Source: Bacteroidia bacterium (GTDB taxonomy: Bacteria > Bacteroidota > Bacteroidia > UKL13-3). Taken from it: DNA of 64,000 nucleotides. The position numbers and the translations under genes were made by a program. The stretch lies in assembly GCA_021740845.1 (NCBI GenBank), contig JAIOYZ010000013.1, positions 1-64,000 on the forward strand. Reading direction: 5' to 3'. The notes under the pieces were generated by a model, which did not search any database, had not been told where the DNA came from, and saw nothing but the letters and a program-made list of their open reading frames with translations. Of this stretch, positions 1-64,000 are shown piece after piece; position 1 is the first letter of the stretch; each line of letters begins with the position of its first letter.

Positions 1-111
1 GTATTGGATATTTATTGGGAAAAACCAAAACCAATTGAAGCTGCTCCGGCACCAACTCCACAAAGAGGAACTCCAAGGCCACCAGCTGGAAGACCAGCAC
101 CAAGGAGATAA
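1..111 (+). CDS. 3' end of an unknown protein with a Pro/Arg-rich tail
   Basis: Frame 1 is open from the window edge to the TAA at 109-111 and gives 36 residues beginning VLDIYWEKPKP and ending in a Pro/Ala/Arg-rich tail (PAGRPAPRR). Only the C-terminus is present, so no family can be assigned. A strong terminator hairpin follows at once, which supports this being a real gene end. The low-complexity tail resembles a disordered extension. Confidence 0.55.
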   Translation, partial: VLDIYWEKPKPIEAAPAPTPQRGTPRPPAGRPAPRR

Positions 112-134
112 AATTATAAACTAATTAACTTCTT

Positions 135-190
135 AAAGAAGGCACAAAGTCACGAAGCAGTAATTCGTTAAACTTTGTGCCTTCTTTGTT
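135..190 (+). terminator. Long perfect-stem terminator
   Basis: A 16-bp arm AAAGAAGGCACAAAGT (135-150) is matched by its reverse complement ACTTTGTGCCTTCTTT (172-187), with a 21-nt loop and a following GTTTT. The AT-rich base of the stem gives both strands a T-run. It separates the partial upstream gene from the porE-like gene. Confidence 0.75.
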
Positions 191-248
191 TTGAACCAAA
201 CCCAATTAGCCTTAATATTGTCTAGTATTTAAAAAGGACCAACTATAT

Positions 249-2204
249 ATGGAAGCATTGAGAAAATTTGCCCTTACGATTTTATTGTTTTTTCCTGTTT
301 TCTTATTTGCACAAAGTACGCAACCCGTAAAGCCATACCAGTTGGATTTAGACAGGGCAGATTTGGCATTTATATCCAAAAAATACAATACTGCTGCACA
401 ATTATATCAAAAGGTTTATCCTAAGATTAAGGAAGAGGAAGAAAAGCAAAAAGTCTTATTTAAGATTGCAGACTCTTACAGAAACAGCAATAATTTTAAG
501 CAAGCACTAAAATGGTATGAAGAATTATTAAATACCAAATACCCTGATCCAAACATTTTATATAGCTATGGTCAATTGCTTAAAAATTACGAAAGATACG
601 ACGATGCTGCTAGAGCCTTTTACGATTATAGCTTTGAAGTACCAGAAGATAAAAGAGGATTAGATGCTCAAAAAACTTGCGCCATTGCCTCACAATGGAA
701 AGCTAATCCTTTAAAGTTTAAAGTAGAAAATGTTAGCGCAATTAATACCGACCAAAGTGATTATGCACCCTTCTATTCGCAAGGAAAAATCATTTTTACA
801 AGTACCAGAAAAGAATGCCAAGGCAATGAGATTTTTGAATGGACAGGCCAAAAATATTCCGATTTATTTGAAAGCAGTTTCAATGGCAATTCTTATGGCA
901 AACCCGCAGCCTTAAAAACACTAAACACCAATTACAACGAAGGTGTAGCTTGGTTCGATACAACTTATACGAGCGTTTATTTTACCCAATGTAATGGAGC
1001 AGATGGCAAAGGATTAAACTGCAAAATCTATGTTAGTTATTTTCAAAATAATACTTGGATTTTACCAACAGTTTTACCCTTTAATAGCGATAGTTTTAGT
1101 TGTGGGCATCCAGCCTTTTCAATGGATGGCAAACGCATGTATTTTAGTAGCGATATGCCTGGAGGTTTTGGAGGAAAAGACCTTTGGTATTTGAGTTACG
1201 ACCCAGTAAAAAACACCTGGGGAAATCCTGTAAATTTAGGTTCAAGCGTAAATAGTATAGAAGATGAAATGTTCCCATTTGTTGATGAAAATGGAGAAAT
1301 CTATTTTTCATCCAAAGGCAGAATAGGCATGGGCGGCTTTGATTTATTTGTTACTGGAGATAGCGCAGGAATGTTTAAAGAAGCAAGAAATCTACAATAT
1401 CCAATTAATTCTGGCGGCGATGATTTTAGCATTTCTTTTATCCCAGAAAGTAAAAGAAGTGCAGACGGTGCCTACGCATTTTTTAGCTCCAACAGAGTAG
1501 GTGGAATTGGTGATGATGATATTTATAGTATTGCTCCAAAACCATTGGTAATATTGGCCAAGGGTGTAGTTTATGATAGAGAAACGGGCAATCCAATTGC
1601 AAGTGCGCAGGTAAAAAGTTTATTGGCAAATTTAAAGGTTCTGTCTGAACCAAAAACGAATGATAAAGGCCAATTTACTTTGGATTTACCCCTAAAAGAA
1701 TTGGTATCTATCAATGCGGGGAATGATAAATATTTAACCAGTTCCTTTATAGAAATTGATACCAGAAACATAACTAATGATACCACCATTGAGTTTAGAA
1801 TTCCTTTGGATTTAGTGCCAACCGAGGACAATGAAATAACAATGGAAGGTATTTATTATGATTTAGACAAATGGGATATCCGCATAGAAGCTAAAGTTGT
1901 TTTGGATTCCTTGGCAAGTATTTTAAAAAACAATCCAACTATTGTAATAGAATTGGCATCGCATACAGACAGCAGGGCTCCAGCAGATTACAATTTGGAA
2001 TTATCAAAAAAACGTGCGCAAAGCTGTGTTAATTATTTGGTTCAAAAAGGAATAACTAAGGACCGTATGGTACCTGTAGGCTATGGAGAAACCAAATTGG
2101 TAAACGATTGCTCAGATGATGTAGATTGTACCGAAGAAGAACACCAACAAAACAGAAGAACTACAGTTAGGGTACTGCGAACAGATTATAAACCGAAGCG
2201 CTAA
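249..2204 (+). CDS. porE: PorE-like OmpA-family protein (TPR, PD40 propeller, CRD, OmpA_C)
   Basis: 651 aa with a signal peptide (MEALRKFALTILLFF..., cleavage near FAQ). Residues ~30-130 are TPR-like helices. Residues ~160-430 hold PD40/WD40 repeats with repeated SxDGKRMYFSSDMPGGFGGKD-type blades. Residues ~435-530 form a carboxypeptidase-regulatory-like domain, and ~540-645 an OmpA C-terminal peptidoglycan-binding domain (ELASHTDSRAPADYNLELS, then RRTTVRV). This order and length match PorE, the periplasmic T9SS component thought to anchor the machinery to peptidoglycan. It stands alone in its transcription unit. The four T9SS cargo proteins in the window fit with an active T9SS. The family also has close paralogs without a proven T9SS role, so the symbol is likely rather than certain. 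Confidence 0.75.
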   Translation: MEALRKFALTILLFFPVFLFAQSTQPVKPYQLDLDRADLAFISKKYNTAAQLYQKVYPKIKEEEEKQKVLFKIADSYRNSNNFKQALKWYEELLNTKYPDPNILYSYGQLLKNYERYDDAARAFYDYSFEVPEDKRGLDAQKTCAIASQWKANPLKFKVENVSAINTDQSDYAPFYSQGKIIFTSTRKECQGNEIFEWTGQKYSDLFESSFNGNSYGKPAALKTLNTNYNEGVAWFDTTYTSVYFTQCNGADGKGLNCKIYVSYFQNNTWILPTVLPFNSDSFSCGHPAFSMDGKRMYFSSDMPGGFGGKDLWYLSYDPVKNTWGNPVNLGSSVNSIEDEMFPFVDENGEIYFSSKGRIGMGGFDLFVTGDSAGMFKEARNLQYPINSGGDDFSISFIPESKRSADGAYAFFSSNRVGGIGDDDIYSIAPKPLVILAKGVVYDRETGNPIASAQVKSLLANLKVLSEPKTNDKGQFTLDLPLKELVSINAGNDKYLTSSFIEIDTRNITNDTTIEFRIPLDLVPTEDNEITMEGIYYDLDKWDIRIEAKVVLDSLASILKNNPTIVIELASHTDSRAPADYNLELSKKRAQSCVNYLVQKGITKDRMVPVGYGETKLVNDCSDDVDCTEEEHQQNRRTTVRVLRTDYKPKR

Positions 2205-2233
2205 TTTTTGGCTATAAAAAGAGATAAAGGCAA

Positions 2234-2262
2234 TTGCTTTATTAGATTAAAACATATTTTTG
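2234..2262 (+). promoter_or_regulatory. Bacteroidota-type promoter of purM
   Basis: TTG at 2234-2236 and TATTTTTG at 2255-2262 (TAnnTTTG consensus) are separated by 18 nt. The box ends only 10 nt before the purM ATG, so the 5' leader would be just a few nucleotides. Confidence 0.55.
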
Positions 2263-2272
2263 CACCTAAATT

Positions 2273-3436
2273 ATGAGCGCAGATAAATACATGAAACGCG
2301 GTGTTTCCTCCCAAAAAGAGGATGTACATGCTGCAATAAAAAATATTGACAAAGGTTTATTTCCACAAGCTTTTTGCAAAGTTGTTCCAGATTATTTGGG
2401 AGGTGATGAAGCCTTTTGTAATATTATGCATGCAGATGGTGCAGGAACTAAATCTTCTTTGGCCTATTTATATTGGAGAGAAACTGGCGACATAAGCGTT
2501 TGGAAAGGCATTGCCCAAGATGCCATTGTTATGAACCTAAACGATTTGTTATGTGCAGGTGTTTATGATAATATTACCATTTCTTCAACCATTGGCAGAA
2601 ATAAAAACTTGATACCTGGTGAAGTTATTTCAACCATTATTGAAGGTACTGAAGAGTTTTTGGAAATGTTGCGTAGCTACGGAGTAAATATATACTCAAC
2701 AGGGGGAGAAACGGCAGATGTAGGCGATTTGGTTCGAACCATAATTGTAGATTCAACGGTAACAGCTAGAGCAAAAAGAACGGATATTATCTCCAACCAC
2801 AAAATAAAACCGGGCGATGTTATTGTAGGTTTGGCATCCTTTGGTCAAGCCAATTACGAAAAACATTATAATGGCGGAATGGGCAGCAATGGCTTAACTA
2901 TGGCTCGTCATGATGTGTTGAGTAGTTTCTACAAACACATGAAAGAGAGTTTTGACCCATTGGTACCCGACGATTTGGTTTATACTGGCGGGTTAAGGTT
3001 AAAAGACCAATTGCCAAATCACCCTTTAAATGTGGGCAAAATGATACTCTCTCCTACTCGTACTTTTAGTCCTGTAATAAAAACAATTTTAGACGAGCAT
3101 TTTGAAAAAATCCATGGGATGATACACAATACGGGCGGCGGACAAACCAAGGTATTGCACTTTATAAACGAAAATAAAATTGTAAAGAACCATTTATTCC
3201 AAACGCCCCCATTGTTTGAAATGATTCAAAACCAATCGAAAACAGATTGGCAAGAAATGTACAAAGTGTTTAATATGGGCAATTTATTGGAGTTCTATAC
3301 CGATGAAATTACAGCTAGTTCTTTGATTTCAATTGCAGGAACTTACGGCATTGAAGGTAGAGTAATTGGGCATGTTGAGGCAAGTGAGAAGAAATCGGTG
3401 CTAATTAAAAGTGAACACGGCGAATTTGTTTATTAA
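2273..3436 (+). CDS. purM: Phosphoribosylformylglycinamidine cyclo-ligase (AIR synthetase)
   Basis: 387 aa, the length of the divergent Bacteroidota PurM rather than the ~345-aa proteobacterial form. It performs the fifth step of de novo purine synthesis, the ATP-dependent closing of FGAM to AIR, in the cytoplasm. Visible features are the start with YMKRGVSSQKEDVHAAI, the HADGAGTKSSLAYLY substrate/ATP region, the NDLLCAG motif, STGGETADVGDLVRTII, and the C-terminal IHNTGGGQTK glycine-rich loop. It is monocistronic, with its own promoter just upstream and a gap to galE downstream. Confidence 0.93.
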   Translation: MSADKYMKRGVSSQKEDVHAAIKNIDKGLFPQAFCKVVPDYLGGDEAFCNIMHADGAGTKSSLAYLYWRETGDISVWKGIAQDAIVMNLNDLLCAGVYDNITISSTIGRNKNLIPGEVISTIIEGTEEFLEMLRSYGVNIYSTGGETADVGDLVRTIIVDSTVTARAKRTDIISNHKIKPGDVIVGLASFGQANYEKHYNGGMGSNGLTMARHDVLSSFYKHMKESFDPLVPDDLVYTGGLRLKDQLPNHPLNVGKMILSPTRTFSPVIKTILDEHFEKIHGMIHNTGGGQTKVLHFINENKIVKNHLFQTPPLFEMIQNQSKTDWQEMYKVFNMGNLLEFYTDEITASSLISIAGTYGIEGRVIGHVEASEKKSVLIKSEHGEFVY

Positions 3437-3549
3437 GTCTTTCCCTTAATTTTTTTGTGTCGTTATTTGACCCTAAAAAACCCGAAAAATAATCTCTCAT
3501 TTTCGTTTCTATTCCTTAATTTGCGGATTCAATCCAAATTGGAATTTAA

Positions 3550-4575
3550 ATGAAGAAAATCCTTGTTACTGGTGGAGCTGGCTATATTGGTTCGCACACC
3601 ATTGTTGAATTATTAAAAGCAGGATACGAAGTGATAGCTATTGATAATTTTGACAACTCCTACCCTAGTGTTTTAGAAAACTTAAAAAAAATTACGGGTC
3701 AGGAAATCCCTTTTGCGGAAGTTGATATTAGAGACAAAGCTGCATTGAAAGCATTTGTAAAAGCTACTCCAGGAATTGACGCTGTTATACATTTTGCTGC
3801 CAACAAAGCGGTTGGCGAAAGTGTTGCCAACCCTTTGAAATATTACGAAAACAATGTGGGTGGAACCGTTAATTTATTAGAAGCCATGCAAGAAAATGGG
3901 ATCAAACAAATTGTTTTTTCTTCTTCTTGTACAGTATACGGTGAAGCTACACCACCTGTTGGAGAAGATGCTCCAATTCCAGTTGCACAATCGCCTTATG
4001 GAAATACCAAACAAATTTGTGAGGAAGTATTAAAAGACCAATGTGTGGCTACCGATTTAAAGGTTGTTGCCTTGAGGTATTTTAATCCAGTTGGAGCACA
4101 TGAATCTGCTTTGATAGGTGAACTACCAATTGGAGTACCTAATAATTTGGTTCCATTTATTACACAAACTGCTATTGGCAAACGCGAGGTTTTAACAGTT
4201 TATGGAGATGATTACCCAACACCAGATGGAACTTGTATAAGAGATTATATTCATGTGGTAGATTTAGCTTTAGCCCACGTTGCTGCTATCAATTATTTGG
4301 CTGAAAAGAAAAATGAAGAAGCATTCTCTGTTTTCAATTTAGGTACAGGACAAGGCAATTCTGTTTTGGAAGTAATTCAAACTTTTGAAAAAGTAACGGG
4401 TGTAAAATTAAACTATAAAATTGGTCCAAGAAGAGCTGGAGATGTGGTTCAAGTTTATGCTTCATGCGATAAAGCAATGAGTGGTTTGGGCTGGAAAACA
4501 GAAAGAAGTTTAGAGGAGTGCATGAGCAGTTCTTGGAAATGGGAACAAGCAATTGCAGCAAAAGGAAATAATTAA
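3550..4575 (+). CDS. galE: UDP-glucose 4-epimerase
   Basis: 341 aa, the usual GalE length. It interconverts UDP-glucose and UDP-galactose and feeds exopolysaccharide and LPS synthesis. The N-terminal NAD-binding motif is GGAGYIGSHT (residues 7-16). The catalytic SDR residues are visible as SSSCTVYG (Ser) and YGNTK (Tyr-x3-Lys, near residue 150). RYFNPVGAH and the GDDYPTPDGTCIRDYIHV block are typical of GalE. It heads the nucleotide-sugar block, and a small antitoxin-like gene starts 10 bp after its stop. Confidence 0.95.
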   Translation: MKKILVTGGAGYIGSHTIVELLKAGYEVIAIDNFDNSYPSVLENLKKITGQEIPFAEVDIRDKAALKAFVKATPGIDAVIHFAANKAVGESVANPLKYYENNVGGTVNLLEAMQENGIKQIVFSSSCTVYGEATPPVGEDAPIPVAQSPYGNTKQICEEVLKDQCVATDLKVVALRYFNPVGAHESALIGELPIGVPNNLVPFITQTAIGKREVLTVYGDDYPTPDGTCIRDYIHVVDLALAHVAAINYLAEKKNEEAFSVFNLGTGQGNSVLEVIQTFEKVTGVKLNYKIGPRRAGDVVQVYASCDKAMSGLGWKTERSLEECMSSSWKWEQAIAAKGNN

Positions 4576-4585
4576 TATTTGAAAA

Positions 4586-4783
4586 ATGCAAACATTTGAG
4601 AAAACACTTGATGAGTTGATGTCTTATGATTTTTCCACTAGAGAACTCATTATTGACATCCTCCAAAAAAGGCAAATTGAGGAAAGACGAAATGAAATTG
4701 CTAAAAATATTAAGGTTTCATCGAGTGATTACAATAAAGGTAAATTAAAATCGCAAAGTGCAAAGGATGCAATATACATATAG
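4586..4783 (+). CDS. Orphan antitoxin-like small protein
   Basis: 65 aa beginning MQTFEKTLDELMSYDF. It has the pattern of small Bacteroidota/cyanobacterial antitoxins of RelE/HigB-type modules: an N-terminal helix, the ILQKRQIEERRNEIA segment, then a KGKLKSQSAKD tail. No toxin gene follows. After the TAG there are only 35 bp to rfbB, and the tail ends earlier than I would expect for the family. I read it as an antitoxin left behind after toxin loss, wedged between galE and rfbB. The family assignment is by remembered resemblance only. Confidence 0.5.
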   Translation: MQTFEKTLDELMSYDFSTRELIIDILQKRQIEERRNEIAKNIKVSSSDYNKGKLKSQSAKDAIYI

Positions 4784-4818
4784 GAACTCACGACGAAGTC
4801 TATTAATAAATTAAACCA

Positions 4819-5874
4819 ATGAATAGAAAAATATTAATCACCGGAGGAGCCGGTTTTATAGGTTCACATGTTGTTAGGTTGTTTGTAAACAAATACCCTG
4901 ATTACCAAATTCACAACTTAGATAAGTTAACCTATGCAGGTAATTTAAAGAACATTACAGATATTGAAAATGCACCTAATTACCATTTCCACCGTGTGGA
5001 TTTGGTTGATGCAAACGCATTAACAGAATTATTTACCGAACATCAATTTGATTCGGTAATACATTTGGCAGCTGAGAGTCATGTAGACAGAAGCATTACT
5101 AACCCATTAGAATTTGTAATGACCAATGTGGTGGGTACTGTTAATTTATTGAATGCCGCTAAAGAATCTTGGAAGGGAAATATGGAAGGAAAACGTTTCT
5201 ATCATGTTTCTACCGACGAAGTTTATGGCAGCTTGCATGATGGAGGTTTCTTTTACGAAAATACCCCTTACGACCCGCAATCACCTTATTCTGCTAGTAA
5301 AGCTAGCTCCGACCATTTTGTAAGAGCCTACCACAATACTTATAAAATTCCAGTTGTAATTAGCAACTGTTCTAATAATTATGGTCCGAACCAATTCCCT
5401 GAAAAGTTAATACCATTATTCATTAATAATATCAGAAACAACAAACCATTGCCTGTTTACGGTAAAGGTGAAAATGTAAGAGATTGGTTGTATGTGGTAG
5501 ATCATGCAAGAGCCATTGATGATGTTTTTCATAAAGGAGCCATTGGTGAAACATACAATATTGGAGGATTTAACGAATGGACTAACCTTGATTTGATAAA
5601 GGTAATTTGCAAAACTGCAGATAGGTTATTGTGCAGAGCAGAAGGTGAATCTGAAAAGTTGATTACCTATGTAACTGATAGAGCTGGTCATGATTTACGT
5701 TATGCGATTGACGCCAATAAAATTATGAAAGATTTGGGCTGGGAACCAAGTTTACAATTTGAGGAAGGCATTGAAAAAACCATCAATTGGTATATTGACA
5801 ATCAGGAGTGGATGGATGAAGTAACTAGCGGAAATTACGCTAATTATTACAATCAAATGTATGGTAGCAGGTAG
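4819..5874 (+). CDS. rfbB: dTDP-glucose 4,6-dehydratase
   Basis: 351 aa, the typical RfbB/RmlB length. It converts dTDP-glucose to dTDP-4-keto-6-deoxyglucose with bound NAD. GGAGFIGSHV is the Rossmann motif (7-16). AAESHVDRSITNP is diagnostic for the dehydratase. HVSTDEVYGSL contains the catalytic Thr-Asp-Glu, and YSASKASSDHFVRAYHNTY carries Tyr-x3-Lys. SNCSNNYGPNQFPEKLIPL is also characteristic. It acts directly after RfbA, whose gene lies downstream beyond the four-helix-bundle cassette. rfbC and rfbD are not in the window. Confidence 0.95.
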   Translation: MNRKILITGGAGFIGSHVVRLFVNKYPDYQIHNLDKLTYAGNLKNITDIENAPNYHFHRVDLVDANALTELFTEHQFDSVIHLAAESHVDRSITNPLEFVMTNVVGTVNLLNAAKESWKGNMEGKRFYHVSTDEVYGSLHDGGFFYENTPYDPQSPYSASKASSDHFVRAYHNTYKIPVVISNCSNNYGPNQFPEKLIPLFINNIRNNKPLPVYGKGENVRDWLYVVDHARAIDDVFHKGAIGETYNIGGFNEWTNLDLIKVICKTADRLLCRAEGESEKLITYVTDRAGHDLRYAIDANKIMKDLGWEPSLQFEEGIEKTINWYIDNQEWMDEVTSGNYANYYNQMYGSR

Positions 5875-5878
5875 GTCA

Positions 5879-5914
5879 TTGGTCTTTAGTCTTTAGTCGT
5901 TAGTCTTTGGTGTT
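5879..5914 (+). repeat. Left inverted-repeat arm of the four-helix-bundle cassette
   Basis: TTGGTCTTTAGTC and further GTCTTTAGTC/GTTAGTCTTTGGT units form a short degenerate iterated stretch 5 bp after the rfbB stop. The reverse complement of the same units lies just beyond the downstream gene (6312-6385), so the pair frames one gene. Confidence 0.7.
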
Positions 5915-5940
5915 AGTAACTGATCTTTTCAGAATGAATT

Positions 5941-6300
5941 GTGCGAAATTTTAGAAAACTAGAAGTTTGGGTAGATGCACTAGACTTAGCAAAAGACGTT
6001 TATAGTTTTAAAGACCAATTACCTAAATCTGAAATTTATGGACTTTCCAGTCAATTATGTAGGGCCGTAGTTTCAATATCATCTAACTTAGCCGAAGGAT
6101 GTTCAAGGAAATCGGAAAAAGAATTTGTACGATTTATAGAAATTGCAATGGGTTCTGCTTTTGAAGTTGAAAGTTTATTAATTTTATCAAAAGAACTTGA
6201 GTTGGCTACTAATTTTGATTACCAACCAATTTCCCTAAAGCTTGAAAAGCTTCAAAAAAAAATCAATGCACTTAGAAATCATTTTGCTAACATTGTTTAG
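5941..6300 (+). CDS. Four-helix-bundle protein (23S rRNA intervening-sequence / S23 family)
   Basis: 119 aa starting at GTG with the family's typical opening MRNFRKLEVWVDALDLAKDVY. It also shows the conserved LSSQLCRAVVSISSNLAEGCSRKSEKEFVRFIEIAMGSAFEVESLL core (residues ~35-85). Members form pentameric all-helical bundles. Relatives are encoded within 23S rRNA intervening sequences, or serve as Avd accessory proteins in diversity-generating retroelements; stand-alone copies like this have no established role. It interrupts rfbB-rfbA and is framed by inverted repeats, which suggests insertion as a unit. The GTG start is chosen because the ATG six bases upstream is out of frame. Confidence 0.85.
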   Translation: MRNFRKLEVWVDALDLAKDVYSFKDQLPKSEIYGLSSQLCRAVVSISSNLAEGCSRKSEKEFVRFIEIAMGSAFEVESLLILSKELELATNFDYQPISLKLEKLQKKINALRNHFANIV

Positions 6301-6311
6301 AAAATATTTAC

Positions 6312-6385
6312 AAAAGACTAATTACCAAAGACCAATTACAAAAGACTAAAGACCAACGACTAAAGACCAATTAACTACCAAAGAC
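6312..6385 (+). repeat. Right inverted-repeat arm of the four-helix-bundle cassette
   Basis: Iterated units (CAAAAGACTAA, ACCAAAGACCAATTACAAAA, GACTAAAGACCAACGACTAA, AGACCAATTAACTACCAAAG) are the reverse complement of the left arm at 5879-5914. At least the 14-mer ATTGGTCTTTAGTC is shared exactly. The arm ends 8 bp before rfbA. Confidence 0.7.
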
Positions 6386-6393
6386 AAAATTAT

Positions 6394-7254
6394 ATGAAAG
6401 GAATCATACTTGCAGGTGGAAGTGGAACTCGCTTACATCCCTTAACCATAGCAGTGAGCAAGCAATTAATGCCTGTTTACGATAAGCCCATGATCTATTA
6501 TCCATTGAGCACACTGATGCTTGCTGGGATTAGGGAAATATTGATTATTTCCACCCCGCATGATTTACCGGGTTTTAAAAAATTATTGGGTGATGGCTCC
6601 CAAATTGGCTGCCGTTTTGAATATGCAGAACAACCTTCTCCAGATGGTTTAGCCCAAGCGTTTATAATTGGAGCTGATTTTATTGGTTCAGACAAAGTAG
6701 CTTTAGTTTTAGGAGATAATATTTTTTATGCTGCCGGTTTGAGCCAACTCTTGCAAAGTAATAACGACCCTGTTGGAGGAGTAGTTTTTGCTTACCACGT
6801 TAACGACCCAGAGCGTTATGGTGTTGTAGAGTTTGATGAAAACATGAAGGCATTGAGTATTGAGGAAAAACCACTTCAACCAAAATCAAGATATGCAGTT
6901 CCGGGTTTGTATTTTTATGATAATAGCATTGTAGAAATAGCCAAAAATATTAAGCCATCTCCAAGAGGCGAATTAGAAATTACTGACGTAAATAAAGTTT
7001 ACCTTGAAGCTGGAAAGTTAAAGGTTGGTGTTCTGCAAAGAGGTACTGCATGGTTAGATACAGGTACTTTTGAATCTCTTATGCAAGCAGGTCAATTTGT
7101 ACAAGTTATTGAAGAACGCCAAGGATGGAAAATTGGTTGTATTGAAGAAATCGCTTACCGTATGGGTTGGTTAGATAAAGACGGGTTGCAGCGTGAAGCC
7201 AAGAAATACCTGAAAAGCGGTTACGGCAAATACCTAATGAATTTGCTTAATTAA
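6394..7254 (+). CDS. rfbA: Glucose-1-phosphate thymidylyltransferase
   Basis: 286 aa, the usual RfbA/RmlA length. It makes dTDP-glucose from glucose-1-phosphate and dTTP, the first step of the dTDP-rhamnose/6-deoxysugar pathway. The N-terminal [17 protein letters not shown] motif binds the nucleotide. [35 protein letters not shown] and LVLGDNIFY (metal-binding Asp) are all typical. It supplies the substrate for RfbB, from which it is separated by the inserted four-helix-bundle gene. Confidence 0.95.
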
Positions 7255-7302
7255 TTATTGGCGAAACAGCCATTTAAAAAGAAATAGAAAAAGAATAAAA
7301 AT

Positions 7303-8280
7303 ATGAATCCTCAACACGAAGCATTAAAGAAGTTTAACTATCAAATAAACTTTGCAATAGACAATTACAGTAACCATGGTTTATCTGCCAATCAATTTTC
7401 AAATATTCTAATTGGTGGTTTAGGTGGAAGTGGTATTGGTGGCAGAATTGTAAAAACCATTTTTATGGATGAGTTTCCAATTCCGGTAGAAGTGGTTGCA
7501 GACTACACTTTACCTGCTTATGTAAACGAAAAAACCTTAGTAATCTTAGGTTCATACAGTGGTAATACCGAAGAAACTTTAGCCATGTATGCCGAGGTTG
7601 AAAAGCGCGGTTGCCAAATGTTAATTCTTACGGCTGGCGGCAAATTAGGTGGATTTGCAAAAGAAAAATCTTTAAAAACATACTTCCTTGAACCAGGTTT
7701 CCAACCACGTATGGCTCTTGGTTTTTCTTTAACTTATTTGGTTCAAATATTTGGCGACCTAATTGGAAAGCCTATGCAAGATGAATTGAAAACAGTTGCT
7801 ACTTTATTTGAAGACAATACTCCTTACTACGATGATGCTGAGCAGGTATTTAATGTAATTCATTCTAAAATGAATTCGAAATTTGTGGTATTAAGTGATG
7901 CTCAATTTGAAGGTGTAGCAACTCGTTTTGCTCAACAAATTCAAGAGAATGCCAAGGCAGAATGTTTTACTCATGTTTTGCCTGAACACAACCACAATGT
8001 AATTGAAAGCTATTACGGAACCTTAGATACTGTTTTCTTTTTCTTAAATACTAACAGCAACCCTAGAGTAGCTGCAAGATTTGAATTCTTAGCTGGTTTG
8101 CTTGAAGTGGAAAACCATAAAATTATTGAAATGGGTGTTGAGCAATTTAATTTAGCAGCAGTTTACCAAACCATTCACCGTTTGGATTGGATTAGTTTAT
8201 TGATAGCAGATGCTAGAAAAGTAGACTCATTAAATGTTCCTAATATTGCTTCTCTTAAAGAGTTTTTAGACAAAGTATAA
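7303..8280 (+). CDS. Bifunctional phosphoglucose/phosphomannose isomerase
   Basis: 325 aa with an N-terminal SIS domain (NILIGGLGGSGIGGRIV at ~35-50; GSYSGNTEETLAMY near residue 85) and the C-terminal PGI/PMI domain. PEHNHNVIESYYG supplies the conserved His/Glu region. The family interconverts fructose-6-phosphate with glucose-6- or mannose-6-phosphate, linking glycolysis to the nucleotide-sugar genes just upstream. The next gene starts 1 bp after its stop, so the two are probably co-translated. Confidence 0.88.
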   Translation: MNPQHEALKKFNYQINFAIDNYSNHGLSANQFSNILIGGLGGSGIGGRIVKTIFMDEFPIPVEVVADYTLPAYVNEKTLVILGSYSGNTEETLAMYAEVEKRGCQMLILTAGGKLGGFAKEKSLKTYFLEPGFQPRMALGFSLTYLVQIFGDLIGKPMQDELKTVATLFEDNTPYYDDAEQVFNVIHSKMNSKFVVLSDAQFEGVATRFAQQIQENAKAECFTHVLPEHNHNVIESYYGTLDTVFFFLNTNSNPRVAARFEFLAGLLEVENHKIIEMGVEQFNLAAVYQTIHRLDWISLLIADARKVDSLNVPNIASLKEFLDKV

Positions 8281-8281
8281 T

Positions 8282-9040
8282 TTGAGTTTTTTCAGTAAAA
8301 TATTTGGCAAAAAAACTGCAGAAGAAAATTCTTCTGCAGTTTTTGTAAATCCTATTCACGTAGAGTTTCACTCCCACCTTATTTTTGGTGTAGACGATGG
8401 CTGTGAGTTCATAGACCAAAGCATTGACTTACTTAAAGGTTTTGCCAATTTAGGCATGACTAAGGTAATTACAACTCCGCATGTTATGTCTGATTTCTAC
8501 AAAAACAGCAAAGAGAATGTATATCCACTCCGTGACCAAATTAGAAAAAGATTGGTAGAAGAAAACATCCCCATTCAATTTGAAGCCGCTGCGGAATATA
8601 TGATTGACGATGGTTTTGAAAAGAAAATTCTTGATGGTGATATGTTAACTTTTGGTCCTGAAGGCAAACATATTTTGATAGAACTTCCTTTTATGACCGA
8701 GCCTCCCAACTTAAGTAGCTGCTTGTTTGAATTACAAATTGCAGGGTACAAACCTATTTTGGCTCATCCAGAAAGATATTTGTATTATGCCAACGACAAA
8801 GACAAATACCATGAGTTGAAAGACAGAGGTATTTTGTTTCAATTAAATCTCCTATCTGGATTGGGTTACTATTCAAAACCAGTAGCTGATGCTGCAAATT
8901 ACTTGGTTCAAAAAGAACTTATCGATTTAGTTGGTTCAGATACTCACCATATTAAGCACATGCAATTGCTGCCAGAAGCGCTGCAAAGTAAGACTTTCAA
9001 AAAAGTGTGCGAAGCCGAATTATTAAATAATTATTTATAA
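8282..9040 (+). CDS. CpsB/YwqE-like PHP-family protein-tyrosine phosphatase
   Basis: 252 aa from a TTG start 1 bp after the upstream stop; no in-frame ATG precedes the conserved core. PHP metal ligands are visible as EFHSHLIFGVDDG (HxH), TTPHVM, LAHPERY and GSDTHH near the C-terminus. Members are Mn-dependent tyrosine phosphatases that reverse the BY-kinase controlling capsule or exopolysaccharide export. The position at the end of the sugar block fits that role. The kinase partner is not in the window. Confidence 0.85.
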   Translation: MSFFSKIFGKKTAEENSSAVFVNPIHVEFHSHLIFGVDDGCEFIDQSIDLLKGFANLGMTKVITTPHVMSDFYKNSKENVYPLRDQIRKRLVEENIPIQFEAAAEYMIDDGFEKKILDGDMLTFGPEGKHILIELPFMTEPPNLSSCLFELQIAGYKPILAHPERYLYYANDKDKYHELKDRGILFQLNLLSGLGYYSKPVADAANYLVQKELIDLVGSDTHHIKHMQLLPEALQSKTFKKVCEAELLNNYL

Positions 9041-9049
9041 ATGGTACAT

Positions 9050-9057
9050 TAACTTTG
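9050..9057 (+). promoter_or_regulatory. -7 box TAACTTTG next to the start codon
   Basis: A perfect TAnnTTTG element ends 7 nt before the ATG at 9065, so transcription would begin at or within a few bases of the start codon. I see no good TTG at -33. Confidence 0.45.
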
Positions 9058-9064
9058 TACCACC

Positions 9065-10381
9065 ATGTTTAGAATAATACTCCTTAGTTTTTTATTATTG
9101 GTTCAAACCAATTTATTCTCTGCTACCTTTCAAGAAGTGGAAGCCAAAAGTAGAGCCGTTATAGATTTATTTGTTAGCAAACAATTTACAATCCTCGAGT
9201 CGCAAATTGACCCATTATACAAAAGCACCTATACCGCTATTTCTTTAGGCAGAGATTGGGAAGAACTTACTGGTACCTATGGGCAATATGTAAATGCCAA
9301 ACCAGTAAATTTTGAAGTGAATGAATACTATCAATTCATTGCTTACAAAATGAACTTTGAATATTTACCCTATATTTTTAATATTAGTTTTAATGCAGAA
9401 GGGAAAATAATATACATATCATTTATGCCAGCGCATAAAATGTATGTGGCTCCTAACTATTGTGATATCAGCAAAATTAGTGAGCGAAAAATTAATGTTG
9501 TAAATGGTTTCTACGAAATGCCAGGATTATTATCTAGACCCAATAGCGATGCAAAAGCTCCCTTAGTTATTATTTTAATGGAGGCTGGACCAACAGATAA
9601 AGATGGTTCTTACGAAGAAAACAAACCTTATAAAGACCTTGCTTGGGGCTTATCTACCAATGGTTATGCCGTTTTTAGATACGAGAAACGTGCCAATAAC
9701 TATGGTATTTATATGATGAAAGACAAGGCCGCTTACGAAACATTTACTCCTAGAGAAGACCTTTTGTTAGACTTATATAAAATCATTGATACACTTAAAA
9801 CATTGCCAGATATTGACCCAAGTAGAATTTATATTTTAGGTCATGGACAAGGAGGCATGCTTGCCCCGTTGGTGGCCAAAGAAAGAGAGGATGTAAAAGG
9901 AATTGTGATGATGGGAGCCAATGCAAAACCCACTCAAATAATGATGATTGAACAGTATAAGTATTTAACAGAAGTTACACCAAATAAAAGGGATGAATAC
10001 GACGAACAAACTGCTAAGGCGTTAGTGAGTTTGGATAAGAAATTAAATCCACTAACAGAGCATAGTAAAATGCCATACAATGTGCAGGCAACCTATTGGA
10101 TTTGGTTGAATAATTACAAGCATCTTGAGATAACAAAAAAATTAAAAAAGCCCGTTTTGATCCTACATGGCGATAGAGATTATCAGGTTAATATGTCGAA
10201 TTTAGAGCTTTGGAAAAAGACCTTGGTTAAGAATAAGGATGTAACTATTAAAAATTATCCAAAACTGAATCACCTATTTTATTCGGGTGAAGTTAAATCT
10301 ACCTATAGTGAATATTACATGATTGGAAATATTCCAGATTATGTAATTACAGACATAACAAACTGGCTTAAAGAGAATTAA
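9065..10381 (+). CDS. Secreted DUF3887 + alpha/beta hydrolase with Gly in place of the nucleophile Ser
   Basis: 438 aa with a signal peptide (MFRIILLSFLLLVQTNLFSA). Residues ~25-115 resemble the DUF3887 module (VIDLFVSKQFTIL..., SLGRDWEELTGTYGQY). The rest is an alpha/beta hydrolase of the dienelactone/S9 type. The nucleophile elbow reads ILGHGQGGMLAPL, where GHSxGG is expected, so the catalytic Ser is Gly (codon GGA). The acid loop HGDRDYQV and the terminal His in LNHLF are still present. The protein is therefore a binding protein, a decayed enzyme, or uses another residue. The coding frame is intact over its full length, which argues against simple decay. Confidence 0.8.
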   Translation: MFRIILLSFLLLVQTNLFSATFQEVEAKSRAVIDLFVSKQFTILESQIDPLYKSTYTAISLGRDWEELTGTYGQYVNAKPVNFEVNEYYQFIAYKMNFEYLPYIFNISFNAEGKIIYISFMPAHKMYVAPNYCDISKISERKINVVNGFYEMPGLLSRPNSDAKAPLVIILMEAGPTDKDGSYEENKPYKDLAWGLSTNGYAVFRYEKRANNYGIYMMKDKAAYETFTPREDLLLDLYKIIDTLKTLPDIDPSRIYILGHGQGGMLAPLVAKEREDVKGIVMMGANAKPTQIMMIEQYKYLTEVTPNKRDEYDEQTAKALVSLDKKLNPLTEHSKMPYNVQATYWIWLNNYKHLEITKKLKKPVLILHGDRDYQVNMSNLELWKKTLVKNKDVTIKNYPKLNHLFYSGEVKSTYSEYYMIGNIPDYVITDITNWLKEN

Positions 10382-10460
10382 TAAATTCTAAACAAGCTGT
10401 TATTTGACCTTCTTTAATAGAGTCAAAACCATATCTTCGCGCAAAATTTAAGCGACACGT

Positions 10461-13187
10461 ATGGATTCTTACTCTTATATTTCTAATGCCGATGTATCGG
10501 CTATCGACCAATTACACCAACAATATTTACAAAACCCTGATTCGGTGGATTTTGGTTGGAAAAAGTTTTTTGAAGGTTTTGATTTTGGGTTCAACCAAAA
10601 CATTGGAAGCAGCAAAGGAACTGCAGTTTCGGAAGATGCCTTAAAAGAAATAAATGTTTTAAACCTAATTCATGGCTACCGCCAGCGTGGGCATTTGTTT
10701 ACCAATACCAACCCAGTTAGAGAAAGAAGGCAGTATGAACCGAGTCTTGAAATTGAAAGATTTGGATTGCAAAAAGCAGATTTAGAAAAGAGCTTCAATG
10801 CAGGAACAGAAATAGGTTTAGGTTCAGCCAAACTAAAGGACATTGTTGCCCACCTAAAGGAAACCTATTGCCAAAGCATTGGTGCAGAATACATGTTTGT
10901 TCGTCAGCCGCAAAAACTAGATTGGCTCAAAAAGAAAATGGAAGGCACCAAAAATACGCCTAACCTAAACATTGAAGAAAAGCGCCATATCCTTAGCAAA
11001 CTAAACCAAGCCACCATTTTTGAAAATTTCTTACATACCAAATTTGTAGGACAAAAAAGATTTAGCCTAGAAGGTTTGGAAACACTAATACCGGCATTGG
11101 ATTTTGTAATTAATTACGGTGCAGAATTAGGCGTTGAAGAATTTGTAATGGGAATGGCACATCGTGGAAGGTTAAATGTTTTGGCCAATATTCTTAACAA
11201 AACCTACGACGAAATTTTCAAGGAATTTGAAGGAAAATCTGCTGAAGACGATGGAATTTTTGAAGGCGATGTAAAATACCACATGGGATTTTCGAGCCAA
11301 ATAAAAACAAGAACAGGCAAAAAGGTAAATTTAAGTTTAAGTCCAAACCCATCCCACCTAGAAGCCGTAAACCCGGTTGTTAAAGGTATTACCAGAGCTA
11401 AGTTAGAATACAAACACAAACATGATATTGATAAAGTTGCTCCAATATTAATTCATGGAGATGCATCAGTAGCGGGACAAGGAATTGTTTACGAGGTTTT
11501 GCAAATGGCTGGCTTAAGCGCTTATTCCGTTGGGGGTTGCATTCATATTGTAACCAATAACCAAATAGGTTTTACAACTAACTATACCGATGCCAGAACA
11601 TCTACTTATTGCACAGATATTGCTAAAACTACTTTAAGTCCAGTTTTCCATGTAAATGCGGATGATGTTGAAGCCGTAATCTTTACAGTAAAATTGGCCA
11701 TGGAATACCGCCAAGAATTCAACAGCGATGTTTTCATTGATTTATTAGGTTATAGAAAATACGGTCATAACGAAGGCGACGAACCACGCTTTACACAACC
11801 AGTTTTATACAAAGCTATTGCCTCACATCCTAACCCTAGAGAGTTATACAACCAAAAGTTATTGGCTAGTGGTAAGGTTGAAGCAGAGCTTGCCAAAGAA
11901 ATGGAAAAAGATTTTAGAGGCATGCTCCAAGAAAAATTGGAAGCTTCTAAAACAGCAAAAGTGGCCAAGGTTAAAAACTTTGTAAAAGACATTTGGGATG
12001 GATTTAGACCTGCTAACCAAAATGATTTTGTGAAGTCGCCAGACACTAGCGTTGACGGAAAATTATTTGTAGAATTAGCAGAATTGCTCACCAATATTCC
12101 CAAAGATTTTAATGCTTTCAGCAAGATTGAAAAATTGATGAAAGACCGCAAAAACATGATTGCTCAAGATAAATACGATTGGGCAATGGGTGAGTTAATG
12201 GCTTATGCAACTTTGAGTAAAGAAGGAAAAAACATTCGCATGACTGGTCAGGATTGCGAGCGCGGAACTTTTAGTCATAGGCATGCCATTATAAAACCAG
12301 AAGATTCTGATAAAGGCTATAATACCTTTGATAGTTTGGGTAAACACAAAAAAGGAAATGTATATTTCCATAACTCCTTGCTAAGCGAATATGCAGTTTT
12401 AGGATTTGAATACGGTTACAGTATGGTAACGCCAAACGACCTTACCATTTGGGAAGCGCAGTTTGGTGATTTTGCCAACGGAGCTCAAATTATCATCGAT
12501 CAATATATTGCAAGTGCAAGCACCAAATGGAAAACTTTTAGTGGCTTAACCCTCCTATTACCTCATGGTTATGAAGGCCAAGGACCAGAACATAGCTCCG
12601 CTAGAATAGAGCGATTCTTACAATTGAGTGCCAATTGGAACATGCAAGTTTGTAATATCACCACGCCAGCAAATTATTTCCACGCATTACGTAGGCAATT
12701 GGCTCGCAAAGACCATAGATTACCATTGGTAGTAATGACACCAAAGAGTTTGTTGCGCCATCCTGCTTGTGTTAGCAAATTAGAAGATTTTACAACGGGA
12801 GGATTTCAGGAAGTAATTGATGATAGCACTATAGAGGCAAAAAATGTAAAACGCGTTTTGCTATGCTCTGGTAAAATCTATTATGAGCTATTAGAAAGGC
12901 AACAAAGTGAAAAGGTAAACAATATTGCTATTGTTCGTTTAGAACAATTGTATCCAATGCCAGAAACACAATTAACTGCTATCTACAATAAATACGAAGG
13001 TGCTGAGTTTTGTTGGGTTCAAGAAGAACCTAAAAATATGGGAGCTTGGCTTAATCTATTGCGCTGGGATAGCAATTTAAAATTGAAACGTATCTCAAGA
13101 GAATCGAGTGCATCACCTGCAACTGGCTATAGCAAAGTGCATGCAACAGAGCAATTGGCAATTATAGATAGGGCTTTTAGTTTATAA
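10461..13187 (+). CDS. sucA: 2-oxoglutarate dehydrogenase E1 component
   Basis: 908 aa, close to the standard E1o length. It decarboxylates 2-oxoglutarate with thiamine diphosphate in the TCA cycle. The N-terminal E2-binding tail (SYISNADVSAIDQLHQQYL... WKKFFEGF) is present. GMAHRGRLNVLANIL, LSPNPSHLEAVNPVVKG, HGDASVAGQGIVYE and GYRKYGHNEGDEPRFTQP are the cofactor and substrate blocks. The C-terminal transketolase-like part has GQDCERGTFSHRHA and LPHGYEGQGPEHSSAR. A TATCTTCG box lies at 10432-10439. sucB, often next to it, is absent here; the next gene converges, leaving 2 bp. Confidence 0.95.
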   Translation: MDSYSYISNADVSAIDQLHQQYLQNPDSVDFGWKKFFEGFDFGFNQNIGSSKGTAVSEDALKEINVLNLIHGYRQRGHLFTNTNPVRERRQYEPSLEIERFGLQKADLEKSFNAGTEIGLGSAKLKDIVAHLKETYCQSIGAEYMFVRQPQKLDWLKKKMEGTKNTPNLNIEEKRHILSKLNQATIFENFLHTKFVGQKRFSLEGLETLIPALDFVINYGAELGVEEFVMGMAHRGRLNVLANILNKTYDEIFKEFEGKSAEDDGIFEGDVKYHMGFSSQIKTRTGKKVNLSLSPNPSHLEAVNPVVKGITRAKLEYKHKHDIDKVAPILIHGDASVAGQGIVYEVLQMAGLSAYSVGGCIHIVTNNQIGFTTNYTDARTSTYCTDIAKTTLSPVFHVNADDVEAVIFTVKLAMEYRQEFNSDVFIDLLGYRKYGHNEGDEPRFTQPVLYKAIASHPNPRELYNQKLLASGKVEAELAKEMEKDFRGMLQEKLEASKTAKVAKVKNFVKDIWDGFRPANQNDFVKSPDTSVDGKLFVELAELLTNIPKDFNAFSKIEKLMKDRKNMIAQDKYDWAMGELMAYATLSKEGKNIRMTGQDCERGTFSHRHAIIKPEDSDKGYNTFDSLGKHKKGNVYFHNSLLSEYAVLGFEYGYSMVTPNDLTIWEAQFGDFANGAQIIIDQYIASASTKWKTFSGLTLLLPHGYEGQGPEHSSARIERFLQLSANWNMQVCNITTPANYFHALRRQLARKDHRLPLVVMTPKSLLRHPACVSKLEDFTTGGFQEVIDDSTIEAKNVKRVLLCSGKIYYELLERQQSEKVNNIAIVRLEQLYPMPETQLTAIYNKYEGAEFCWVQEEPKNMGAWLNLLRWDSNLKLKRISRESSASPATGYSKVHATEQLAIIDRAFSL

Positions 13188-13189
13188 AA

Positions 13190-13927
13190 CTACAAGCCCA
13201 AAACGGTCTTTAACTTACTATAACCAGTTTTGCTAACGGGTACTTTTTCTCCGTTTCTTAGGATTACAAAATCTGGTGGATCAATTTTTTGAATGCTGTT
13301 TGATGGAATAATATAAGAACGGTGAACACGAATGAAATCCTTTGCAGGCAGATGCTGTTCAAAGTAATTCATAGTTTTCTTTTTCAGATAAATTTGGTTG
13401 GCAGTATGTATTTTAATGTAATCGCCATAAGCTTCTAAATACAAAATATCTTGTAAAGAAAGTACCTGAACTGCATGGTGGTGTTTTACAACCAAACGGG
13501 TAAGGATTTCTTCGTTGTTGGAAGCTTCTTCAGTTAACTTTTCGTAACTCGGTTTTTCACTTTTTGTACCAAGCACTTGCATCATCTTTTCAATTGCCTT
13601 ATTAAAGCGCTCCTTGCTAAATGGCTTTAACAAATAATCCAAAGCATGTGCCTCAAAAGCCTTCATTGCGTAAGCATCAAATGCAGTTGTAAAAATAACA
13701 GCGGGTGGATTTTCAACCAATTCTAGCATTTCAAAACCATTTATTTTTGGCATTTGAATATCAAGAAAAATCAAATCAGGTTGATGTGTGGCAATGGCTT
13801 TTACACCTTCAAAACCATCGTTACACTCTTGCTTAATTTCTATGTTTGGAAAAGCTTGTAAATATTCTTTCACCAATGACCTAGCCAAAGGTTCATCATC
13901 TATTATTACGCAGGTAAAATTTGTCAT
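13190..13927 (-). CDS. LytTR-type response regulator
   Basis: 245 aa with an N-terminal receiver domain (VIIDDEPLARSLV with paired acidic residues; phospho-acceptor Asp in PDLIFLDIQMPKINGFEML; Lys in YLLKPFSKERF). Residues ~140-245 are a LytTR DNA-binding domain (VLSLQDILYLEAYGDYIKIHT, FIRVHRSYIIP). The ATG overlaps the upstream kinase stop by 4 bp, so the two are one translational unit. It probably regulates envelope functions, judging from the LiaF-like gene upstream. Confidence 0.93.
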   Translation of the reverse strand: MTNFTCVIIDDEPLARSLVKEYLQAFPNIEIKQECNDGFEGVKAIATHQPDLIFLDIQMPKINGFEMLELVENPPAVIFTTAFDAYAMKAFEAHALDYLLKPFSKERFNKAIEKMMQVLGTKSEKPSYEKLTEEASNNEEILTRLVVKHHHAVQVLSLQDILYLEAYGDYIKIHTANQIYLKKKTMNYFEQHLPAKDFIRVHRSYIIPSNSIQKIDPPDFVILRNGEKVPVSKTGYSKLKTVLGL

Positions 13928-14961
13928 TGTTGTGGTATATTAACGCGTACAGTAAATTGTTTTTCTTTTATTTCGGTTTGAACCAAATCGTTGCTAGCAT
14001 ACAAAAGATACATTCTCCTTTTGATGGAATCCAACCCAAAACCGGTTCCTCCATTTTGGTTATGAGTTTCGGGATCGAAAGGGTTGCTTATTTCTATTTG
14101 CAATTGTTTGCCTTCTTTACAAGTTGCCTTAACAAGAATTTCCACCTCACCCAAGGTATCATATAAACCAAACTTGATGGCATTTTCTACAAGAGGCTGC
14201 AATACCAAAACTGGTAATAATAAATGCTCGCAGTTTTTATCTATAGAAATAGAAGAAAGCAAACGATTGCCAAATCTTACCTTTTCTATTTGCAGGTATA
14301 AATCTAACTGATAAAGTTCTTCTTTTAGACTTATTAATTGCTGTTCGTCTTTTCTTAGAGTATGCCTCAAAAACTCAGAAAGTTGTTGAATCATAACTCT
14401 TGCCTGCTCTGGCTTGGAACCCGCCAAAGCGCTGATTGAGTTTAAGCTATTAAATAAAAAATGAGGTTGCAATTGTTGTCTAAGATTATACAACTCCGCT
14501 TCCTTTGCAAAGCGTTCTGTTTCTTGTTTGCGAACATCAACAGAACGTTGTTCCAAAATGTAATTGCCTAACCATTGAAGTAGAGTTATGGTTGCAACCA
14601 TTAATACTTGGTAGCAAAAACGCAAGGGAATAGACTTCTCTAATAGATGCTGGTAGCTTTCATCTAAGGAAAACAAATATTGTAAGGAACTAACAATAAT
14701 TGCTGTATTGGCAATTGCCAAAAGAATAGCCCAAATACGTAAGTAAAAGAAATTCTCGTGACTCGGTTGGTAATATTTTAGGGTAATAAATACAATGAAA
14801 CTAGTAATAGCAAAAATCACATGAGTGATTAAACTATCAACAAGAGCAATTCTAAATTGCACGCCAAAATCCATTAATAGATAGGTATGCATTACCAGCC
14901 ATAGAAACCAAAAGGTACTATAGACAATTAGAATTCGCTTAAAGGATAAATTTGGCAACAA
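13924..14961 (-). CDS. LytS-type sensor histidine kinase
   Basis: 345 aa. About four hydrophobic segments occupy residues ~8-150, with no obvious periplasmic sensor. The His_kinase domain (pfam06580 type) has LRQQLQPHFLFNSLNSISALAG, where PHFLFN carries the phospho-accepting His, and the N-box QPLVENAIKFG. A GFGLDSIKRR glycine-rich ATP lid follows. It is the cognate kinase of the downstream LytTR regulator (4-bp overlap) and follows the DUF4288 gene with no gap. Confidence 0.92.
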   Translation of the reverse strand: MLPNLSFKRILIVYSTFWFLWLVMHTYLLMDFGVQFRIALVDSLITHVIFAITSFIVFITLKYYQPSHENFFYLRIWAILLAIANTAIIVSSLQYLFSLDESYQHLLEKSIPLRFCYQVLMVATITLLQWLGNYILEQRSVDVRKQETERFAKEAELYNLRQQLQPHFLFNSLNSISALAGSKPEQARVMIQQLSEFLRHTLRKDEQQLISLKEELYQLDLYLQIEKVRFGNRLLSSISIDKNCEHLLLPVLVLQPLVENAIKFGLYDTLGEVEILVKATCKEGKQLQIEISNPFDPETHNQNGGTGFGLDSIKRRMYLLYASNDLVQTEIKEKQFTVRVNIPQQ

Positions 14962-15321
14962 TTAGGCTGTCATTTTTTGTGGTTGACCAACTTGATTTTG
15001 CAATTCTGCGGCTCTTGTTTTCACAAAGCGTTCGTAATTATCTTCTTTGTCTCTTTCCGAAATACAAGAATATAATTCGGTTCCATCTTTAAATTCTTCG
15101 ATGAGTTTTAGATAAGGAACATCCACAAATTCCCAAAATACTCCGTTACCTGAATCGGTGGTAATTTCGTCTTCATTTTTTACTCCTAACATGCGAGCTT
15201 TAAAAAATGCTTCCTCTAAACTTCTTGCCTCAACTAAGCACAATTGCTCGTCGAATTGCTCAAGTTTTAATTCACTTTGATTAACTATTTTATAGACTAT
15301 TTTAGCAAGGTATTTTTCCAT
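14962..15321 (-). CDS. DUF4288 domain protein
   Basis: 119 aa starting MEKYLAKIVYKIV, with FDEQLCLVEARSLEEAFFKARMLG and ELYSCISERDKEDNYERFV, the conserved blocks of DUF4288. Its function is unknown; it is small, soluble and without a signal peptide. It lies directly upstream of the kinase with no gap. A 38-bp tandem repeat array sits 10 bp before its start codon, so translation or mRNA stability may be affected by that array. Confidence 0.8.
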   Translation of the reverse strand: MEKYLAKIVYKIVNQSELKLEQFDEQLCLVEARSLEEAFFKARMLGVKNEDEITTDSGNGVFWEFVDVPYLKLIEEFKDGTELYSCISERDKEDNYERFVKTRAAELQNQVGQPQKMTA

Positions 15322-15330
15322 TGGTATTAT

Positions 15331-15441
15331 GTTTTACTTTGTAAACCGTAGCTTTAGCGAAGGTTAAGGTTTTACTTTGTAAACCGTAGCTTTAGCGAAG
15401 GTTAAGGTTTTACTTTGTAAACCGTAGCTTTAGCGAAGGTT
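15331..15441 (+). repeat. Tandem repeat, 38-bp unit, three copies
   Basis: The unit begins GTTTTACTTTGTAAACC and continues GTAGCTTTAGCGAAGGTTAAG. It starts at 15331, 15369 and 15407, with the first two copies identical and the third diverging at its end (AAGGTTTAGCGATGG). Each unit holds a small inverted repeat, GGTTTTAC...GTAAACC. Copies are contiguous with no spacers. The array fills most of the gap between the LiaF-like gene and the DUF4288 gene, which are transcribed on the minus strand. Confidence 0.95.
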
Positions 15442-15463
15442 TAGCGATGGTTAATATTATTAA

Positions 15464-16222
15464 TTAATAGCTCTTAATATCTATTCCTCCAAATACGCAG
15501 GAACCAGTGAGCAATAAGGTTTTTTCTTGGCTATTCTGTGTATCTCTGCTAACCGGACGTTTATCTTCTACTCCACCCAAAACCACCATTACATCACTAT
15601 CTACATTCCAATTGGCTGGAACAATTAACTTGGTACCACCAAATACATTGTTTATTTCTAAGGTTGCTTTACCGTTTATATCGGCCTGAGTTAAATTGAT
15701 TTCGGCACCACCCATTACGCAATTAATTTCACCACCTTGAAAATCTTTGGATAATACAATTTTCTTAACACCGCCCATAACTGCATTAATATTAATTTTA
15801 TTCTCATTGGTTTCTGTTGCTATCCCGCATCCCTGAGTATAATCTTGTTGGTTATAGCCTCCATAAGCTTTTTCCCATTTTCTATGCTTTCTAAAAGGCT
15901 TAAAAATAATGAATGCTCCCATTACAATTAGAAAAATTGGCCAAAAGAATTCATGAATTCTAATCTCAGGGTAAAAGCGTTCTGTTAGAAAAGCCAAACC
16001 AAAACCTGTTACAAAAATCCATCCTGGACTTTTAAAATTGTGTTTGGCTCCAATGTAAATTCCCAAGGCCACCAAAAACATAGGCCAAGAAAACAACCAA
16101 TCTGGAAAGAACACGCCCAATTTACGGGCAAAAAACAAGGCACCTACTATAATAAGAATGATTCCACTAAGAACTCTTCCTTTGCGATGTCTTTCTTCGA
16201 ATGAATTATTCTGATCGTCCAT
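15464..16222 (-). CDS. LiaF-like transmembrane protein
   Basis: The protein from MDDQNNSFEERHRKG is 252 aa. I prefer this ATG over the one seven codons upstream (16243) because the -7 box TACCTTTG lies at 16250-16243, so the upstream ATG would precede transcription start. Four short hydrophobic segments (GIILIIVGALFFARKLG, WPMFLVALGIYIGAK, PGWIFVTGFGLAFL, FFWPIFLIVMGAFIIF) form a LiaI/LiaF-like region. The C-terminal part is a beta-helix-like domain with repeated 'GG' turns (INAVMGGVKKIVLS, INCVMGGAEINL, EINNVFGGTKLIVP, VVLGGVEDKR). LiaF proteins restrain envelope-stress two-component systems, and the neighbouring LytS/LytTR pair fits this role. Confidence 0.82.
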   Translation of the reverse strand: MDDQNNSFEERHRKGRVLSGIILIIVGALFFARKLGVFFPDWLFSWPMFLVALGIYIGAKHNFKSPGWIFVTGFGLAFLTERFYPEIRIHEFFWPIFLIVMGAFIIFKPFRKHRKWEKAYGGYNQQDYTQGCGIATETNENKININAVMGGVKKIVLSKDFQGGEINCVMGGAEINLTQADINGKATLEINNVFGGTKLIVPANWNVDSDVMVVLGGVEDKRPVSRDTQNSQEKTLLLTGSCVFGGIDIKSY

Positions 16223-16242
16223 AATTTTGTTAATTGATAGCA

Positions 16243-16272
16243 CAAAGGTATTTACCTGATTATTTTCTACAA
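16243..16272 (-). promoter_or_regulatory. Canonical Bacteroidota promoter of the LiaF-like operon
   Basis: On the minus strand TTG (16272-16270), a 19-nt spacer and TACCTTTG (16250-16243) match the -33/-7 consensus exactly. It probably drives the LiaF-like, DUF4288, kinase and regulator genes, and it decides the LiaF-like start codon. Confidence 0.7.
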
Positions 16273-16353
16273 TCGAAGATAGACCATACGTAATAAATAA
16301 TAGATGAAACGTTTCTTATCGTCGGTGAATTTCCATATGCGGTTCGCAACCCT

Positions 16354-16361
16354 TAACTTTG
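16354..16361 (+). promoter_or_regulatory. -7 box TAACTTTG for the SRPBCC gene
   Basis: A perfect TAnnTTTG element ends 14 nt before the ATG at 16376. It lies inside the longer open frame that begins at 16304, so the upstream ATG is not used. Confidence 0.55.
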
Positions 16362-16375
16362 CCAAAACTTTTAGG

Positions 16376-16933
16376 ATGAAATTATTTAAAATATTTGTTG
16401 GCATCATCGGGTTTTTCGCCCTTATTTTTGGCGTTTCTCTCTTATTCCCAAAAACTTACAAAATAGAAAGAAGTACCGTTATCAATTTACCCGTTTACCA
16501 AAGTTTTGCCTATATGAACACCATTCAGAACTGGCAAGATTGGAGTCCTTGGAATACGGATTTGGATAGCACCATGCAATCTTTTTACTCTAAAAACCCA
16601 GCAGGCGCAGGCGCTACACAATATTTTAGAGGAGATTTGGTAGGAGTTGGAACTTTTAGAATTGAAGAATCTGTGATGAATGAAAAAATCCATTACAAAC
16701 TTTCCATCAACGAAGGCACCATGCAATCAGAAGCTACATTTTATTTTAAACCTGTTGGTTCAAAAACTCAATTAAGTTGGGTTGATGAAGGTGATGTGGG
16801 ATATAATCCTCTTTTCAGATTTTTGCTGCCTAGCAAAGTTTCTGATACAGAAAAAGGTTTTGAAGAAGGTTTAATTGCCATCAAAAAAGGCGCAGAAAAC
16901 AAGGCTTTGCTAAAACAAAATATTCTGGATTAG
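16376..16933 (+). CDS. SRPBCC (START-like) family protein with an N-terminal membrane anchor
   Basis: 185 aa from MKLFKIFVGIIGFF. An open frame begins 24 codons earlier, but the -7 box at 16354-16361 rules out that start. One hydrophobic segment (FKIFVGIIGFFALIFGVSLLF) is followed by a polyketide-cyclase/START-like fold. That fold shows YKIERSTVINLPVYQSFAYMNTIQNWQDWSPW and repeated beta-strands up to VSDTEKGFEEGLIAIKK. Such proteins bind hydrophobic ligands; no specific role is known. It is the last intact gene before the decayed island. Confidence 0.78.
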   Translation: MKLFKIFVGIIGFFALIFGVSLLFPKTYKIERSTVINLPVYQSFAYMNTIQNWQDWSPWNTDLDSTMQSFYSKNPAGAGATQYFRGDLVGVGTFRIEESVMNEKIHYKLSINEGTMQSEATFYFKPVGSKTQLSWVDEGDVGYNPLFRFLLPSKVSDTEKGFEEGLIAIKKGAENKALLKQNILD

Positions 16934-16936
16934 GTC

Positions 16937-16953
16937 TTGGTTCAAACCGAATT
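16937..16953 (+). repeat. Intergenic copy of the GGTTCAAACC motif, left edge of the island
   Basis: TTGGTTCAAACCGAATT, identical over 17 bp to the copy at 23144-23160 that bounds the island on the right. It begins 4 bp after the SRPBCC stop. Confidence 0.85.
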
Positions 16954-17008
16954 ATTTTTGAATTAATCGGTACACTAAAGAGCCTTAATAATCCCAATAC
17001 TTTGTATT

Positions 17009-17152
17009 CTATGGCATTTTAATTTTTGCTAAACGACTTAACACCCATATTATCCAGTAATCTTTATCTACAAATTCCAACTTTATTTTTAAGTGCAGTG
17101 ATGCAGCCCTCAATGTTTGTGTAAATAGTTTTATATCGTGGTGAATGTTCAT
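17009..17152 (-). pseudogene. N-terminal remnant of an AbiEii-type nucleotidyltransferase toxin
   Basis: The reading from ATG at 17152 gives 47 residues, MNIHHDIKLFTQTLRAAS and so on, including FVDKDYWIIWVLSRLAK. This is the conserved start of AbiEii toxins, where a (V/I)EKDYW motif precedes the GGTSLSK nucleotidyltransferase motif. A TAG at 17009-17011 ends it, and no GGTSLSK is found before the SRPBCC gene, so the catalytic domain is gone. Its ATG overlaps the stop of the preceding DUF6088 gene as ATGA, the usual arrangement of these toxin-antitoxin operons. Confidence 0.65.
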
Positions 17153-17625
17153 TTAATATTCCGTTTTACAGTGGTGGATAGGTCGTTTGCTGCACTTGTT
17201 AGTTTATACTTGGCAATAGAGTTCAATGATGTGAAAAGCGGTTCTGCTGTTTTTCCTTGCTGTAACTGTTCTAATAATGCACCCAACAATGCCCTTGTAG
17301 CTGGCGGATATTTCAAAGCCAAACGAAACTGTGCAATGATTTCTTTGCCTATAAAGTTTTTGATGATTGCTAAAAAACACTTGCAGGATACTTTTACATT
17401 GGCATCTGGTATTTTTTTATGTTGCGAATGGCATCAAGTAACTGCAACAAAGAAATATTCTCTTTGGTGAGGGTGTTTTTTTGCTTCACATAAGCAATGG
17501 TATAGCGTTCTCTTTTAAAATTTGGGTGAACCTGATTTTTACCTATCTGTATGGTATTGTATACTTGTGTGGTTAAGCCTACAGTCAATCTCGTTTTGAA
17601 CCGAGACAAGCTACAGAATTTAACA
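17149..17625 (-). pseudogene. DUF6088 / AbiEi-like antitoxin, truncated and frameshifted
   Basis: Minus-strand reading from about 17625 gives VGLTTQVYNTIQIGKNQ, RERYTIAYVKQKNTLTKEN and LLQLLDAIRNIKK. After a shift at a run of seven T (17412-17418 on the plus strand) it continues in the next frame as IPDANVKVSCKCF, then FRLALKYPPATRALLGALLE, and ends TTVKRNIK-stop at 17149. This is the C-terminal two-thirds of the DUF6088 family, known as antitoxins paired with AbiEii. The N-terminal winged-helix region is missing; the preceding sequence has stops and belongs to the broken YhcG gene. Confidence 0.65.
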
Positions 17626-17677
17626 AAAAAGCCCTTTTTCGTCTACTCTGCTAAATGTTTTTGCAGTAATGGCTCTA

Positions 17678-18656
17678 TTATTTGTCCGACTCCTTGTCGA
17701 ATAGGTCGTGTAGTTTTTGTTGTAAAAGTTACTTGTTTGGTAGTTGCGTTTTATACTCTGAAACCATTGTTGGCGAAAGACTTCTGCTCAAAGCATATTC
17801 TACAGCTTCACTGTCTTTATCCTTGCAAAGCAGAACTCCAATGCCTGGGTTTTCGTTTGGCTTTTTCACGTCTCTGTCCAATGCTTCCAAGTAAAAGTTA
17901 AGCTGTCCCAAATGGTCTGGCTTGAATTTGTCTGCTTGAGTTCAAATGCAATTAAGCATTATATTCCACGGTGGTAAAAAAGCAAGTCAATGTAAAAGTC
18001 GCTGCTACCAACTTGCAATTTATACTCTTCTCCTACGCACAAAAAGTCTTTCCCAAGTTCGAGAATGAAATTTTCATTTGCCTTACAAGTCCAAGTTGAA
18101 GATCACTTTCACTATGCGGTTCCAATAAGTTTAAAAATTCGAATATGTAGCTATCTTTAAAGGTATTTGAAAGGCCATTGTTACTTTCTCTCAACGCTGT
18201 CGAGATTATTGAGTTTCCAATCATTGTCCTCTCAAAAAGGCTCGCAGAAATTTGTCGCTCAAGTTCCCTGAAACTATAGTTTTCTTTTTTAGCAAGTTTC
18301 AAATAAAACTCCCTTTCTTCAGCAGTCTTGCATCTTGAAAATATTGCCAAATTATGCGACCAACTAATTTCTCTCAACAGTGTTGAGAGTTTTGGAAAGT
18401 CCTTGTAAGTAACGTAAAACTACTTCATTCTCCAAATATTTTTGTCGGAGAAGCCTTTTATTTCTGGTTCTTGTGTCTGTATGAAATTGGCTAATTCTGT
18501 AACTACAGAGTCACCCCATTCTGATTGTTCAATTTTCTTGCTGATATGTTCTCCGATATTCCAAGACAGGTTTATTAGTTAATCGTTTACGGCTTTTATT
18601 GCATTAGTCAGAGATTGATTTATAAGTTGAATTATGTCCGTAATGCGATTGTCCAT
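17678..18656 (-). pseudogene. yhcG: YhcG/DUF1016 PDDEXK nuclease, multiply disrupted
   Basis: The whole family can be read in pieces from ATG at 18656: MDNRITDIIQLIN, then NIGEHISKKIEQSEWG, GFSDKNIWRMK, LREISWSHNLAIF and REFYLKLAKKENYSF. It continues with DFYIDLLFYHRG, CLIAFELK, GQLNFYLEALDRDVKK, LLCKDKDSEAVEYAL and QQKLHDLFDKESDK. In-frame stops lie at 18579-18581 (TAA), 18420-18422 (TAG) and 17959-17961 (TAA). Frameshifts occur near 18040, 17930 and 17738. Intact YhcG is a PDDEXK-fold protein often carried with restriction or toxin modules. Several independent lesions make real decay far more likely than sequencing error. Confidence 0.85.
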
Positions 18657-18734
18657 TATTTATTTCAATATGCTACAAATTTATTTTTAATCAGTCGAGT
18701 AACTTTTTTGGAACCAGTTTATTTTTATTCCGCC

Positions 18735-18856
18735 AACGGCAGTCTGTCTAAAAACTACGTTTTGCAACTCAAAAATAGGGTATTTTTATCCTATTTGGCG
18801 AAGGCTTGAAAAATAGTTGGTATAAGTATTTATAAAAACTGGGTAGCTTAAAATTT
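18735..18856 (+). repeat. Island direct repeat, copy A
   Basis: About 122 bp beginning AACGGCAGTCTGTCTAAAAA, containing CTACGTTTTGCAACTCAAAA and GGCTTGAAAAATAGTTGGTA, and ending near GTAGCTTAAAATT. Roughly 80% of bases match copy B (22532-22652), in the same orientation. The two copies are 3.8 kb apart and frame the protease module. Confidence 0.85.
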
Positions 18857-19059
18857 ATGCGCACATTAACTTTAGGTTGGTAAAGCGGTACAATAAGAAA
18901 TACAAGAAGTTTACCGGTGAGGCAAACACTTGGCTCAGGCAAAAGTAAAAAGTGAAACCCAAATATTTGCACACTGGCAACAAACTACTTGGGTCTGCTA
19001 TCTATTCATAAGGAAACGCTATTCATAAGAGTAAACACCCTCGTGAATGAACAGTCGGG

Positions 19060-19222
19060 CAGGCATTAATGAAGAGCCCTCGTCAAATGACGAGGCAAGC
19101 TATAGCGCCTATGCTGAAGCTTCGGCGTAAGCATATGATACGAGAGTATCAAGCACGGTTCTCCCGCTCAAGCGGGACAGGCAGTGAGGACGTAGGGGTG
19201 AAATTCCCCTGCGTTACTCGAT
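19060..19222 (+). ncRNA. 3' remnant of a group II intron (domains V-VI)
   Basis: GATAC-GAGA-GTATC (19137-19150) followed by a two-base bulge AA and GCACGGTTC (19153-19161) has the exact geometry of a domain V 3' strand: five pairs, GNRA tetraloop, two-nt bulge, then nine nt ending CGGTTC. The 5' partner is damaged (AAGCATAT where GAGCCGTAT-like sequence is expected). A domain VI-like hairpin follows (ACGTAGGGG-TGAAA-TTCCCCTGCGT, 19189-19213), with the 3' end TTACTCGAT. Extra hairpins at 19078-19095 and 19163-19176 do not fit the standard fold. No reverse transcriptase reading frame is nearby, so it is a dead fragment. Confidence 0.5.
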
Positions 19223-19287
19223 TATGTAAAGCTGCAATCTCGGTAGTAGTTTGTGTGTCTAAAACGTATTAATAAACTGGTCTAACT

Positions 19288-19968
19288 CTAAAACCTTGTC
19301 ACAATTTTAAAGTTAAGAATTAGCATTTGATTAAGTGGTTTATGAGTTTCTACTAGAAATGGATCTGGTTGGTCAATTGATTCTCCAGCACTTAGTTTTG
19401 CATTTTCAAATGGATAAAAATTATACGATGTTTTAACACCTAAACCCAAATGCTTTGAAAAAAAATAATTAATATCAACGCCTACAGAGGCACCAATTGA
19501 ATTGTACCATAAAAGCGCCCATAAAGGCTCTTCATGTAATACTGGATCCCTATAACCAAAAATAACCAATTCACTACCAAAATACCTATATGAAAATGAT
19601 AAGCTAGGCCTAATGTCTAACTTTTTAGAATAAATGAGATAAGAGTACCCTATGTTAAATTGTTCAAAAAAGCTTCCAACTAGAACACCTATGGGCTTAT
19701 TATAATCATAGTCTGATTGAAAATTGATAAAATCAAAGTGGAATGAATGTTTATTTGATATTTGCCTGTTATATCCAAAATACAAATTGAATTTACTGTA
19801 TTGATCTAATCTAAATTTTGATAAACCATCTTTATTAAAGTAGTCTACCATTGTATTGCCAAATTCAAATTGATTTTTACCTCCAAAAACTTTGTTTTTC
19901 CAGTTCTGTGCGTTCAAGTTGCACCCACATAAAAGAAAAAGGGAGTAAATTAAAAATCGAAGTTTCAT
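19288..19968 (-). CDS. Predicted outer-membrane beta-barrel protein
   Basis: 226 aa with a signal peptide (MKLRFLIYSLFLLCGCNLNAQ) and alternating aromatic strands such as FNLYFGYNRQISNKHSFHFDFI, LDIRPSLSFSYRYFGS and VGVDINYFFSKHLGLGVKTSYNFYPF, ending in Phe. This is the profile of a small Bacteroidota barrel or 'outer membrane beta-barrel' protein. A Cys at LLCGC could make it a lipoprotein instead. It starts 1 bp after the protease stop and is presumably co-transcribed with it. No specific family was recognised. Confidence 0.65.
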   Translation of the reverse strand: MKLRFLIYSLFLLCGCNLNAQNWKNKVFGGKNQFEFGNTMVDYFNKDGLSKFRLDQYSKFNLYFGYNRQISNKHSFHFDFINFQSDYDYNKPIGVLVGSFFEQFNIGYSYLIYSKKLDIRPSLSFSYRYFGSELVIFGYRDPVLHEEPLWALLWYNSIGASVGVDINYFFSKHLGLGVKTSYNFYPFENAKLSAGESIDQPDPFLVETHKPLNQMLILNFKIVTRF

Positions 19969-19969
19969 A

Positions 19970-22015
19970 TTAATCTTTTATAAATTTAATATTTTTATTC
20001 CAATTACCATTTGAAATGTTCACATTATAAATACCCAAAGGCAAACTCTGAACATCGATTTCATAATTATTAACATTGCTTGTAGTGAGGCATAACAATA
20101 GTTTCCCTTGTACATCATATATGCCTATTTGATAATGACTATTATCATTTAATTTTGATTCTTCAACTAGCAGGGTTATTTTATCATTTGTTGGATTAGG
20201 GTACAATGATACATTAAACACAGTTTTTAATTTATTTGCCATACCAGTTACGCTATTTTGGAATCTACTGTTTCTCCATGCTAAAGCACATGGTTCACAA
20301 TAAGGACCGACATTTACCGCGTGCCAAGCAGCGCAGGTATTATTGTATTCATTGCTACACATACCATAAAGCATAACTGATGAAGCAATTGAATTAGCCC
20401 TAACAGCATTAAAATTTGAATTTTGAAAATCGTAGTTTGTGTAATTTACAAGCGTGTAATAGACTATTCTTGCTGCTTTATCTGCTCCAATACCTCCTAC
20501 GCTTCTGTTACTACCATTAACATTGTTAGTACCACCAGTTGTTAATAATTGGAACCACTTATTTTGCACCCCACTGTTTGTATGAACGCCACATTTATCA
20601 TTACCATCCGAAGGTGAGCAATCAATAACATTTATCCAAAATGAAGATTGAAGAAAGAAACTTGGGTGGGAAAAACTATTAGGATTTTGCATATCCCTTG
20701 AAGCACCTAAATTCTCTCCAATTGTCCAATTTGTGTGGTATACGTAAGAATATCTTTCTATCATATATCCAAAAATATCGGAAAATGATTCGTTCAATGC
20801 ACCAGAAATTTTTTCATAAGGGAGTGGCCTAGACCTATTTGTAACTCCATGAGTAAATTCATGCCCCACAACGTCATAAGTTCCACGATAGTTATTATTT
20901 TTTCTTCCAATAAGGAGATAATCCTCACTAGTTGTTCCATCATATGCCGCATTATTAAACGGATAATCTGCAATAACACGGATATGTTTACCCCAACCCG
21001 TCATGCCATTTCTATTAAGTGGAGTTTGCTTAAAATAATCCCACGATTTTTGGGCACAATAGTGTGCAGCTGTTGCACTCCAATTATCATTACCCCAAAC
21101 ATCATCACCTGGGCTAAAAGGCATATCTTCCCAATCCCAGCTTTCATGGTAATACCTGCCATTATAATAATTTGAATTGTCAGTAGAATAAATATTTCTT
21201 GAATTATCATTTGCAAATAAATACCATCTGTCTTGTCCAGGCCATCTGTTTTTTTGTTTTGTATCCAAATCATATTTCATTCCATAGTAAAGATGATTAA
21301 AGCTACCATCATCATGAATGTTATTCAGTACTTTAATTATATTTCCTGTATTTGCATCAACATAAAGTGTTCTATTGAATAATTCAGATAGAGCTACAAT
21401 GATAAACTTCCATGCCAATTTAAACGATTCGTTACCATTGGTGTCTGCAATAAATGTTATTACCAATTCCCCATTCGGGTATTCTGTTTCAACACTATCC
21501 CAAAGCCATGTTTCAGCACCTATGTGAGTTAAAGCATTGCTTAATGCTGTAGATTCATTTATCTGAGGCGAAACACTTAAATTTAAATTTTCAGCAATAA
21601 GACCTGATGAAATCCAAATTTCTTCACCATCATGGTGCAGGGTATATTCAGCACCTTCTACTTTTACACCATTATAATATTGTTGGTATAGCGTATGGAA
21701 AATATCGGGTGCGGGGCTGTCTTCATCTTCTAATAAAGAATCACGCGATGTAGATATTTCAACCATACTGTCTAAGTCTCCTAATCCTGTGTTATTTCTA
21801 TGAGTTGTAAATAGGGAGTTAATACTCAATGCACCCTCATTCCAATAAATTAACCCACCGTCACTATCCAACATAAATGCATTTTCAACAATTAAAGGAT
21901 TTTCGGGGTCTTTTAGTTTGGGTAAATTCTGCGCATTTAAAATGCTCGTAAAGAAAACAATTGCAATAAGAATAAAAGATAGTCGTTTGTGGTTTGGTAA
22001 ATGTAGGTATTTCAT
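19970..22015 (-). CDS. Secreted M4 (thermolysin-like) metallopeptidase with T9SS type A domain
   Basis: 681 aa. A signal peptide (HKRLSFILIAIVFFTSILNAQ) is followed by an FTP/PepSY-type propeptide (~30-260) and an M4 catalytic domain. The zinc site is VGHEFTHGVTN with the third ligand Glu in SGALNESFSDIFGYM. The M4 C-terminal helical domain contains CGVHTNSGVQNKWF, with the active-site His. Residues ~600-681 are a T9SS type A sorting domain (VSLYPNPTNDKITLLV ... GKLLLC ... LPLGIYNVNIS). It is intact although its surroundings are decayed. A broken LytTR gene lies upstream and a beta-barrel gene downstream on the same strand, probably one former module. Confidence 0.9.
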   Translation of the reverse strand: MKYLHLPNHKRLSFILIAIVFFTSILNAQNLPKLKDPENPLIVENAFMLDSDGGLIYWNEGALSINSLFTTHRNNTGLGDLDSMVEISTSRDSLLEDEDSPAPDIFHTLYQQYYNGVKVEGAEYTLHHDGEEIWISSGLIAENLNLSVSPQINESTALSNALTHIGAETWLWDSVETEYPNGELVITFIADTNGNESFKLAWKFIIVALSELFNRTLYVDANTGNIIKVLNNIHDDGSFNHLYYGMKYDLDTKQKNRWPGQDRWYLFANDNSRNIYSTDNSNYYNGRYYHESWDWEDMPFSPGDDVWGNDNWSATAAHYCAQKSWDYFKQTPLNRNGMTGWGKHIRVIADYPFNNAAYDGTTSEDYLLIGRKNNNYRGTYDVVGHEFTHGVTNRSRPLPYEKISGALNESFSDIFGYMIERYSYVYHTNWTIGENLGASRDMQNPNSFSHPSFFLQSSFWINVIDCSPSDGNDKCGVHTNSGVQNKWFQLLTTGGTNNVNGSNRSVGGIGADKAARIVYYTLVNYTNYDFQNSNFNAVRANSIASSVMLYGMCSNEYNNTCAAWHAVNVGPYCEPCALAWRNSRFQNSVTGMANKLKTVFNVSLYPNPTNDKITLLVEESKLNDNSHYQIGIYDVQGKLLLCLTTSNVNNYEIDVQSLPLGIYNVNISNGNWNKNIKFIKD

Positions 22016-22092
22016 AATAGCAAAATTTTTGTCAAACGTAAAATTTTATATGAAATACTTACCTCTGAATTTGACCATTCGGTTTAAGGGTT

Positions 22093-22505
22093 TTATATTT
22101 TGCCCAATTCATTAAACGGTTCGGTTTTTAATCCCAATTTTTGTAATAAAATCTCTCTTTTTTCATCAGACAACTTTAATACACTTTTGTCATGGAGTTG
22201 CACATGCCAATGATTGTCTCGTTTGATGTACTGAATTTGATTCAGGTTTACTATAAACTTATTGTGAATCCTTAGAAAACTATGGGGAGGTAAGATTTTT
22301 TCGTAAAAGTAATGTTTTTTGATACAACATAAGGCTTAGGGTTGTTTGTTTCAAATATTTTAGAGTAACTACCATTTGCTTCGATAAAGTTCACATTAAA
22401 TAATTTCAATAATTGCGTTTCTTTAATTCCAGTCGTGATAGGAAGTCTTGCAATGAAGTACATTTCGGGTTTCTTAAATTCATCTGTGATTATTAAGTTT
22501 TTCAT
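22093..22505 (-). pseudogene. LytTR DNA-binding domain gene, one frameshift
   Basis: From ATG at 22505 the first frame gives MKNLIITDEFKKPEMYFIAR, then VNFIEANGSYSKIFE and VVSKNITF. After a -1 shift at a short T-run near 22313-22317 the other frame continues FYEKILPPHSFLRIHNKFIV, then NLNQIQYIKRDNHWHVQLHD and ends NELGKI-stop at 22093. Together they make a complete LytTR domain (~136 aa) with no receiver domain. Only one lesion is visible, so a sequencing error or recent inactivation are both possible. It sits 78 bp upstream of the protease start and may have regulated it. Confidence 0.75.
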
Positions 22506-22531
22506 AGTCGTAGTCTTTAGCAGTTGTACAT

Positions 22532-22652
22532 AACGTCAGCCTGTCCAAAAACTACGTTTTGCAACTCAAAAAAAGGGTATTTATCTGCGATATGGCGAGG
22601 GCTTGAAAAATAGTTGGTATAAATTGTTTCGAAAATTAGGTGGCTTAAAATT
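22532..22652 (+). repeat. Island direct repeat, copy B
   Basis: 121 bp beginning AACGTCAGCCTGTCCAAAAA, matching copy A (18735-18856) including CTACGTTTTGCAACTCAAAA and GGCTTGAAAAATAGTTGGTA. It lies between the LytTR pseudogene and the transposase fragment. Confidence 0.85.
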
Positions 22653-22711
22653 GAAGTGTTGCCATTGCTGGTTAAAGTTTGGTGTGCAGGGCAGGTGAAG
22701 GTATCATTCCC

Positions 22712-23119
22712 TTAGTTGTAAACAAACTCTGAAATGTTGAATTTGATATCAGGCGCATTGCTCGCTACCTCAGGTATTGCAACCAATACATCTACACCTA
22801 AATCAAAAGCTGTTTTAAACTCAGAGCCTATGTGGTATCCTATATCATAAAGGGTAACAAAATCTGTCAATTCTAGAATTTCAGTTGTTCTTTCTACCAT
22901 GTCGCCCATGGCTTTGCTATCATTTTGGTTGCTTACTTTGTATTCAATAGGAATGCAGTGTTTGGCATCCACAACCGTTTGCACATTGTAGGCTACTTCG
23001 GTAATATTATTGCGATTAATCATCTGTCTGGAAACTGGATCGGAAGTAAAGATTTGAGTATCTCCACTTGCTTCTAATTCCTTCTGCATGTTTACATACT
23101 TGCCCCTTTGCTTGCCCAA
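22712..23119 (-). pseudogene. Internal fragment of an IS1182-type transposase
   Basis: 135 codons without the usual N- or C-terminal parts. FTSDPVSRQMINR, VAYNVQTVVDAKH, KVSNQNDSKAMGDMV and YDIGYHIGSEFKTAFDLGVD match the central DDE-containing region of Bacteroidota IS1182 transposases, in which DKGYHTGSE is usual. The changes to DIGYHIG suggest relaxed selection. It ends in a TAA before the zinc-ribbon-like C-terminal region and has no terminal inverted repeats that I can find. Confidence 0.7.
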
Positions 23120-23143
23120 GCAACTTTATCCATAAACTCGGCT

Positions 23144-23160
23144 TTGGTTCAAACCGAATT
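23144..23160 (+). repeat. Intergenic copy of the GGTTCAAACC motif, right edge of the island
   Basis: TTGGTTCAAACCGAATT, identical and in the same orientation as the copy at 16937-16953. Decayed genes lie to its left, and an intact housekeeping operon starts 5 bp to its right. Confidence 0.85.
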
Positions 23161-23164
23161 GCCT

Positions 23165-23332
23165 TTAAATTTTACCGCCTTTTTTGAGCCAAACGTAGGC
23201 GAAAACCACAAAAAGTATAAAAAACATGTAGGCCTTACCTTCTACAAAACCCTCGAGTATGGCTACTAAAAATCCAATTACCAGAGAGGTAGATGCCAAG
23301 ATAAGCCAATTTCTAAGTATCCATTTATCCAT
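23165..23332 (-). CDS. Small two-helix membrane protein coupled to lptC
   Basis: 55 aa (MDKWILRNWLILASTS, FLVAILEGFVEG, FFILFVVFAYVWLKKGGKI). Two hydrophobic segments are separated by an acidic turn, and the C-terminus is basic. The ATG overlaps the lptC stop by one base (TAATG), so it is translationally coupled to lptC. Codon use matches the neighbours and the frame has no lesion. It is probably an inner-membrane protein. I do not know a named family, and any link to LPS export is inferred from the overlap only. Confidence 0.7.
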   Translation of the reverse strand: MDKWILRNWLILASTSLVIGFLVAILEGFVEGKAYMFFILFVVFAYVWLKKGGKI

Positions 23333-23871
23333 TAGGGATTTAAACTAATTATGCCGGTAATATTTAAAACTCTAAATTTACTAAACTCGGTATTTGATTC
23401 TAAGCCTGTGCCCATTATAATTTTATCTGGCGAAGTAATTCTAACAAATTTTTGAGAGTAAATGCGGTCTGTTTTCTCATCCCAAATTAATTCTTCTGTG
23501 CGCAAAGTATCGCCTTTATTATTGATAACATTTACGTCGTTTCTAGCGGTTATGGTTCTTTCCTTTTCGTTGCGCAAGGCATATTTGCTTTTGATATAAC
23601 TGGTAACTTGACCGCTACTGTTATAAAAATAGGCGGTAATTCCTTCCGTCATCTCAGTTTCCATACGAGTTTCTGAAGTATATCTTTCTAATATAGGTGC
23701 AAATAATTTGGCTTTTAACATGCCACTATCCGTATAATTGATAGTTACGTTATCGCCAATTTCTATAGGTAATTCTTTGGTATTAGATGAAATCTTAACC
23801 AATTCTGTTTCCTTGTTACCGCATGAAATTAGCAGGCTTAGAAGACTAATAAAAATGAGTTTTTTAATCAT
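23332..23871 (-). CDS. lptC: LptC, LPS-export ABC transporter periplasmic protein
   Basis: 179 aa from MIKKLIFISLLSLLISCGNK; the Cys of LLISC is a lipobox, so the Bacteroidota form is a lipoprotein. The open frame extends 15 codons further upstream, but only the internal ATG gives a proper signal sequence. YTDSGMLKAKLFAPILERY, SYIKSKYALRNEKERTITARNDV and LRTEELIWDEKTDRIYS are the LptC beta-jellyroll repeats. It passes LPS from the inner-membrane complex towards LptA. It overlaps the upstream outer-membrane protein gene by 8 bp. Confidence 0.87.
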   Translation of the reverse strand: MIKKLIFISLLSLLISCGNKETELVKISSNTKELPIEIGDNVTINYTDSGMLKAKLFAPILERYTSETRMETEMTEGITAYFYNSSGQVTSYIKSKYALRNEKERTITARNDVNVINNKGDTLRTEELIWDEKTDRIYSQKFVRITSPDKIIMGTGLESNTEFSKFRVLNITGIISLNP

Positions 23872-25171
23872 ATCTATACCTGTAAAACCATTTATCGGCA
23901 AATGAAACTCCAACAAAAACTCTAAAATAATTTTCTTGAATTAAACCATTATCTGTTGTACCACGCTTTTGCCATTCAACTCCAACGTTAACTTTAGATC
24001 TGCTTTTTGCCATTGGAATTCCAATGCCTGCTGTTAATGACAAAACATCTACTCCAACGCCTCTAGCATTTAGGCTACTTTGTTCGTATCTGCCACCCAA
24101 ACGGTAATCTAATCTTGCAATAAAATTCTTGCTTTTATAATCTGGGCAATAGCTACCACCCAAACTTACACATATAGAATTACGCAAAGAATCAGCGCCA
24201 CCAAAACTACGATAATTGCTCCATTGGGTTCCTTTAATATCGGCAGCCAACGTCCAAACATCTGTGCGAGAAAAACTAAAACCGGCCTTCCAAGATAAAG
24301 GAGAAGTTACGGTGCCTTGAGTTCCTTTCTCTGAATAAATAGTATCCTTTAAACCAGTGGAACTGCCTATTGGCAAGGATCTAAGTAAATAACTTTGTTG
24401 TGCTTGCAAATTTGTTTCTGGCGAAATGGTGCCACCTAAAACCCAATTGTATTCTTTAACAACATTCTTCTTCTGAATTGAAAATGTATCGTGAATTTGT
24501 ATGCCTGCTTCTAATAACCAACCGTGAATAAAAACAGATTTATCTTCGTTGGCATTAAACATTAAGTACTGTGAAGGAATAAGCAATTGGGTGGTATTGG
24601 TAATTTCTCCAAAAACATAATTTCCATTTAAGCCAACACTTACATTTCTATGAAGGCGCATTCCATAACCAGCATAAGCGCGGGTTAAACCACCTCTGCC
24701 CACAAAATTATTTTGTGCTGTAATAGCAAAAGTATCTTGAGGTATGGTAACCGTTGAACGAATATTGTAACCTACTCCCGAAAAAGGATTGGCTCCAAAC
24801 GACATTCCAATTCCTCTTTTTAGAGATAAAGGAATTCCAAAATTAAAATAAGAAATCCAAGCATTGTTTACATCTGTGCTATTGGCCGCACCTTTAAAAG
24901 TTCCTTTGCTCCAGGTTGCTCCAGCCTCAATATTGGTAGTATAAAATGCAGAGTACGACGCTGGATTTAGAATATTTACTGCATATGGACTACGAATTCC
25001 TTGATTGGTTTGACCCATTGAATAGGTTGTGGCATTGCCCGAATAAATGATATCTCCAACTCCAATTATGGAATATGGCGATTTTGTAATATTCTGAGCA
25101 GTAAGTGCGGAACCGGCAACCCAACCCCAAATTAAAAGAAAAAGAATGAGCCTCTGGGCGCTATTTCGCAT
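23864..25171 (-). CDS. Conserved outer-membrane beta-barrel protein of the coaX-lptC operon
   Basis: 435 aa with a signal peptide (LILFLLIWGWVAGSALTAQ). It opens KSPYSIIGVGDIIYSGNATTYSMGQTNQGIR and NPASYSAFYTTNIEAGATW, a form seen in FadL/PorV-like Bacteroidota barrels. Many amphipathic strands follow, with a terminal aromatic motif (DKWFYRYRYD). It overlaps coaX by 11 bp and lptC by 8 bp. Its operon position next to lptC hints at an envelope-assembly role, but no function is established that I know of. Confidence 0.7.
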   Translation of the reverse strand: MRNSAQRLILFLLIWGWVAGSALTAQNITKSPYSIIGVGDIIYSGNATTYSMGQTNQGIRSPYAVNILNPASYSAFYTTNIEAGATWSKGTFKGAANSTDVNNAWISYFNFGIPLSLKRGIGMSFGANPFSGVGYNIRSTVTIPQDTFAITAQNNFVGRGGLTRAYAGYGMRLHRNVSVGLNGNYVFGEITNTTQLLIPSQYLMFNANEDKSVFIHGWLLEAGIQIHDTFSIQKKNVVKEYNWVLGGTISPETNLQAQQSYLLRSLPIGSSTGLKDTIYSEKGTQGTVTSPLSWKAGFSFSRTDVWTLAADIKGTQWSNYRSFGGADSLRNSICVSLGGSYCPDYKSKNFIARLDYRLGGRYEQSSLNARGVGVDVLSLTAGIGIPMAKSRSKVNVGVEWQKRGTTDNGLIQENYFRVFVGVSFADKWFYRYRYD

Positions 25172-25889
25172 GGTCTGTCAATATTTTATTTAATCCGTAT
25201 AACAAGAGATGTTCGTTTACAAATATGCTTGTTTTTATTTTCTTTGCCAATATTTCAGAATCGCCACCTGTTAGCAATACTTTAATTTCTGGAAATTGCT
25301 GGCGGTATTCCTCCACAAAATGGTTAATTTCTCCAAGCAAACCATAATAAGCACCGTTCAACAAACACGATTGAGTGTCGGTTCCCAAAACTTGTAAAGG
25401 CAATTCCCAATTGGGCAAAGGCAATTTACCAGTAAACGTATGCATAGCTTTTAATCGCATGTGTAAACCGGGAGTAATATTTCCACCCAAGTATTCTTGA
25501 AACGAATTCATTACCTCATAAGTTACACAAGTGCCCGCATCAATTACCAAACAGGCTTGGTTAGGATAAAAATGAATTGCCCCTGCTACCAAAGCCATTC
25601 TGTCTGCGCCCAATGTTTGCGGGGTAGCATACTTATTTTTAAAAGGCATTGGTAAATTTTGGTTCAGCCAAAAAACTTTAGATGTTGGTAAATTTAGCAC
25701 CCATTCTTTCTGCCATTTACCACTTACATCGCTGAGTAAGGCAGCATAAATATCTTTGGTGCTTATTAATTCCTGCAAAAAACCAAAAAGGTCTTCTATC
25801 GGTTTGATCCAAAATTCTTGCAGTTCATTAGCCTGAAACAAAGCAATTTTGGAGCGGGTATTTCCTATATCGACTAAAAGATTGTGCAT
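25161..25889 (-). CDS. coaX: Type III pantothenate kinase
   Basis: 242 aa. It phosphorylates pantothenate, the first step of coenzyme A synthesis. The ASKHA-fold motifs are clear: VDIGNTRSKIALF (phosphate 1), GADRMALVAGA, and LVIDAGTCVTYEVM with the catalytic Asp, then GGNITPGLHMR. LLTGGDSEIL is the C-terminal adenosine loop. It lies 3 bp after birA on the same strand, a common pairing in Bacteroidota. Confidence 0.94.
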   Translation of the reverse strand: MHNLLVDIGNTRSKIALFQANELQEFWIKPIEDLFGFLQELISTKDIYAALLSDVSGKWQKEWVLNLPTSKVFWLNQNLPMPFKNKYATPQTLGADRMALVAGAIHFYPNQACLVIDAGTCVTYEVMNSFQEYLGGNITPGLHMRLKAMHTFTGKLPLPNWELPLQVLGTDTQSCLLNGAYYGLLGEINHFVEEYRQQFPEIKVLLTGGDSEILAKKIKTSIFVNEHLLLYGLNKILTDHAK

Positions 25890-25892
25890 GTT

Positions 25893-26651
25893 TTATTCCA
25901 ATATTTTTATGAATTCCAATTCTTTGTGGGCAAAACTTTTTATTTCGTCTTGAACCAAAAGATGCAATCTACCCTTTTTATCGATACCCATTATTTCTGC
26001 CTCAAAAGATTTTCCATTTTGTTGGAACAAAGCCAATTTTCCTTTTCCATAAAGGTTTTGGTGGTACAAATCCCAAAGCAAGTTATGTTGTTTGCCTTTC
26101 AATAAAGCGTAATAGTGGGTTAATTTCTCCAAAAGCTTCAATCGTGCAGGTTTTGGGTCGATCCAAGCGCCAGATATTACGGAAAGAGATTGGGCATTTG
26201 GGGCTTTAAACTGTTGCTGGTTTAGGTTCAAACCGATACCTACTATAGAAAAACGCATGCGGTGCCCTTGCAAAACATTTTCTATTAAAACACCTGCTAC
26301 CTTTTTGTTTTGAACGTAAATATCATTGGGCCATTTTATAAAAGCTGGTGTTTTAGAAAGTTCTTCTGCGGCGTCTCTTAGAGCTAAACTTACCATTACA
26401 TTTACCCAAATCTGCTCATCTGCCAATAAAAATTGTGGCTGAAGCAGGGTACTTAACAATAAATTTTCGCCTGGTTCCGACTCCCAAACATTGTTTTGCT
26501 GGCCGCGCCCTTTGGTTTGAAAATTGGTGTAAAGCACCGCCCCATCTGGCAATGCCTCTTGCGAATACAAAATTTTTAGGGCGTCGTTGGTAGAATTTGT
26601 TTCCTCCAAAAACACCGAATATTCGCCAATAATTATAGGTTGATGTGCCAA
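25893..26651 (-). CDS. birA: Biotin--[acetyl-CoA-carboxylase] ligase
   Basis: 252 aa, lacking the N-terminal helix-turn-helix of E. coli BirA, so a group I enzyme without repressor function. LEETNSTNDALKIL, TKGRGQQNNVWESEPGENLL (biotinyl-AMP loop) and FIKWPNDIYVQNKKVAGVLIE (catalytic Lys) are present. It biotinylates acyl-CoA carboxylases. It is divergent from rsfS across a 45-bp gap. Confidence 0.94.
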   Translation of the reverse strand: MAHQPIIIGEYSVFLEETNSTNDALKILYSQEALPDGAVLYTNFQTKGRGQQNNVWESEPGENLLLSTLLQPQFLLADEQIWVNVMVSLALRDAAEELSKTPAFIKWPNDIYVQNKKVAGVLIENVLQGHRMRFSIVGIGLNLNQQQFKAPNAQSLSVISGAWIDPKPARLKLLEKLTHYYALLKGKQHNLLWDLYHQNLYGKGKLALFQQNGKSFEAEIMGIDKKGRLHLLVQDEIKSFAHKELEFIKILE

Positions 26652-26696
26652 TTAAAAAAATGCTTATTTTGCGTCAAATTTACTGGTAGAATCTAG

Positions 26697-27269
26697 ATGG
26701 CAAAAACACCCGCGAAAAAAACCGCAAAAAAAGTTGCACCGAAGAAAAGTGTAGCAACAAAATCAACAGCTGTGAAGAAAACAGCTGTAAAAAAAACAGC
26801 AGCAAAAAAAGTTTCAGAAGAAACTGCGCCTAAAAAGGTGGCTGTAAAAAAAGCTGTGGCAAAAAAAGCCGTAGCAAAAACTACTTCAAAAAAGACTGTT
26901 GTTCCTAAAATAATGGATGCAGGCGAATTGCTTGCCCTTACTGTTGCTCAAGGCATGTACGAAAAAAAGGGCGACCAAATTCGTATTATGGACATGCGCA
27001 AAATACATAGCGCATCGGCAGATTTCTTTGTAATTTGTCATGCTTCTAGCGATAAAAAAGTAGAAGCTATTGCACAAAGTATTGAAGAAGAAGTAAAAAA
27101 ACGCTTGAATGAAAATCCACTTCACAGAGAAGGATTTGAGAACCTTGAATGGATTTTAATTGACTACTTCAACGTTGTTGCACATATTTTCCAGGAGGAA
27201 AAACGCAGCTTTTATGGTATTGAACAACTGTGGGGCGATGCCACAGATATAGAATTTAAAGGAAAATAG
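26697..27269 (+). CDS. rsfS: Ribosome silencing factor RsfS with a histone-H1-like basic tail
   Basis: 190 aa. Residues ~70-185 are a normal RsfS domain (ELLALTVAQGMYEKKGDQI, IRIMDMRKIHSASADFFVIC, WILIDYFNVVAHIFQEEKR, YGIEQLWGDA). RsfS binds ribosomal protein uL14 and blocks subunit joining in slow growth. The first ~68 residues are an unusual extension of AKK/VKKTA/PKK-type repeats, rich in Lys and Ala, resembling the C-terminal tail of histone H1 or bacterial HC1-like proteins. It would be disordered and bind RNA or DNA. The extension is in frame from the only suitable ATG. Confidence 0.92.
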   Translation: MAKTPAKKTAKKVAPKKSVATKSTAVKKTAVKKTAAKKVSEETAPKKVAVKKAVAKKAVAKTTSKKTVVPKIMDAGELLALTVAQGMYEKKGDQIRIMDMRKIHSASADFFVICHASSDKKVEAIAQSIEEEVKKRLNENPLHREGFENLEWILIDYFNVVAHIFQEEKRSFYGIEQLWGDATDIEFKGK

Positions 27270-27280
27270 TAATTGCTCAA

Positions 27281-28969
27281 TTGATGATTAGGAAACTCAT
27301 ACTCAGCATTGTTTCATTAGGATTGGTATATTCTGTCTTTGCTCAAGACGGAGATAAAGGCAAAAGTGATAAGGGAGAATTCTCTGGTAACTTTCAAACC
27401 ACCAACCAATTTTACGTAAAGGATAGCAGCATTGGCGCTACCACAACCCAGTATCAAAAGGAACTTTCTTCTACTGATGCTTGGCTATGGTTAAATTACA
27501 AAGTGAATGGCTATACCTTTAAAGTTCGTTTTGATTTGTTTAATAACTCTCCCCTCCTAAATCCACAAGAGGCTTATACCAAAAGTGGAATAGGAAATTA
27601 TAGCGTTTCAAAACAAATGGATAAAATGAACATAACGGTTGGGTATTTCTATGATCAATTTGCTAGTGGGATGGTTTTTAGGTCGTATGAAGATAGAAAT
27701 TTGGGTTTAGATTTTGCCATACAAGGTGCACATATTAGGTATACACCAACAGAAAATACAACTATAAAAGCATTTACGGGCTTGCAAAAGTTTAGGTTTG
27801 ATTTGCGCCCAGTGGTTATAAAAGGTGTAAACGCAGAACACCATTTTGATATAAACGACCATTTTAGTTTGGAACCAGGTGCAAGTATGGTTAATAGAAC
27901 AATTGACCAGCAAACCATGAATGTAATTGCTTCCACCATTAACAATTATGAATTAGAAAACCGGTTTTTTCCAAAGTACAATGTATTTGTTTACAATATT
28001 TACAATACTCTGCGCTACAAGAACTTTACATGGAATTTGGAATTGGCTCAAAAAACACCTGAAGCAATTATTAATCCCAATAACGATTTAATGGAATTGC
28101 ACAAAGGCAGGGTGATGTTAACTTCTCTTTCTTACTCTACCAAAGGTTTTGGCATAAACGCACAATACCGCTATATAGATAAATTTTCATTAAGAACCTC
28201 TCCTCTTGAAAACCAAAACTTGGGAATGATAGCCTACTTACCTTCCATTACTCGTCAAAATGTATATCGTTTATTGGCACGCTACAATGCCTTTACCCAA
28301 GAATGGGGCGAAAATGGTGTTCAAGTAGATGTGAGTTATAAACCAAAAGCTCTGAAAAAACATGGCACTCAGTTTAATTTCAATACCTCCATTTCAACAC
28401 CATTGGGTAGTTTTGAGGGCAAAACTGTAAATCCAATTAATTTTGAGGCCGACACCAATCGCTATTTCCGCGAATATTATTTTGAAGCTCAGCATAAATT
28501 TACCAAGAAATTTAAAATCTTATTGGGCTATCAAATTATCAATTATAACCAAAGATTGTTTGAAGCCAAACCGAGTGTACCTTATGTAATTGCTCACACC
28601 TATTTTGGAGAAGCTACCTATAAAATAAGACCTACAAAATCTTTGAGAATTGAATCACAGTATTTATCTACTAAAGAAGATTTGGGCAGTTTTGTTAATG
28701 GCTTAATAGAATTTAATATGGCTCCACATTACTCATTTAGTTTTGGAGACATGGTTAATATTAAGCCTGGTTATAGAAACGAACCTTTAGCGGGTACAGA
28801 TTTTAAAATTGTACATTATTGGAATGTTTTTGGAGCTTATACGTTTAAAAATACCAGATTTACTGCTGGTTATATTAGACAAGTAGAAGGTGTAAATTGT
28901 ACAGGTGGAGTTTGTAGGGTTGAACCTGCTTTTAGTGGGGTAAGGATAACTTTGACAAGTAATTTTTAA
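27281..28969 (+). CDS. DUF6029 outer-membrane protein
   Basis: 562 aa with a signal peptide ending near VYSVFAQ. FSGNFQTTNQFYVKDSSIGA, LNYKVNGYTFKVRFDLFNN, ITVGYFYDQFASGMVFRSYEDRNLG and IKAFTGLQKFRFDLRPVVIKG match DUF6029, a Bacteroidota family of predicted large beta-barrels with unknown role. The C-terminus VRITLTSNF ends in Phe, as in barrel proteins. A second ATG one codon later is equally possible. It precedes an Omp28-like lipoprotein gene by 21 bp, likely the same operon. Confidence 0.8.
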   Translation: MMIRKLILSIVSLGLVYSVFAQDGDKGKSDKGEFSGNFQTTNQFYVKDSSIGATTTQYQKELSSTDAWLWLNYKVNGYTFKVRFDLFNNSPLLNPQEAYTKSGIGNYSVSKQMDKMNITVGYFYDQFASGMVFRSYEDRNLGLDFAIQGAHIRYTPTENTTIKAFTGLQKFRFDLRPVVIKGVNAEHHFDINDHFSLEPGASMVNRTIDQQTMNVIASTINNYELENRFFPKYNVFVYNIYNTLRYKNFTWNLELAQKTPEAIINPNNDLMELHKGRVMLTSLSYSTKGFGINAQYRYIDKFSLRTSPLENQNLGMIAYLPSITRQNVYRLLARYNAFTQEWGENGVQVDVSYKPKALKKHGTQFNFNTSISTPLGSFEGKTVNPINFEADTNRYFREYYFEAQHKFTKKFKILLGYQIINYNQRLFEAKPSVPYVIAHTYFGEATYKIRPTKSLRIESQYLSTKEDLGSFVNGLIEFNMAPHYSFSFGDMVNIKPGYRNEPLAGTDFKIVHYWNVFGAYTFKNTRFTAGYIRQVEGVNCTGGVCRVEPAFSGVRITLTSNF

Positions 28970-28990
28970 CGATAAAAAAATTAGGACTAT

Positions 28991-29890
28991 ATGAAAAACA
29001 ATATTTTAGGTTTACTTGCTATTGCAATTGTTTTGGCTTTTTCTTCCTGTGAAGAAGAACCACCTTATATTAATTTCACTCCAGACAGCACTATTGGCGA
29101 CACCACCTATGTTTTGTTACCAGCACCAACGCCTCAGCCGAGAAATGTTTTAATAGAGGAATTTACCGGTGTAAGGTGCCCAAATTGTCCTAAGGCACAA
29201 ATTGAAGCCAAAACTATTTCTGATAATAATCCTGGTCGCATAAATGTTGTTACCATTCATCCATTAAATAAGTTAAATGCTTTAACCAGACCTTTTAATG
29301 TTGCAGGTGGTGATGAGCATACTAGTGCTTTTGATTTTAGAACAGATGCTGGTGCTCAAATTTTTGAAATGGTTGGAATTTCAAGTGCACTTCCAATTGG
29401 CAATGTAAATAGAAAACTATTCAATGGTGAATCGGTAAGAAATATTGATTACCAAAAATGGAATGCATATGTGAGCACCGAATTAAATGAAAGTACTCCT
29501 GTAAATATTAATATAAGTGCAAAGAATTTGGCAGACTCAATTGAAATTGAATTAACTTTAACCTATACACAAGTTATTGCCGATTCAAATTTTGTTACTG
29601 TTGCAATTATTGAAGGTGAAATGGAAGATGTGCAAGAGAGTAGAGATGCAAATGGCAACACCATTTATGTAGAAAATTACATTCATAACCATGTATTAAG
29701 AGCTGTTGTTACTGGTTATTATGGTGATTTACTAAATGCCACTTACGAGCCAGGCAGAGTGTTCTATAAGAAATATAGAATTAAACGCGATGCAAAATGG
29801 AATGCTCAAAACCTTGATGTAATAGCATTTGTACATTTAAATACCACCAAGAAAAATGTATTGCATTCAAAAGAAGTTAAGGTTAACTAA
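28991..29890 (+). CDS. Omp28-like lipoprotein with thioredoxin-type CxxC
   Basis: 299 aa. LAIAIVLAFSSCEEEPP is a lipoprotein signal with the lipidated Cys near residue 20, followed by acidic residues typical of surface export in Bacteroidota. LIEEFTGVRCPNCPKAQIEAK carries the CxxC within a thioredoxin-like fold, then the Omp28 region (VVTIHPLNKLN..., DFRTDAGAQIFEMVG). The C-terminal half is an immunoglobulin-like beta domain. The specific substrate is unknown. The following gene begins inside its 3' end. Confidence 0.82.
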   Translation: MKNNILGLLAIAIVLAFSSCEEEPPYINFTPDSTIGDTTYVLLPAPTPQPRNVLIEEFTGVRCPNCPKAQIEAKTISDNNPGRINVVTIHPLNKLNALTRPFNVAGGDEHTSAFDFRTDAGAQIFEMVGISSALPIGNVNRKLFNGESVRNIDYQKWNAYVSTELNESTPVNINISAKNLADSIEIELTLTYTQVIADSNFVTVAIIEGEMEDVQESRDANGNTIYVENYIHNHVLRAVVTGYYGDLLNATYEPGRVFYKKYRIKRDAKWNAQNLDVIAFVHLNTTKKNVLHSKEVKVN

Positions 29891-30488
29891 GGCTTTACTA
29901 ATAGGGATTTTCTTTTTTGTTTCCTGCGGCCCAAAGGTGGATGAGGCTTATAGGCAAGCCCTTTCTGCAGAGCGCATGGAGATGAATGAACATTTTTTTA
30001 ATCCAGCAGAAAGTCCATTGGACAGCGCTTATTTTCCCGATTTTAAAGGTTTAAAATTCTTTCCTATTAACGAAGATTACAAAGTAAATGCTACTTTAAC
30101 TTTGTTAGACAATTCAGCCATTTTTGATTTACCACATTCTCACGATAGGACAAGACCTTATAAAAACTATGCTAAAATTAGTTTTGAACTCAAAGGAAAA
30201 AACTATGAATTAATGGTTTTAGAACAAGCAGAAAAAAAGCCGGGTAACGAAAACTATTTATTGCTTCCATTTACAGACGAAACCAATGATAAAACTACCT
30301 ACGGCGCAGGCAGATATATCGATTTAGAAAAAGGCGAATCCAAAGAAATTATCCTTGATTTCAACAAAGCGTATAATCCCTATTGTGCATACAATAGTAA
30401 ATATACTTGTCCCATTCCACCCAAAGAAAACCGCCTTCCCATTGCAATAGAGGCAGGTGTAAAATATGAGCCTTTGGGTTTGCATTAA
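29856..30488 (+). CDS. DUF1684 lipoprotein
   Basis: 210 aa. LLIGIFFFVSCGPKVDEAYR is a lipoprotein signal; the ATG at 29856 lies 35 bp inside the upstream gene, but no later ATG would keep the signal. YFPDFKGLKFFPINEDYKVNATL, SFELKGKNYELMVLEQAEK, YLLLPFTDETNDKTTYGAGRYIDL and DFNKAYNPYCAYNSKYTCPIPPKENRLPI are all classic DUF1684 segments. The final PPxENRLPI motif is the family hallmark. The function is unknown. Confidence 0.85.
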   Translation: MYCIQKKLRLTKALLIGIFFFVSCGPKVDEAYRQALSAERMEMNEHFFNPAESPLDSAYFPDFKGLKFFPINEDYKVNATLTLLDNSAIFDLPHSHDRTRPYKNYAKISFELKGKNYELMVLEQAEKKPGNENYLLLPFTDETNDKTTYGAGRYIDLEKGESKEIILDFNKAYNPYCAYNSKYTCPIPPKENRLPIAIEAGVKYEPLGLH

Positions 30489-30496
30489 TTATATTT

Positions 30497-30506
30497 GGTT
30501 CGAACC
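30497..30506 (+). repeat. Perfectly palindromic GGTTCGAACC motif copy
   Basis: Lies in the 33-bp gap between the DUF1684 gene and the hydrolase gene. It is the fully symmetric version of the motif (GGTTCGAACC), flanked by TTT and AAA. Confidence 0.8.
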
Positions 30507-30521
30507 AAACCTATTTTACCC

Positions 30522-31550
30522 ATGATTAGAAATTTAAAAGCCCACTTTGTACTTTTTTGTTTAGGCATTTGCTTTCAAAATTTACAAGCACAGTTTAGGT
30601 TTGAACCCGATGTTTTGGGTTACCCTTTTGAACAACTAAAAATAAATCAAGGTAAAGATTACGAAGGAGAGGTTTCTTGCACTCTGGTTCATTACCAAGA
30701 ACAAACACAAAACCTTCCTGCTGTTTTGTATATTCATGGCTTCAACGATTATTTCTTCCAAAAAGAAATGGCAGAGAAATTTCATTTGCATGGTATTGCA
30801 TTTTACGCCCTCGACTTTAGGAAATACGGTAGATCTTGGCAAGCACACCAAAAATTAAACAATATTAGAGACTTGGCAGAATACGATGCCGATATAGATA
30901 CGGCATTGGCAATTATTAAAGCATTAGGACATGGAAAAATACTCCTCCTTGGCCATTCAACTGGTGGCTTAATTGCAACTTTGTATGCTGCCAAAAACCA
31001 AGGTAGCAAAAAGTATGATGCATTGGCTTGTAATAGTCCGTTTTACGATTATAATATTGGATTTTTCTTAAAGAAATTAGGCGTTCCAATTTTATCTGCC
31101 ATAGGTAAAAACCACCCAGATAAACTTTTTAAAGCTGGCATTCCGGCAGAGTATGGTGAGAGTTTGTACAAAGGCGCCCATGGAGAATGGGAGTACAATT
31201 TATCTTGGAAACCACACTCGCCACCTGATGTAAATTTAGGTTGGATACGAGCCATACATAAAGGTCATAAAGCAGTGAACAAAGGCTTAAAATTTGACAA
31301 ACCCGTTTTGGTTATGCGTGCATCCAAATCTATTTATGAAAAGGAATGGAGTGAGAAAATGTTTACGGGCGATGCGGTGCTAGATGTTAAAGATATTGCC
31401 AAAGGTTACAAAAAAATGGATGCAGTTAAAATTGAATTGGTATTTGAAAACGCCATCCATGATTTGGTGCTATCTAAAAAAGCTACTCGAGAAAAGGTAT
31501 ACGAAGATTTATTTATTTGGTGCGAGAAGTACTTTTTGTACAACCAATAA
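30522..31550 (+). CDS. Secreted alpha/beta hydrolase (monoacylglycerol-lipase/S33-like)
   Basis: 342 aa from ATG at 30522, which gives the signal peptide MIRNLKAHFVLFCLGICFQN ending LQAQ. A longer frame from TTG at 30495 would start inside a GGTTCGAACC motif and is less likely. AVLYIHGFNDYF is the oxyanion region. ILLLGHSTGGLIATLYA carries an intact nucleophile Ser. VLVMRASKSIYEKEWS and IHDLVLS provide the acid loop and the His. The usual role of such enzymes is hydrolysis of glycerides or esters in the envelope. It is convergent with the LysE gene. Confidence 0.85.
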   Translation: MIRNLKAHFVLFCLGICFQNLQAQFRFEPDVLGYPFEQLKINQGKDYEGEVSCTLVHYQEQTQNLPAVLYIHGFNDYFFQKEMAEKFHLHGIAFYALDFRKYGRSWQAHQKLNNIRDLAEYDADIDTALAIIKALGHGKILLLGHSTGGLIATLYAAKNQGSKKYDALACNSPFYDYNIGFFLKKLGVPILSAIGKNHPDKLFKAGIPAEYGESLYKGAHGEWEYNLSWKPHSPPDVNLGWIRAIHKGHKAVNKGLKFDKPVLVMRASKSIYEKEWSEKMFTGDAVLDVKDIAKGYKKMDAVKIELVFENAIHDLVLSKKATREKVYEDLFIWCEKYFLYNQ

Positions 31551-32174
31551 CTAAAGCAACTTCAACAGCAATTGGATCAAACCTAAACTAACTAAAACTA
31601 CTCCAATAACTTTATTGCCATGTTTGCGTAGCACTTGAATAAAGGGACCTTCTACGTGTTTTTGAACCAGTTTTAAAAGAATATAATGCAGCGTAAAAGC
31701 ACCTGCAAATGTTCCAGCAGAAAAGGCCAACATAGTAAAACGGTTAAACAATTCTTCTGAAATTCCTTGCAAGCGCACCCAAGCCAATACGGCTGTCCAA
31801 AATAAAATGAGCTGTGGGTTGAGCGACGCCAAAATAAAACCGAATACAAAACCATTGGCACTTTGCAATTTTCTCCCTTCGTTTTCTACTTGTTTGCTTC
31901 TAAAAATAAACACCCCTGCCAAAATAAAAAGCAAAGCAATAACATAAGAAAAAGATTGAATTTGCTCGGTATACGGCAATATTTGTGCGGAGGCAACCCA
32001 TGCAACTAAAGAGAAAATAAACTCTGGAGTTGAGCCGCCCAATGCAATAAACAATGCAAATTTATAGCGCTCCTGTATGGCAGCGTTTAACACACCTAAG
32101 TTAACCGGACCAGGTTGCAAAGACCCCGCAAAACTTATAAAGGCAGCGAACAAAAAGAAATAAAGTATACTCAT
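31551..32174 (-). CDS. LysE/RhtB-family exporter
   Basis: 207 aa from MSILYFFLFAAFISFAGSLQ; the open frame reaches 13 codons further, into the upstream gene, but this ATG gives a proper first membrane segment. PGPVNLGVLNAAIQER is the LysE signature after TM1. About six hydrophobic segments follow. Members export amino acids or related small molecules. It ends exactly next to the convergent hydrolase gene and starts 3 bp after the ATP-grasp stop. Confidence 0.82.
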   Translation of the reverse strand: MSILYFFLFAAFISFAGSLQPGPVNLGVLNAAIQERYKFALFIALGGSTPEFIFSLVAWVASAQILPYTEQIQSFSYVIALLFILAGVFIFRSKQVENEGRKLQSANGFVFGFILASLNPQLILFWTAVLAWVRLQGISEELFNRFTMLAFSAGTFAGAFTLHYILLKLVQKHVEGPFIQVLRKHGNKVIGVVLVSLGLIQLLLKLL

Positions 32175-32176
32175 TT

Positions 32177-33214
32177 TTAAACTTGTTTGATGGCAGCAAC
32201 AAAACTTTTCCAAGTCATAAACTTAGCTCCATTTTGTTGGTGTTGTTTGGCAATTTGATAAATTAATTGCAGGTGTGTAAATAAAGCTTTGTAGGCTTGA
32301 ACCAAAGAAAATTGAGGCTGATAAATATGGCCTGGCTCTGAAGTAATGCCGTTTAGTTCTAGGATGCGAATATTTTTCCCTTTCTTAAAATCTTCAAGAG
32401 AACTTACCTTTAAATCGAATCTACCGATATCGAAGCCAGAAATTTGTTGGCTGATTGATTTAAAAACTGCCTCCACTTCTGGGGTAATTAAATGTCTGGC
32501 ATCTAAAAAAACAGTGCCTCTGCAATGGTTGCCAATAGGCTCCAAAACTACTATTTCGTCTTTAGGTAAAACTACTTGTAAGGTAGTTTCAAACTTTTTA
32601 AGCAAATAGCTTAACTCCAACTGCGCCCTAGGTTCAGACCGAATTAAACTCTCTATTTTACTTGAGCCATTGCCCTTTATTTGGAGAAAATGTTTTTGAA
32701 CAATAGAGGTAATTCCTTTTTTAGAACCATCCGGAAATTGGTAATAAAGAACACCTAATTCAATTGGAAATTGCACAAACTCTTGGGCAATTTTTTTCCC
32801 TGGGTAGGCAGCAAAATAATTTCTCAACTCTTGTTCGTTGTTTATCTTTTCTACCTCTTTGCCGCGTTCGCCAATATCTGGTTTGAGAATAAGTGGAAAG
32901 GAAATTTGTGCCTTTGCCAAATTAACCAAAGCCATTTGTGCTTCTACATCTTCCTCTATTATTAAGGTTCTGGGCAAGAATTCACTAGGAATTTGATATA
33001 AAATTTCTGATTTACTTTCACCCTTAATGCCACCTAAAAATATGCCTGGGTTAGCTAAGGTAAAAAACGTGGCCGACCTTGATTTTAAAGCTAAATAAGC
33101 GAGGTAAACTAATACAGGAATATAGAAAACTTTGGCGGGCCAAAACTCAAAATAAACAATTTTCTGAAGCCAAAAAGGTAAAGATGAAACGGGAATCTCT
33201 TTTTGAAAACTCAT
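32177..33214 (-). CDS. ATP-grasp protein (D-Ala-D-Ala ligase-like)
   Basis: 345 aa. The N-terminus has a membrane-proximal hydrophobic part (FWPAKVFYIPVLVYLAYLAL). The ATP-grasp core shows ISFPLILKPDIGERGKEVEKI (ATP-binding Lys and Gly-rich loop), KKIAQEFVQFPIELGVLYY, and FDIGRFDLKVSS with ILELNGITSEPGHIYQP, the Mg-binding Glu/Asn pair. These proteins make carboxylate-amine bonds; the substrate cannot be told. Its start overlaps the NRDE stop by 4 bp. Confidence 0.78.
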   Translation of the reverse strand: MSFQKEIPVSSLPFWLQKIVYFEFWPAKVFYIPVLVYLAYLALKSRSATFFTLANPGIFLGGIKGESKSEILYQIPSEFLPRTLIIEEDVEAQMALVNLAKAQISFPLILKPDIGERGKEVEKINNEQELRNYFAAYPGKKIAQEFVQFPIELGVLYYQFPDGSKKGITSIVQKHFLQIKGNGSSKIESLIRSEPRAQLELSYLLKKFETTLQVVLPKDEIVVLEPIGNHCRGTVFLDARHLITPEVEAVFKSISQQISGFDIGRFDLKVSSLEDFKKGKNIRILELNGITSEPGHIYQPQFSLVQAYKALFTHLQLIYQIAKQHQQNGAKFMTWKSFVAAIKQV

Positions 33215-33936
33215 GCGTGAACTTTACTTTTTAATGCAATAGTAGAAATTTGTTCTGTTAACAAATCTTCGTGGTGAAAATTAACATCGGTTCCAGTATG
33301 GTCGATACAACTGATACTAATGGTTTGCAAACCATTGTTGCGGTTCATTTTTAGAGAGATTTTCTCATCGCCATTTCCACCAAAATGATGAAAGTGCAAC
33401 ATATCTTTCACCTCTGGTTCTGGCACTAAATCAAGGTATTGTTTGAACCAATTTTGTCTTTCTAAAACTACCTCGGGATCATACAAAGTTGCAGACGACC
33501 AAATATGAGGAACTGTTGGGTCGAGTGATTTGCGATGTAATTTTGTTCCATCCCAACGCATTTCATTGATAACCCTTTGCTCACAAACTACTACTAATGT
33601 AAAAGGTTCTATACCTTTAAAATCATATAAATCGGCAAAGAGATCTACATCGTTGAAATCGAAAAAATCGAGCAAAACCAAACCCCTACTTCTTCTATAT
33701 GGAGGCTCTGGAAAATGCCTAACAAATGCTCCATTTAAAAGGCACAAAGTATATCCATTATCAGAGGCGGCTAACCAAGTACCTCCAGCCTCCCCATCTT
33801 TAGGATATAAAACTTGAACCTTTCCATGATTGTATACTTCTGGAAGCAAAGCTTGCTTCCTGCTTACTTTTTCATCGCGATTAGAGCTCAAAAGAAAGCC
33901 ACCATACTTTTTGGGTATATAGCTAAGCGTGCACAT
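33211..33936 (-). CDS. NRDE (TANGO2-like) family protein
   Basis: 241 aa starting MCTLSYIPKKYGGFLLSSNRDEK, with the NRDE motif and the Cys at position 2. EAGGTWLAASDNGYTLCLLNG is the second conserved block. The family is related to Ntn-hydrolases and to eukaryotic TANGO2; its biochemical role is not settled. It overlaps the DinB-like gene by 14 bp and the ATP-grasp gene by 4 bp, so the three form one tight operon. Confidence 0.88.
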   Translation of the reverse strand: MCTLSYIPKKYGGFLLSSNRDEKVSRKQALLPEVYNHGKVQVLYPKDGEAGGTWLAASDNGYTLCLLNGAFVRHFPEPPYRRSRGLVLLDFFDFNDVDLFADLYDFKGIEPFTLVVVCEQRVINEMRWDGTKLHRKSLDPTVPHIWSSATLYDPEVVLERQNWFKQYLDLVPEPEVKDMLHFHHFGGNGDEKISLKMNRNNGLQTISISCIDHTGTDVNFHHEDLLTEQISTIALKSKVHA

Positions 33937-34435
33937 TTTCCTTCAAGAATTTTTGGGTTGAAAAGGCCACTCCAAAATTTTCTGGCAATTGAACATAAGC
34001 AAAATAATGCTTCATACAAATTTGCAAAATGGCCATATGATGAATGGCATGCTCAATATTATAAGCTAATTCTCTACCCAAGGTAGTATTTAAATTAACA
34101 TCGGCATGCGCTCCATAATTACCAGATAAAATTAGGTTTTTATCATTTGAAATTAACTCCAATTTCTTGCATAAATCTTCTACAAAAGAGTTTGAAAAAG
34201 CAATATCCTCTTCAATCAATAAACTACGCTTTCTGGCATCGTAATTTACCCTATCGTTTTCTACGCCTTGCAACATTTCGTAGAACAATTCATAAACATG
34301 ACGAACATGTTTGCCAATGGTATTTCCGCTAAGCAAGGGCAAAGGTTCCGAATAATGATCGGCATTTAATTGTTGACTCATTTGGGCAATCTGACCCAAA
34401 AGTTGAATTGAGATATTTGCTAATTTGGCAACCAT
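33923..34435 (-). CDS. DinB-family protein
   Basis: 170 aa. HADVNLNTTLGRELAYNIEHAIHHMAILQIC carries the closely spaced His residues of the DinB four-helix metal site, with GKHVRHVYELFYEML earlier. Such proteins are metal-dependent enzymes, often bacillithiol or mycothiol transferases or hydrolases; the substrate here is unknown. The gene starts 2 bp after the YceI stop. Confidence 0.82.
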   Translation of the reverse strand: MVAKLANISIQLLGQIAQMSQQLNADHYSEPLPLLSGNTIGKHVRHVYELFYEMLQGVENDRVNYDARKRSLLIEEDIAFSNSFVEDLCKKLELISNDKNLILSGNYGAHADVNLNTTLGRELAYNIEHAIHHMAILQICMKHYFAYVQLPENFGVAFSTQKFLKENVHA

Positions 34436-34437
34436 TC

Positions 34438-34971
34438 CTAATTTAATTTTACTTCTATTGTTATTTTTACTTCATCGCCCATAACTAGGCTTTTTCCTCC
34501 AATACCATAATCCAATCGGTTCAATACAAAAGACCCAGTTAGCATCTCTGTTTGGCCTTGCTTTGTATAGGTAAAAGGAATTACCACATCTTTACTCACC
34601 CCTTTTAAACTAAGAACAAAATACCCTTTATAACCTGTTTCTGTAATGCCAAAAAATTTTGAAACCATTTTAATCTCTGGGAACATTTCAGCATCAAAAT
34701 ATTCCTTTTTCTTGAGGTGTTTATCGCGCAAATCGGAGCCAGTTTTTAATGCGTTTACATTAACAGAAACAGCCATTTTAGCCTGCTTTGCAGTTTCTGG
34801 CTTAAACTGAATACTTCCTTTTACATCGCCTAAACTTCCCTCAACCAAAAGGCCAGCATTTTTTATACTAAACCTCACTTCCGACTCACTAATTTGTTGC
34901 TGGCTTTGCGCCCACATAAAATTAGAGACACTCAAAAATAATAGAAATCCAATTAAATTTCTCATATTCAA
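34438..34971 (-). CDS. YceI-family lipid-binding protein
   Basis: 177 aa with a signal peptide (MRNLIGFLLFLSVSNFMWAQ). SEVRFSIKNAGLLVEGSLGDVKGSIQF, GSDLRDKHLKKKEYFDAEMFPEIKM, and FTYTKQGQTEMLTGSFVLNRLDYGIG are the YceI lipocalin-like barrel. YceI proteins bind polyprenoid or amide lipids in the periplasm. Its ATG overlaps the upstream barrel gene stop by 4 bp. Confidence 0.9.
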   Translation of the reverse strand: MNMRNLIGFLLFLSVSNFMWAQSQQQISESEVRFSIKNAGLLVEGSLGDVKGSIQFKPETAKQAKMAVSVNVNALKTGSDLRDKHLKKKEYFDAEMFPEIKMVSKFFGITETGYKGYFVLSLKGVSKDVVIPFTYTKQGQTEMLTGSFVLNRLDYGIGGKSLVMGDEVKITIEVKLN

Positions 34972-35705
34972 TTCTTAAAAGGCGAATAAGTTATCCCAAT
35001 CATTCCCATCAATGCCTTATTTCTAAATCGGTTGTTATCTAAAAATAATTTATTCTCACTGGTATACTCCGCAAAAACAAAGCTACCACCAAGTTTTAAA
35101 GCCCATTTCGGTTTGAACCAATAATGCACAAGAATCTCAGAATTTAGAGAACCCAAATCGTTATCACTTACCAATAACAAATTGAAAGAAGTAGGATTAA
35201 CTTTTTGCTTGGTATCTTGGTTGGGTGATGAAAGACGTTTGCTGCTTAAATAATCTGCAGTTTGCTGCTTACCAAATGAAAAACCAAGTGCATCAATATT
35301 AAATTCTACATCCCATTTTGGATGAAATTTATAGTTTAAATGAATGCTTAAATTCAAGGTATTGACAGCATAATTGGCAAGTGAAAGAGTATCAAAATTC
35401 TCTAATTTATTTTCAGTAAAAATAACTCCTAATCCAGTTGAACCACTTGTTAATTTAGCTGGAGCTGTAATAAAATCAACACTCTTGCCGTAATTGCTAG
35501 TAAAACGAACACCATAGCCCACACTAAATTTTTTCGCTTTTCCCAATCCATGCAAATGATGGTAATTAGCTGATAAAGCAGATTGGCTTCCAATGGTAGA
35601 AAAACTGGCATCAAAGAAATTATCTTCCTTCACAAACTGAGCAGAGGTTTGGGTTTGAACCAAAACCAAAAGAAGGAGAATAATGGAAAACTTTTTAATC
35701 ATCAT
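34968..35705 (-). CDS. Predicted outer-membrane beta-barrel of the YceI operon (DUF5777-like)
   Basis: 245 aa with a signal peptide (FSIILLLLVLVQTQTSAQ). Repeating amphipathic strands (FSVGYGVRFTSNYGKS, LSIHLNYKFHPKWDVEFNI, VHYWFKPKWALKLGGSFVFAEY) end at MIGITYSPFKN. It resembles the beta-barrel proteins that sit with YceI and DoxX genes in other Bacteroidota. Assignment to DUF5777 is tentative. Confidence 0.62.
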   Translation of the reverse strand: MMIKKFSIILLLLVLVQTQTSAQFVKEDNFFDASFSTIGSQSALSANYHHLHGLGKAKKFSVGYGVRFTSNYGKSVDFITAPAKLTSGSTGLGVIFTENKLENFDTLSLANYAVNTLNLSIHLNYKFHPKWDVEFNIDALGFSFGKQQTADYLSSKRLSSPNQDTKQKVNPTSFNLLLVSDNDLGSLNSEILVHYWFKPKWALKLGGSFVFAEYTSENKLFLDNNRFRNKALMGMIGITYSPFKN

Positions 35706-35749
35706 ATAGATACGATTTTTATTGGGAAATGGATTTTAATTTAAGGGCA

Positions 35750-36136
35750 TTATTTGAAAAACAAATTGGCAATAGGAATATCTTTTCTATGTTTCCAGGC
35801 CAAAAACAAACTCCCAAAAAACACTGCTAAAGCCAAGTAAAACAAGGTCCCGCCATCACCTTGCACTTCAATACCTAATTTGGTTAAATGGGTTAGAATA
35901 GCACCACTTATTACACCTAAAGCCAATGCAGCTCCAAGTCCAATTGTGGCAGGTAATAAAATTAAAATAGCAGCAATTAACTCGGCAATTCCAGAGCCAA
36001 TTCTTCCCCAAGGTTCAATGCCAACTTGGGTAAAAATATAAACTGATTCGGCAGCACCAGAAAACTTAAAATAAAGTGTCTGTAATAAAATACCTGCTAC
36101 AACTAATCTTACAATAGTTTCTAAATTAAATTTCAT
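35750..36136 (-). CDS. DoxX-family membrane protein
   Basis: 128 aa with four hydrophobic segments (VRLVVAGILLQTLYFKFSG, AELIAAILILLPATIGLG, LALGVISGAILTHL, FYLALAVFFGSLFLAW). LYFKFSGAAES and the small-residue GRIGSGIAE region are as in DoxX/MauE-type proteins, inner-membrane partners of thiol/redox processes. It sits between an Omp28-like thioredoxin-fold gene and the YceI pair. Confidence 0.83.
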   Translation of the reverse strand: MKFNLETIVRLVVAGILLQTLYFKFSGAAESVYIFTQVGIEPWGRIGSGIAELIAAILILLPATIGLGAALALGVISGAILTHLTKLGIEVQGDGGTLFYLALAVFFGSLFLAWKHRKDIPIANLFFK

Positions 36137-36145
36137 AAGTTTTTT

Positions 36146-37147
36146 TTAAGGGTGTTGTATTGAAATGCGTTTGTTTATCACTTGATAATCGTTTGAGATT
36201 TGAAGGTTATAAAAACCATTTGGAATAGCTGAAACATCTAAATCACCTCCAGCCTTTATTGGTTCAAACCGAATTAATTTGCCTTGCATATCATAAATAC
36301 TAGCCAGAAAAACGCCTTGGTTCAAACCACTAAAATGAATAAACTCATTTGCAGGATTGGGGAAAACTGAAACAAAATTTTCTATTTCTGTAGATAAGCC
36401 ATTACTCAAACCCAAATTGCTAGAACGAGCAGCTTGTACAATTTCTTTTGAGGTAAAATCGCTCAACATTGCCATTGCATACAATTGGTTTTTAACCCAA
36501 ACACTATTCTTTGCAATACTAGTTTTGAACCAAATAGAATCACCAATTTGTGTTGGAGCGTTGAGTGCAATTCCATTGATAGAAGCAAAGGCTTTTCTAA
36601 AAACATCGTGATGTTCTTGCTCGCCATTAGGAGATGCAAACGGCAAATTTTCTTCTACCAATGCAACTAATAAATTTAAATCACCTAGCATATGTGTTGC
36701 ACGTGTTATCAACTGAATACTTGCCATTAATGAATCACTTCCATTTTCTGTTAATTGAACCTTTATTTCTATAGGACTTGTCTTACCCAAATAGGGAGTA
36801 AAAATTGAAGAAGAACTATAATTTGCACTAGTTGGGATTACAGTTCCTGAAATTACCAAACGTGGAGTAGAACCGTAAATTCCGTAAAATTTAGTTCGTT
36901 CATCGTTCTCTATTTTATTGTGTTGATTAAGTGTACAAGCTGCATAAGGTGCACTTGGATGAAATGCAATATGCAATAAATTGGTTTGTTGGTTTAGATT
37001 GCTGTAAAAACCAGGGTTTCTGCTTGCACAAACACTGCAATAGGTATTGGTAAAATGTTCTACTACGGCTGTTTGTGGTACTTGAGCCAAGGCATTTCCA
37101 CCATTAATTAATAGTAGAATCGCGAATAATTTTTTTATATGTTTCAT
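36146..37147 (-). CDS. Secreted Omp28-like thioredoxin-fold protein with T9SS type A domain
   Basis: 333 aa with a signal peptide (FAILLLINGGNALAQ). VVEHFTNTYCSVCASRNPGFYSNL carries a CxxC in a thioredoxin-like fold, as in Omp28. An immunoglobulin-like middle domain is followed by a T9SS type A tail from ~255 (VSVFPNPANEFIHFSGL, GKLIRFEP, IPNGFYNLQI). It is thus exported across the outer membrane, unlike the lipoprotein version at 28991. Its start overlaps the YHS gene stop by 4 bp. Two GGTTCAAACC motifs lie within its last 300 bp. Confidence 0.83.
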   Translation of the reverse strand: MKHIKKLFAILLLINGGNALAQVPQTAVVEHFTNTYCSVCASRNPGFYSNLNQQTNLLHIAFHPSAPYAACTLNQHNKIENDERTKFYGIYGSTPRLVISGTVIPTSANYSSSSIFTPYLGKTSPIEIKVQLTENGSDSLMASIQLITRATHMLGDLNLLVALVEENLPFASPNGEQEHHDVFRKAFASINGIALNAPTQIGDSIWFKTSIAKNSVWVKNQLYAMAMLSDFTSKEIVQAARSSNLGLSNGLSTEIENFVSVFPNPANEFIHFSGLNQGVFLASIYDMQGKLIRFEPIKAGGDLDVSAIPNGFYNLQISNDYQVINKRISIQHP

Positions 37148-37638
37148 TTTTTATCAAGGGTTTTGCGCCAGTTTTTATCTGCTTCAGCTTTTAAATGAGC
37201 TTCATCTAAATTCCATTTACTTAGGGTATTGTTGATGAAACTATAATAGAATAAATACAATTTTCCGTTTACAACTTTATACTTTGTTGGATCAACCTCT
37301 ACCTTCTCGCCAGTTGCTCCCATTGCATATGCGCACCATCCGCCATAAGCAGGCTCGTACTTTTCTGGGTTCTGTTTAAACTGAGCTAAATGCGCCGCCG
37401 TGGTAAACTCATATCGAATTCCTTTGTAAAAAAAATAGTTGTCGGCCTTTCCTTTTTCTGCCTTTCCCTCAAAATAACTCACCACATCGTAACCAGAAAC
37501 GGCCACCGAGTATTTATCAATATTGTATTGAGTGGTTCTGGTTTTTGTATCCTCCTGCGAAAATGTAGTTCCGTTTAATAAGCCCAAAATAAGAAATAGC
37601 AAAACATATTTCTTCTTAAAATAGATTGTCGTTTTCAT
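37144..37638 (-). CDS. YHS-domain secreted protein
   Basis: 164 aa with a signal peptide (YVLLFLILGLLNGTTFSQ). YSVAVSGYDVVSYFEGKAEKG, YFFYKGIRYEFTTAAHLAQFK and PEKYEPAYGGWCAYAMGATGEK are the YHS core, followed by VDPTKYKVVNGKLYLFYY. YHS domains are linked to metal, especially copper, handling. It is the first structural gene after the AraC regulator on the same strand. Confidence 0.87.
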   Translation of the reverse strand: MKTTIYFKKKYVLLFLILGLLNGTTFSQEDTKTRTTQYNIDKYSVAVSGYDVVSYFEGKAEKGKADNYFFYKGIRYEFTTAAHLAQFKQNPEKYEPAYGGWCAYAMGATGEKVEVDPTKYKVVNGKLYLFYYSFINNTLSKWNLDEAHLKAEADKNWRKTLDKK

Positions 37639-37713
37639 GAAGCAAATATGAAAAATACAAACTCTCAGGAAAATGGATAAAAGGAACTATGGTATGGACA
37701 AATTTCCCAATAC

Positions 37714-38586
37714 CTAGAAATGTATAGATTCTCTATATTTTTCTGGTGAAACTGTAGTTACATTTTTAAACAAACGACTAAAATAGGAAGGGTCTTCAAA
37801 ACCCAATTCCACAGCAATTTCTTTAATAGATTTATCGGTTTTAAACAGCAAGCTTTTGGCTTCAAAAATCACCCGTTCTTGAATTAAATCCGTAATGGTT
37901 TTTCCATAAACCTGCTTTACAGCTTTGGCCAAATTTTTAGAAGACACATTTAACCTATCTGCATACTCCGATGGACTTTTAATCGATTTAAAATTTGCCT
38001 CAATCTCTTGCCGTAATTTATGATGCAAGGCTTTTTCTAAAACAATATTCCCTTGGGCAGATTCATCAAAACCTTGTGTTTTCTTTTCTTTAACACTTAG
38101 CTTTAAAAATAATTTTAGATAGGTAGAAACTAAATCGGCATCCACCTTATCGGTAGAGTTCATTTCATTTCTTATTTTCTGTATCAACTCATCCAATTCT
38201 TGACAATTATTCTCACTCAATTTTATATAGGAGGTATCGTAGGCATTGTTGAATAGCAAACCTTGGCAACCTACTTCTAAATGATTATGGTCGATACAAA
38301 AGAAATCCGTTGCAAATTGAAGAGTAATTCCTTTCATAACAGTATCAGAAGAAATTACAAACGGCTGGTATGCTGCAAAGAAAAAAGCACACGGCGCAGA
38401 AAAGGCAAATGAATTTCCATCATATTTTACCTCACCCTCACCTTCTTTCATATAAACAACAACATACATCCTACTTGGCAATTGGTAATCAATTTTGGAT
38501 GTATTTTCAACCAGAGATTCTAAAATAAAATCTGGCGATTCTGGCTTAATAGGATTTTGTATTTGCAAACTGTCCACTAGATTCAA
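37714..38586 (-). CDS. AraC-family transcriptional regulator
   Basis: 290 aa. The N-terminal ~150 residues form a cupin-like sensor (YVVVYMKEGEGEVKYDG). The C-terminal AraC domain has two helix-turn-helix units: SPSEYADRLNVSSKNLAKAVKQVYGKTIT and SIKEIAVELGFEDPSYFSRLFK, followed by VSPEKYRES. It is likely to regulate the YHS-Omp28-DoxX-barrel-YceI genes downstream; this is inferred from position. Confidence 0.9.
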   Translation of the reverse strand: MNLVDSLQIQNPIKPESPDFILESLVENTSKIDYQLPSRMYVVVYMKEGEGEVKYDGNSFAFSAPCAFFFAAYQPFVISSDTVMKGITLQFATDFFCIDHNHLEVGCQGLLFNNAYDTSYIKLSENNCQELDELIQKIRNEMNSTDKVDADLVSTYLKLFLKLSVKEKKTQGFDESAQGNIVLEKALHHKLRQEIEANFKSIKSPSEYADRLNVSSKNLAKAVKQVYGKTITDLIQERVIFEAKSLLFKTDKSIKEIAVELGFEDPSYFSRLFKNVTTVSPEKYRESIHF

Positions 38587-38676
38587 AAACTTAATTTGGT
38601 TCAGCCAAAAATACGTTTATTATTTGGGTTGAATCAAGTAATATTTATATGACAATAGAGGATTTAGGCCCAAATC

Positions 38677-39771
38677 TTAACGATACCAATTATAAATCAG
38701 CCTTGCATCTAAAATAAAGGCCTTTTGCAAATTAGAATTTAAATTAATCCCCAACATCACTCTCCTATTTAACTTATAGTTAAACCCAAAGCGATGGTAA
38801 ATTGTATTGACAAATTCGCCTGGGACTTCTTTGTAAAGGTAAACTCCCAATTGCTGAGAGAATATACATCTGCTAAATAAAAACTCATGCCCAAGCAACA
38901 ATCCCACCAACCTATTGTCTAAATGCAAACCCATATACTTTGGATTATTATCTAAATTATACCTCATGCTTTCGTCCACATAGGCTTCTGCAGCAATTGT
39001 CCAAGAGTTTAGTGTATTTGTTCTATAGCCTATTTGCCCAAAAACACCATATGCCCAAAATCGTTGGTTACTAGCAGTAGGGAAGGATTTATTACATAAG
39101 AATGCGCCCGCATCAAAGCGCCAATGTTCTTTGTAAAATAACAACTTTTGCAAAGGCAATTTCTTTTCTGCAATCTTATATTCAAAACCCAAACCCACAT
39201 GCGGGTAATTCACTCCAGAATTTGGATTCTTTGTATTTCCATTAGAGAAATGCCCATAGGTGGCATTGAGAAAAAGTTGAGAGTTTTGGTTCAACCTAAA
39301 ATGACTAGAAAATCCCAAAGCCAAATACCCATTTACATGAGAACTGTATGCTCTATTACCATTATTGTAACTTCTATTGGGATTGGAGGCCAAATTTAAT
39401 CCTCCTGATGCCCGCAAACGGAATGAAAATCCTCCTCGTTCAATTAAAAAAGGTTCCATGAAATAAGCCATATTTAAAACATTTCCCAAGTCTTTGGTAA
39501 AGGATATTGCCTGCACGCTAAAACCAGAATTGTAATGCCGCTTGCCATAAGAGTATGCCAGTGAATCCAAGCGATACCTGTTCCAATCTAATTGTATCCC
39601 TTGTCCTCTGCTTCCTCTAAATATCTCCATGCTTTTACTATGAATAAACAACCAAGCATAAATAGGTTGTGCACTCAAAGTATATGCTACCTTCTTTTCC
39701 TTTTGCGCAATTAAATTCGGTTTGAACCAAACGCAGAAAATGCAAAATAAAAGAAGTGGTTTTATGCGCAT
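38677..39771 (-). CDS. Acyloxyacyl hydrolase (PagL-type lipid A deacylase-like)
   Basis: 364 aa with a signal peptide (LLLFCIFCVWFKPNLIAQ). The C-terminal two-thirds are beta-barrel strands. LFLNATYGHFSNGNTKNPNSGVN carries the His-Ser pair (GHxSNG) of the PagL/acyloxyacyl hydrolase active site, which removes the 3-O-acyl chain from lipid A in the outer membrane. An N-terminal extension precedes the barrel, as in Bacteroidota members. Its start overlaps the permease stop by one base. Confidence 0.83.
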   Translation of the reverse strand: MRIKPLLLFCIFCVWFKPNLIAQKEKKVAYTLSAQPIYAWLFIHSKSMEIFRGSRGQGIQLDWNRYRLDSLAYSYGKRHYNSGFSVQAISFTKDLGNVLNMAYFMEPFLIERGGFSFRLRASGGLNLASNPNRSYNNGNRAYSSHVNGYLALGFSSHFRLNQNSQLFLNATYGHFSNGNTKNPNSGVNYPHVGLGFEYKIAEKKLPLQKLLFYKEHWRFDAGAFLCNKSFPTASNQRFWAYGVFGQIGYRTNTLNSWTIAAEAYVDESMRYNLDNNPKYMGLHLDNRLVGLLLGHEFLFSRCIFSQQLGVYLYKEVPGEFVNTIYHRFGFNYKLNRRVMLGINLNSNLQKAFILDARLIYNWYR

Positions 39772-41120
39772 TATTTCTCTCTTGATTTAATATAATAATA
39801 AACAGGAACACCCAATAAAACTATAGCTAAACCGGGATAACTGTAATCGGGTTTATAGATTAACAAACTCACACAAATTACACTTGCCATTATAATATAA
39901 ATTGCAGGTATTATTGGGTAAGCCAATACTTTATAAGGTCGGTTCAAACCGGGTTGCTTTTTTCTTAGTACAAAAACGGCCGATACCGTTAAAATATAGA
40001 ACAACAAAACTGCAAAAACCACATAATCCAATAACTCAGAATACGAGCCACTCAGAGTAAGAATGCTCGTCCAAACACCTTGCATAATCAAGGCTTTTTG
40101 AGGTGAGCCTTTTTCATTTAGGGTAGCCGCTTGCTTTAAAAAATAGCCATCTTTTGCCATTGCATAATACACTCTCGCCCCACTTAAAGTTAAACCGTTT
40201 ATGCAGCCAAAAGTAGAAACCATAATCATAATAGCCATTAAAATTGCACCGGTTGAACCAAAAACAGTATTCATTAAAAGTGTTCCTACCCTATCAAATT
40301 CTGCGGTTTGAATTTGCTCCAAACTCAAGGCTTTTACGTAAACCAAATTGCTAAATAAATACAATAAAGTAACGCCTCCTGTTCCCAGCATTAACGCTCG
40401 TGGAAGGTTCTTCTCTGGCTTGTCTATTTCACCTGCTGTAAAGGTTATATTATTCCAAGCATCGCTACTAAAAATAGAACCAACTAAAGCTGCAGAAAAA
40501 ACACCCAATCCAATTTTCGCTGGTGTAAAATTATCTAGATTCAATGTCCAGTGGGTTTGGTCTGAACCTAACACAAAATAAAATCCAGCGCCGATTACAA
40601 AAACCAAGGCTGCAATTTTGCTGATGGTAAAAACATTTTGAATAAAAGCTCCTTGCTTAACTTCTCTAAAATTGCTAAAAGTTAATAGCCAAACTACCAC
40701 AATTCCCAATACTTGTACCGAGCTTAAACTAAAGCCTCCAATTTGTAGCAGCACATTTTTCTCAGAAATAAAAGGGAACAAAACACCACTAAATTTAGCA
40801 AAGGCAACCGCAACGGCTGCAATGGTTCCGGTTTGAATAACAGTAAATAATGTCCAGCCATATAAAAACCCAAACAGTTTTCCATACGCTTCTTTTAAGT
40901 AGATATACTGTCCGCCTGCTTTGGGCATGGCTGCTCCTAATTCGGCATAACTTAAGGCGCCAAAAAGGGTGAGCACTCCTGTAATTATCCATGCAAAGAG
41001 CAAATTCTCTACACTCATCAAATCCCGCGACATACCAGCGGAAACAATAAAAATTCCTGAGCCAATCATGCTGCCCATTACCAGCATGGTACTATCTAAT
41101 AGGTTGAGTTTTTTTATCAT
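39771..41120 (-). CDS. APC-superfamily amino acid permease
   Basis: 449 aa with about 12 hydrophobic segments. STMLVMGSMIGSGIFIVSAG is the TM1 substrate-binding stretch with the GSGIF motif. GALSYAELGAAMPKAGGQYIYLKEAYG is the conserved APC segment after TM3. Members transport or exchange amino acids in the cytoplasmic membrane; specificity cannot be inferred. It overlaps the gmhB-like gene by 4 bp. Confidence 0.9.
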   Translation of the reverse strand: MIKKLNLLDSTMLVMGSMIGSGIFIVSAGMSRDLMSVENLLFAWIITGVLTLFGALSYAELGAAMPKAGGQYIYLKEAYGKLFGFLYGWTLFTVIQTGTIAAVAVAFAKFSGVLFPFISEKNVLLQIGGFSLSSVQVLGIVVVWLLTFSNFREVKQGAFIQNVFTISKIAALVFVIGAGFYFVLGSDQTHWTLNLDNFTPAKIGLGVFSAALVGSIFSSDAWNNITFTAGEIDKPEKNLPRALMLGTGGVTLLYLFSNLVYVKALSLEQIQTAEFDRVGTLLMNTVFGSTGAILMAIMIMVSTFGCINGLTLSGARVYYAMAKDGYFLKQAATLNEKGSPQKALIMQGVWTSILTLSGSYSELLDYVVFAVLLFYILTVSAVFVLRKKQPGLNRPYKVLAYPIIPAIYIIMASVICVSLLIYKPDYSYPGLAIVLLGVPVYYYIKSREK

Positions 41121-41629
41121 AGGGTGGCAATAGTTTTAGAACAAATTTTTTCTGCATGCGGCACCCAATCTTCATTGGGTTCAATTAAAATTCCTTTTAC
41201 TCCAGCGGCTTCTCCGCAAACAATATCCCGTTGCTTATCGCCAATAAAATACGACAAGCTGGGATCAATATGATGTTTGCTCAAAGCTTTTTCTACAAGC
41301 AAAGAACCTGGTTTTCTGCAAAGGCATTCGGTAGTTTGTGGGTGGTGCGGACAAAAATAAATATCTGCAAAATGAATATTTTCTTTGGCCAATTCTGCAC
41401 TTAGATAAGCATGCATTTTATCCATTTCGTGTCTATCGTATAATCCTTTGGCAATGCCTCCTTGGTTTGTAATAATTACCAATAAATAGCCAGCTTCTGT
41501 AAAAATTTTCAAGCCAGGAATCACATGTGGTAAAATTTTAAAATCCTCAAAACGCTTGATATAATCGCCAACCTCGTGATTTAAAACACCATCCCTATCT
41601 AAAAATATAGCCTTCTGCTTTTTGTTCAT
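41117..41629 (-). CDS. gmhB: D-glycero-D-manno-heptose-1,7-bisphosphate 7-phosphatase-like HAD enzyme
   Basis: 170 aa from MNKKQKAIFLDRDGVLNHEV; the frame continues nine codons upstream, but this ATG gives the usual family N-terminus. The HAD motif I is FLDRDG, motif II LLVIITNQGGIAKG, and motif IV FIGDKQRDIVCGEAAG. FCPHHPQTTECLCRKPGS is the Cys/His zinc loop typical of GmhB/HisB-N. It dephosphorylates heptose bisphosphate for LPS core or S-layer glycans. Histidinol-phosphate phosphatase is the alternative. Confidence 0.85.
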   Translation of the reverse strand: MNKKQKAIFLDRDGVLNHEVGDYIKRFEDFKILPHVIPGLKIFTEAGYLLVIITNQGGIAKGLYDRHEMDKMHAYLSAELAKENIHFADIYFCPHHPQTTECLCRKPGSLLVEKALSKHHIDPSLSYFIGDKQRDIVCGEAAGVKGILIEPNEDWVPHAEKICSKTIATL

Positions 41630-41688
41630 ACCCGCTAAGTAAGTAATTATTTGCATATTTTTGAAAAATTGGCGTTGAAAAGCTATTA

Positions 41689-42441
41689 TTGAAAACCTTG
41701 TTGAAAAAAATTGTCATCATACCTACTTACAACGAACGAGAAAATATCGAAGATATCATCCGTGCCGTTTTTACCTTACACCAAACTTTCGATATATTAA
41801 TAGTTGATGATAATTCGCCAGATGGAACGGCAAATATTGTAAAAGGATTACAAGCTCATGAGTACAAACTCAATCTCCATATCTTAGAACGCAAAATAAA
41901 AAATGGCTTAGGCACAGCTTATATCGATGGATTTAAATGGTGTTTAAAAAACGGCTACGAATATATTTTTGAAATGGATGCCGATTTTTCTCATAACCCC
42001 AGCGATTTACCAAAATTATTTGAAGCTCTTTGCGAAGGTGCTGATGTATCTATTGGCTCGCGTTACAAAACGGGCGTAAATGTTGTTAATTGGCCTATGA
42101 GCCGTGTAATGATGAGCTATTTTGCCTCTGCTTATGTTCGCTTTATTACAGGAATGAATATTCGTGATACCACTGCTGGATTTGTGGGTTACCGCAGCAA
42201 AGTTTTAAGACATATCGATTTAGATAAAATAAAATTTAGAGGCTATGCTTTTCAAATTGAAATGAAATTTACTGCTTGGAAGCATGGCTTTACAATTGAA
42301 GAAGTGCCTATAATTTTTACAGATAGAACCAAGGGCGAATCCAAAATTTCTAAAGGTATTATTCAAGAAGCTATTGGCGGCGTAGTGAGCATGAAAGTTA
42401 AATCTTGGTTCAGGAAATACCAAAAATATACTACTAGTTAA
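41689..42441 (+). CDS. Polyprenol-monophosphomannose synthase (GT2)
   Basis: 250 aa, a DPM1-like single-domain glycosyltransferase. KKIVIIPTYNERENIEDII, LIVDDNSPDGT, LGTAYIDGFKWCL and FEMDADFSHNPSDLPKL (DxD) are all clear, as is FQIEMKFTAWKHG with TDRTKGESKISK. It transfers mannose from GDP-mannose to polyprenyl phosphate for later periplasmic glycosylation. No ATG is available; three TTG codons (41689, 41698, 41701) are candidates. The -7 box TATTTTTG at 41656-41663 allows all of them. Confidence 0.9.
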   Translation: MKTLLKKIVIIPTYNERENIEDIIRAVFTLHQTFDILIVDDNSPDGTANIVKGLQAHEYKLNLHILERKIKNGLGTAYIDGFKWCLKNGYEYIFEMDADFSHNPSDLPKLFEALCEGADVSIGSRYKTGVNVVNWPMSRVMMSYFASAYVRFITGMNIRDTTAGFVGYRSKVLRHIDLDKIKFRGYAFQIEMKFTAWKHGFTIEEVPIIFTDRTKGESKISKGIIQEAIGGVVSMKVKSWFRKYQKYTTS

Positions 42442-42770
42442 ATATCCGTTTCCCGCTCAAATCCATAATCCCGCTCCACCTTGGCGATTCTGGTTTTGTA
42501 ACTTTGGTACCAAATATCTCTTCCCATTTCCTGGGCTTTTTCATGATCCAATTGCATTTTCCAATTCCGTATTGATTCCAAATCACGCCAGTAAGAAACT
42601 GTAATTCCCAGTCCATCCCTCGCCGACTCAATCCCTAGAAAACCAGGCTGCTTCTTTGCCAACTCCTCCATTTTTTGGGCTGTTTCAGAGTAACTATCAT
42701 TAATTTTGGTTCGAACCGAACTAAAAATTACTGCATAATAAGGCGGTTCTGGGGTTGCTGCTATGGACAT
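42438..42770 (-). CDS. Antibiotic-biosynthesis-monooxygenase (ABM) fold protein
   Basis: 110 aa from MSIAATPEPPYYAVIFSSVR; the frame reaches 11 codons further upstream but those are hydrophobic and atypical. AQKMEELAKKQPGFLGIESAR, GITVSYWRDLESIRNWKMQLDH and WYQSYKTRIAKVERDYGFER are typical of the ABM dimeric alpha-beta barrel group. The chemistry is unknown; many members are small haem- or quinone-related enzymes. A GGTTCGAACC motif lies inside (42708-42717). It is convergent with the GT2 gene, overlapping by 4 bp. Confidence 0.85.
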   Translation of the reverse strand: MSIAATPEPPYYAVIFSSVRTKINDSYSETAQKMEELAKKQPGFLGIESARDGLGITVSYWRDLESIRNWKMQLDHEKAQEMGRDIWYQSYKTRIAKVERDYGFERETDI

Positions 42771-42906
42771 ATGGAGAAAAATTATTTTAATAAAACAAAT
42801 CAACCAAATTTTATGGAAATATCATCAATTAAGAAATGAAAAAATGACCAAAAAAACTTGAATCTTCAGTCCCCAATCTTTCGTTCAAAATCTTATCTTC
42901 GCCACC

Positions 42907-43584
42907 ATGAATTTTCCACTAATTGCGCCTTCGGTACTTTCGGCAGATTTTGCCAATTTGGGCAGAGACATTGAAATGATTAATAACAGTGAAGCAGATT
43001 GGTTTCACATCGACGTGATGGATGGCGTTTTTGTACCCAATATTTCCTTTGGATTTCCGGTTATAAAAGCCATTCAAAAACAGGCAAAAAAAACTATGGA
43101 TGTACACTTAATGATTGTACAACCAGAGCGCTATATCAAAGATTTTAAAGCGGCGGGAGCAGATATACTTTCGGTTCATTACGAAGCCAGCACCCATTTA
43201 CACCGCACTTTATATGCAATTAAAGAAGAAGGCATGAAAGCAGGCGTGGCTATTAACCCACATACTCCCGTTCATTTGCTAAAAGATATTATAAAAGACA
43301 TCGACTTAGTGTGCATGATGAGCGTAAACCCCGGCTTTGGTGGTCAAAAATTTATTGAACAAACCTATACCAAATGTGCCGATTTAAAAGCCATGATTTT
43401 AGCCTCTGGCTCCGATTGTTTAATAGAAATTGATGGTGGTGTAAATGAGATTACCGCTCCTAAATTATTGGCTTCGGGTGCAGATGTATTGGTGGCTGGC
43501 AATTATGTTTTTGCTTCTAACAACCCAACAGAAACTATTGCAAGCCTTAAAAAATTGGGCACGCATACTACTCAACTCGCTTAA
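42907..43584 (+). CDS. rpe: Ribulose-phosphate 3-epimerase
   Basis: 225 aa, the usual length. It interconverts ribulose-5-phosphate and xylulose-5-phosphate in the pentose phosphate pathway. APSVLSADFANLGRDIEMI, WFHIDVMDGVFVPNISFG, MDVHLMI, MSVNPGFGGQKFI and LIEIDGGVNEITA form the TIM barrel with the metal and catalytic residues. A TATCTTCG box (42894-42901) ends 5 nt before the ATG, so the leader is minimal or absent. Confidence 0.96.
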   Translation: MNFPLIAPSVLSADFANLGRDIEMINNSEADWFHIDVMDGVFVPNISFGFPVIKAIQKQAKKTMDVHLMIVQPERYIKDFKAAGADILSVHYEASTHLHRTLYAIKEEGMKAGVAINPHTPVHLLKDIIKDIDLVCMMSVNPGFGGQKFIEQTYTKCADLKAMILASGSDCLIEIDGGVNEITAPKLLASGADVLVAGNYVFASNNPTETIASLKKLGTHTTQLA

Positions 43585-43598
43585 TCGTTACTCTCTCG

Positions 43599-46097
43599 TT
43601 GAAGATAAAAAAGACCCGTATACTCCTTTTGTCTGTATTGACAATCTGCCTATTTGCTAAAACAAGTAGCGCGCAAAAAAATGCTATTTTGTTTGGCTCT
43701 ATCACCGATTCTATTGGTAGAACCATTGCAGATGTTAATATTACCGTTTTGAACCTAAACATTTTAGGTGGTAGCAACGAGGATGGAAAATTTCAAATCG
43801 CAGTTCCAGCAGATAGAAATTTAGAATTGCTCTTTACCTATGTGGGAAGACAGCCTTTTAAAATGTCTGTAGAGCCACTTAAGCCCGGAGAAAAAAGGGA
43901 GCTTAGCGTAAAAATGAGCTATGGCGTTTCCCTAAAAACCTTTGTCTTAACAGAAACCCGCGAGCGCGAAAAAGTATCAATGTATGTAATTGACCCAAAG
44001 AAGGCAGAGTCAATACCCAATGTAAGTGGAAGTTTTGAAAGCATTTTAAAAACATTACCGGGTGTTAGTTCTAATACAGAACTCAGTTCTCAATACAATG
44101 TGCGCGGTGGTAATTACGATGAAAACCTAATTTATGTAAACGATATTGAAATCTATCGTCCCTTTTTACCCCGCAGCGGACAGCAAGAAGGTTTGAGTTT
44201 TATCCATACAGAAATGGTTCAAAACGTAAAATTTTCTGCAGGTGGTTTTGAGGCTCGCTATGGCGACAAAATGAGTAGCGTTTTGGATATTAAATACAAA
44301 GACCCTAAGAAATTTGCAGCCTCTGCCAATGTGGGTTTATTGGGTGTTCAATCTCATGTAGAAGGCGCAAGCAAGAATTTACGTTTTACCTATTTATTAG
44401 GAGCTCGCTATTGGAGCAATAAATATGTTTTGGGCACCTTAGATGTAAAAGGCGATTACCAACCAACCTTTTATGATGTGCAAACACTTCTTAACTATCA
44501 CCTAAAAGAAAATTTAACAATTTCTGTTTTAACTAGCTATGCCAAAAACAATTACTACTTTATTCCTCAAAATAGAGAAACCACTTTTGGTACCGTAAAC
44601 AGAGCCTATCGTTTAAACATCTATTTTGATGGGGCAGATTTAATGCAATACCAAACCGCTACAGGTGCGCTAACTGTAAATTACCATCCCAACCATTTTA
44701 CTCAACTAAAATTTCTTGCCTCTAGTTTTTATTCCAACGAAAACGAAATATTTACCGTAGAAGGCGCTTACCGTTTAAGTGATATCGAAACTGATTTAGG
44801 TTCAGACAATTTTGCCCAAGCCCGCAACCTCAGAGGTGTTGGATATTTTATTAATAATGCCCGTAATTCTATTATTGCCAATGTAAATAATATTGGCCAC
44901 AGAGGTTATTATAGTCTTGGAAAAAACAGCATCCAATGGGGCGGATTTTTTCAAACAGAACACATCCAAGATAAATTGCACGAATGGCATTACGATGATT
45001 CTTCTGGTTTCTCAAGACCCGTTTTAGACTCTAACGGAAACTTTAATTTAAACAGCTATTTATGCACCAGTCTAAACCTTCAAACCTATCGCCTAAACGG
45101 TTACTTACAAAACTCGCAAACACTTAACAAAACCTATAATGCTGTCCTAACTTATGGCGTTCGGTTCAACTATTGGAGCTATAACCAACAAACAGTGTTT
45201 AGTCCAAGAATACAATTTGGGTTTGAACCAAATAAAAAACACAATACCCTAGTTAGAGACGAAGTTATTACCGGCAAAATTAGAAGAGATTGGATGATTA
45301 GAGCAGCTTATGGTTATTATTACCAACCGCCTTTTTACCGTGAGTTACGAGATTTTAATGGCGTTCTTAATCCAAACATCAAGGCGCAAAGAGCCATACA
45401 TTATGTATTGGGTGGCGATGTAAACTTTACCGCTTGGAACCGCCCTTTTAAATTTGTTACAGAAGCTTATTACAAAAAACTCGACTTCCTAATTCCATAC
45501 GAAATTGACAATGTGCGTATACGTTATTTTGCCAATAACAATAGCAGTGGTTATGCCACTGGAATGGATTTTAGAGTAAATGGTGAGTTTGTAAAAGGTG
45601 CCGAAAGTTGGGCCAGCTTGAGCTTTATGAAAACTCAAGAAAAAATTACAGGCGTAATTGATGCAGAAGGCAATCCCATAACACCTCGTTATATTCCTAG
45701 ACCAACCGACCAACGTTTTACTTTTGCTATTTTCTTCCAGGATTATTTAAAAAGAAACTCCAAAGTAAGAATGAGTTTGAACCTAGTTTATGGTTCGGGT
45801 ATGCCTTTTGGTGTGCCAGATAGAAACCGCTACAATGATCTAAACCGCATGCCAAGTTACCGCCGTGTGGACTTAGGTTTTAACCGTGTACTCATTGCAG
45901 AAAACACCAAGGAACGCGATACTTTTTGGAAACGTAATTTTAAATCGGCATGGATTGGCTTGGAAGTTTTTAACCTTTTAGGTGTAAACAATACCATAAG
46001 TTATATTTGGATAGAAGACGTGAGTGCCAATAGATATGCGGTTCCAAATTACCTTACCAATAGAAGAATCAACCTACGTTTAATGTTAAAATTTTAA
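43599..46097 (+). CDS. TonB-dependent receptor with carboxypeptidase-regulatory-like domain
   Basis: 832 aa from a TTG start (MKIKKTRILLLSVLTICLFA, signal peptide ending near SSAQ); no ATG precedes the signal. Residues ~25-115 are a CarboxypepD_reg-like domain (GSITDSIGRTIADVNITVLN). The plug follows (SFESILKTLPGVSSNTELSSQYNVRGGNYDENLIYVNDIEIYRP), then a ~22-strand barrel ending RINLRLMLKF. It lacks a SusD partner, so it is not a classic Sus pair. The ligand is unknown. It starts 14 bp after rpe. Confidence 0.9.
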   Translation: MKIKKTRILLLSVLTICLFAKTSSAQKNAILFGSITDSIGRTIADVNITVLNLNILGGSNEDGKFQIAVPADRNLELLFTYVGRQPFKMSVEPLKPGEKRELSVKMSYGVSLKTFVLTETREREKVSMYVIDPKKAESIPNVSGSFESILKTLPGVSSNTELSSQYNVRGGNYDENLIYVNDIEIYRPFLPRSGQQEGLSFIHTEMVQNVKFSAGGFEARYGDKMSSVLDIKYKDPKKFAASANVGLLGVQSHVEGASKNLRFTYLLGARYWSNKYVLGTLDVKGDYQPTFYDVQTLLNYHLKENLTISVLTSYAKNNYYFIPQNRETTFGTVNRAYRLNIYFDGADLMQYQTATGALTVNYHPNHFTQLKFLASSFYSNENEIFTVEGAYRLSDIETDLGSDNFAQARNLRGVGYFINNARNSIIANVNNIGHRGYYSLGKNSIQWGGFFQTEHIQDKLHEWHYDDSSGFSRPVLDSNGNFNLNSYLCTSLNLQTYRLNGYLQNSQTLNKTYNAVLTYGVRFNYWSYNQQTVFSPRIQFGFEPNKKHNTLVRDEVITGKIRRDWMIRAAYGYYYQPPFYRELRDFNGVLNPNIKAQRAIHYVLGGDVNFTAWNRPFKFVTEAYYKKLDFLIPYEIDNVRIRYFANNNSSGYATGMDFRVNGEFVKGAESWASLSFMKTQEKITGVIDAEGNPITPRYIPRPTDQRFTFAIFFQDYLKRNSKVRMSLNLVYGSGMPFGVPDRNRYNDLNRMPSYRRVDLGFNRVLIAENTKERDTFWKRNFKSAWIGLEVFNLLGVNNTISYIWIEDVSANRYAVPNYLTNRRINLRLMLKF

Positions 46098-46115
46098 ATT
46101 CGGTCTGAACCAAAG

Positions 46116-47864
46116 ATGGCAAAAGACAAAGCATCCAAAATTTTCGACAAACAACTGCTAGTGAAAATATTTTCGCTGGCATTGCCTTATAAGTTTAAAT
46201 TCTACACCGCGGTTGTTCTTACCTTGTCGATGGCCATTTTAGGACCCATTCGCCCCTATCTTATTCAACATGCTTTGGATTCTTATGTGGCGCAAAAAGA
46301 CGCACAAGGCTTATTGTATTTTACCTTATTTATTTTCTTTCTTCTTTTGGTTCAATCCGTAATACAATGGTGGAGCACAATTTTAGCTAACTTTTTGGGC
46401 CAACAAATTATTTACGATTTAAGAAACAAAGTCTACAAACACCTGCTCTCCTTGCGACTTAACTACTTTGATAAAACTCCCGTTGGAACCTTGGTAACAC
46501 GCAGCATTAGCGATATTGAAACCATTAGCGAAGTATTTAGCGAAGGCCTCATAAATATTGTAGGCGACATGCTGCAAATAGTTTTTTTATTGTTGCTCAT
46601 GTTTGGAACCAATGTAAAACTATCGTTGGTATGTTTGTCGGTTTTGCCATTTTTGTTTTATAGTGGTTACTTGTTTAAAGAAAAAATAAAAGAAAGTTTC
46701 GAGGATGTAAGAAACCAAGTTGCTCGACTAAACACATTTGTGCAAGAGCATTTGAGCGGTATGCAAATAGTGCAATTGTTTGGCAGAGAAGACCGAGAAA
46801 TGGAAGCCTTCAAAGAAATAAACGAAGCCCATAAAGTGGCCAATGTGAAGAGTGTTTTTTATTATTCGGTATTCTTTCCTGTGGTGGAAGTTCTTTCGGC
46901 CATTTCCATTGGTTTATTGGTTTGGTATGGAGCAAAAGGTGTAGTAGCAGAAGAAATAACTGTTGGAACTTTGGTTGCTTTTATCCTTTACTTAAACTTA
47001 TTCTTTCGTCCCATACGCCAATTAGCAGATAGGTTCAATAACCTTCAAATGGGAATGATTGCTGGCGAACGTATCTTTCAATTACTAGAAGATGAAGAAC
47101 CAAAAGAAATTTCGGGTCGAACCAAATTAGAAAATACAGAAGGGAACATTTCGTTTAAAGAAGTAGGATTTGCCTATATTGAAGGTCAGCCAGTTTTAAA
47201 AAACATAAATTTTGAGGTAAAAAAAGGGCAAACCATTGCGCTTGTTGGAGCTACAGGAGCAGGCAAATCTAGCATTATAAATTTATTGAGCAGATTTTAC
47301 GAAATTAACCAAGGAAGTATTTGCATTGATGGAACTCCTATTCAAGAATTTACCTTAGATAGTTTGCGTTCTAAAATAAGTGTGGTAATGCAAGATGTGT
47401 TTTTGTTTACGGGAAGCATTTTAGAGAACATTCAATTGTATGATAAAAGCATTCCCGAAGCTGAAATTATTGCCATGGCTAAGAAATTAGGTGCGCATGA
47501 TTTTATCAGTAAAATGCCCAATGGTTACCACCAAATGGTAACAGAACGTGGAGCTAGTTTATCTGTTGGACAAAGGCAATTGATTTCTTTTGTAAGAGCT
47601 ATGGTGGTAAATCCTGCCATATTGGTTTTAGACGAAGCTACCTCCAGCATCGACCATGAAACGGAGGAGATAATACAACAAGCAATTGTTAAAATGCGTG
47701 AAGGAAGAAGTAGCATCGTAATTGCCCATCGCCTCAGCACTATTGCCAATGCAGATGAAATTTTGGTTTTGCAAAAAGGCGAAATTGTAGAACGCGGAAC
47801 ACATACCCAATTACTTCAAAAAGAAGGCTATTACCACAAACTTTACCAGTATCAGTTTGTTTAA
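46116..47864 (+). CDS. ABC transporter, fused permease/ATPase (MsbA-like)
   Basis: 582 aa. Six transmembrane segments span ~20-320, and the nucleotide-binding domain ~345-580. Walker A is VGATGAGKSSIINLL, Q-loop VVMQDVFLFTGS, signature ASLSVGQRQLISF (LSVGQ instead of LSGGQ), Walker B ILVLDEATSSID, and switch IAHRLSTI. These half-transporters dimerise and export lipids or hydrophobic compounds. It begins 18 bp after the TonB receptor, with a GGTCTGAACC motif variant in the gap. Confidence 0.9.
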   Translation: MAKDKASKIFDKQLLVKIFSLALPYKFKFYTAVVLTLSMAILGPIRPYLIQHALDSYVAQKDAQGLLYFTLFIFFLLLVQSVIQWWSTILANFLGQQIIYDLRNKVYKHLLSLRLNYFDKTPVGTLVTRSISDIETISEVFSEGLINIVGDMLQIVFLLLLMFGTNVKLSLVCLSVLPFLFYSGYLFKEKIKESFEDVRNQVARLNTFVQEHLSGMQIVQLFGREDREMEAFKEINEAHKVANVKSVFYYSVFFPVVEVLSAISIGLLVWYGAKGVVAEEITVGTLVAFILYLNLFFRPIRQLADRFNNLQMGMIAGERIFQLLEDEEPKEISGRTKLENTEGNISFKEVGFAYIEGQPVLKNINFEVKKGQTIALVGATGAGKSSIINLLSRFYEINQGSICIDGTPIQEFTLDSLRSKISVVMQDVFLFTGSILENIQLYDKSIPEAEIIAMAKKLGAHDFISKMPNGYHQMVTERGASLSVGQRQLISFVRAMVVNPAILVLDEATSSIDHETEEIIQQAIVKMREGRSSIVIAHRLSTIANADEILVLQKGEIVERGTHTQLLQKEGYYHKLYQYQFV

Positions 47865-47934
47865 TGGCGAAAAAATGCCATTTTCAAATATTTAATCTAA
47901 AAGGTGGGATATTTTTCGCTTTAATCCAAAACAA

Positions 47935-48747
47935 TTATTTCAGGAAATTTCTATTTTGAATGTTTTGCAGTAAGGATATTTGTTTTATTGCCAATTGGTT
48001 AAGCCTAGTGAGTCTTTCCGCTTGAACCATTCCTTCATTGATAAGCAAGGCATTTATATTTTCTAAGTTAGATAAACAAATAAGTTGGTTTATACTTGCG
48101 TAATCTCTTATGTTACCCTTCAGTTTAGGATATTCAATTCGCCAATCTTTAGCTGTTTTACCAAACAACGCCACATTTAGAACATCCGCTTCATTCGCAT
48201 AAATAATTGAGATCTGTTTTAACGTTATTTCTTTGGGAATCAAATGCTCTTTGATAGCATTAGTATGAATATGATAATTTACTTTAGCTAGTTCCCTTTT
48301 GGCAGACCATCCCAATTGTTTGTACTCCTCTTCTTTTAATCGTTGAAATTCTTTGATTAAATAAAGTTTAAATTTTACACTTATTGCTGAACCGAATTCA
48401 AATGCAATATCTTTATGGGCATATGTCCCCCCATATTTCCCCTTTTTAACGATTAAGCCAATTGCATTAGTTTTTTCAATCCACTCCGAAACACTTATTA
48501 CAAAACTTGGCAAGCCCGCTTGCATCTTAAAGTGGTCAAATTCGACCACTTTAAAATTCGAATTGTTTATTTCTTCCCAAGTCCCAATAAACTCCAATGT
48601 AAATCTTGTCCTCAACCAATTTTTAATAATATCCGCTGCACGGCTCTCACTTTCTTTTGCATTTGCCATATCGGTTAATGAGATATAATCCTGATAATCT
48701 CCACCCAATATTGAAATATCTACATTATCTACTTTTATTTTGCTCAT
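47935..48747 (-). CDS. KilA-N domain protein, likely of phage or mobile-element origin
   Basis: 270 aa. The KilA-N domain occupies residues ~15-115 (YISLTDMANAKESESRAADIIKNWLRTRFTLEFIGTWEEINN, then SVSEWIEKTNAIGLIVKKGKYGGTYAHKDIAFEFGSAIS). KilA-N domains bind DNA and occur mainly in phages, large DNA viruses and prophage remnants. The C-terminal half is helical with no known domain. The start is preceded by a strong Shine-Dalgarno (GGAGGA, 6-nt spacing), unlike its neighbours. A GGTTCAAACC motif and a terminator lie just upstream. Confidence 0.88.
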   Translation of the reverse strand: MSKIKVDNVDISILGGDYQDYISLTDMANAKESESRAADIIKNWLRTRFTLEFIGTWEEINNSNFKVVEFDHFKMQAGLPSFVISVSEWIEKTNAIGLIVKKGKYGGTYAHKDIAFEFGSAISVKFKLYLIKEFQRLKEEEYKQLGWSAKRELAKVNYHIHTNAIKEHLIPKEITLKQISIIYANEADVLNVALFGKTAKDWRIEYPKLKGNIRDYASINQLICLSNLENINALLINEGMVQAERLTRLNQLAIKQISLLQNIQNRNFLK

Positions 48748-48753
48748 AATAAT

Positions 48754-48759
48754 TCCTCC
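48754..48759 (-). promoter_or_regulatory. Strong Shine-Dalgarno of the KilA-N gene
   Basis: Minus-strand GGAGGA sits 6 nt before the ATG at 48747. Most genes in the window show no purine-rich element at this position, so it stands out. Confidence 0.7.
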
Positions 48760-48796
48760 ATTAATAAAAACTCAATAATAAATCATTCTCAGCTTT

Positions 48797-48806
48797 GGTT
48801 CAAACC
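48797..48806 (+). repeat. Intergenic copy of the GGTTCAAACC motif
   Basis: Embedded in TTTGGTTCAAACCGAAAA, between the KilA-N gene start and the terminator of the next gene. Confidence 0.85.
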
Positions 48807-48811
48807 GAAAA

Positions 48812-48844
48812 AAAATAGCCCATGATAAAACCACGGGCTATTTT
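48812..48844 (-). terminator. Terminator after the 508-aa secreted protein gene
   Basis: Arms AAAATAGCCC (48812-48821) and GGGCTATTTT (48835-48844) form a 10-bp stem. On the minus strand a run of T follows directly, so it ends transcription of the gene that stops at 48873. Confidence 0.75.
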
Positions 48845-48872
48845 GTATCTAATAAAATTGAGCTTGTAATAA

Positions 48873-50399
48873 CTAGTCTACATCATATTTAACCTTGGCA
48901 ACAAAGAACACATTACGTCTTTTCTTTACAGATTTATCTTCTTTGTTTTTAATTCTTTGACGACCAAAACAAATGAAATTATTTTTAAACCATGGCTTAA
49001 TATCCATATCGGTATATTTGGCTTTATCACCAGTTAAAGATTTAATTACAACTTCAGATTTTTTCACCTTGGAAATATTCCCCTTTGAATCAATTGCCTT
49101 CGAGTTAATATAACTTCTGTCTGCATACATCATGCTTATTTGGTTGTTATCATCAGAAATAACAGAAATAAATTGAATCACACCAAATGGCTTTTCTGAT
49201 GGATACATTTCAAAAATTTCGTTCCATAACATATCCCCGTTGAAATCAAATTTCATAACAGCAGCATGGGTATATTGGTAGCCATCAAAAACCTGACGAG
49301 TATGGGTGGTGGTGGTGGTTCTGCCATTAACAGTTGATGTAGTAGTATACGTTTCTGTTCTATATGTGGCGTAATAACATTCTCCAATAATAACATAGCC
49401 ATCCTCTTGCTTAATTAAACCATGAACGGTCATGTTATAATTGAAATCAATTTCTTTCCCTTTGGCTTTCTTTTTAGCAATTTTTTTCTCAATCCTTTTC
49501 TGACTTCTTTGCGGCAGGTAATTAAAAAAATTCTTCATGTCGGTAAATGGATAGAATTTGATAAAATCCATTTTACCATTCACTGATTTTGAAAAATAAA
49601 AACCCTGAGAGGCATACCCATTTGACTTGGAATACGTACCAGAAATAGCATAATTATTTTTTTCTAACTGACTTGCTGTTGCACTTATAATATACTTATC
49701 TGTTTGGGAGGTTAGATTAATTGGTTCTGATTTTTTCCCCTTATTATCCATGGTAACCATGTAAACATCACTGGTTTTTTTATTGGGCAAGGCTTTTACA
49801 AATAGGCAAACTTCATCAGATTCTGGCAACAACTGCATTTGTTGAGGAACTAGTTTTTTGTTTTTTATCCCCTCAATTTCAAATGGAATAATCTTCTGCT
49901 TTCCGTTTTTCCAATTAATTGAGATAAGTGAAATTTCCTTTTTGAGCTTTCCTTGTAAATACACAAAATCGCCTTGGCAAACCATTTGTGAAATATATAT
50001 TTTCTTTGGATAATTTCCCTTTACCTGCTTTAATTCCATTTTCTCTACATCGATAGAAATAATGACATAATTCCCTTTTCTATCGGCAATGAGGGTATGG
50101 CCAGTTTTATCGGTTGAACCAATAGATTCAATATGCATTTTATCGCTAATGGCAATTTTCTTTGAACCTTTTAACTCCAAATCGCTATCGTAAAAATCAA
50201 AATAATAGTCCATCAAATCACCCGATTTCATGTCCTTGAAATACGAAACAACCATCCCAAACTCTCCAAACTGAAACGTTTTATAGCCGCTATACCCATC
50301 CTTTTCTTCAATTTCAATGCGCTTTTCATAGGTGATTTGCGCCTGGGCGACTGTTCCCAAAAGAAATATGGAAAGTAAAAAGCTTAAAAGATGTTTCAT
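48873..50399 (-). CDS. Secreted protein of unknown function
   Basis: 508 aa with a signal peptide (HLLSFLLSIFLLGTVAQAQ). No family recognised. The body looks like irregular beta-propeller-type repeats (YYFDFYDSDLELKGSKKIAI, YMVTMDNKGKKSEPINLT, AVMKFDFNGDMLWNEIFEM). Distinctive are a basic stretch (QKRIEKKIAKKKAKGKE, ~300-317) and a Thr-rich loop (TTTSTVNGRTTTTTHTR, near 355). There is no T9SS tail, so it is probably periplasmic. It is monocistronic with its own terminator. Confidence 0.65.
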   Translation of the reverse strand: MKHLLSFLLSIFLLGTVAQAQITYEKRIEIEEKDGYSGYKTFQFGEFGMVVSYFKDMKSGDLMDYYFDFYDSDLELKGSKKIAISDKMHIESIGSTDKTGHTLIADRKGNYVIISIDVEKMELKQVKGNYPKKIYISQMVCQGDFVYLQGKLKKEISLISINWKNGKQKIIPFEIEGIKNKKLVPQQMQLLPESDEVCLFVKALPNKKTSDVYMVTMDNKGKKSEPINLTSQTDKYIISATASQLEKNNYAISGTYSKSNGYASQGFYFSKSVNGKMDFIKFYPFTDMKNFFNYLPQRSQKRIEKKIAKKKAKGKEIDFNYNMTVHGLIKQEDGYVIIGECYYATYRTETYTTTSTVNGRTTTTTHTRQVFDGYQYTHAAVMKFDFNGDMLWNEIFEMYPSEKPFGVIQFISVISDDNNQISMMYADRSYINSKAIDSKGNISKVKKSEVVIKSLTGDKAKYTDMDIKPWFKNNFICFGRQRIKNKEDKSVKKRRNVFFVAKVKYDVD

Positions 50400-50493
50400 A
50401 AACTAAAAATAGCTGGTAATTGGATTTAAAAAATTTCACATAAATAAGAAAAAGTTGGGTAAAGAAAAATGAGGTATAAAAAATTATTATTTC

Positions 50494-50553
50494 CCTCCAC
50501 CCATTTCCATCTCCCTTCATTCCCTATTTCTAGGAGAGGGATATTTTCTTATA
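50494..50553 (+). repeat. 60-bp direct repeat, left copy
   Basis: Starts CCTCCACCCATTTCCATCTC and ends GGATATTTTCTTATA. It matches 54142-54201 at 58 of 60 positions, in the same orientation. It contains a short hairpin, CCTATTTCTAGG. The surrounding gap 50400-50693 holds nothing else that I can recognise. Confidence 0.92.
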
Positions 50554-50693
50554 AAAAATACTTATCTGCTTTGTTAAAAAAACACCTAACGTCAAAATTC
50601 ACTCTCTTTTTTTGAATAAATAAAGAAATGCTTAAATATAAACCCCTTAAATTCGATTCCTATTTAAACTATGGCCAATAATCCTAATTCCAA

Positions 50694-53600
50694 TTGAAAA
50701 TTCGATTTGTTTTACTTTTGTTTCTCATTTCTTCTCTTGCCACTTTTGCTCAGGAATTTGAGTGGCTAATAAATACAAAATCTGTTTTAGCGGAAACAAT
50801 AAATCATTCTAGTATTGATAAAAATGGGAAGATTATTGCCATTGGAAATTTTGAAAGGCAATTAATTCTAAACAACGATACTATGCGGTATACAAATATT
50901 GTAAACTCTGCATTTATTGCCAAATTCAATCCCAATTCAACTATTTCTTGGTTAAAGGAATTCAAGAATTGTGATTTCGAAAAAACGGTAATTGACTCTG
51001 ATTGCAATTCTTATGTTTTAGGTCAAACTAAAGATACTTTAACCACAAACCTTGGTCAAATAATTGGCTCATTTGCCAACAGAACTTATTTCATTTTAAA
51101 ATTTGATTCTACCGGCACCTTAAACAAACTAGTAAACCTAGGATTTACAACTTCTTCTGTATCCGTTTTGAACCTAAAAATAGATAAATTTAACCAAATT
51201 TACTTAATGGGTTATTACCTAGCAAATTTTAACATTCTAGGCAACTTAGTACAAAAAAACGGTAGTGGCGGGTCTGGATTTTTAGCCAAAATAAATCTGG
51301 AAAGTGCCATTTTAACTTATTCGAAAACTGCTACATCTTGCAATTTTGTAGATATAACTTTTGATGAATTTGGAGCTATTTACCTAACAGGAACCTTAAC
51401 TGGTAGTTTTGGCAATTCATCTTTTGGAACCATAACTCTTGCCGCAACTCAAAACGACATTTTCATTGCTAAATTAGCAGAAACAGGAACTTATTCTTGG
51501 GCCAAAAAGGCAGGAGGAAATCAACAAGACCAAAGCAATGGTATTTCATACTTTGGTGGTAAATTGTTTTTCTATGGCTCCATTATTGGTACAGTTAATT
51601 TTGACGGACTTTCAAAAACAAGCATCCCTGCTAATACTCAAAATGGGTTTATTGCAGTGGCAGATACAGTTGGAAATATTCTCAAGGTTCGCTTATGTAA
51701 TTCAGATGCTTCAACTTTCTTCAATTTGCAAATAAATTCGGATGGAAATATTCTTGCAATGGGAGTTTTTTCTGAAAAGTTATTTTATGATAATTTTCAA
51801 TTATCCACTTCAATTAACAACTGTCTTTATATTTCAAAAATCGACACTAATCTTAATGGATTATGGTTCCTCAGTTTAAATTCAACTGGGTCGCTTGCAA
51901 ATTGCCTTGCATCGCAAAATAGAGAATACTACTTTGCAGGCTCCATGTATGTAAGTTCCATGCAATTTGGTCCATTTTATCGATTTTTCAATATCCCAAA
52001 TAACAATGCATTTTTAGTTAAACTTTCAGACATTACAATTGCTACACAAGCTCCCAATCAAACTATTTTTTGTTCTGGTGAACAATTTAATGTAAACTAC
52101 CAAACAACTGGTAAATTTATCCCAGGCAATACCTTTTCCGTTTACCTAACAGATTCTTCTGGCACAATTGACTCCCTAACTTCCATTAAAATAGGAAGTA
52201 AACAAGATACCATTTCTGGGATAATTAATTGCCAAATACCTAACTCAATTATTCAATCAAAAAAATACAAACTTAGGATACAATCAAATACTCCAATTGT
52301 AAATAGCTTTATTGATACTTCAACTATTTCCATTCTTGCCTACCCATCCATAATCCATTCCCCCGATACATTTGTGTGTTATGGCAGTCAAATAAATTTA
52401 GGTTCAAACCAAACTATTGCCCAAAAGTATGAATGGAATTGGGGCTCTACAGTTTTAGATAGCACCAAACAACAAGTCCTAACCAAGCCCTTTTTGCCTC
52501 CGCAAACCAAACAATATATTCTTAAAGCTAGCAACCAACATTGCCCCTCCTTTGATAGTTTTTGGGTTGAGTACAAAGCGCCACTTCATTTGCAAATTGT
52601 TGAAGACACCTTGGTTTGTGCAAATGTCAATTTTGAAATTACACCTTCCATTATGGGTGGAAAAGATAGCCTTTCTCGAAAACTATTTTGGTTCAAATCT
52701 AATTGGACCAGCCCTCCATTTCTTGGAGAAAAATTGAGTACTTCTTTAACCAATTCCGACACTTTCTTTGTTCTCCTTTCCGATAATTGTTCCCTACCCG
52801 ACTCGGCAATGGTTACCGTAAAAACTGCAAATTATAGACAGCTAAACCTTTTTCAAGATACGCTAATATGTTTGAACCAAAGCATTCATATTAGTCCAAA
52901 CAATTTGGTTCAAGACACCTTAGGTTATAAATTAACCTGGACCGATAACAATTGGAATTTCTTATCTCAAGAAGACACGTTAAAACTAAATCCAAATCAG
53001 AATTCAAGCTACTATTTAATTAGCGAACACCTTTGCTATGTTGGAGCAGATACCTCTCAAGTTTTTATAAATATTAGTAAGCCTTTTCAGTTCAATTTAA
53101 TGCAGGATACCAGCCTTTGCTTGGGCGATACTTTTTCAATTTATTGTAATGCCAGTGGTGGTAAACCTTGGTCGTACAAAATAGCTTGGAGCAATGGCAT
53201 TCTTGATTCAATAAATCAATTTCGGTTTGAACCAAATGATCAAAAATATTATTACCAAATAAAATACCATGCAAACACAAACGAAAACCTAAAAGTCAGC
53301 TTTTCCGAAGCTTGCTCCAATCCAATTATTGATTCCATACAAATCCAAATACCTAGCAAATTGAACCTTCAAATTGAAGCTCAAAAAGTTTGTTTAGGTT
53401 TGCCTACAAATCTTGTAGCGAGCACACAGGGAGGAAGGTCTCCCTTTCACTATTTCTGGAAAACACTTCCCAATAAATCACCAATTCTACAAAAGGATTC
53501 TTTTATTTTATTGAATGCTTTAGACACAAGTTTTTTTATACAGGTTAGTGACGCTTGCGGTACAAGTGATTCTTTAGATTTCCATTACCTTCCTTTTGAA

Positions 53601-54134
53601 AAGCCAATTGCAAATTTTGATTTTGAAACAATTTCAAAATCACCTGCTCAAGAAAAAGTGCAATTTAACAACCTAAGCATAAGCCTTGACCCAAGCAATT
53701 ATTATTGGGAATTTGGTGAGGAGAAAACTAGCGTAGAAATTAATCCCATCCATAACTTTTCACAATCCGGAAACTTTTGGGTTAAGCTTTTGGTTCAAAG
53801 TAAAGAATTATGCATTGACTCAATATCCAAATTGCTTGCAATTGAATTACCTGCTTCCAATGAAGTTTATCTGCCCAATGCAATAACCCTAAACAACAAT
53901 GGCCTTAACGAAGTATTTGCCCCAATTGGTTTGGATATCGAAAACTGGCAAATGGAAATCATCGGACGCAATACGGGCATCATATTCTCTGGAAACCAAG
54001 CTACAGGTGGCTTTAGAGGAATTGATAAAAATGGAAACGAGGTTCCAATTGGTGTTTATTTTTACTCCATTACCATTCAAACAAAATATGGAAACTCCTT
54101 TTCCAAAAAAGGTTCAGTAACCCTACTGAGGTAA
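50694..54134 (+). CDS. Large secreted protein with T9SS type B (gliding-type) C-terminal domain
   Basis: 1146 aa from a TTG start giving the signal peptide MKIRFVLLLFLISSLATFAQ. Residues ~25-450 are SBBP-like beta-propeller repeats (FIAKFNPNSTISWLKEF, FIAKLAETGTYSWAKKAGG). Residues ~455-960 are Ig-like or SprB-like modules with recurring Cys pairs (CYGSQINLG, TLVCANVNFEITPS, TLICLNQSIHISP, CLGDTFSIYC). A PKD-like domain follows (~990-1060, YYWEFGEEKTSVEINPIHNF). The last ~85 residues are the type B sorting domain (VYLPNAITLNNNGLNEVF, GIDKNGNEVPIGVYFYSI). It is probably a surface adhesin. Two 60-bp direct repeats frame it. Confidence 0.83.
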   Translation: MKIRFVLLLFLISSLATFAQEFEWLINTKSVLAETINHSSIDKNGKIIAIGNFERQLILNNDTMRYTNIVNSAFIAKFNPNSTISWLKEFKNCDFEKTVIDSDCNSYVLGQTKDTLTTNLGQIIGSFANRTYFILKFDSTGTLNKLVNLGFTTSSVSVLNLKIDKFNQIYLMGYYLANFNILGNLVQKNGSGGSGFLAKINLESAILTYSKTATSCNFVDITFDEFGAIYLTGTLTGSFGNSSFGTITLAATQNDIFIAKLAETGTYSWAKKAGGNQQDQSNGISYFGGKLFFYGSIIGTVNFDGLSKTSIPANTQNGFIAVADTVGNILKVRLCNSDASTFFNLQINSDGNILAMGVFSEKLFYDNFQLSTSINNCLYISKIDTNLNGLWFLSLNSTGSLANCLASQNREYYFAGSMYVSSMQFGPFYRFFNIPNNNAFLVKLSDITIATQAPNQTIFCSGEQFNVNYQTTGKFIPGNTFSVYLTDSSGTIDSLTSIKIGSKQDTISGIINCQIPNSIIQSKKYKLRIQSNTPIVNSFIDTSTISILAYPSIIHSPDTFVCYGSQINLGSNQTIAQKYEWNWGSTVLDSTKQQVLTKPFLPPQTKQYILKASNQHCPSFDSFWVEYKAPLHLQIVEDTLVCANVNFEITPSIMGGKDSLSRKLFWFKSNWTSPPFLGEKLSTSLTNSDTFFVLLSDNCSLPDSAMVTVKTANYRQLNLFQDTLICLNQSIHISPNNLVQDTLGYKLTWTDNNWNFLSQEDTLKLNPNQNSSYYLISEHLCYVGADTSQVFINISKPFQFNLMQDTSLCLGDTFSIYCNASGGKPWSYKIAWSNGILDSINQFRFEPNDQKYYYQIKYHANTNENLKVSFSEACSNPIIDSIQIQIPSKLNLQIEAQKVCLGLPTNLVASTQGGRSPFHYFWKTLPNKSPILQKDSFILLNALDTSFFIQVSDACGTSDSLDFHYLPFEKPIANFDFETISKSPAQEKVQFNNLSISLDPSNYYWEFGEEKTSVEINPIHNFSQSGNFWVKLLVQSKELCIDSISKLLAIELPASNEVYLPNAITLNNNGLNEVFAPIGLDIENWQMEIIGRNTGIIFSGNQATGGFRGIDKNGNEVPIGVYFYSITIQTKYGNSFSKKGSVTLLR

Positions 54135-54141
54135 ACACCTT

Positions 54142-54201
54142 CCTCCACCCATTTCCATCTCCCTACATTCCCTATTTCTAGGAGAGGTATATTTTCTTAT
54201 A
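54142..54201 (+). repeat. 60-bp direct repeat, right copy
   Basis: Begins 8 bp after the stop of the 1146-aa gene and ends 25 bp before fabG. It differs from the left copy only at two positions (CCCTACAT for CCCTTCAT, GAGGTATA for GAGGGATA). Confidence 0.92.
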
Positions 54202-54225
54202 TTCGCACAACCTAAATTAGTAAGC

Positions 54226-54969
54226 ATGAATTTATCAGGAAAAACAGCGCTCGTAACCGGCGCATCTCGCGGAATTGGAAAAGGAATTGCCACCACTCTT
54301 GCTCAGGCTGGGGCTAATATTGCCTTTACTTTTGTTAGCTCTGTTGAAAAAGCAAAAGCTTTTGAAGCAGAATTGAATGCCATGGGCATCAAAGCAAAAG
54401 GCTACCAAAGCAATGCCGCAGAATTTTCGGAAGCAGAAAAATTAGTCGACGAAATTGTGAAAGAATTTGGCTCTTTAGATGTATTGGTTAACAATGCGGG
54501 CATTACCAAAGATACCTTAATGATGCGCATGAGCGAACAACAATGGGACGATGTATTGGATACCAATCTTAAATCTGCTTTTGCCATGACCAAAGCGGCT
54601 ATGAAACCTATGATGAAAGCAAAAGCTGGTTCTATCATAAACATAACCTCTATTGTAGGAATAACAGGAAATGCGGGTCAGGCAAATTATGCTGCTTCTA
54701 AAGCAGGTATGATTGGCTTAACCAAATCTGTAGCTAAAGAATTGGGTTCAAGAAATATTCGTTGCAATGCCGTTGCTCCTGGCTTTATAGAAACAGAAAT
54801 GACAGAATCTTTAAGCGATGAAGTAAGAGCAGAATGGGTAAAAGGTATTCCTTTAAGACGTGGTGGTAGACCAGAAGATGTGGCCAATTGTGTTTTATTT
54901 TTAGCGAGTGATTCTTCTGCATATATCAGCGGACAAACCATCAACGTTTGTGGTGGAATGGTGATGTAG
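54226..54969 (+). CDS. fabG: 3-oxoacyl-[acyl-carrier-protein] reductase
   Basis: 247 aa, the standard FabG length. It reduces 3-oxoacyl-ACP with NADPH in fatty acid elongation. TGASRGIGKGIA is the cofactor motif, NNAGITKD the conserved NNAG, and Ser (NITSIVG), Tyr (YAASKAG) and Lys complete the SDR active site. RCNAVAPGFIETEMT and GGRPEDVANCVLFLASDSSAYISGQ are FabG-typical. Confidence 0.95.
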   Translation: MNLSGKTALVTGASRGIGKGIATTLAQAGANIAFTFVSSVEKAKAFEAELNAMGIKAKGYQSNAAEFSEAEKLVDEIVKEFGSLDVLVNNAGITKDTLMMRMSEQQWDDVLDTNLKSAFAMTKAAMKPMMKAKAGSIINITSIVGITGNAGQANYAASKAGMIGLTKSVAKELGSRNIRCNAVAPGFIETEMTESLSDEVRAEWVKGIPLRRGGRPEDVANCVLFLASDSSAYISGQTINVCGGMVM

Positions 54970-54981
54970 GTTTTGGAATTC

Positions 54982-57063
54982 ATGCATTTTAACATAGCGT
55001 ATTCTTTCCTTTGGTTTTTGGCCAGTTTGCTCTTGGCCTCGGGGGCAGCTTATGTGCTTTATAGAAACAATCCTTTAAAGTTTGAACACAAAGGAATGCG
55101 CTATGGAATTGGCGTTTTGCGCTTTTTAACCTTGCTGCTTCTTTGCCTTCTTTTGATGGAACCTCTCATTAAATGGATGAGCCAGAAAAAAGAAAAACCC
55201 ATCTTGGTTCTAGCGGTAGATAATAGCGAGTCGATGCGCATGAATAAAGATTCTGCTTTAAGTCTTCAAATTCCTTCAAAAATAGAAGCTTTAAAAGAAT
55301 CTTTGGCAGATCGTTTTTTGGTTCAAACCTATACCTTAGGCCAACAAACAAAACCAAACGAGGAGCTAAACTTTTCTGAAAAACTTTCTAATTTGTCTGA
55401 ACCAATTGAGCAAATTTACAACGACAAATACCAATTAAATTTAGCAGGAATTGTATTGGTAAGTGATGGTATTTATAACCAAGGAAGCAACCCAATTTAC
55501 TCTTGGAAAAAAGGGGAAGCACCAATATTTACAGTAGGCTACGGCGACACTACACAAAGAAAAGATGCATTAATTGGAAAGGTAAACTATAACCCAACAG
55601 TTTTTGCTGGCAACGATTTTGAACTAGAAATAGACCTTAAAGCATTCTTTTGCGCAAATGAGAAAATGCAATATTCTGTGAGTGAAGATAACAATACCTT
55701 TTACAAAGCTCAGATTCCTGTTATTGGCAACCGCTATTTTGGAACTCAGAAAATAAAAATTAGCAATGCAAAAGAAGGCATTCATATTTACCAAATACGC
55801 ATTGCACCTTTACTTGGCGAAAACAATATCCGCAATAACAGTGTGCAAATTCAGGTAAATGTGGTTCGATCCAAACAAAAAATTGTATTGATTTACAATA
55901 ACCCACATCCAGATATAACGGCTCTTCGTCAAAACCTAGAATCACAAACCAATTACGAACTTCAACTAAGCTCCTTAATCGATTATAACTACGAAGGAAT
56001 TAATGAGGCCACTATGTTTATTCTGCATCAAATTCCAGGCGTGCGTGGCGAAGGATTAAAATTGGTTCAGCAAATACAAAACAAAAATATCCCTTGTTTC
56101 TTTATTACAGGCAGACAAACTGGCTTTCCTTATTTAGCCAATTTAGGTACCCTAAAAATTGCTGGTCCATCGCAAAATTTTAACGAAGCACAAGCTTTTG
56201 TGAATCCACAATTTTCTTTGTTTCAATTGGACGAAAACTTAATCAATACCATACAAAAATTTGCGCCCTTGTTTACACCTTACGGCAATTATCAAATCCC
56301 TGCCGATGCACAAGTTTTGTTATACCAACAGTTGGGTTATGTAAAAACTACCACTCCTCTCCTTTTCTTTACTCGAAATAATGGCGCCAACCAAGCTTAT
56401 TTGTGTGGAGAAGGTTTCTGGCGTTGGCGCTTGCAAGACTTTGCCTTCAACCAAAATCAATTGCAAACTCAAGTATTTATTTCTAAAATTATTCAGTGGG
56501 TTGCTGGCAAAAATGATAAGAGTAAATTTAGGGTGAACCCAAGCAGAAAATTCTACGACGAAAATGAAGCCATTTCTTTTGAAGCTGAGTTGTTCAATGA
56601 TTTATATGAATTGGTTAATGAGAGTGAAATATCATTGAACCTAAAAGATAAAAATGGGAAAACTTATCCTTACCAATTTACCAAAACAGACAAAGCATAT
56701 CATTTAGAAATTGGGAATTTAAATCCGGGCGTATATTCTTACGAAGCCAGCGTAAACGGCAAACAAAACCTTGGATCAAGAACAGGAAAAATATCTGTGA
56801 AAGCCTTGGAAACTGAGGCTTTAGAACTCAGAGCCAACCACCAACTATTAAGAAATTTAGCTAGCGAAAGTGGTGCTCAATTTTACCAAGCTAACGAATG
56901 GGATAAATTACAAAACGCATTGCTTGCAAATGAAAACATGAAGACTGTGGTTTATGAAACGGAAGAAAATAAAGAGTTATTAAATCAAAAATGGATTTTC
57001 TTCTTATTAATAGGCCTGCTAAGTTTAGAATGGTTTATCAGAAAATGGAATGGCTTTATTTAA
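54982..57063 (+). CDS. Membrane protein with von Willebrand A-like domain
   Basis: 693 aa from ATG at 54982; a TTG three codons upstream is possible. Two N-terminal membrane helices (YSFLWFLASLLLASGAAYVL, LRFLTLLLLCLLLMEPLI) are followed by a VWA-like fold. ILVLAVDNSESMRMNKDS fits the MIDAS DxSxS pattern, and IVLVSDGIYNQG its second half. A long extracytoplasmic part follows, and a third helix (WIFFLLIGLLSLEWFIRKW) ends the protein. This layout occurs in Bacteroidota membrane proteins of unknown role. It converges with the glycosyltransferase gene, overlapping by 4 bp. Confidence 0.78.
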   Translation: MHFNIAYSFLWFLASLLLASGAAYVLYRNNPLKFEHKGMRYGIGVLRFLTLLLLCLLLMEPLIKWMSQKKEKPILVLAVDNSESMRMNKDSALSLQIPSKIEALKESLADRFLVQTYTLGQQTKPNEELNFSEKLSNLSEPIEQIYNDKYQLNLAGIVLVSDGIYNQGSNPIYSWKKGEAPIFTVGYGDTTQRKDALIGKVNYNPTVFAGNDFELEIDLKAFFCANEKMQYSVSEDNNTFYKAQIPVIGNRYFGTQKIKISNAKEGIHIYQIRIAPLLGENNIRNNSVQIQVNVVRSKQKIVLIYNNPHPDITALRQNLESQTNYELQLSSLIDYNYEGINEATMFILHQIPGVRGEGLKLVQQIQNKNIPCFFITGRQTGFPYLANLGTLKIAGPSQNFNEAQAFVNPQFSLFQLDENLINTIQKFAPLFTPYGNYQIPADAQVLLYQQLGYVKTTTPLLFFTRNNGANQAYLCGEGFWRWRLQDFAFNQNQLQTQVFISKIIQWVAGKNDKSKFRVNPSRKFYDENEAISFEAELFNDLYELVNESEISLNLKDKNGKTYPYQFTKTDKAYHLEIGNLNPGVYSYEASVNGKQNLGSRTGKISVKALETEALELRANHQLLRNLASESGAQFYQANEWDKLQNALLANENMKTVVYETEENKELLNQKWIFFLLIGLLSLEWFIRKWNGFI

Positions 57064-58295
57064 ACGGGTTTTCCATTTATAAAATCTTCCACAATACCTT
57101 CTAATTTTTCTACTCTTTTGCGCCAAGAATTGTTGGCGGCATGCTCCATTCTTTTGGCTAAATTATCATTTGGATTCTCTTCCATTGCCAACTTCACTTT
57201 CTCCATAAATTCATTAGTAGAATTTGCCAAATAAATATAATCAGCAAACTCAGAAATGTCTTTGCTAAAATTACTTGAAACACAAGGTATGCCTGCTGCC
57301 AAATATTCGTTTATTTTCAATGGATAAATGCCCGCAGTTAACGAATTACTCTTGTAAGGAATAATGGCAACCTTGGCATATTTTAAATAAGCTGGCAGGC
57401 TTTCTATCGGTCTTGAACCAATAAAATGTAGGTTCTCAATTTTATCCAATCCATATTTACTCAAATCAGATTTTTCGTAAGTTCCTACAAACAAAATATC
57501 GCAATGAGCAAAGGTTTTAGTTAAGGCAATTACTAAGTCGTGATCTAAACGCAAATCGCTGTAATGACCAGTGTAAATAATTACAGGCTTAGTAAATTTT
57601 TCATACTCAATTGGCTTGGGCAAGTCTTTATTTATTGCATTCTCAAAGGTGTGGTAATCTGCTGCATTGGCCAATAAATGTACCTTTCGGCTCAACTTAT
57701 CTGCATGTCGTTCGCATAATTTTGTAGAAGTACCTATAGCAATATCACATTGCTTCATGGCAATATCTTCTGCTGTAATCCCGTGTCGGGCAATATAAGG
57801 TTCTTGGCTAATTTCATCCAAAGATTGGTAAATATTTGCCAAAGGTTGCGGATGAATATGCTTAGGAATAATAGGCAACAAAACTGGATGAAAGGAATTA
57901 AAGTAAACATAATTCTTTACATCAAAATCTTTAATGGTTTTTTTGATTACTTCTTCCATCAAAGCCTGATTATACCGGTTCAAAAACTGGTACATTTTTC
58001 CTTCTGGCAAAAAGTTTAAGGGTAAGGAAACTCTAGGTGTTATTTGAGTAAAAGTTACATCGCCAAAGCTTACATCCTTATATAAATTCTTACCTGTTAA
58101 TAGTGCTTTTCTTCTACGTTTAAATTGAGGCAAATTCCAATCATTTGGCAAATCCTTTAAACTAAAAGGTCTATCAAAATAGAACACTCTATTTGTCTTT
58201 GCCCATTCCTTAGCCCAAGCTACAGAAACAGACGAAAGGGTATAATCCGATCGGGTCAAACCGAAAATAAATAGATCGTATTTGGGTAATGTCAT
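57060..58295 (-). CDS. Glycosyltransferase (GT4-like), first paralog
   Basis: 411 aa. The C-terminal Rossmann half shows PVIIYTGHYSDLRLDHDLV, NLHFIGSRPIESLPAYLKYAKVAIIPY and YPLKINEYLAAGIPCVSSNF, the nucleotide-sugar binding region with the conserved Glu pair. The N-terminal half (LFIFGLTRSDYTLSSVSVAWAKEWAKTNRVFYFDRPFSLKDL) is shared with the next gene. It probably builds cell-surface glycan; donor and acceptor are unknown. It overlaps the second paralog by 4 bp. Confidence 0.85.
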   Translation of the reverse strand: MTLPKYDLFIFGLTRSDYTLSSVSVAWAKEWAKTNRVFYFDRPFSLKDLPNDWNLPQFKRRRKALLTGKNLYKDVSFGDVTFTQITPRVSLPLNFLPEGKMYQFLNRYNQALMEEVIKKTIKDFDVKNYVYFNSFHPVLLPIIPKHIHPQPLANIYQSLDEISQEPYIARHGITAEDIAMKQCDIAIGTSTKLCERHADKLSRKVHLLANAADYHTFENAINKDLPKPIEYEKFTKPVIIYTGHYSDLRLDHDLVIALTKTFAHCDILFVGTYEKSDLSKYGLDKIENLHFIGSRPIESLPAYLKYAKVAIIPYKSNSLTAGIYPLKINEYLAAGIPCVSSNFSKDISEFADYIYLANSTNEFMEKVKLAMEENPNDNLAKRMEHAANNSWRKRVEKLEGIVEDFINGKPV

Positions 58296-59521
58296 AGGCT
58301 ATTTTTCTCAAAAAAATTATGTATGATGCTTTCTAAATGGCTAACTCTATTTATCCAGCTATTGGTAGAAGCAACCTTTAATCGGGCAAGCATTTTATCT
58401 TCCGTATCTTGCGTCATGGCTTGTTCTAAATAACTTAAAAACAAGTCATAGGTAGAAGCAATATAAACAACATCCGAAAAGCTTTCTAAATCTTCACTAA
58501 AATGCGTGGTTACCACAGGTTTCCCCATAGCTAAATATTCGTTAAGTTTTAATGGATAAACGCTTCTATTTAACTCATTGCACAAATAAGGAATAATGGT
58601 AACGCTAGCGCATTTAATATAATTCGGTATAGACTCAAACCTTCTATTTCCCAATATTATCAGGTTATGAAAGGTATCTAATTTGTGTCTAATTAAATCT
58701 TGTTCTTCATATTTACCAATAATAACAACCAAATTTTGAGGGAAATTTTCACATACTATTTTTAGTAATTTATAATCAATTCTAATCTCACTTAAATACC
58801 CACAAAAAAGAATCACCTTGGTATCACCGATATTAATTAAATCGTAAGGTTTGGTAATATTTTTATTTCTTATGTTTTCAAAAAAACGATAATCTACTGC
58901 ATTGGGAAAATAATGCATGTTTATATTTTGATTAAACAAACGTTTAAACTGATGCTTGGAACTAACTAAAACCAAATCAGTTTTAGCCAAAAGCTTTTTC
59001 TCTGCTCTATCTCCGTGCTTAGCCATATACTTAGACAAACGTATATCATGCGTTACATAATAAATATTCATCAGTCTTTTGGCCTCCCTCAACTTAAGAG
59101 TTGGCAGTATAACTGGGTTGAAATAATTAAAATAAATGTATTCCTTAATTTCATATTGCTTCACCATGCGCTTAATACATAATTTAACAATTAGATTGTT
59201 ATAGGTATTAAAAAAATCAAAAATGATTCCTGGTGGTAAAAAATTAATTGGAAGTGTTAAACCCGGAGTAGCAACTACAAAATTTGAAAATCCTGTTTGT
59301 ATTTCAATAAATGGCTTAACTCTAAATAAAATAGCTTGCAAGCGTTTTCGCAATGAAAAATTTTCATAATCATCAAATAAATCTTTAATGGAAAATGCCC
59401 TATCTACAAAAAACACACGGTGCGTTTTACTCAACTCCTTAGCAATTGCCAAAGAGGAACCCGCCATGGCTTGATCCCAGCGAACTACAGAATTAATAAT
59501 TATGTCTTTGTTTTGACTCAT
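58292..59521 (-). CDS. Glycosyltransferase (GT4-like), second paralog
   Basis: 409 aa, clearly homologous to the neighbour at 57060-58295 along its full length: RVFFVDRAFSIKDLFDDYEN matches RVFYFDRPFSLKDL, LPINFLPPGIIFDFFNTYN matches LPLNFLPEGKMYQFLNRYN, and YPLKLNEYLAMGKPVVTTHF matches the same region there. The pair looks like an old tandem duplication. It overlaps tdk by 4 bp, so tdk and both transferases are one operon. Confidence 0.85.
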   Translation of the reverse strand: MSQNKDIIINSVVRWDQAMAGSSLAIAKELSKTHRVFFVDRAFSIKDLFDDYENFSLRKRLQAILFRVKPFIEIQTGFSNFVVATPGLTLPINFLPPGIIFDFFNTYNNLIVKLCIKRMVKQYEIKEYIYFNYFNPVILPTLKLREAKRLMNIYYVTHDIRLSKYMAKHGDRAEKKLLAKTDLVLVSSKHQFKRLFNQNINMHYFPNAVDYRFFENIRNKNITKPYDLINIGDTKVILFCGYLSEIRIDYKLLKIVCENFPQNLVVIIGKYEEQDLIRHKLDTFHNLIILGNRRFESIPNYIKCASVTIIPYLCNELNRSVYPLKLNEYLAMGKPVVTTHFSEDLESFSDVVYIASTYDLFLSYLEQAMTQDTEDKMLARLKVASTNSWINRVSHLESIIHNFFEKNSL

Positions 59522-60114
59522 TTTTGCTCTGTCATTCCTTTATTAAAACAAAACCTACATCTTGCTTCGTAAGTGTCTTTTTCTCCAAGCATAATTAAGT
59601 TATCATGGTCTATTTTCCTAAAAGAATGTGTTGCTAAGTCTCCACACTCCATACATATTGCGTGTACTTTACTTACATATTCGGCTACTGCCATTAATTG
59701 AGGCATGCTACCAAATGGCTTTCCTAAGTAATCCATATCCAATCCAGCAACAATTACTCGAATCCCTTTTTCAGCCAATTTCTCGCATACATAAAGCAGC
59801 TCATCATCAAAAAACTGAGCCTCATCTATTCCAACAACAGTTGCATCGTTTACCATCAAAAGAATGGTAAGCGCATTGGCCACAGGTGTTGAAGGCACTG
59901 CATTTTCGTTATGAGAAACTACATTGTTTTCATCATACCTTATATCTACTGCTGGCTTAAAAATTTCCACCTTTTGGTTGGCTATTTTGGCTCGGTTCAA
60001 CCTGCGAATTAACTCCTCTGTTTTTCCCGAAAACATAGAACCACAAATCACTTCAATCCATCCCTTTTTTTGATGCATCGAATACCGAGGTTCTATAAAC
60101 ATTTGATCAATCAT
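59518..60114 (-). CDS. tdk: Thymidine kinase
   Basis: 198 aa, type II thymidine kinase. EVICGSMFSGKTEELIRRLNR is the P-loop and VVGIDEAQFFDDEL the DEAQFF motif. The zinc-binding cysteines are in CMECG and CRFCF. It phosphorylates thymidine in pyrimidine salvage and may also feed dTDP-sugar synthesis. It is the first gene of a three-gene operon with the two glycosyltransferases. Confidence 0.95.
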   Translation of the reverse strand: MIDQMFIEPRYSMHQKKGWIEVICGSMFSGKTEELIRRLNRAKIANQKVEIFKPAVDIRYDENNVVSHNENAVPSTPVANALTILLMVNDATVVGIDEAQFFDDELLYVCEKLAEKGIRVIVAGLDMDYLGKPFGSMPQLMAVAEYVSKVHAICMECGDLATHSFRKIDHDNLIMLGEKDTYEARCRFCFNKGMTEQK

Positions 60115-60204
60115 AAGTGTTCGGAATACTATTCTAATTAGCTCACTAATATCTTAAATTGTTAATTAATCTTTAGCTTTTTATGTTAAAATTTGCAAGA
60201 ATTA

Positions 60205-61176
60205 ATGTTGCAAGTTATGAATTCCCTGCAGTTGGTAAGCAAAATCAAGTCGAAAACAGATGACTTTTCTAAAAATATTCACACCTTAATTAGTGCTAGT
60301 GAAGGCTTAAGCTCCTTAGACAAGGACGTATTAAAAAAGCAATGCATTGATTTATATGAACTCCTTTTAAAGCTAAAATCTGATACAGATTTACTAGAAG
60401 AAAAGCCCATTTCTAAACCAATTAGCATTTATGAACCAATTTCTACAAAACAAGAACCCCCAATTATAGAATCAAAGCCAATAGTTCCTGAACCAAAAGA
60501 AACAGTTATTCCAGAACCAGAACCGCAAAGTGAAACACCCGTTTATGAGGCTCCTATAATTCATGCTCAGAACTTTCAAGAGGTTGTAAATTTTGCCAGT
60601 GAAAGTGAAGAATCTTTAGACGACTTATTGAACAAAGTGGAATTGATAGAGGAAAAAACAATTACCGAAGAACCTCCAATTGAAAAAACCACAGAAGTAA
60701 ATGAACCTGTAAAAACAATTCTTCCTGAACCAAAAATTGAAGAGGATACCCAGGGAATAAATGAACCAAAATTTGGGAAGGCAACAGAAAACAAACGCAT
60801 TCAATATACCGTAATGCCCGACATTTCTGTACCTAAACCCATAAACTTGCAGTTTACAGAAAGGGTACCTACTAATAATGAAAAATTGGCCCAATTAAAT
60901 ACCAACGAACATATTCCACTAGCAAATAAAACACTTGAAGCACCAATAGATTCAATCAAATCGGCAATTAATCTAAATAAGAAAATTTCCTTTGTTAATT
61001 TTCTATTCAATGAAAATGTTGTTGAATACGCTAAAGCAATAGAACGCTTAAACAATGCCCAAGACCTTAACGATGCCTTTCGTATACAAAACGAAATGAA
61101 ACATTTATACGCTTGGGAAAATGAAAATGAATTGGTTCAAGACTTAGAAAGACTAATAAGAAGAAGATTCTCTTAG
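60205..61176 (+). CDS. Hypothetical protein with a Pro/Glu-rich central region
   Basis: 323 aa from the ATG at 60205 (another at 60217 is possible). A -7-like AAAATTTG precedes it closely, which rules out the TTG at 60193. N-terminus ~1-60 is helical (SLQLVSKIKSKTDDFSKNIH, LISASEGLSSLDKDVLKK). Residues ~65-200 are Pro/Glu/Ile-rich and low in complexity, with repeats of PEP, EPP and KPI. The C-terminal ~75 residues are helical and conserved-looking: SAINLNKKISFVNFLFNENV, YAKAIERLNNAQDLNDAFRI, LVQDLERLIRRRF. The C-terminus resembles a Bacteroidota-conserved hypothetical domain that I cannot name. It has no signal peptide and converges with the next gene, overlapping by 4 bp. Confidence 0.7.
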   Translation: MLQVMNSLQLVSKIKSKTDDFSKNIHTLISASEGLSSLDKDVLKKQCIDLYELLLKLKSDTDLLEEKPISKPISIYEPISTKQEPPIIESKPIVPEPKETVIPEPEPQSETPVYEAPIIHAQNFQEVVNFASESEESLDDLLNKVELIEEKTITEEPPIEKTTEVNEPVKTILPEPKIEEDTQGINEPKFGKATENKRIQYTVMPDISVPKPINLQFTERVPTNNEKLAQLNTNEHIPLANKTLEAPIDSIKSAINLNKKISFVNFLFNENVVEYAKAIERLNNAQDLNDAFRIQNEMKHLYAWENENELVQDLERLIRRRFS

Positions 61177-61616
61177 TCTAATCTATTTTCCATTATTTTA
61201 GTTATTAGCTCATCCAAATTCTTAATGTCTAATGGCAAATTAGGATCATTAATATCCCATTTCCATTCTTGCATTTCTATGCCATTTCTAATGCGTACAA
61301 AATGTGTTTCCTCACCAATTCTATAGATGCTGCTATTACTTTGCCTCAATTGCCCTACAGTTGAATAAATAAATTCAGCTTCCTTTTCCTTAATTTTCTT
61401 AAACTCTGTATACCTATTACTAATGGTAGACTTTTGGAACAATTGGCCATTTTCTGCAAGAATATAAGTATTAGTACCTCCAGTCTTTTGGTTCATATAG
61501 CCAAATTCTACCCGCATCTCAGGAATAGTTTCTCGTGTATATTTTGGAGAACTGCAGGCAGTAACCACCATTAATATAATTACCAAAACCCTATTAGTTG
61601 CTACTATTTTTTTCAT
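61173..61616 (-). CDS. Small hypothetical lipoprotein
   Basis: 147 aa. VLVIILMVVTACSSPKYT is a lipoprotein signal with the lipid Cys at about residue 21. The rest (EMRVEFGYMNQKTGGTNTYILAENG, FVRIRNGIEMQEWKWDIND) has a small beta-rich domain like those in DUF-type Bacteroidota lipoproteins. No family recognised. It lies 11 bp downstream of the M4 protease gene on the same strand, likely the same transcript. Confidence 0.7.
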   Translation of the reverse strand: MKKIVATNRVLVIILMVVTACSSPKYTRETIPEMRVEFGYMNQKTGGTNTYILAENGQLFQKSTISNRYTEFKKIKEKEAEFIYSTVGQLRQSNSSIYRIGEETHFVRIRNGIEMQEWKWDINDPNLPLDIKNLDELITKIMENRLD

Positions 61617-61627
61617 TATTTTCCCTT

Positions 61628-64000
61628 TTAGTGTTGAACCAAAATTTTGCGCGTGGTACTTGATGTTTCAGTTGCTATTTCCAGAATATAATAACCAGAT
61701 TCAATCTCATTTGTATTTACAACAATGCCATCACTACCATTTCCTGAAAGCAATTGCTTTCCTTGTAAATCAAACACTTTATAGGTAAAATCTCCTTTCA
61801 AATCAATATGCAAGCTTTCTTTTGAAGGATTAGGAAATACGTTTAAACTTTCCAAATTATTCTCCAATACTCCATTTACACTATTTACTTTTATGTAATA
61901 GGTTATTACACTTCCGTCTTGTGCCCTAACTTGATATTGAACAGGAACAGTAGGTGAATTGGTAAAATTGTTTTTTGTTACTCCACTTATTTGTGTGGTA
62001 GTATCAACCTTAACAACACTAAATGCACTACTCGTAAAACTAGCTACCAATTCTGTGAAATCTGTAGTACTTGTAGTTAATATGTTCACGTAAATATTAG
62101 TTCCTACTATAACACCTTCAACTGGTGGCGTTAATCCTGGAAAAGAAAATGCAGTAATTTGCTTAGCACTACTTGTTAAATTTCTTTTGCCTGTTGAATA
62201 CCAAGTACCCCAATAAGCATCTGGAATCAATACCGCTTCATCACTCTTACCTTTTATTTTATTTGCTTCCAAACCAACTTTTGCTATCCATTTTTGGTTG
62301 GTGGTAGTTACCACATCATAAATTATTGCATCATCGTATTTAGAAAAATTAGGGTAACTAATTTGGTCGTTCAATACAATAATATCATCCACATTGCTAT
62401 TGATATTTTTTCCTATAACAGCAAACTTATTGTTTACATTATCTATATAATCAAATGCCAAAATATAGGGAGAATTCTTTGCAAATGTTGGATTTCCTAT
62501 GCTAACATCTTGAGGTAACTGGGTATATAGTTTTTCGATTTTACCGCTTCCATAATTAGAATTAGCATTGCTCCAAACTTCTATCATACCAATATCCCAA
62601 AAATCTAAATCTGTACCTCCAGGATTGCTTATTACATTGCGTGCGTCGTAAATAATTTTCTCCCCTGTATAATCAAACTCCAAAGCATCTGCATACAAAA
62701 CACTTCCTGTATTTATACCTGCGCTATAAGTTGGATTGTACAATTTAAACTCTTGCCAATTTTGCTTATCAAAATCAAAAACATAAATAGCCGAGTCAAT
62801 GGAAGTTGTTATAGCAGCCATGCGTTTTCCATCTTTTGATACTACAGCATTATCCCAAATGGCATCTCCAGACAACAAAGTTTCACTTGGGTTTGAACCT
62901 AAATTCAACTTATAAATTTTATTGTCAGTTCCAACAAAAACGCCAAAAGATCCATCATCCGTAACACTTGGCCTCCTATTCATGCTGCGCGAAGATTGTG
63001 ATTTATAATTGGTACCAGTAGTGCTAGATTGGTAAAGAGTTACTGGGTCTATAAAACTATCATCGTAAGACAAAATATAATCCTGACCCGGATTTACCTG
63101 CAAATCAATAGAAGTATTGGTTCCACCGCCTCCAGTTCCTCCTCCACCACCGCCTCCACCTGGGTCTGTAGCATAAATACCAACCGCGTTAAATGCAGAT
63201 TTAGCAGCATTGTATTCTGCACCTCCATCTCCATATAAATCTATACACGATTGAACCACTGCAATTCGTAAATCAACAAATTGAGAGGTCTTACTCAAAT
63301 ATTTCGACAAAGCACGGTAATAAACCAATTCAGCTTTTTCCTTTCCTACTGTAGTTGCAAACTTATAAAAAGCCCAATTGGGTATTCCACTATTAATGTG
63401 CACACCGCCATTGTCTTGCGTTCCACTATAATACTCCCCCATAGTTCTGGGTTGGTAGCCATTATCATTTAAACTACTTCCTCCATTGTGTGGATCGGAT
63501 AAACTGCGCAAAGCTCCTGTAGGAAAATATTGAGTTTTTACCACATCATCTCCCAACAACCAATCGTCTCTATCCATCATACAAGCAAAAATATCTGCCA
63601 TAGATTCGTTCATAGCTCCCGACTGACCTTGGTATTCTAAATTAGCGGTATTTTGCACTACACCATGCGTCATTTCATGACCAGCCACATCTAAACTACC
63701 AGCAAGAGGTTTAAAAGCAACCTTTCCATTTCCATAACACATCAATTCACCTGTCCAAAAGGCATTATCCATACCTTGCCCATTTTGCTCTGAAACATTA
63801 ATTACAGAAATTATGGTTCCGCCATTTCCATTGATAGAATTCCTTGAATGTGTATTTTTATAATATTCAAATGCAATCCCAGCATTGAAGTGGGCAGATA
63901 CGCCTTTACTTGGCCAATTACTATTGTTAGAAGAACTTACCTGAACAACTGATTGAACATAGGTATTCTGTGCATCAATTGTCCAAATGGCTCCAATTGG
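61628..64000 (-). CDS. Secreted M4 metallopeptidase with PD40 propeller and T9SS type A domain (5' end outside)
   Basis: The frame runs from the stop at 61628 through the window edge; at least 790 residues are visible, and codons before the internal Met at 63772 (WPSKGVSAHFNAGIAFEYYK) still belong to the M4 domain. Zinc site: DVAGHEMTHGVVQNTANLEY with Glu in AMNESMADIFACM. GGVHINSGIPNWAFYKFA carries the active-site His. A Gly-rich linker follows, then beta-propeller repeats (TEKIIYDARN, FAKNSPYILAFDYID), a beta-sandwich of the DUF5018 kind, and a type A sorting tail (LNVFPNPSKESLHIDL). The propeptide and signal lie outside. It is unrelated in position to the island protease at 19970 but shares fold and sorting. 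Confidence 0.9.
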   Translation of the reverse strand, partial: PIGAIWTIDAQNTYVQSVVQVSSSNNSNWPSKGVSAHFNAGIAFEYYKNTHSRNSINGNGGTIISVINVSEQNGQGMDNAFWTGELMCYGNGKVAFKPLAGSLDVAGHEMTHGVVQNTANLEYQGQSGAMNESMADIFACMMDRDDWLLGDDVVKTQYFPTGALRSLSDPHNGGSSLNDNGYQPRTMGEYYSGTQDNGGVHINSGIPNWAFYKFATTVGKEKAELVYYRALSKYLSKTSQFVDLRIAVVQSCIDLYGDGGAEYNAAKSAFNAVGIYATDPGGGGGGGGTGGGGTNTSIDLQVNPGQDYILSYDDSFIDPVTLYQSSTTGTNYKSQSSRSMNRRPSVTDDGSFGVFVGTDNKIYKLNLGSNPSETLLSGDAIWDNAVVSKDGKRMAAITTSIDSAIYVFDFDKQNWQEFKLYNPTYSAGINTGSVLYADALEFDYTGEKIIYDARNVISNPGGTDLDFWDIGMIEVWSNANSNYGSGKIEKLYTQLPQDVSIGNPTFAKNSPYILAFDYIDNVNNKFAVIGKNINSNVDDIIVLNDQISYPNFSKYDDAIIYDVVTTTNQKWIAKVGLEANKIKGKSDEAVLIPDAYWGTWYSTGKRNLTSSAKQITAFSFPGLTPPVEGVIVGTNIYVNILTTSTTDFTELVASFTSSAFSVVKVDTTTQISGVTKNNFTNSPTVPVQYQVRAQDGSVITYYIKVNSVNGVLENNLESLNVFPNPSKESLHIDLKGDFTYKVFDLQGKQLLSGNGSDGIVVNTNEIESGYYILEIATETSSTTRKILVQH

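Follow-up and report, generated by a model that had tools for sequence, protein, structure and literature searches.

Two bodies of background bear on the locus described here, namely the intervening sequences (IVSs) of rRNA genes with their S23/IVP proteins and the heptameric tandem repeats of bacterial genomes, to which the STRR of cyanobacteria also belong. According to excerpts of PMC4990558, the IVS of Coxiella burnetii has two or three GACAGAT heptamers before the start of S23p and a terminal stem of 28 bp, and is excised by RNase III at a site located at the first repeat (for which that paper also cites others). S23p is reported there as having no known function and is judged probably not to be made in vivo, and a homopentameric ring is cited as the form of a solved S23 relative (PMC4990558, excerpts). 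Heptameric simple sequence repeats (SSRs) are described in excerpts of PMC4692102 as over-represented in many bacterial genomes, with no detailed literature on them available. Examples are GGGAATC in Xanthomonas and GGGGA(C/T)T in Nostoc (PMC4692102) and TAACTGA in Beggiatoaceae (PMC4679880, likewise in excerpts); 70 convergent (inverted) heptamer pairs are given for X. campestris (PMC4692102). Like the arms described below, these SSRs are intergenic 7-nt tandem arrays, some of them in inverted pairs, and the excerpts of both papers contain no link to S23 (PMC4692102, PMC4679880). The text strings 's23' and '23s' do not occur in PMC4692102, nor do '23s' and 'helix bundle' in PMC4679880. Within the titles, abstract starts and passages retrieved from open-licence PubMed Central, no paper linked S23 outside rRNA with heptad arms.

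The window, a stretch of 64,000 nt from a Bacteroidia bacterium (contig JAIOYZ010000013.1), carries an S23 gene between two genes that we take to encode the enzymes named in Table 1; the name rfbB had also been given in a preliminary description of this DNA. That description reported a four-helix-bundle gene splitting rfbB from rfbA, and this was borne out. The ORF in question is the only one between the two host genes. Its match to PF05635 (23S_rRNA_IVP) covers all 106 positions of 106 with an E of 1e-33, and it also matched TIGR02436, four helix bundle protein, with an E of 6e-32. The solved relatives were matched by a profile built from 28 relatives. Avd of diversity-generating retroelements is likewise a four-helix-bundle homopentamer, of a related family. 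The immediate neighbours of the window gene are rfbB and rfbA. An Rfam search of positions 4500-7500 and a PADLOC search gave no match.

Table 1. Features of the rfbB-rfbA region of the window
Feature	Position	Strand	Remark
rfbB-like dTDP-glucose 4,6-dehydratase, upstream host gene	4819..5874	+	left array follows directly after its TAG stop
Left arm, iterated heptads GTCATTG GTCTTTA GTCTTTA GTCGTTA GTCTTTG GTGTTAG	5875..5916	+	RG strand is the sense strand
S23/IVP four-helix-bundle gene, 119 aa, GTG start	5941..6300	+	profile match; solved relatives 2GSC, 2RLD
Right arm, inverted heptads, AAAGACT / AAAGACC / ACGACT words, spacing partly different	6310..6385	-	array inspection
rfbA-like glucose-1-phosphate thymidylyltransferase, downstream host gene	6394..7254	+	ORF call

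The two inverted flanks of an iterated AGTCTTT type, also part of the preliminary description, were found at the window copy as well. A TTAGTCT-type array on the left faces an AAAGACC/AAAGACT-type array on the right, which reaches nearly to the rfbA start. The arms at 5870-5911 and 6338-6379 are 86% complementary over 42 nt (74% over 53 nt), and ATTGGTCTTTAGTC and its reverse complement both occur in the flanks. Compared with its own reverse-complemented right flank, the left flank scored 30, the best of 35 loci; against the right flanks of the other loci the median was 10 and the maximum 17.5. The RNA of 5862-6393 is predicted to fold with the arms paired and the ORF enclosed between them, at a z of -5.78; none of 100 shuffled sequences folded as well. 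The arms are not palindromic hairpins each. One weak palindrome (6296-6315) lies at the edge of the right arm, and the other inverted pairs listed at the locus join separate segments. Terminal inverted repeats, a criterion for MITEs and non-autonomous IS elements, are present, and only S23 lies between the arms, with no Y1 transposase gene there. Inside the S23 ORF, TAAAGACCAATTACCTA at 6009-6025 is 94% complementary to the start of the left arm, which may be chance. Further upstream, between a galE-like gene and rfbB, a 65-aa ORF (4586-4783) had no Pfam or PADLOC match; it is possibly a second small insertion into this operon.

On balance we favour the reading that the window insert is an S23 cassette, an operon counterpart of the 23S rRNA IVS, whose arms would pair in RNA. 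A direct comparison was possible with locus L363, a 23S rRNA gene carrying an insert, which Rfam places in LSU rRNA. It was the only one of 20 S23 loci put to Rfam that lay in rRNA. Its arms (1439-1483 and 1847-1891) are 82% complementary over 45 nt, the predicted fold has a z of -6.27, and the right arm consists of TTCTGTC-type heptads. The C. burnetii IVS and L363 resemble the window locus in having an S23/IVP ORF between inverted repeats that form a long RNA stem, and in heptads at the arms, which in C. burnetii are the GACAGAT copies before the ORF (PMC4990558, excerpts). Thus the kinship with rRNA IVSs, which the preliminary description had based on family membership, goes further, since a 23S IVS is likewise heptad-armed. 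In contrast to the rRNA IVSs, the window copy does not sit in a 16S or 23S rRNA helix and lies, like most loci with neighbours read, between two protein genes; unlike the C. burnetii type, the word differs from copy to copy. The window ORF is intact and comparable S23 sets are under purifying selection, whereas the S23 gene of L363 is a relic with two stop codons.

The genome from which the window comes has five PF05635 matches. Besides the window copy, three copies have iterated-word flanks, each with a different word (GCTTTTA/GCTTCTA type at L001, GGTTTTA type at L003, AAAGATA type at L005), and for each of these left flanks the right flank of the same copy was the best match among 35. Iterated-word flanks are missing from the partial copy L004. 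The window word recurs in arrays elsewhere in this genome, with 71 overlapping matches at up to 2 mismatches vs 1 for the reversed control. Strong arrays were counted in 464 kb (the window, C49:1-220000, C40:1-140000 and C56:15001-55000, picked partly for known array hits). Period 7 was found 20 times, period 14 12 times and period 15 twice, with none at periods 4-6 or 8-13, and all but one of the strong arrays lay away from S23. Among inverted array pairs enclosing an ORF, the window locus scored highest (28), followed by pairs at 18-20 (C49:19319 and 19577 with 19907; short ORFs in tandem repeat) and at 15-16 (C49:217458 and 217638 with 218683; a 274-aa ORF). On contigs C26, C44, C61 and C62 of this genome (G000), heptad words occur within longer tandem arrays spaced at roughly 75 or 83 bp, some of which lie close to the ends of contigs.

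S23 was present in 68 of 78 genomes, this one included, and a single genome had as many as 12 matches, spread over several contigs. For 35 loci, made up of the best copy per genome and the five copies above, left flanks were scored against reverse-complemented right flanks. The median was 19 for the own flank and 9 for other loci; the own flank ranked first at 22 loci and exceeded the 95% cross-locus level at 26, and only periods 7 and 14 were raised. In 61 regions, which share some loci with this set and from which genes closer than 150 nt to a region end were omitted, a score of at least 18 was reached by 26 of 53 S23 loci vs 8 of 877 other genes, some of the latter adjoining S23. A period-7 stretch in either flank was found at 33 of the 53.

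Most of the S23 genes read, which come from Bacteroidota, Gammaproteobacteria, Geobacter, cyanobacterial plasmids and further phyla, are flanked by heptad arrays. The best 80 of 583 candidates sharing a SIPSNIAEG-like motif yielded 76 usable named loci from many phyla (four were omitted), outside Bacteroidota among others from Geobacter, a Clostridia MAG, Thiohalocapsa, Ignavibacteriae and Anaerolineae. Scores of at least 14 were found at 52 of these loci vs 4.9% of cross pairs; period 7 occurred in a flank of 51, and other periods except 14 in at most 9. The sampled class of Thiohalocapsa had S23 in 57 of 274 genomes, 52 of them above the family cut-off. A set of 37 gamma/Geobacter loci (L334 of 38 omitted; eight loci from three genomes reached earlier, three also in the 76-locus set) showed period 7 at 30 and a score of at least 14 at 29, with other periods except 14 at no more than 2. 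From 20 records of cyanobacterial plasmids ten loci were obtained, eight of which had a period-7 stretch in one flank or both, and five an inverted pair of at least 14 (L316, L317, L322 and the near-identical L323 and L324). The arrays of L321 are direct and not inverted. On these plasmids, S23 lies between cas10 and cmr3 (L322), between cas6 and cas4 (L321) and, antisense, between two ribonucleotide reductase genes (L316).

Taken over 164 loci, a period-7 array at a loose cut-off was detected in at least one arm of 124 and in both arms of 74. The preliminary description had read the window gene as a candidate mobile cassette and proposed a search for AGTCTTT repeats beside other family members, with copies lacking such flanks as a refutation. 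Its picture of a gene with its own inverted flanks stood, and inverted heptad flanks occur at many other sites. The AGTCTTT word itself did not carry over and was rejected as a family-wide sequence, since each cassette has its own seven-base word and only RG is common. Against the cassette reading, a sizeable minority of loci have no clear arms (none at L004 and at L277/L327 of Bowmanella), and period-7 stretches also adjoin other genes (113 of the 877). By eye, period 6, 8 or 9 is seen at a small number of loci (L035, L279, L249, L286). Phage carriers of S23 cassettes were looked for and none was found, nor were near-identical S23 copies at two sites of one genome among the fetched multi-copy genomes. 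The best true within-genome pair (L306/L307 of G025) was 78% identical and had no clear heptad arms; a pair at 100% was one locus fetched twice.

Across the 78 genomes, S23 number and array number were correlated (Spearman 0.51, p 1.6e-6, without kinship correction; pattern YTRGNNN x4, overlapping hits counted). The reversed-pattern control was itself high in some genomes (529 hits in G047, 149 in G042, 143 in G051). The idea that S23 alone determines array number was rejected, because G006 has 62 hits without an S23 match and several S23 genomes have no hits. Arrays can thus outlive S23 or do without it.

Other small genes served as controls. GxxExxY (PF13366) loci (L096-L125, e.g. L099, L105, L111, L115, L121) had inverted repeats of at least 14 at 17 of 30, of CACAGAG/CTCTGTG or GCAGATTT type, and a period-7 stretch at 0 of 30. 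One of these genes, L121, lies at the metH junction described below, and L099 does likewise by eye. At GIY-YIG loci a score of at least 14 was reached by 8 of 27, some via a duplicated tRNA or other repeats, and a period-7 stretch was seen at 1 of 27. The small GIY-YIG genes L127, L130, L140 and L141 lie between inverted GTCACCCTGAGCTTGTCGAAGGG- or GGTTGTCATCCTGAGGAACGAAGG-like sequences. Y1 loci of the same genomes, a few of whose ORFs (such as L171 and L172) are possibly in a wrong frame, had inverted flanks of at least 14 at 15 of 27 and a period-7 stretch on one side of a single locus (L164). With flanks of other kinds at all three gene families, heptad arms as a general trait of small stand-alone genes were rejected. 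A further cassette kind was seen at L073:5809-6990, where two copies of a CCCGAAATATGAAAGTTGAACTTTCATATTTCGGG-like hairpin enclose an AAA_14/DUF4143 ATPase gene.

Phase alignment of the arrays revealed a simple grammar. In 89 left arms, one position was G at a mean of 88% and the preceding position A or G at 92%, with the other five free; on the sense strand the left heptad consists of (A/G)G and five bases that vary. The 80 right arms showed the same RG pattern after reverse complementation (86% and 85%). Information content was 2.92 bits (left) and 2.86 bits (right) vs 2.24-2.42 in phase-shuffled controls, and the median arm detected was 35-36 nt, with detection requiring at least 28. Since RG is strand-asymmetric and constant on both arms, we argue that each arm has one strand that is read; the five free bases argue against a classical transposase site. 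In the 74 loci with both arms, the words of the two arms were more similar to each other (own-locus median 0.59) than to those of other loci (0.41), 52 of 74 exceeding the 95% cross level. A word set by the insertion site was rejected, as the words of dissimilar S23 copies at the same junction had a median similarity of 0.42 (64 pairs) vs 0.44 at different junctions (889 pairs; one-sided p 0.94). The word follows the cassette rather than the site. The idea, taken from TAG-rich words, that the arms supply stop codons in all frames was rejected as well, because ACTCGGA (Geobacter) and TTTCTGG (Clostridia MAG) contain none, and G-quadruplex arrays were dropped because many words have single Gs.

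Insertion sites were evaluated for 168 loci (164 distinct proteins), the neighbour being the longest ORF within 600 nt; L002 and the window, L016 and L065@8139, and L004 and L047 are counted twice. Both neighbours were sense with S23 at 135 loci and both opposite at 6. The corresponding counts were 15 and 3 for GxxExxY (n=30), 11 and 1 for Y1 (n=29) and 3 and 4 for GIY-YIG (n=15). Of 144 loci with both neighbours, 68 fell into 14 recurrent junctions, one of which (L004/L047) is one locus twice. By reading of the translations, the leading junctions are metH1|metH2 (13), fadB|fadA (12), fadA|acyl-CoA dehydrogenase (11) and sufB|sufC (6). The fad and suf loci were scattered on a quick S23 tree, whose resolution is poor because the proteins are short. 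In the class of Thiohalocapsa, the cassettes of L332, L352, L355 and L357-L360 lie between a tRNA, confirmed in L352, L355, L357, L359 and L360, and a gene ending in a ...RKRPQFSKR-like sequence, presumably rpsI/uS9.

Occupancy of the rfbB|rfbA junction was followed in 19 genomes of the genus (in 4 of them the piece read does not include rfbB). S23 is present in three, G000, G001 (plus a further ORF) and G012. Eight have a short gap of 13-116 nt without S23, and two of these gaps, long enough for the test, had no period-7 stretch. The empty junctions that the preliminary description suggested looking for thus exist, and its alternative, that all orthologous operons carry the gene, did not hold. 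G004, G007 and G014 have heptad arrays on both sides over 174-201 nt without S23 (inverted score 10-11); their left and right words differ, and they are therefore not clean remnants. A toxin-antitoxin-like pair occupies the site in G009 (by eye).

At metH1|metH2, 30 loci out of 55 genomes with a match were retrieved, of which 8 lacked metH1 in the piece, leaving 22. S23 was found in 15 of them (14 by profile, G369 by motif only) and a CACAGAG-armed insert in 3, two of which (G368 and G022) were confirmed as GxxExxY. In G015 the junction holds a gene-free spacer of 81 nt that contains a hairpin, and the site is empty in G024, G035 and G357 (5-9 nt). The metH1 stop lies inside the array in G000, G034, G043 and G365, and empty sites have another C-terminal end (by eye). 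On a tree of the metH S23 copies, clade A (9 rows, support 93/83) and clade B (10 rows, 100/100) were separated, plus L032; each clade occurs in two genera, and clade B is found in G055 as well, which belongs to a third family-level group. Most clade A loci have GCTTCT-like words and clade B loci AGTCGAT/AGTCCAT-like words. Against this division, the clade A loci L023 (G011) and L030/L384 (G013) carry a clade B word outside their own, where a clade A cassette may have landed in or beside an older B cassette. At L384, three AGACCAT-type copies adjoin the outer side of a GCTTCTGG-type array, which puts two cassette words next to each other. An AU test did not reject one origin of the metH S23 copies (p 0.189). 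Independence at this site thus rests on the clade-specific words and the unrelated GxxExxY cassette. At the rfbB|rfbA and metH junctions examined, no filled and empty pair was close enough for base-exact cassette ends.

These sites bear on an alternative that we consider unlikely, in which S23 is an ordinary resident gene, the arms are local regulatory or transcript-protecting hairpins and the patchiness reflects gene loss. Purifying selection on S23 (median dN/dS 0.12, 0.09 and 0.15 for the three sets compared, at a nearly saturated median dS of 1.5-1.8) favours a resident gene and could mean a host function. The recurrent junctions and the AU result point the same way, as does the finding that orthologue arms from two genera still match each other, with weak or no signs of co-evolution of the arms (own 21.5 vs cross 18.5 in clade A, 20.4 vs 20.2 in clade B). 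However, within one family a single metH site holds two S23 clades, GxxExxY or nothing, and the metH1 end differs between filled and empty sites. The resident-gene explanation also sits poorly with the same architecture in unrelated phyla and in rRNA, and with the many matches per genome on several contigs.

A REP- or MITE-like element moved in trans by Y1 (RAYT) or another transposase appears doubtful to us. The S23 cassette shares with REP/RAYT systems a small gene between inverted repeats and many gene-less repeat relatives in the genome; Y1 genes between inverted repeats have a layout that is the same in form, and the own genome has four Y1 matches. In contrast to REP/RAYT, the S23 cassette has no transposase inside, its arms are period-7 arrays and not a palindrome, and its sequence is free except for RG, leaving the ends without a fixed terminal sequence. 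By eye, the Y1 arms as printed resemble palindromic REPs, and period 7 is almost absent from them. Moreover, by the Y1 profile, S23 genomes without a match include G055 (12 S23), G020 (3), G014 (2), G060 (2) and G009 (1). The suggestion of the preliminary description that a short element had moved in trans is unproven.

It is highly improbable that the arrays are neutral slippage products which S23 adjoins by chance. The own genome has many arrays at a distance from S23, G006 has arrays and no S23, and an excess of heptameric SSRs in bacteria is reported (PMC4692102, excerpts), yet the inverted, word-matched S23 arms stand far above the 877 control genes of the same regions, and the GxxExxY and GIY-YIG loci are nearly free of period-7 stretches at the same cut-off. 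An invertible segment, in which recombination between the arms would switch S23 on and off, has inverted repeats of about 35 nt or more to recommend it but is scarcely credible given the strong sense bias of the insertions and window arms that are only 74-86% complementary over their length.

Returning to the S23 cassette, its unit is a left heptad array, the S23 ORF and an inverted right array, with no other gene, inserted in sense between operon genes. Many phyla and a genuine rRNA IVS show this architecture, and the same sites are occupied patchily. In the polycistronic mRNA the arms would pair into a long stem, and RNase III would cut it, as published for the C. burnetii IVS. Cutting of the stem would shed the insert from the mRNA, which would make it tolerated. 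The TRAP protein reads repeated NAG triplets; in a similar manner, a pentameric S23 ring would recognise the array via (A/G)G every 7 nt. S23 would then act on its own RNA and perhaps also in movement. We infer these steps, namely mRNA excision, a reading of RG by the S23 ring and an involvement of S23 in movement.

More tentatively, S23 cassettes might represent a minimal mobile element class across bacteria, perhaps archaea. Its ends would be set by a strand-asymmetric grammar of RG every seven bases, with the five free bases near-constant within a cassette, and the pentameric S23 ring would read five RG steps on RNA or DNA. The rRNA IVSs would be the subset that landed in rRNA, and the bacterial heptamer excess would largely be gene-less remains. 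Such a repeat family would be defined by period and one dinucleotide and not by sequence. Cassettes lie in metH, sufBC, sdh, hemDE and fad operons (names by reading), and at metH the host gene end is altered. One testable hypothesis would thus join the function of S23/IVP, the spread of rRNA IVSs and the excess of seven-base tandem repeats, and the gene in the window may tie a protein of unexplained role to the unexplained seven-base repeats of bacteria.
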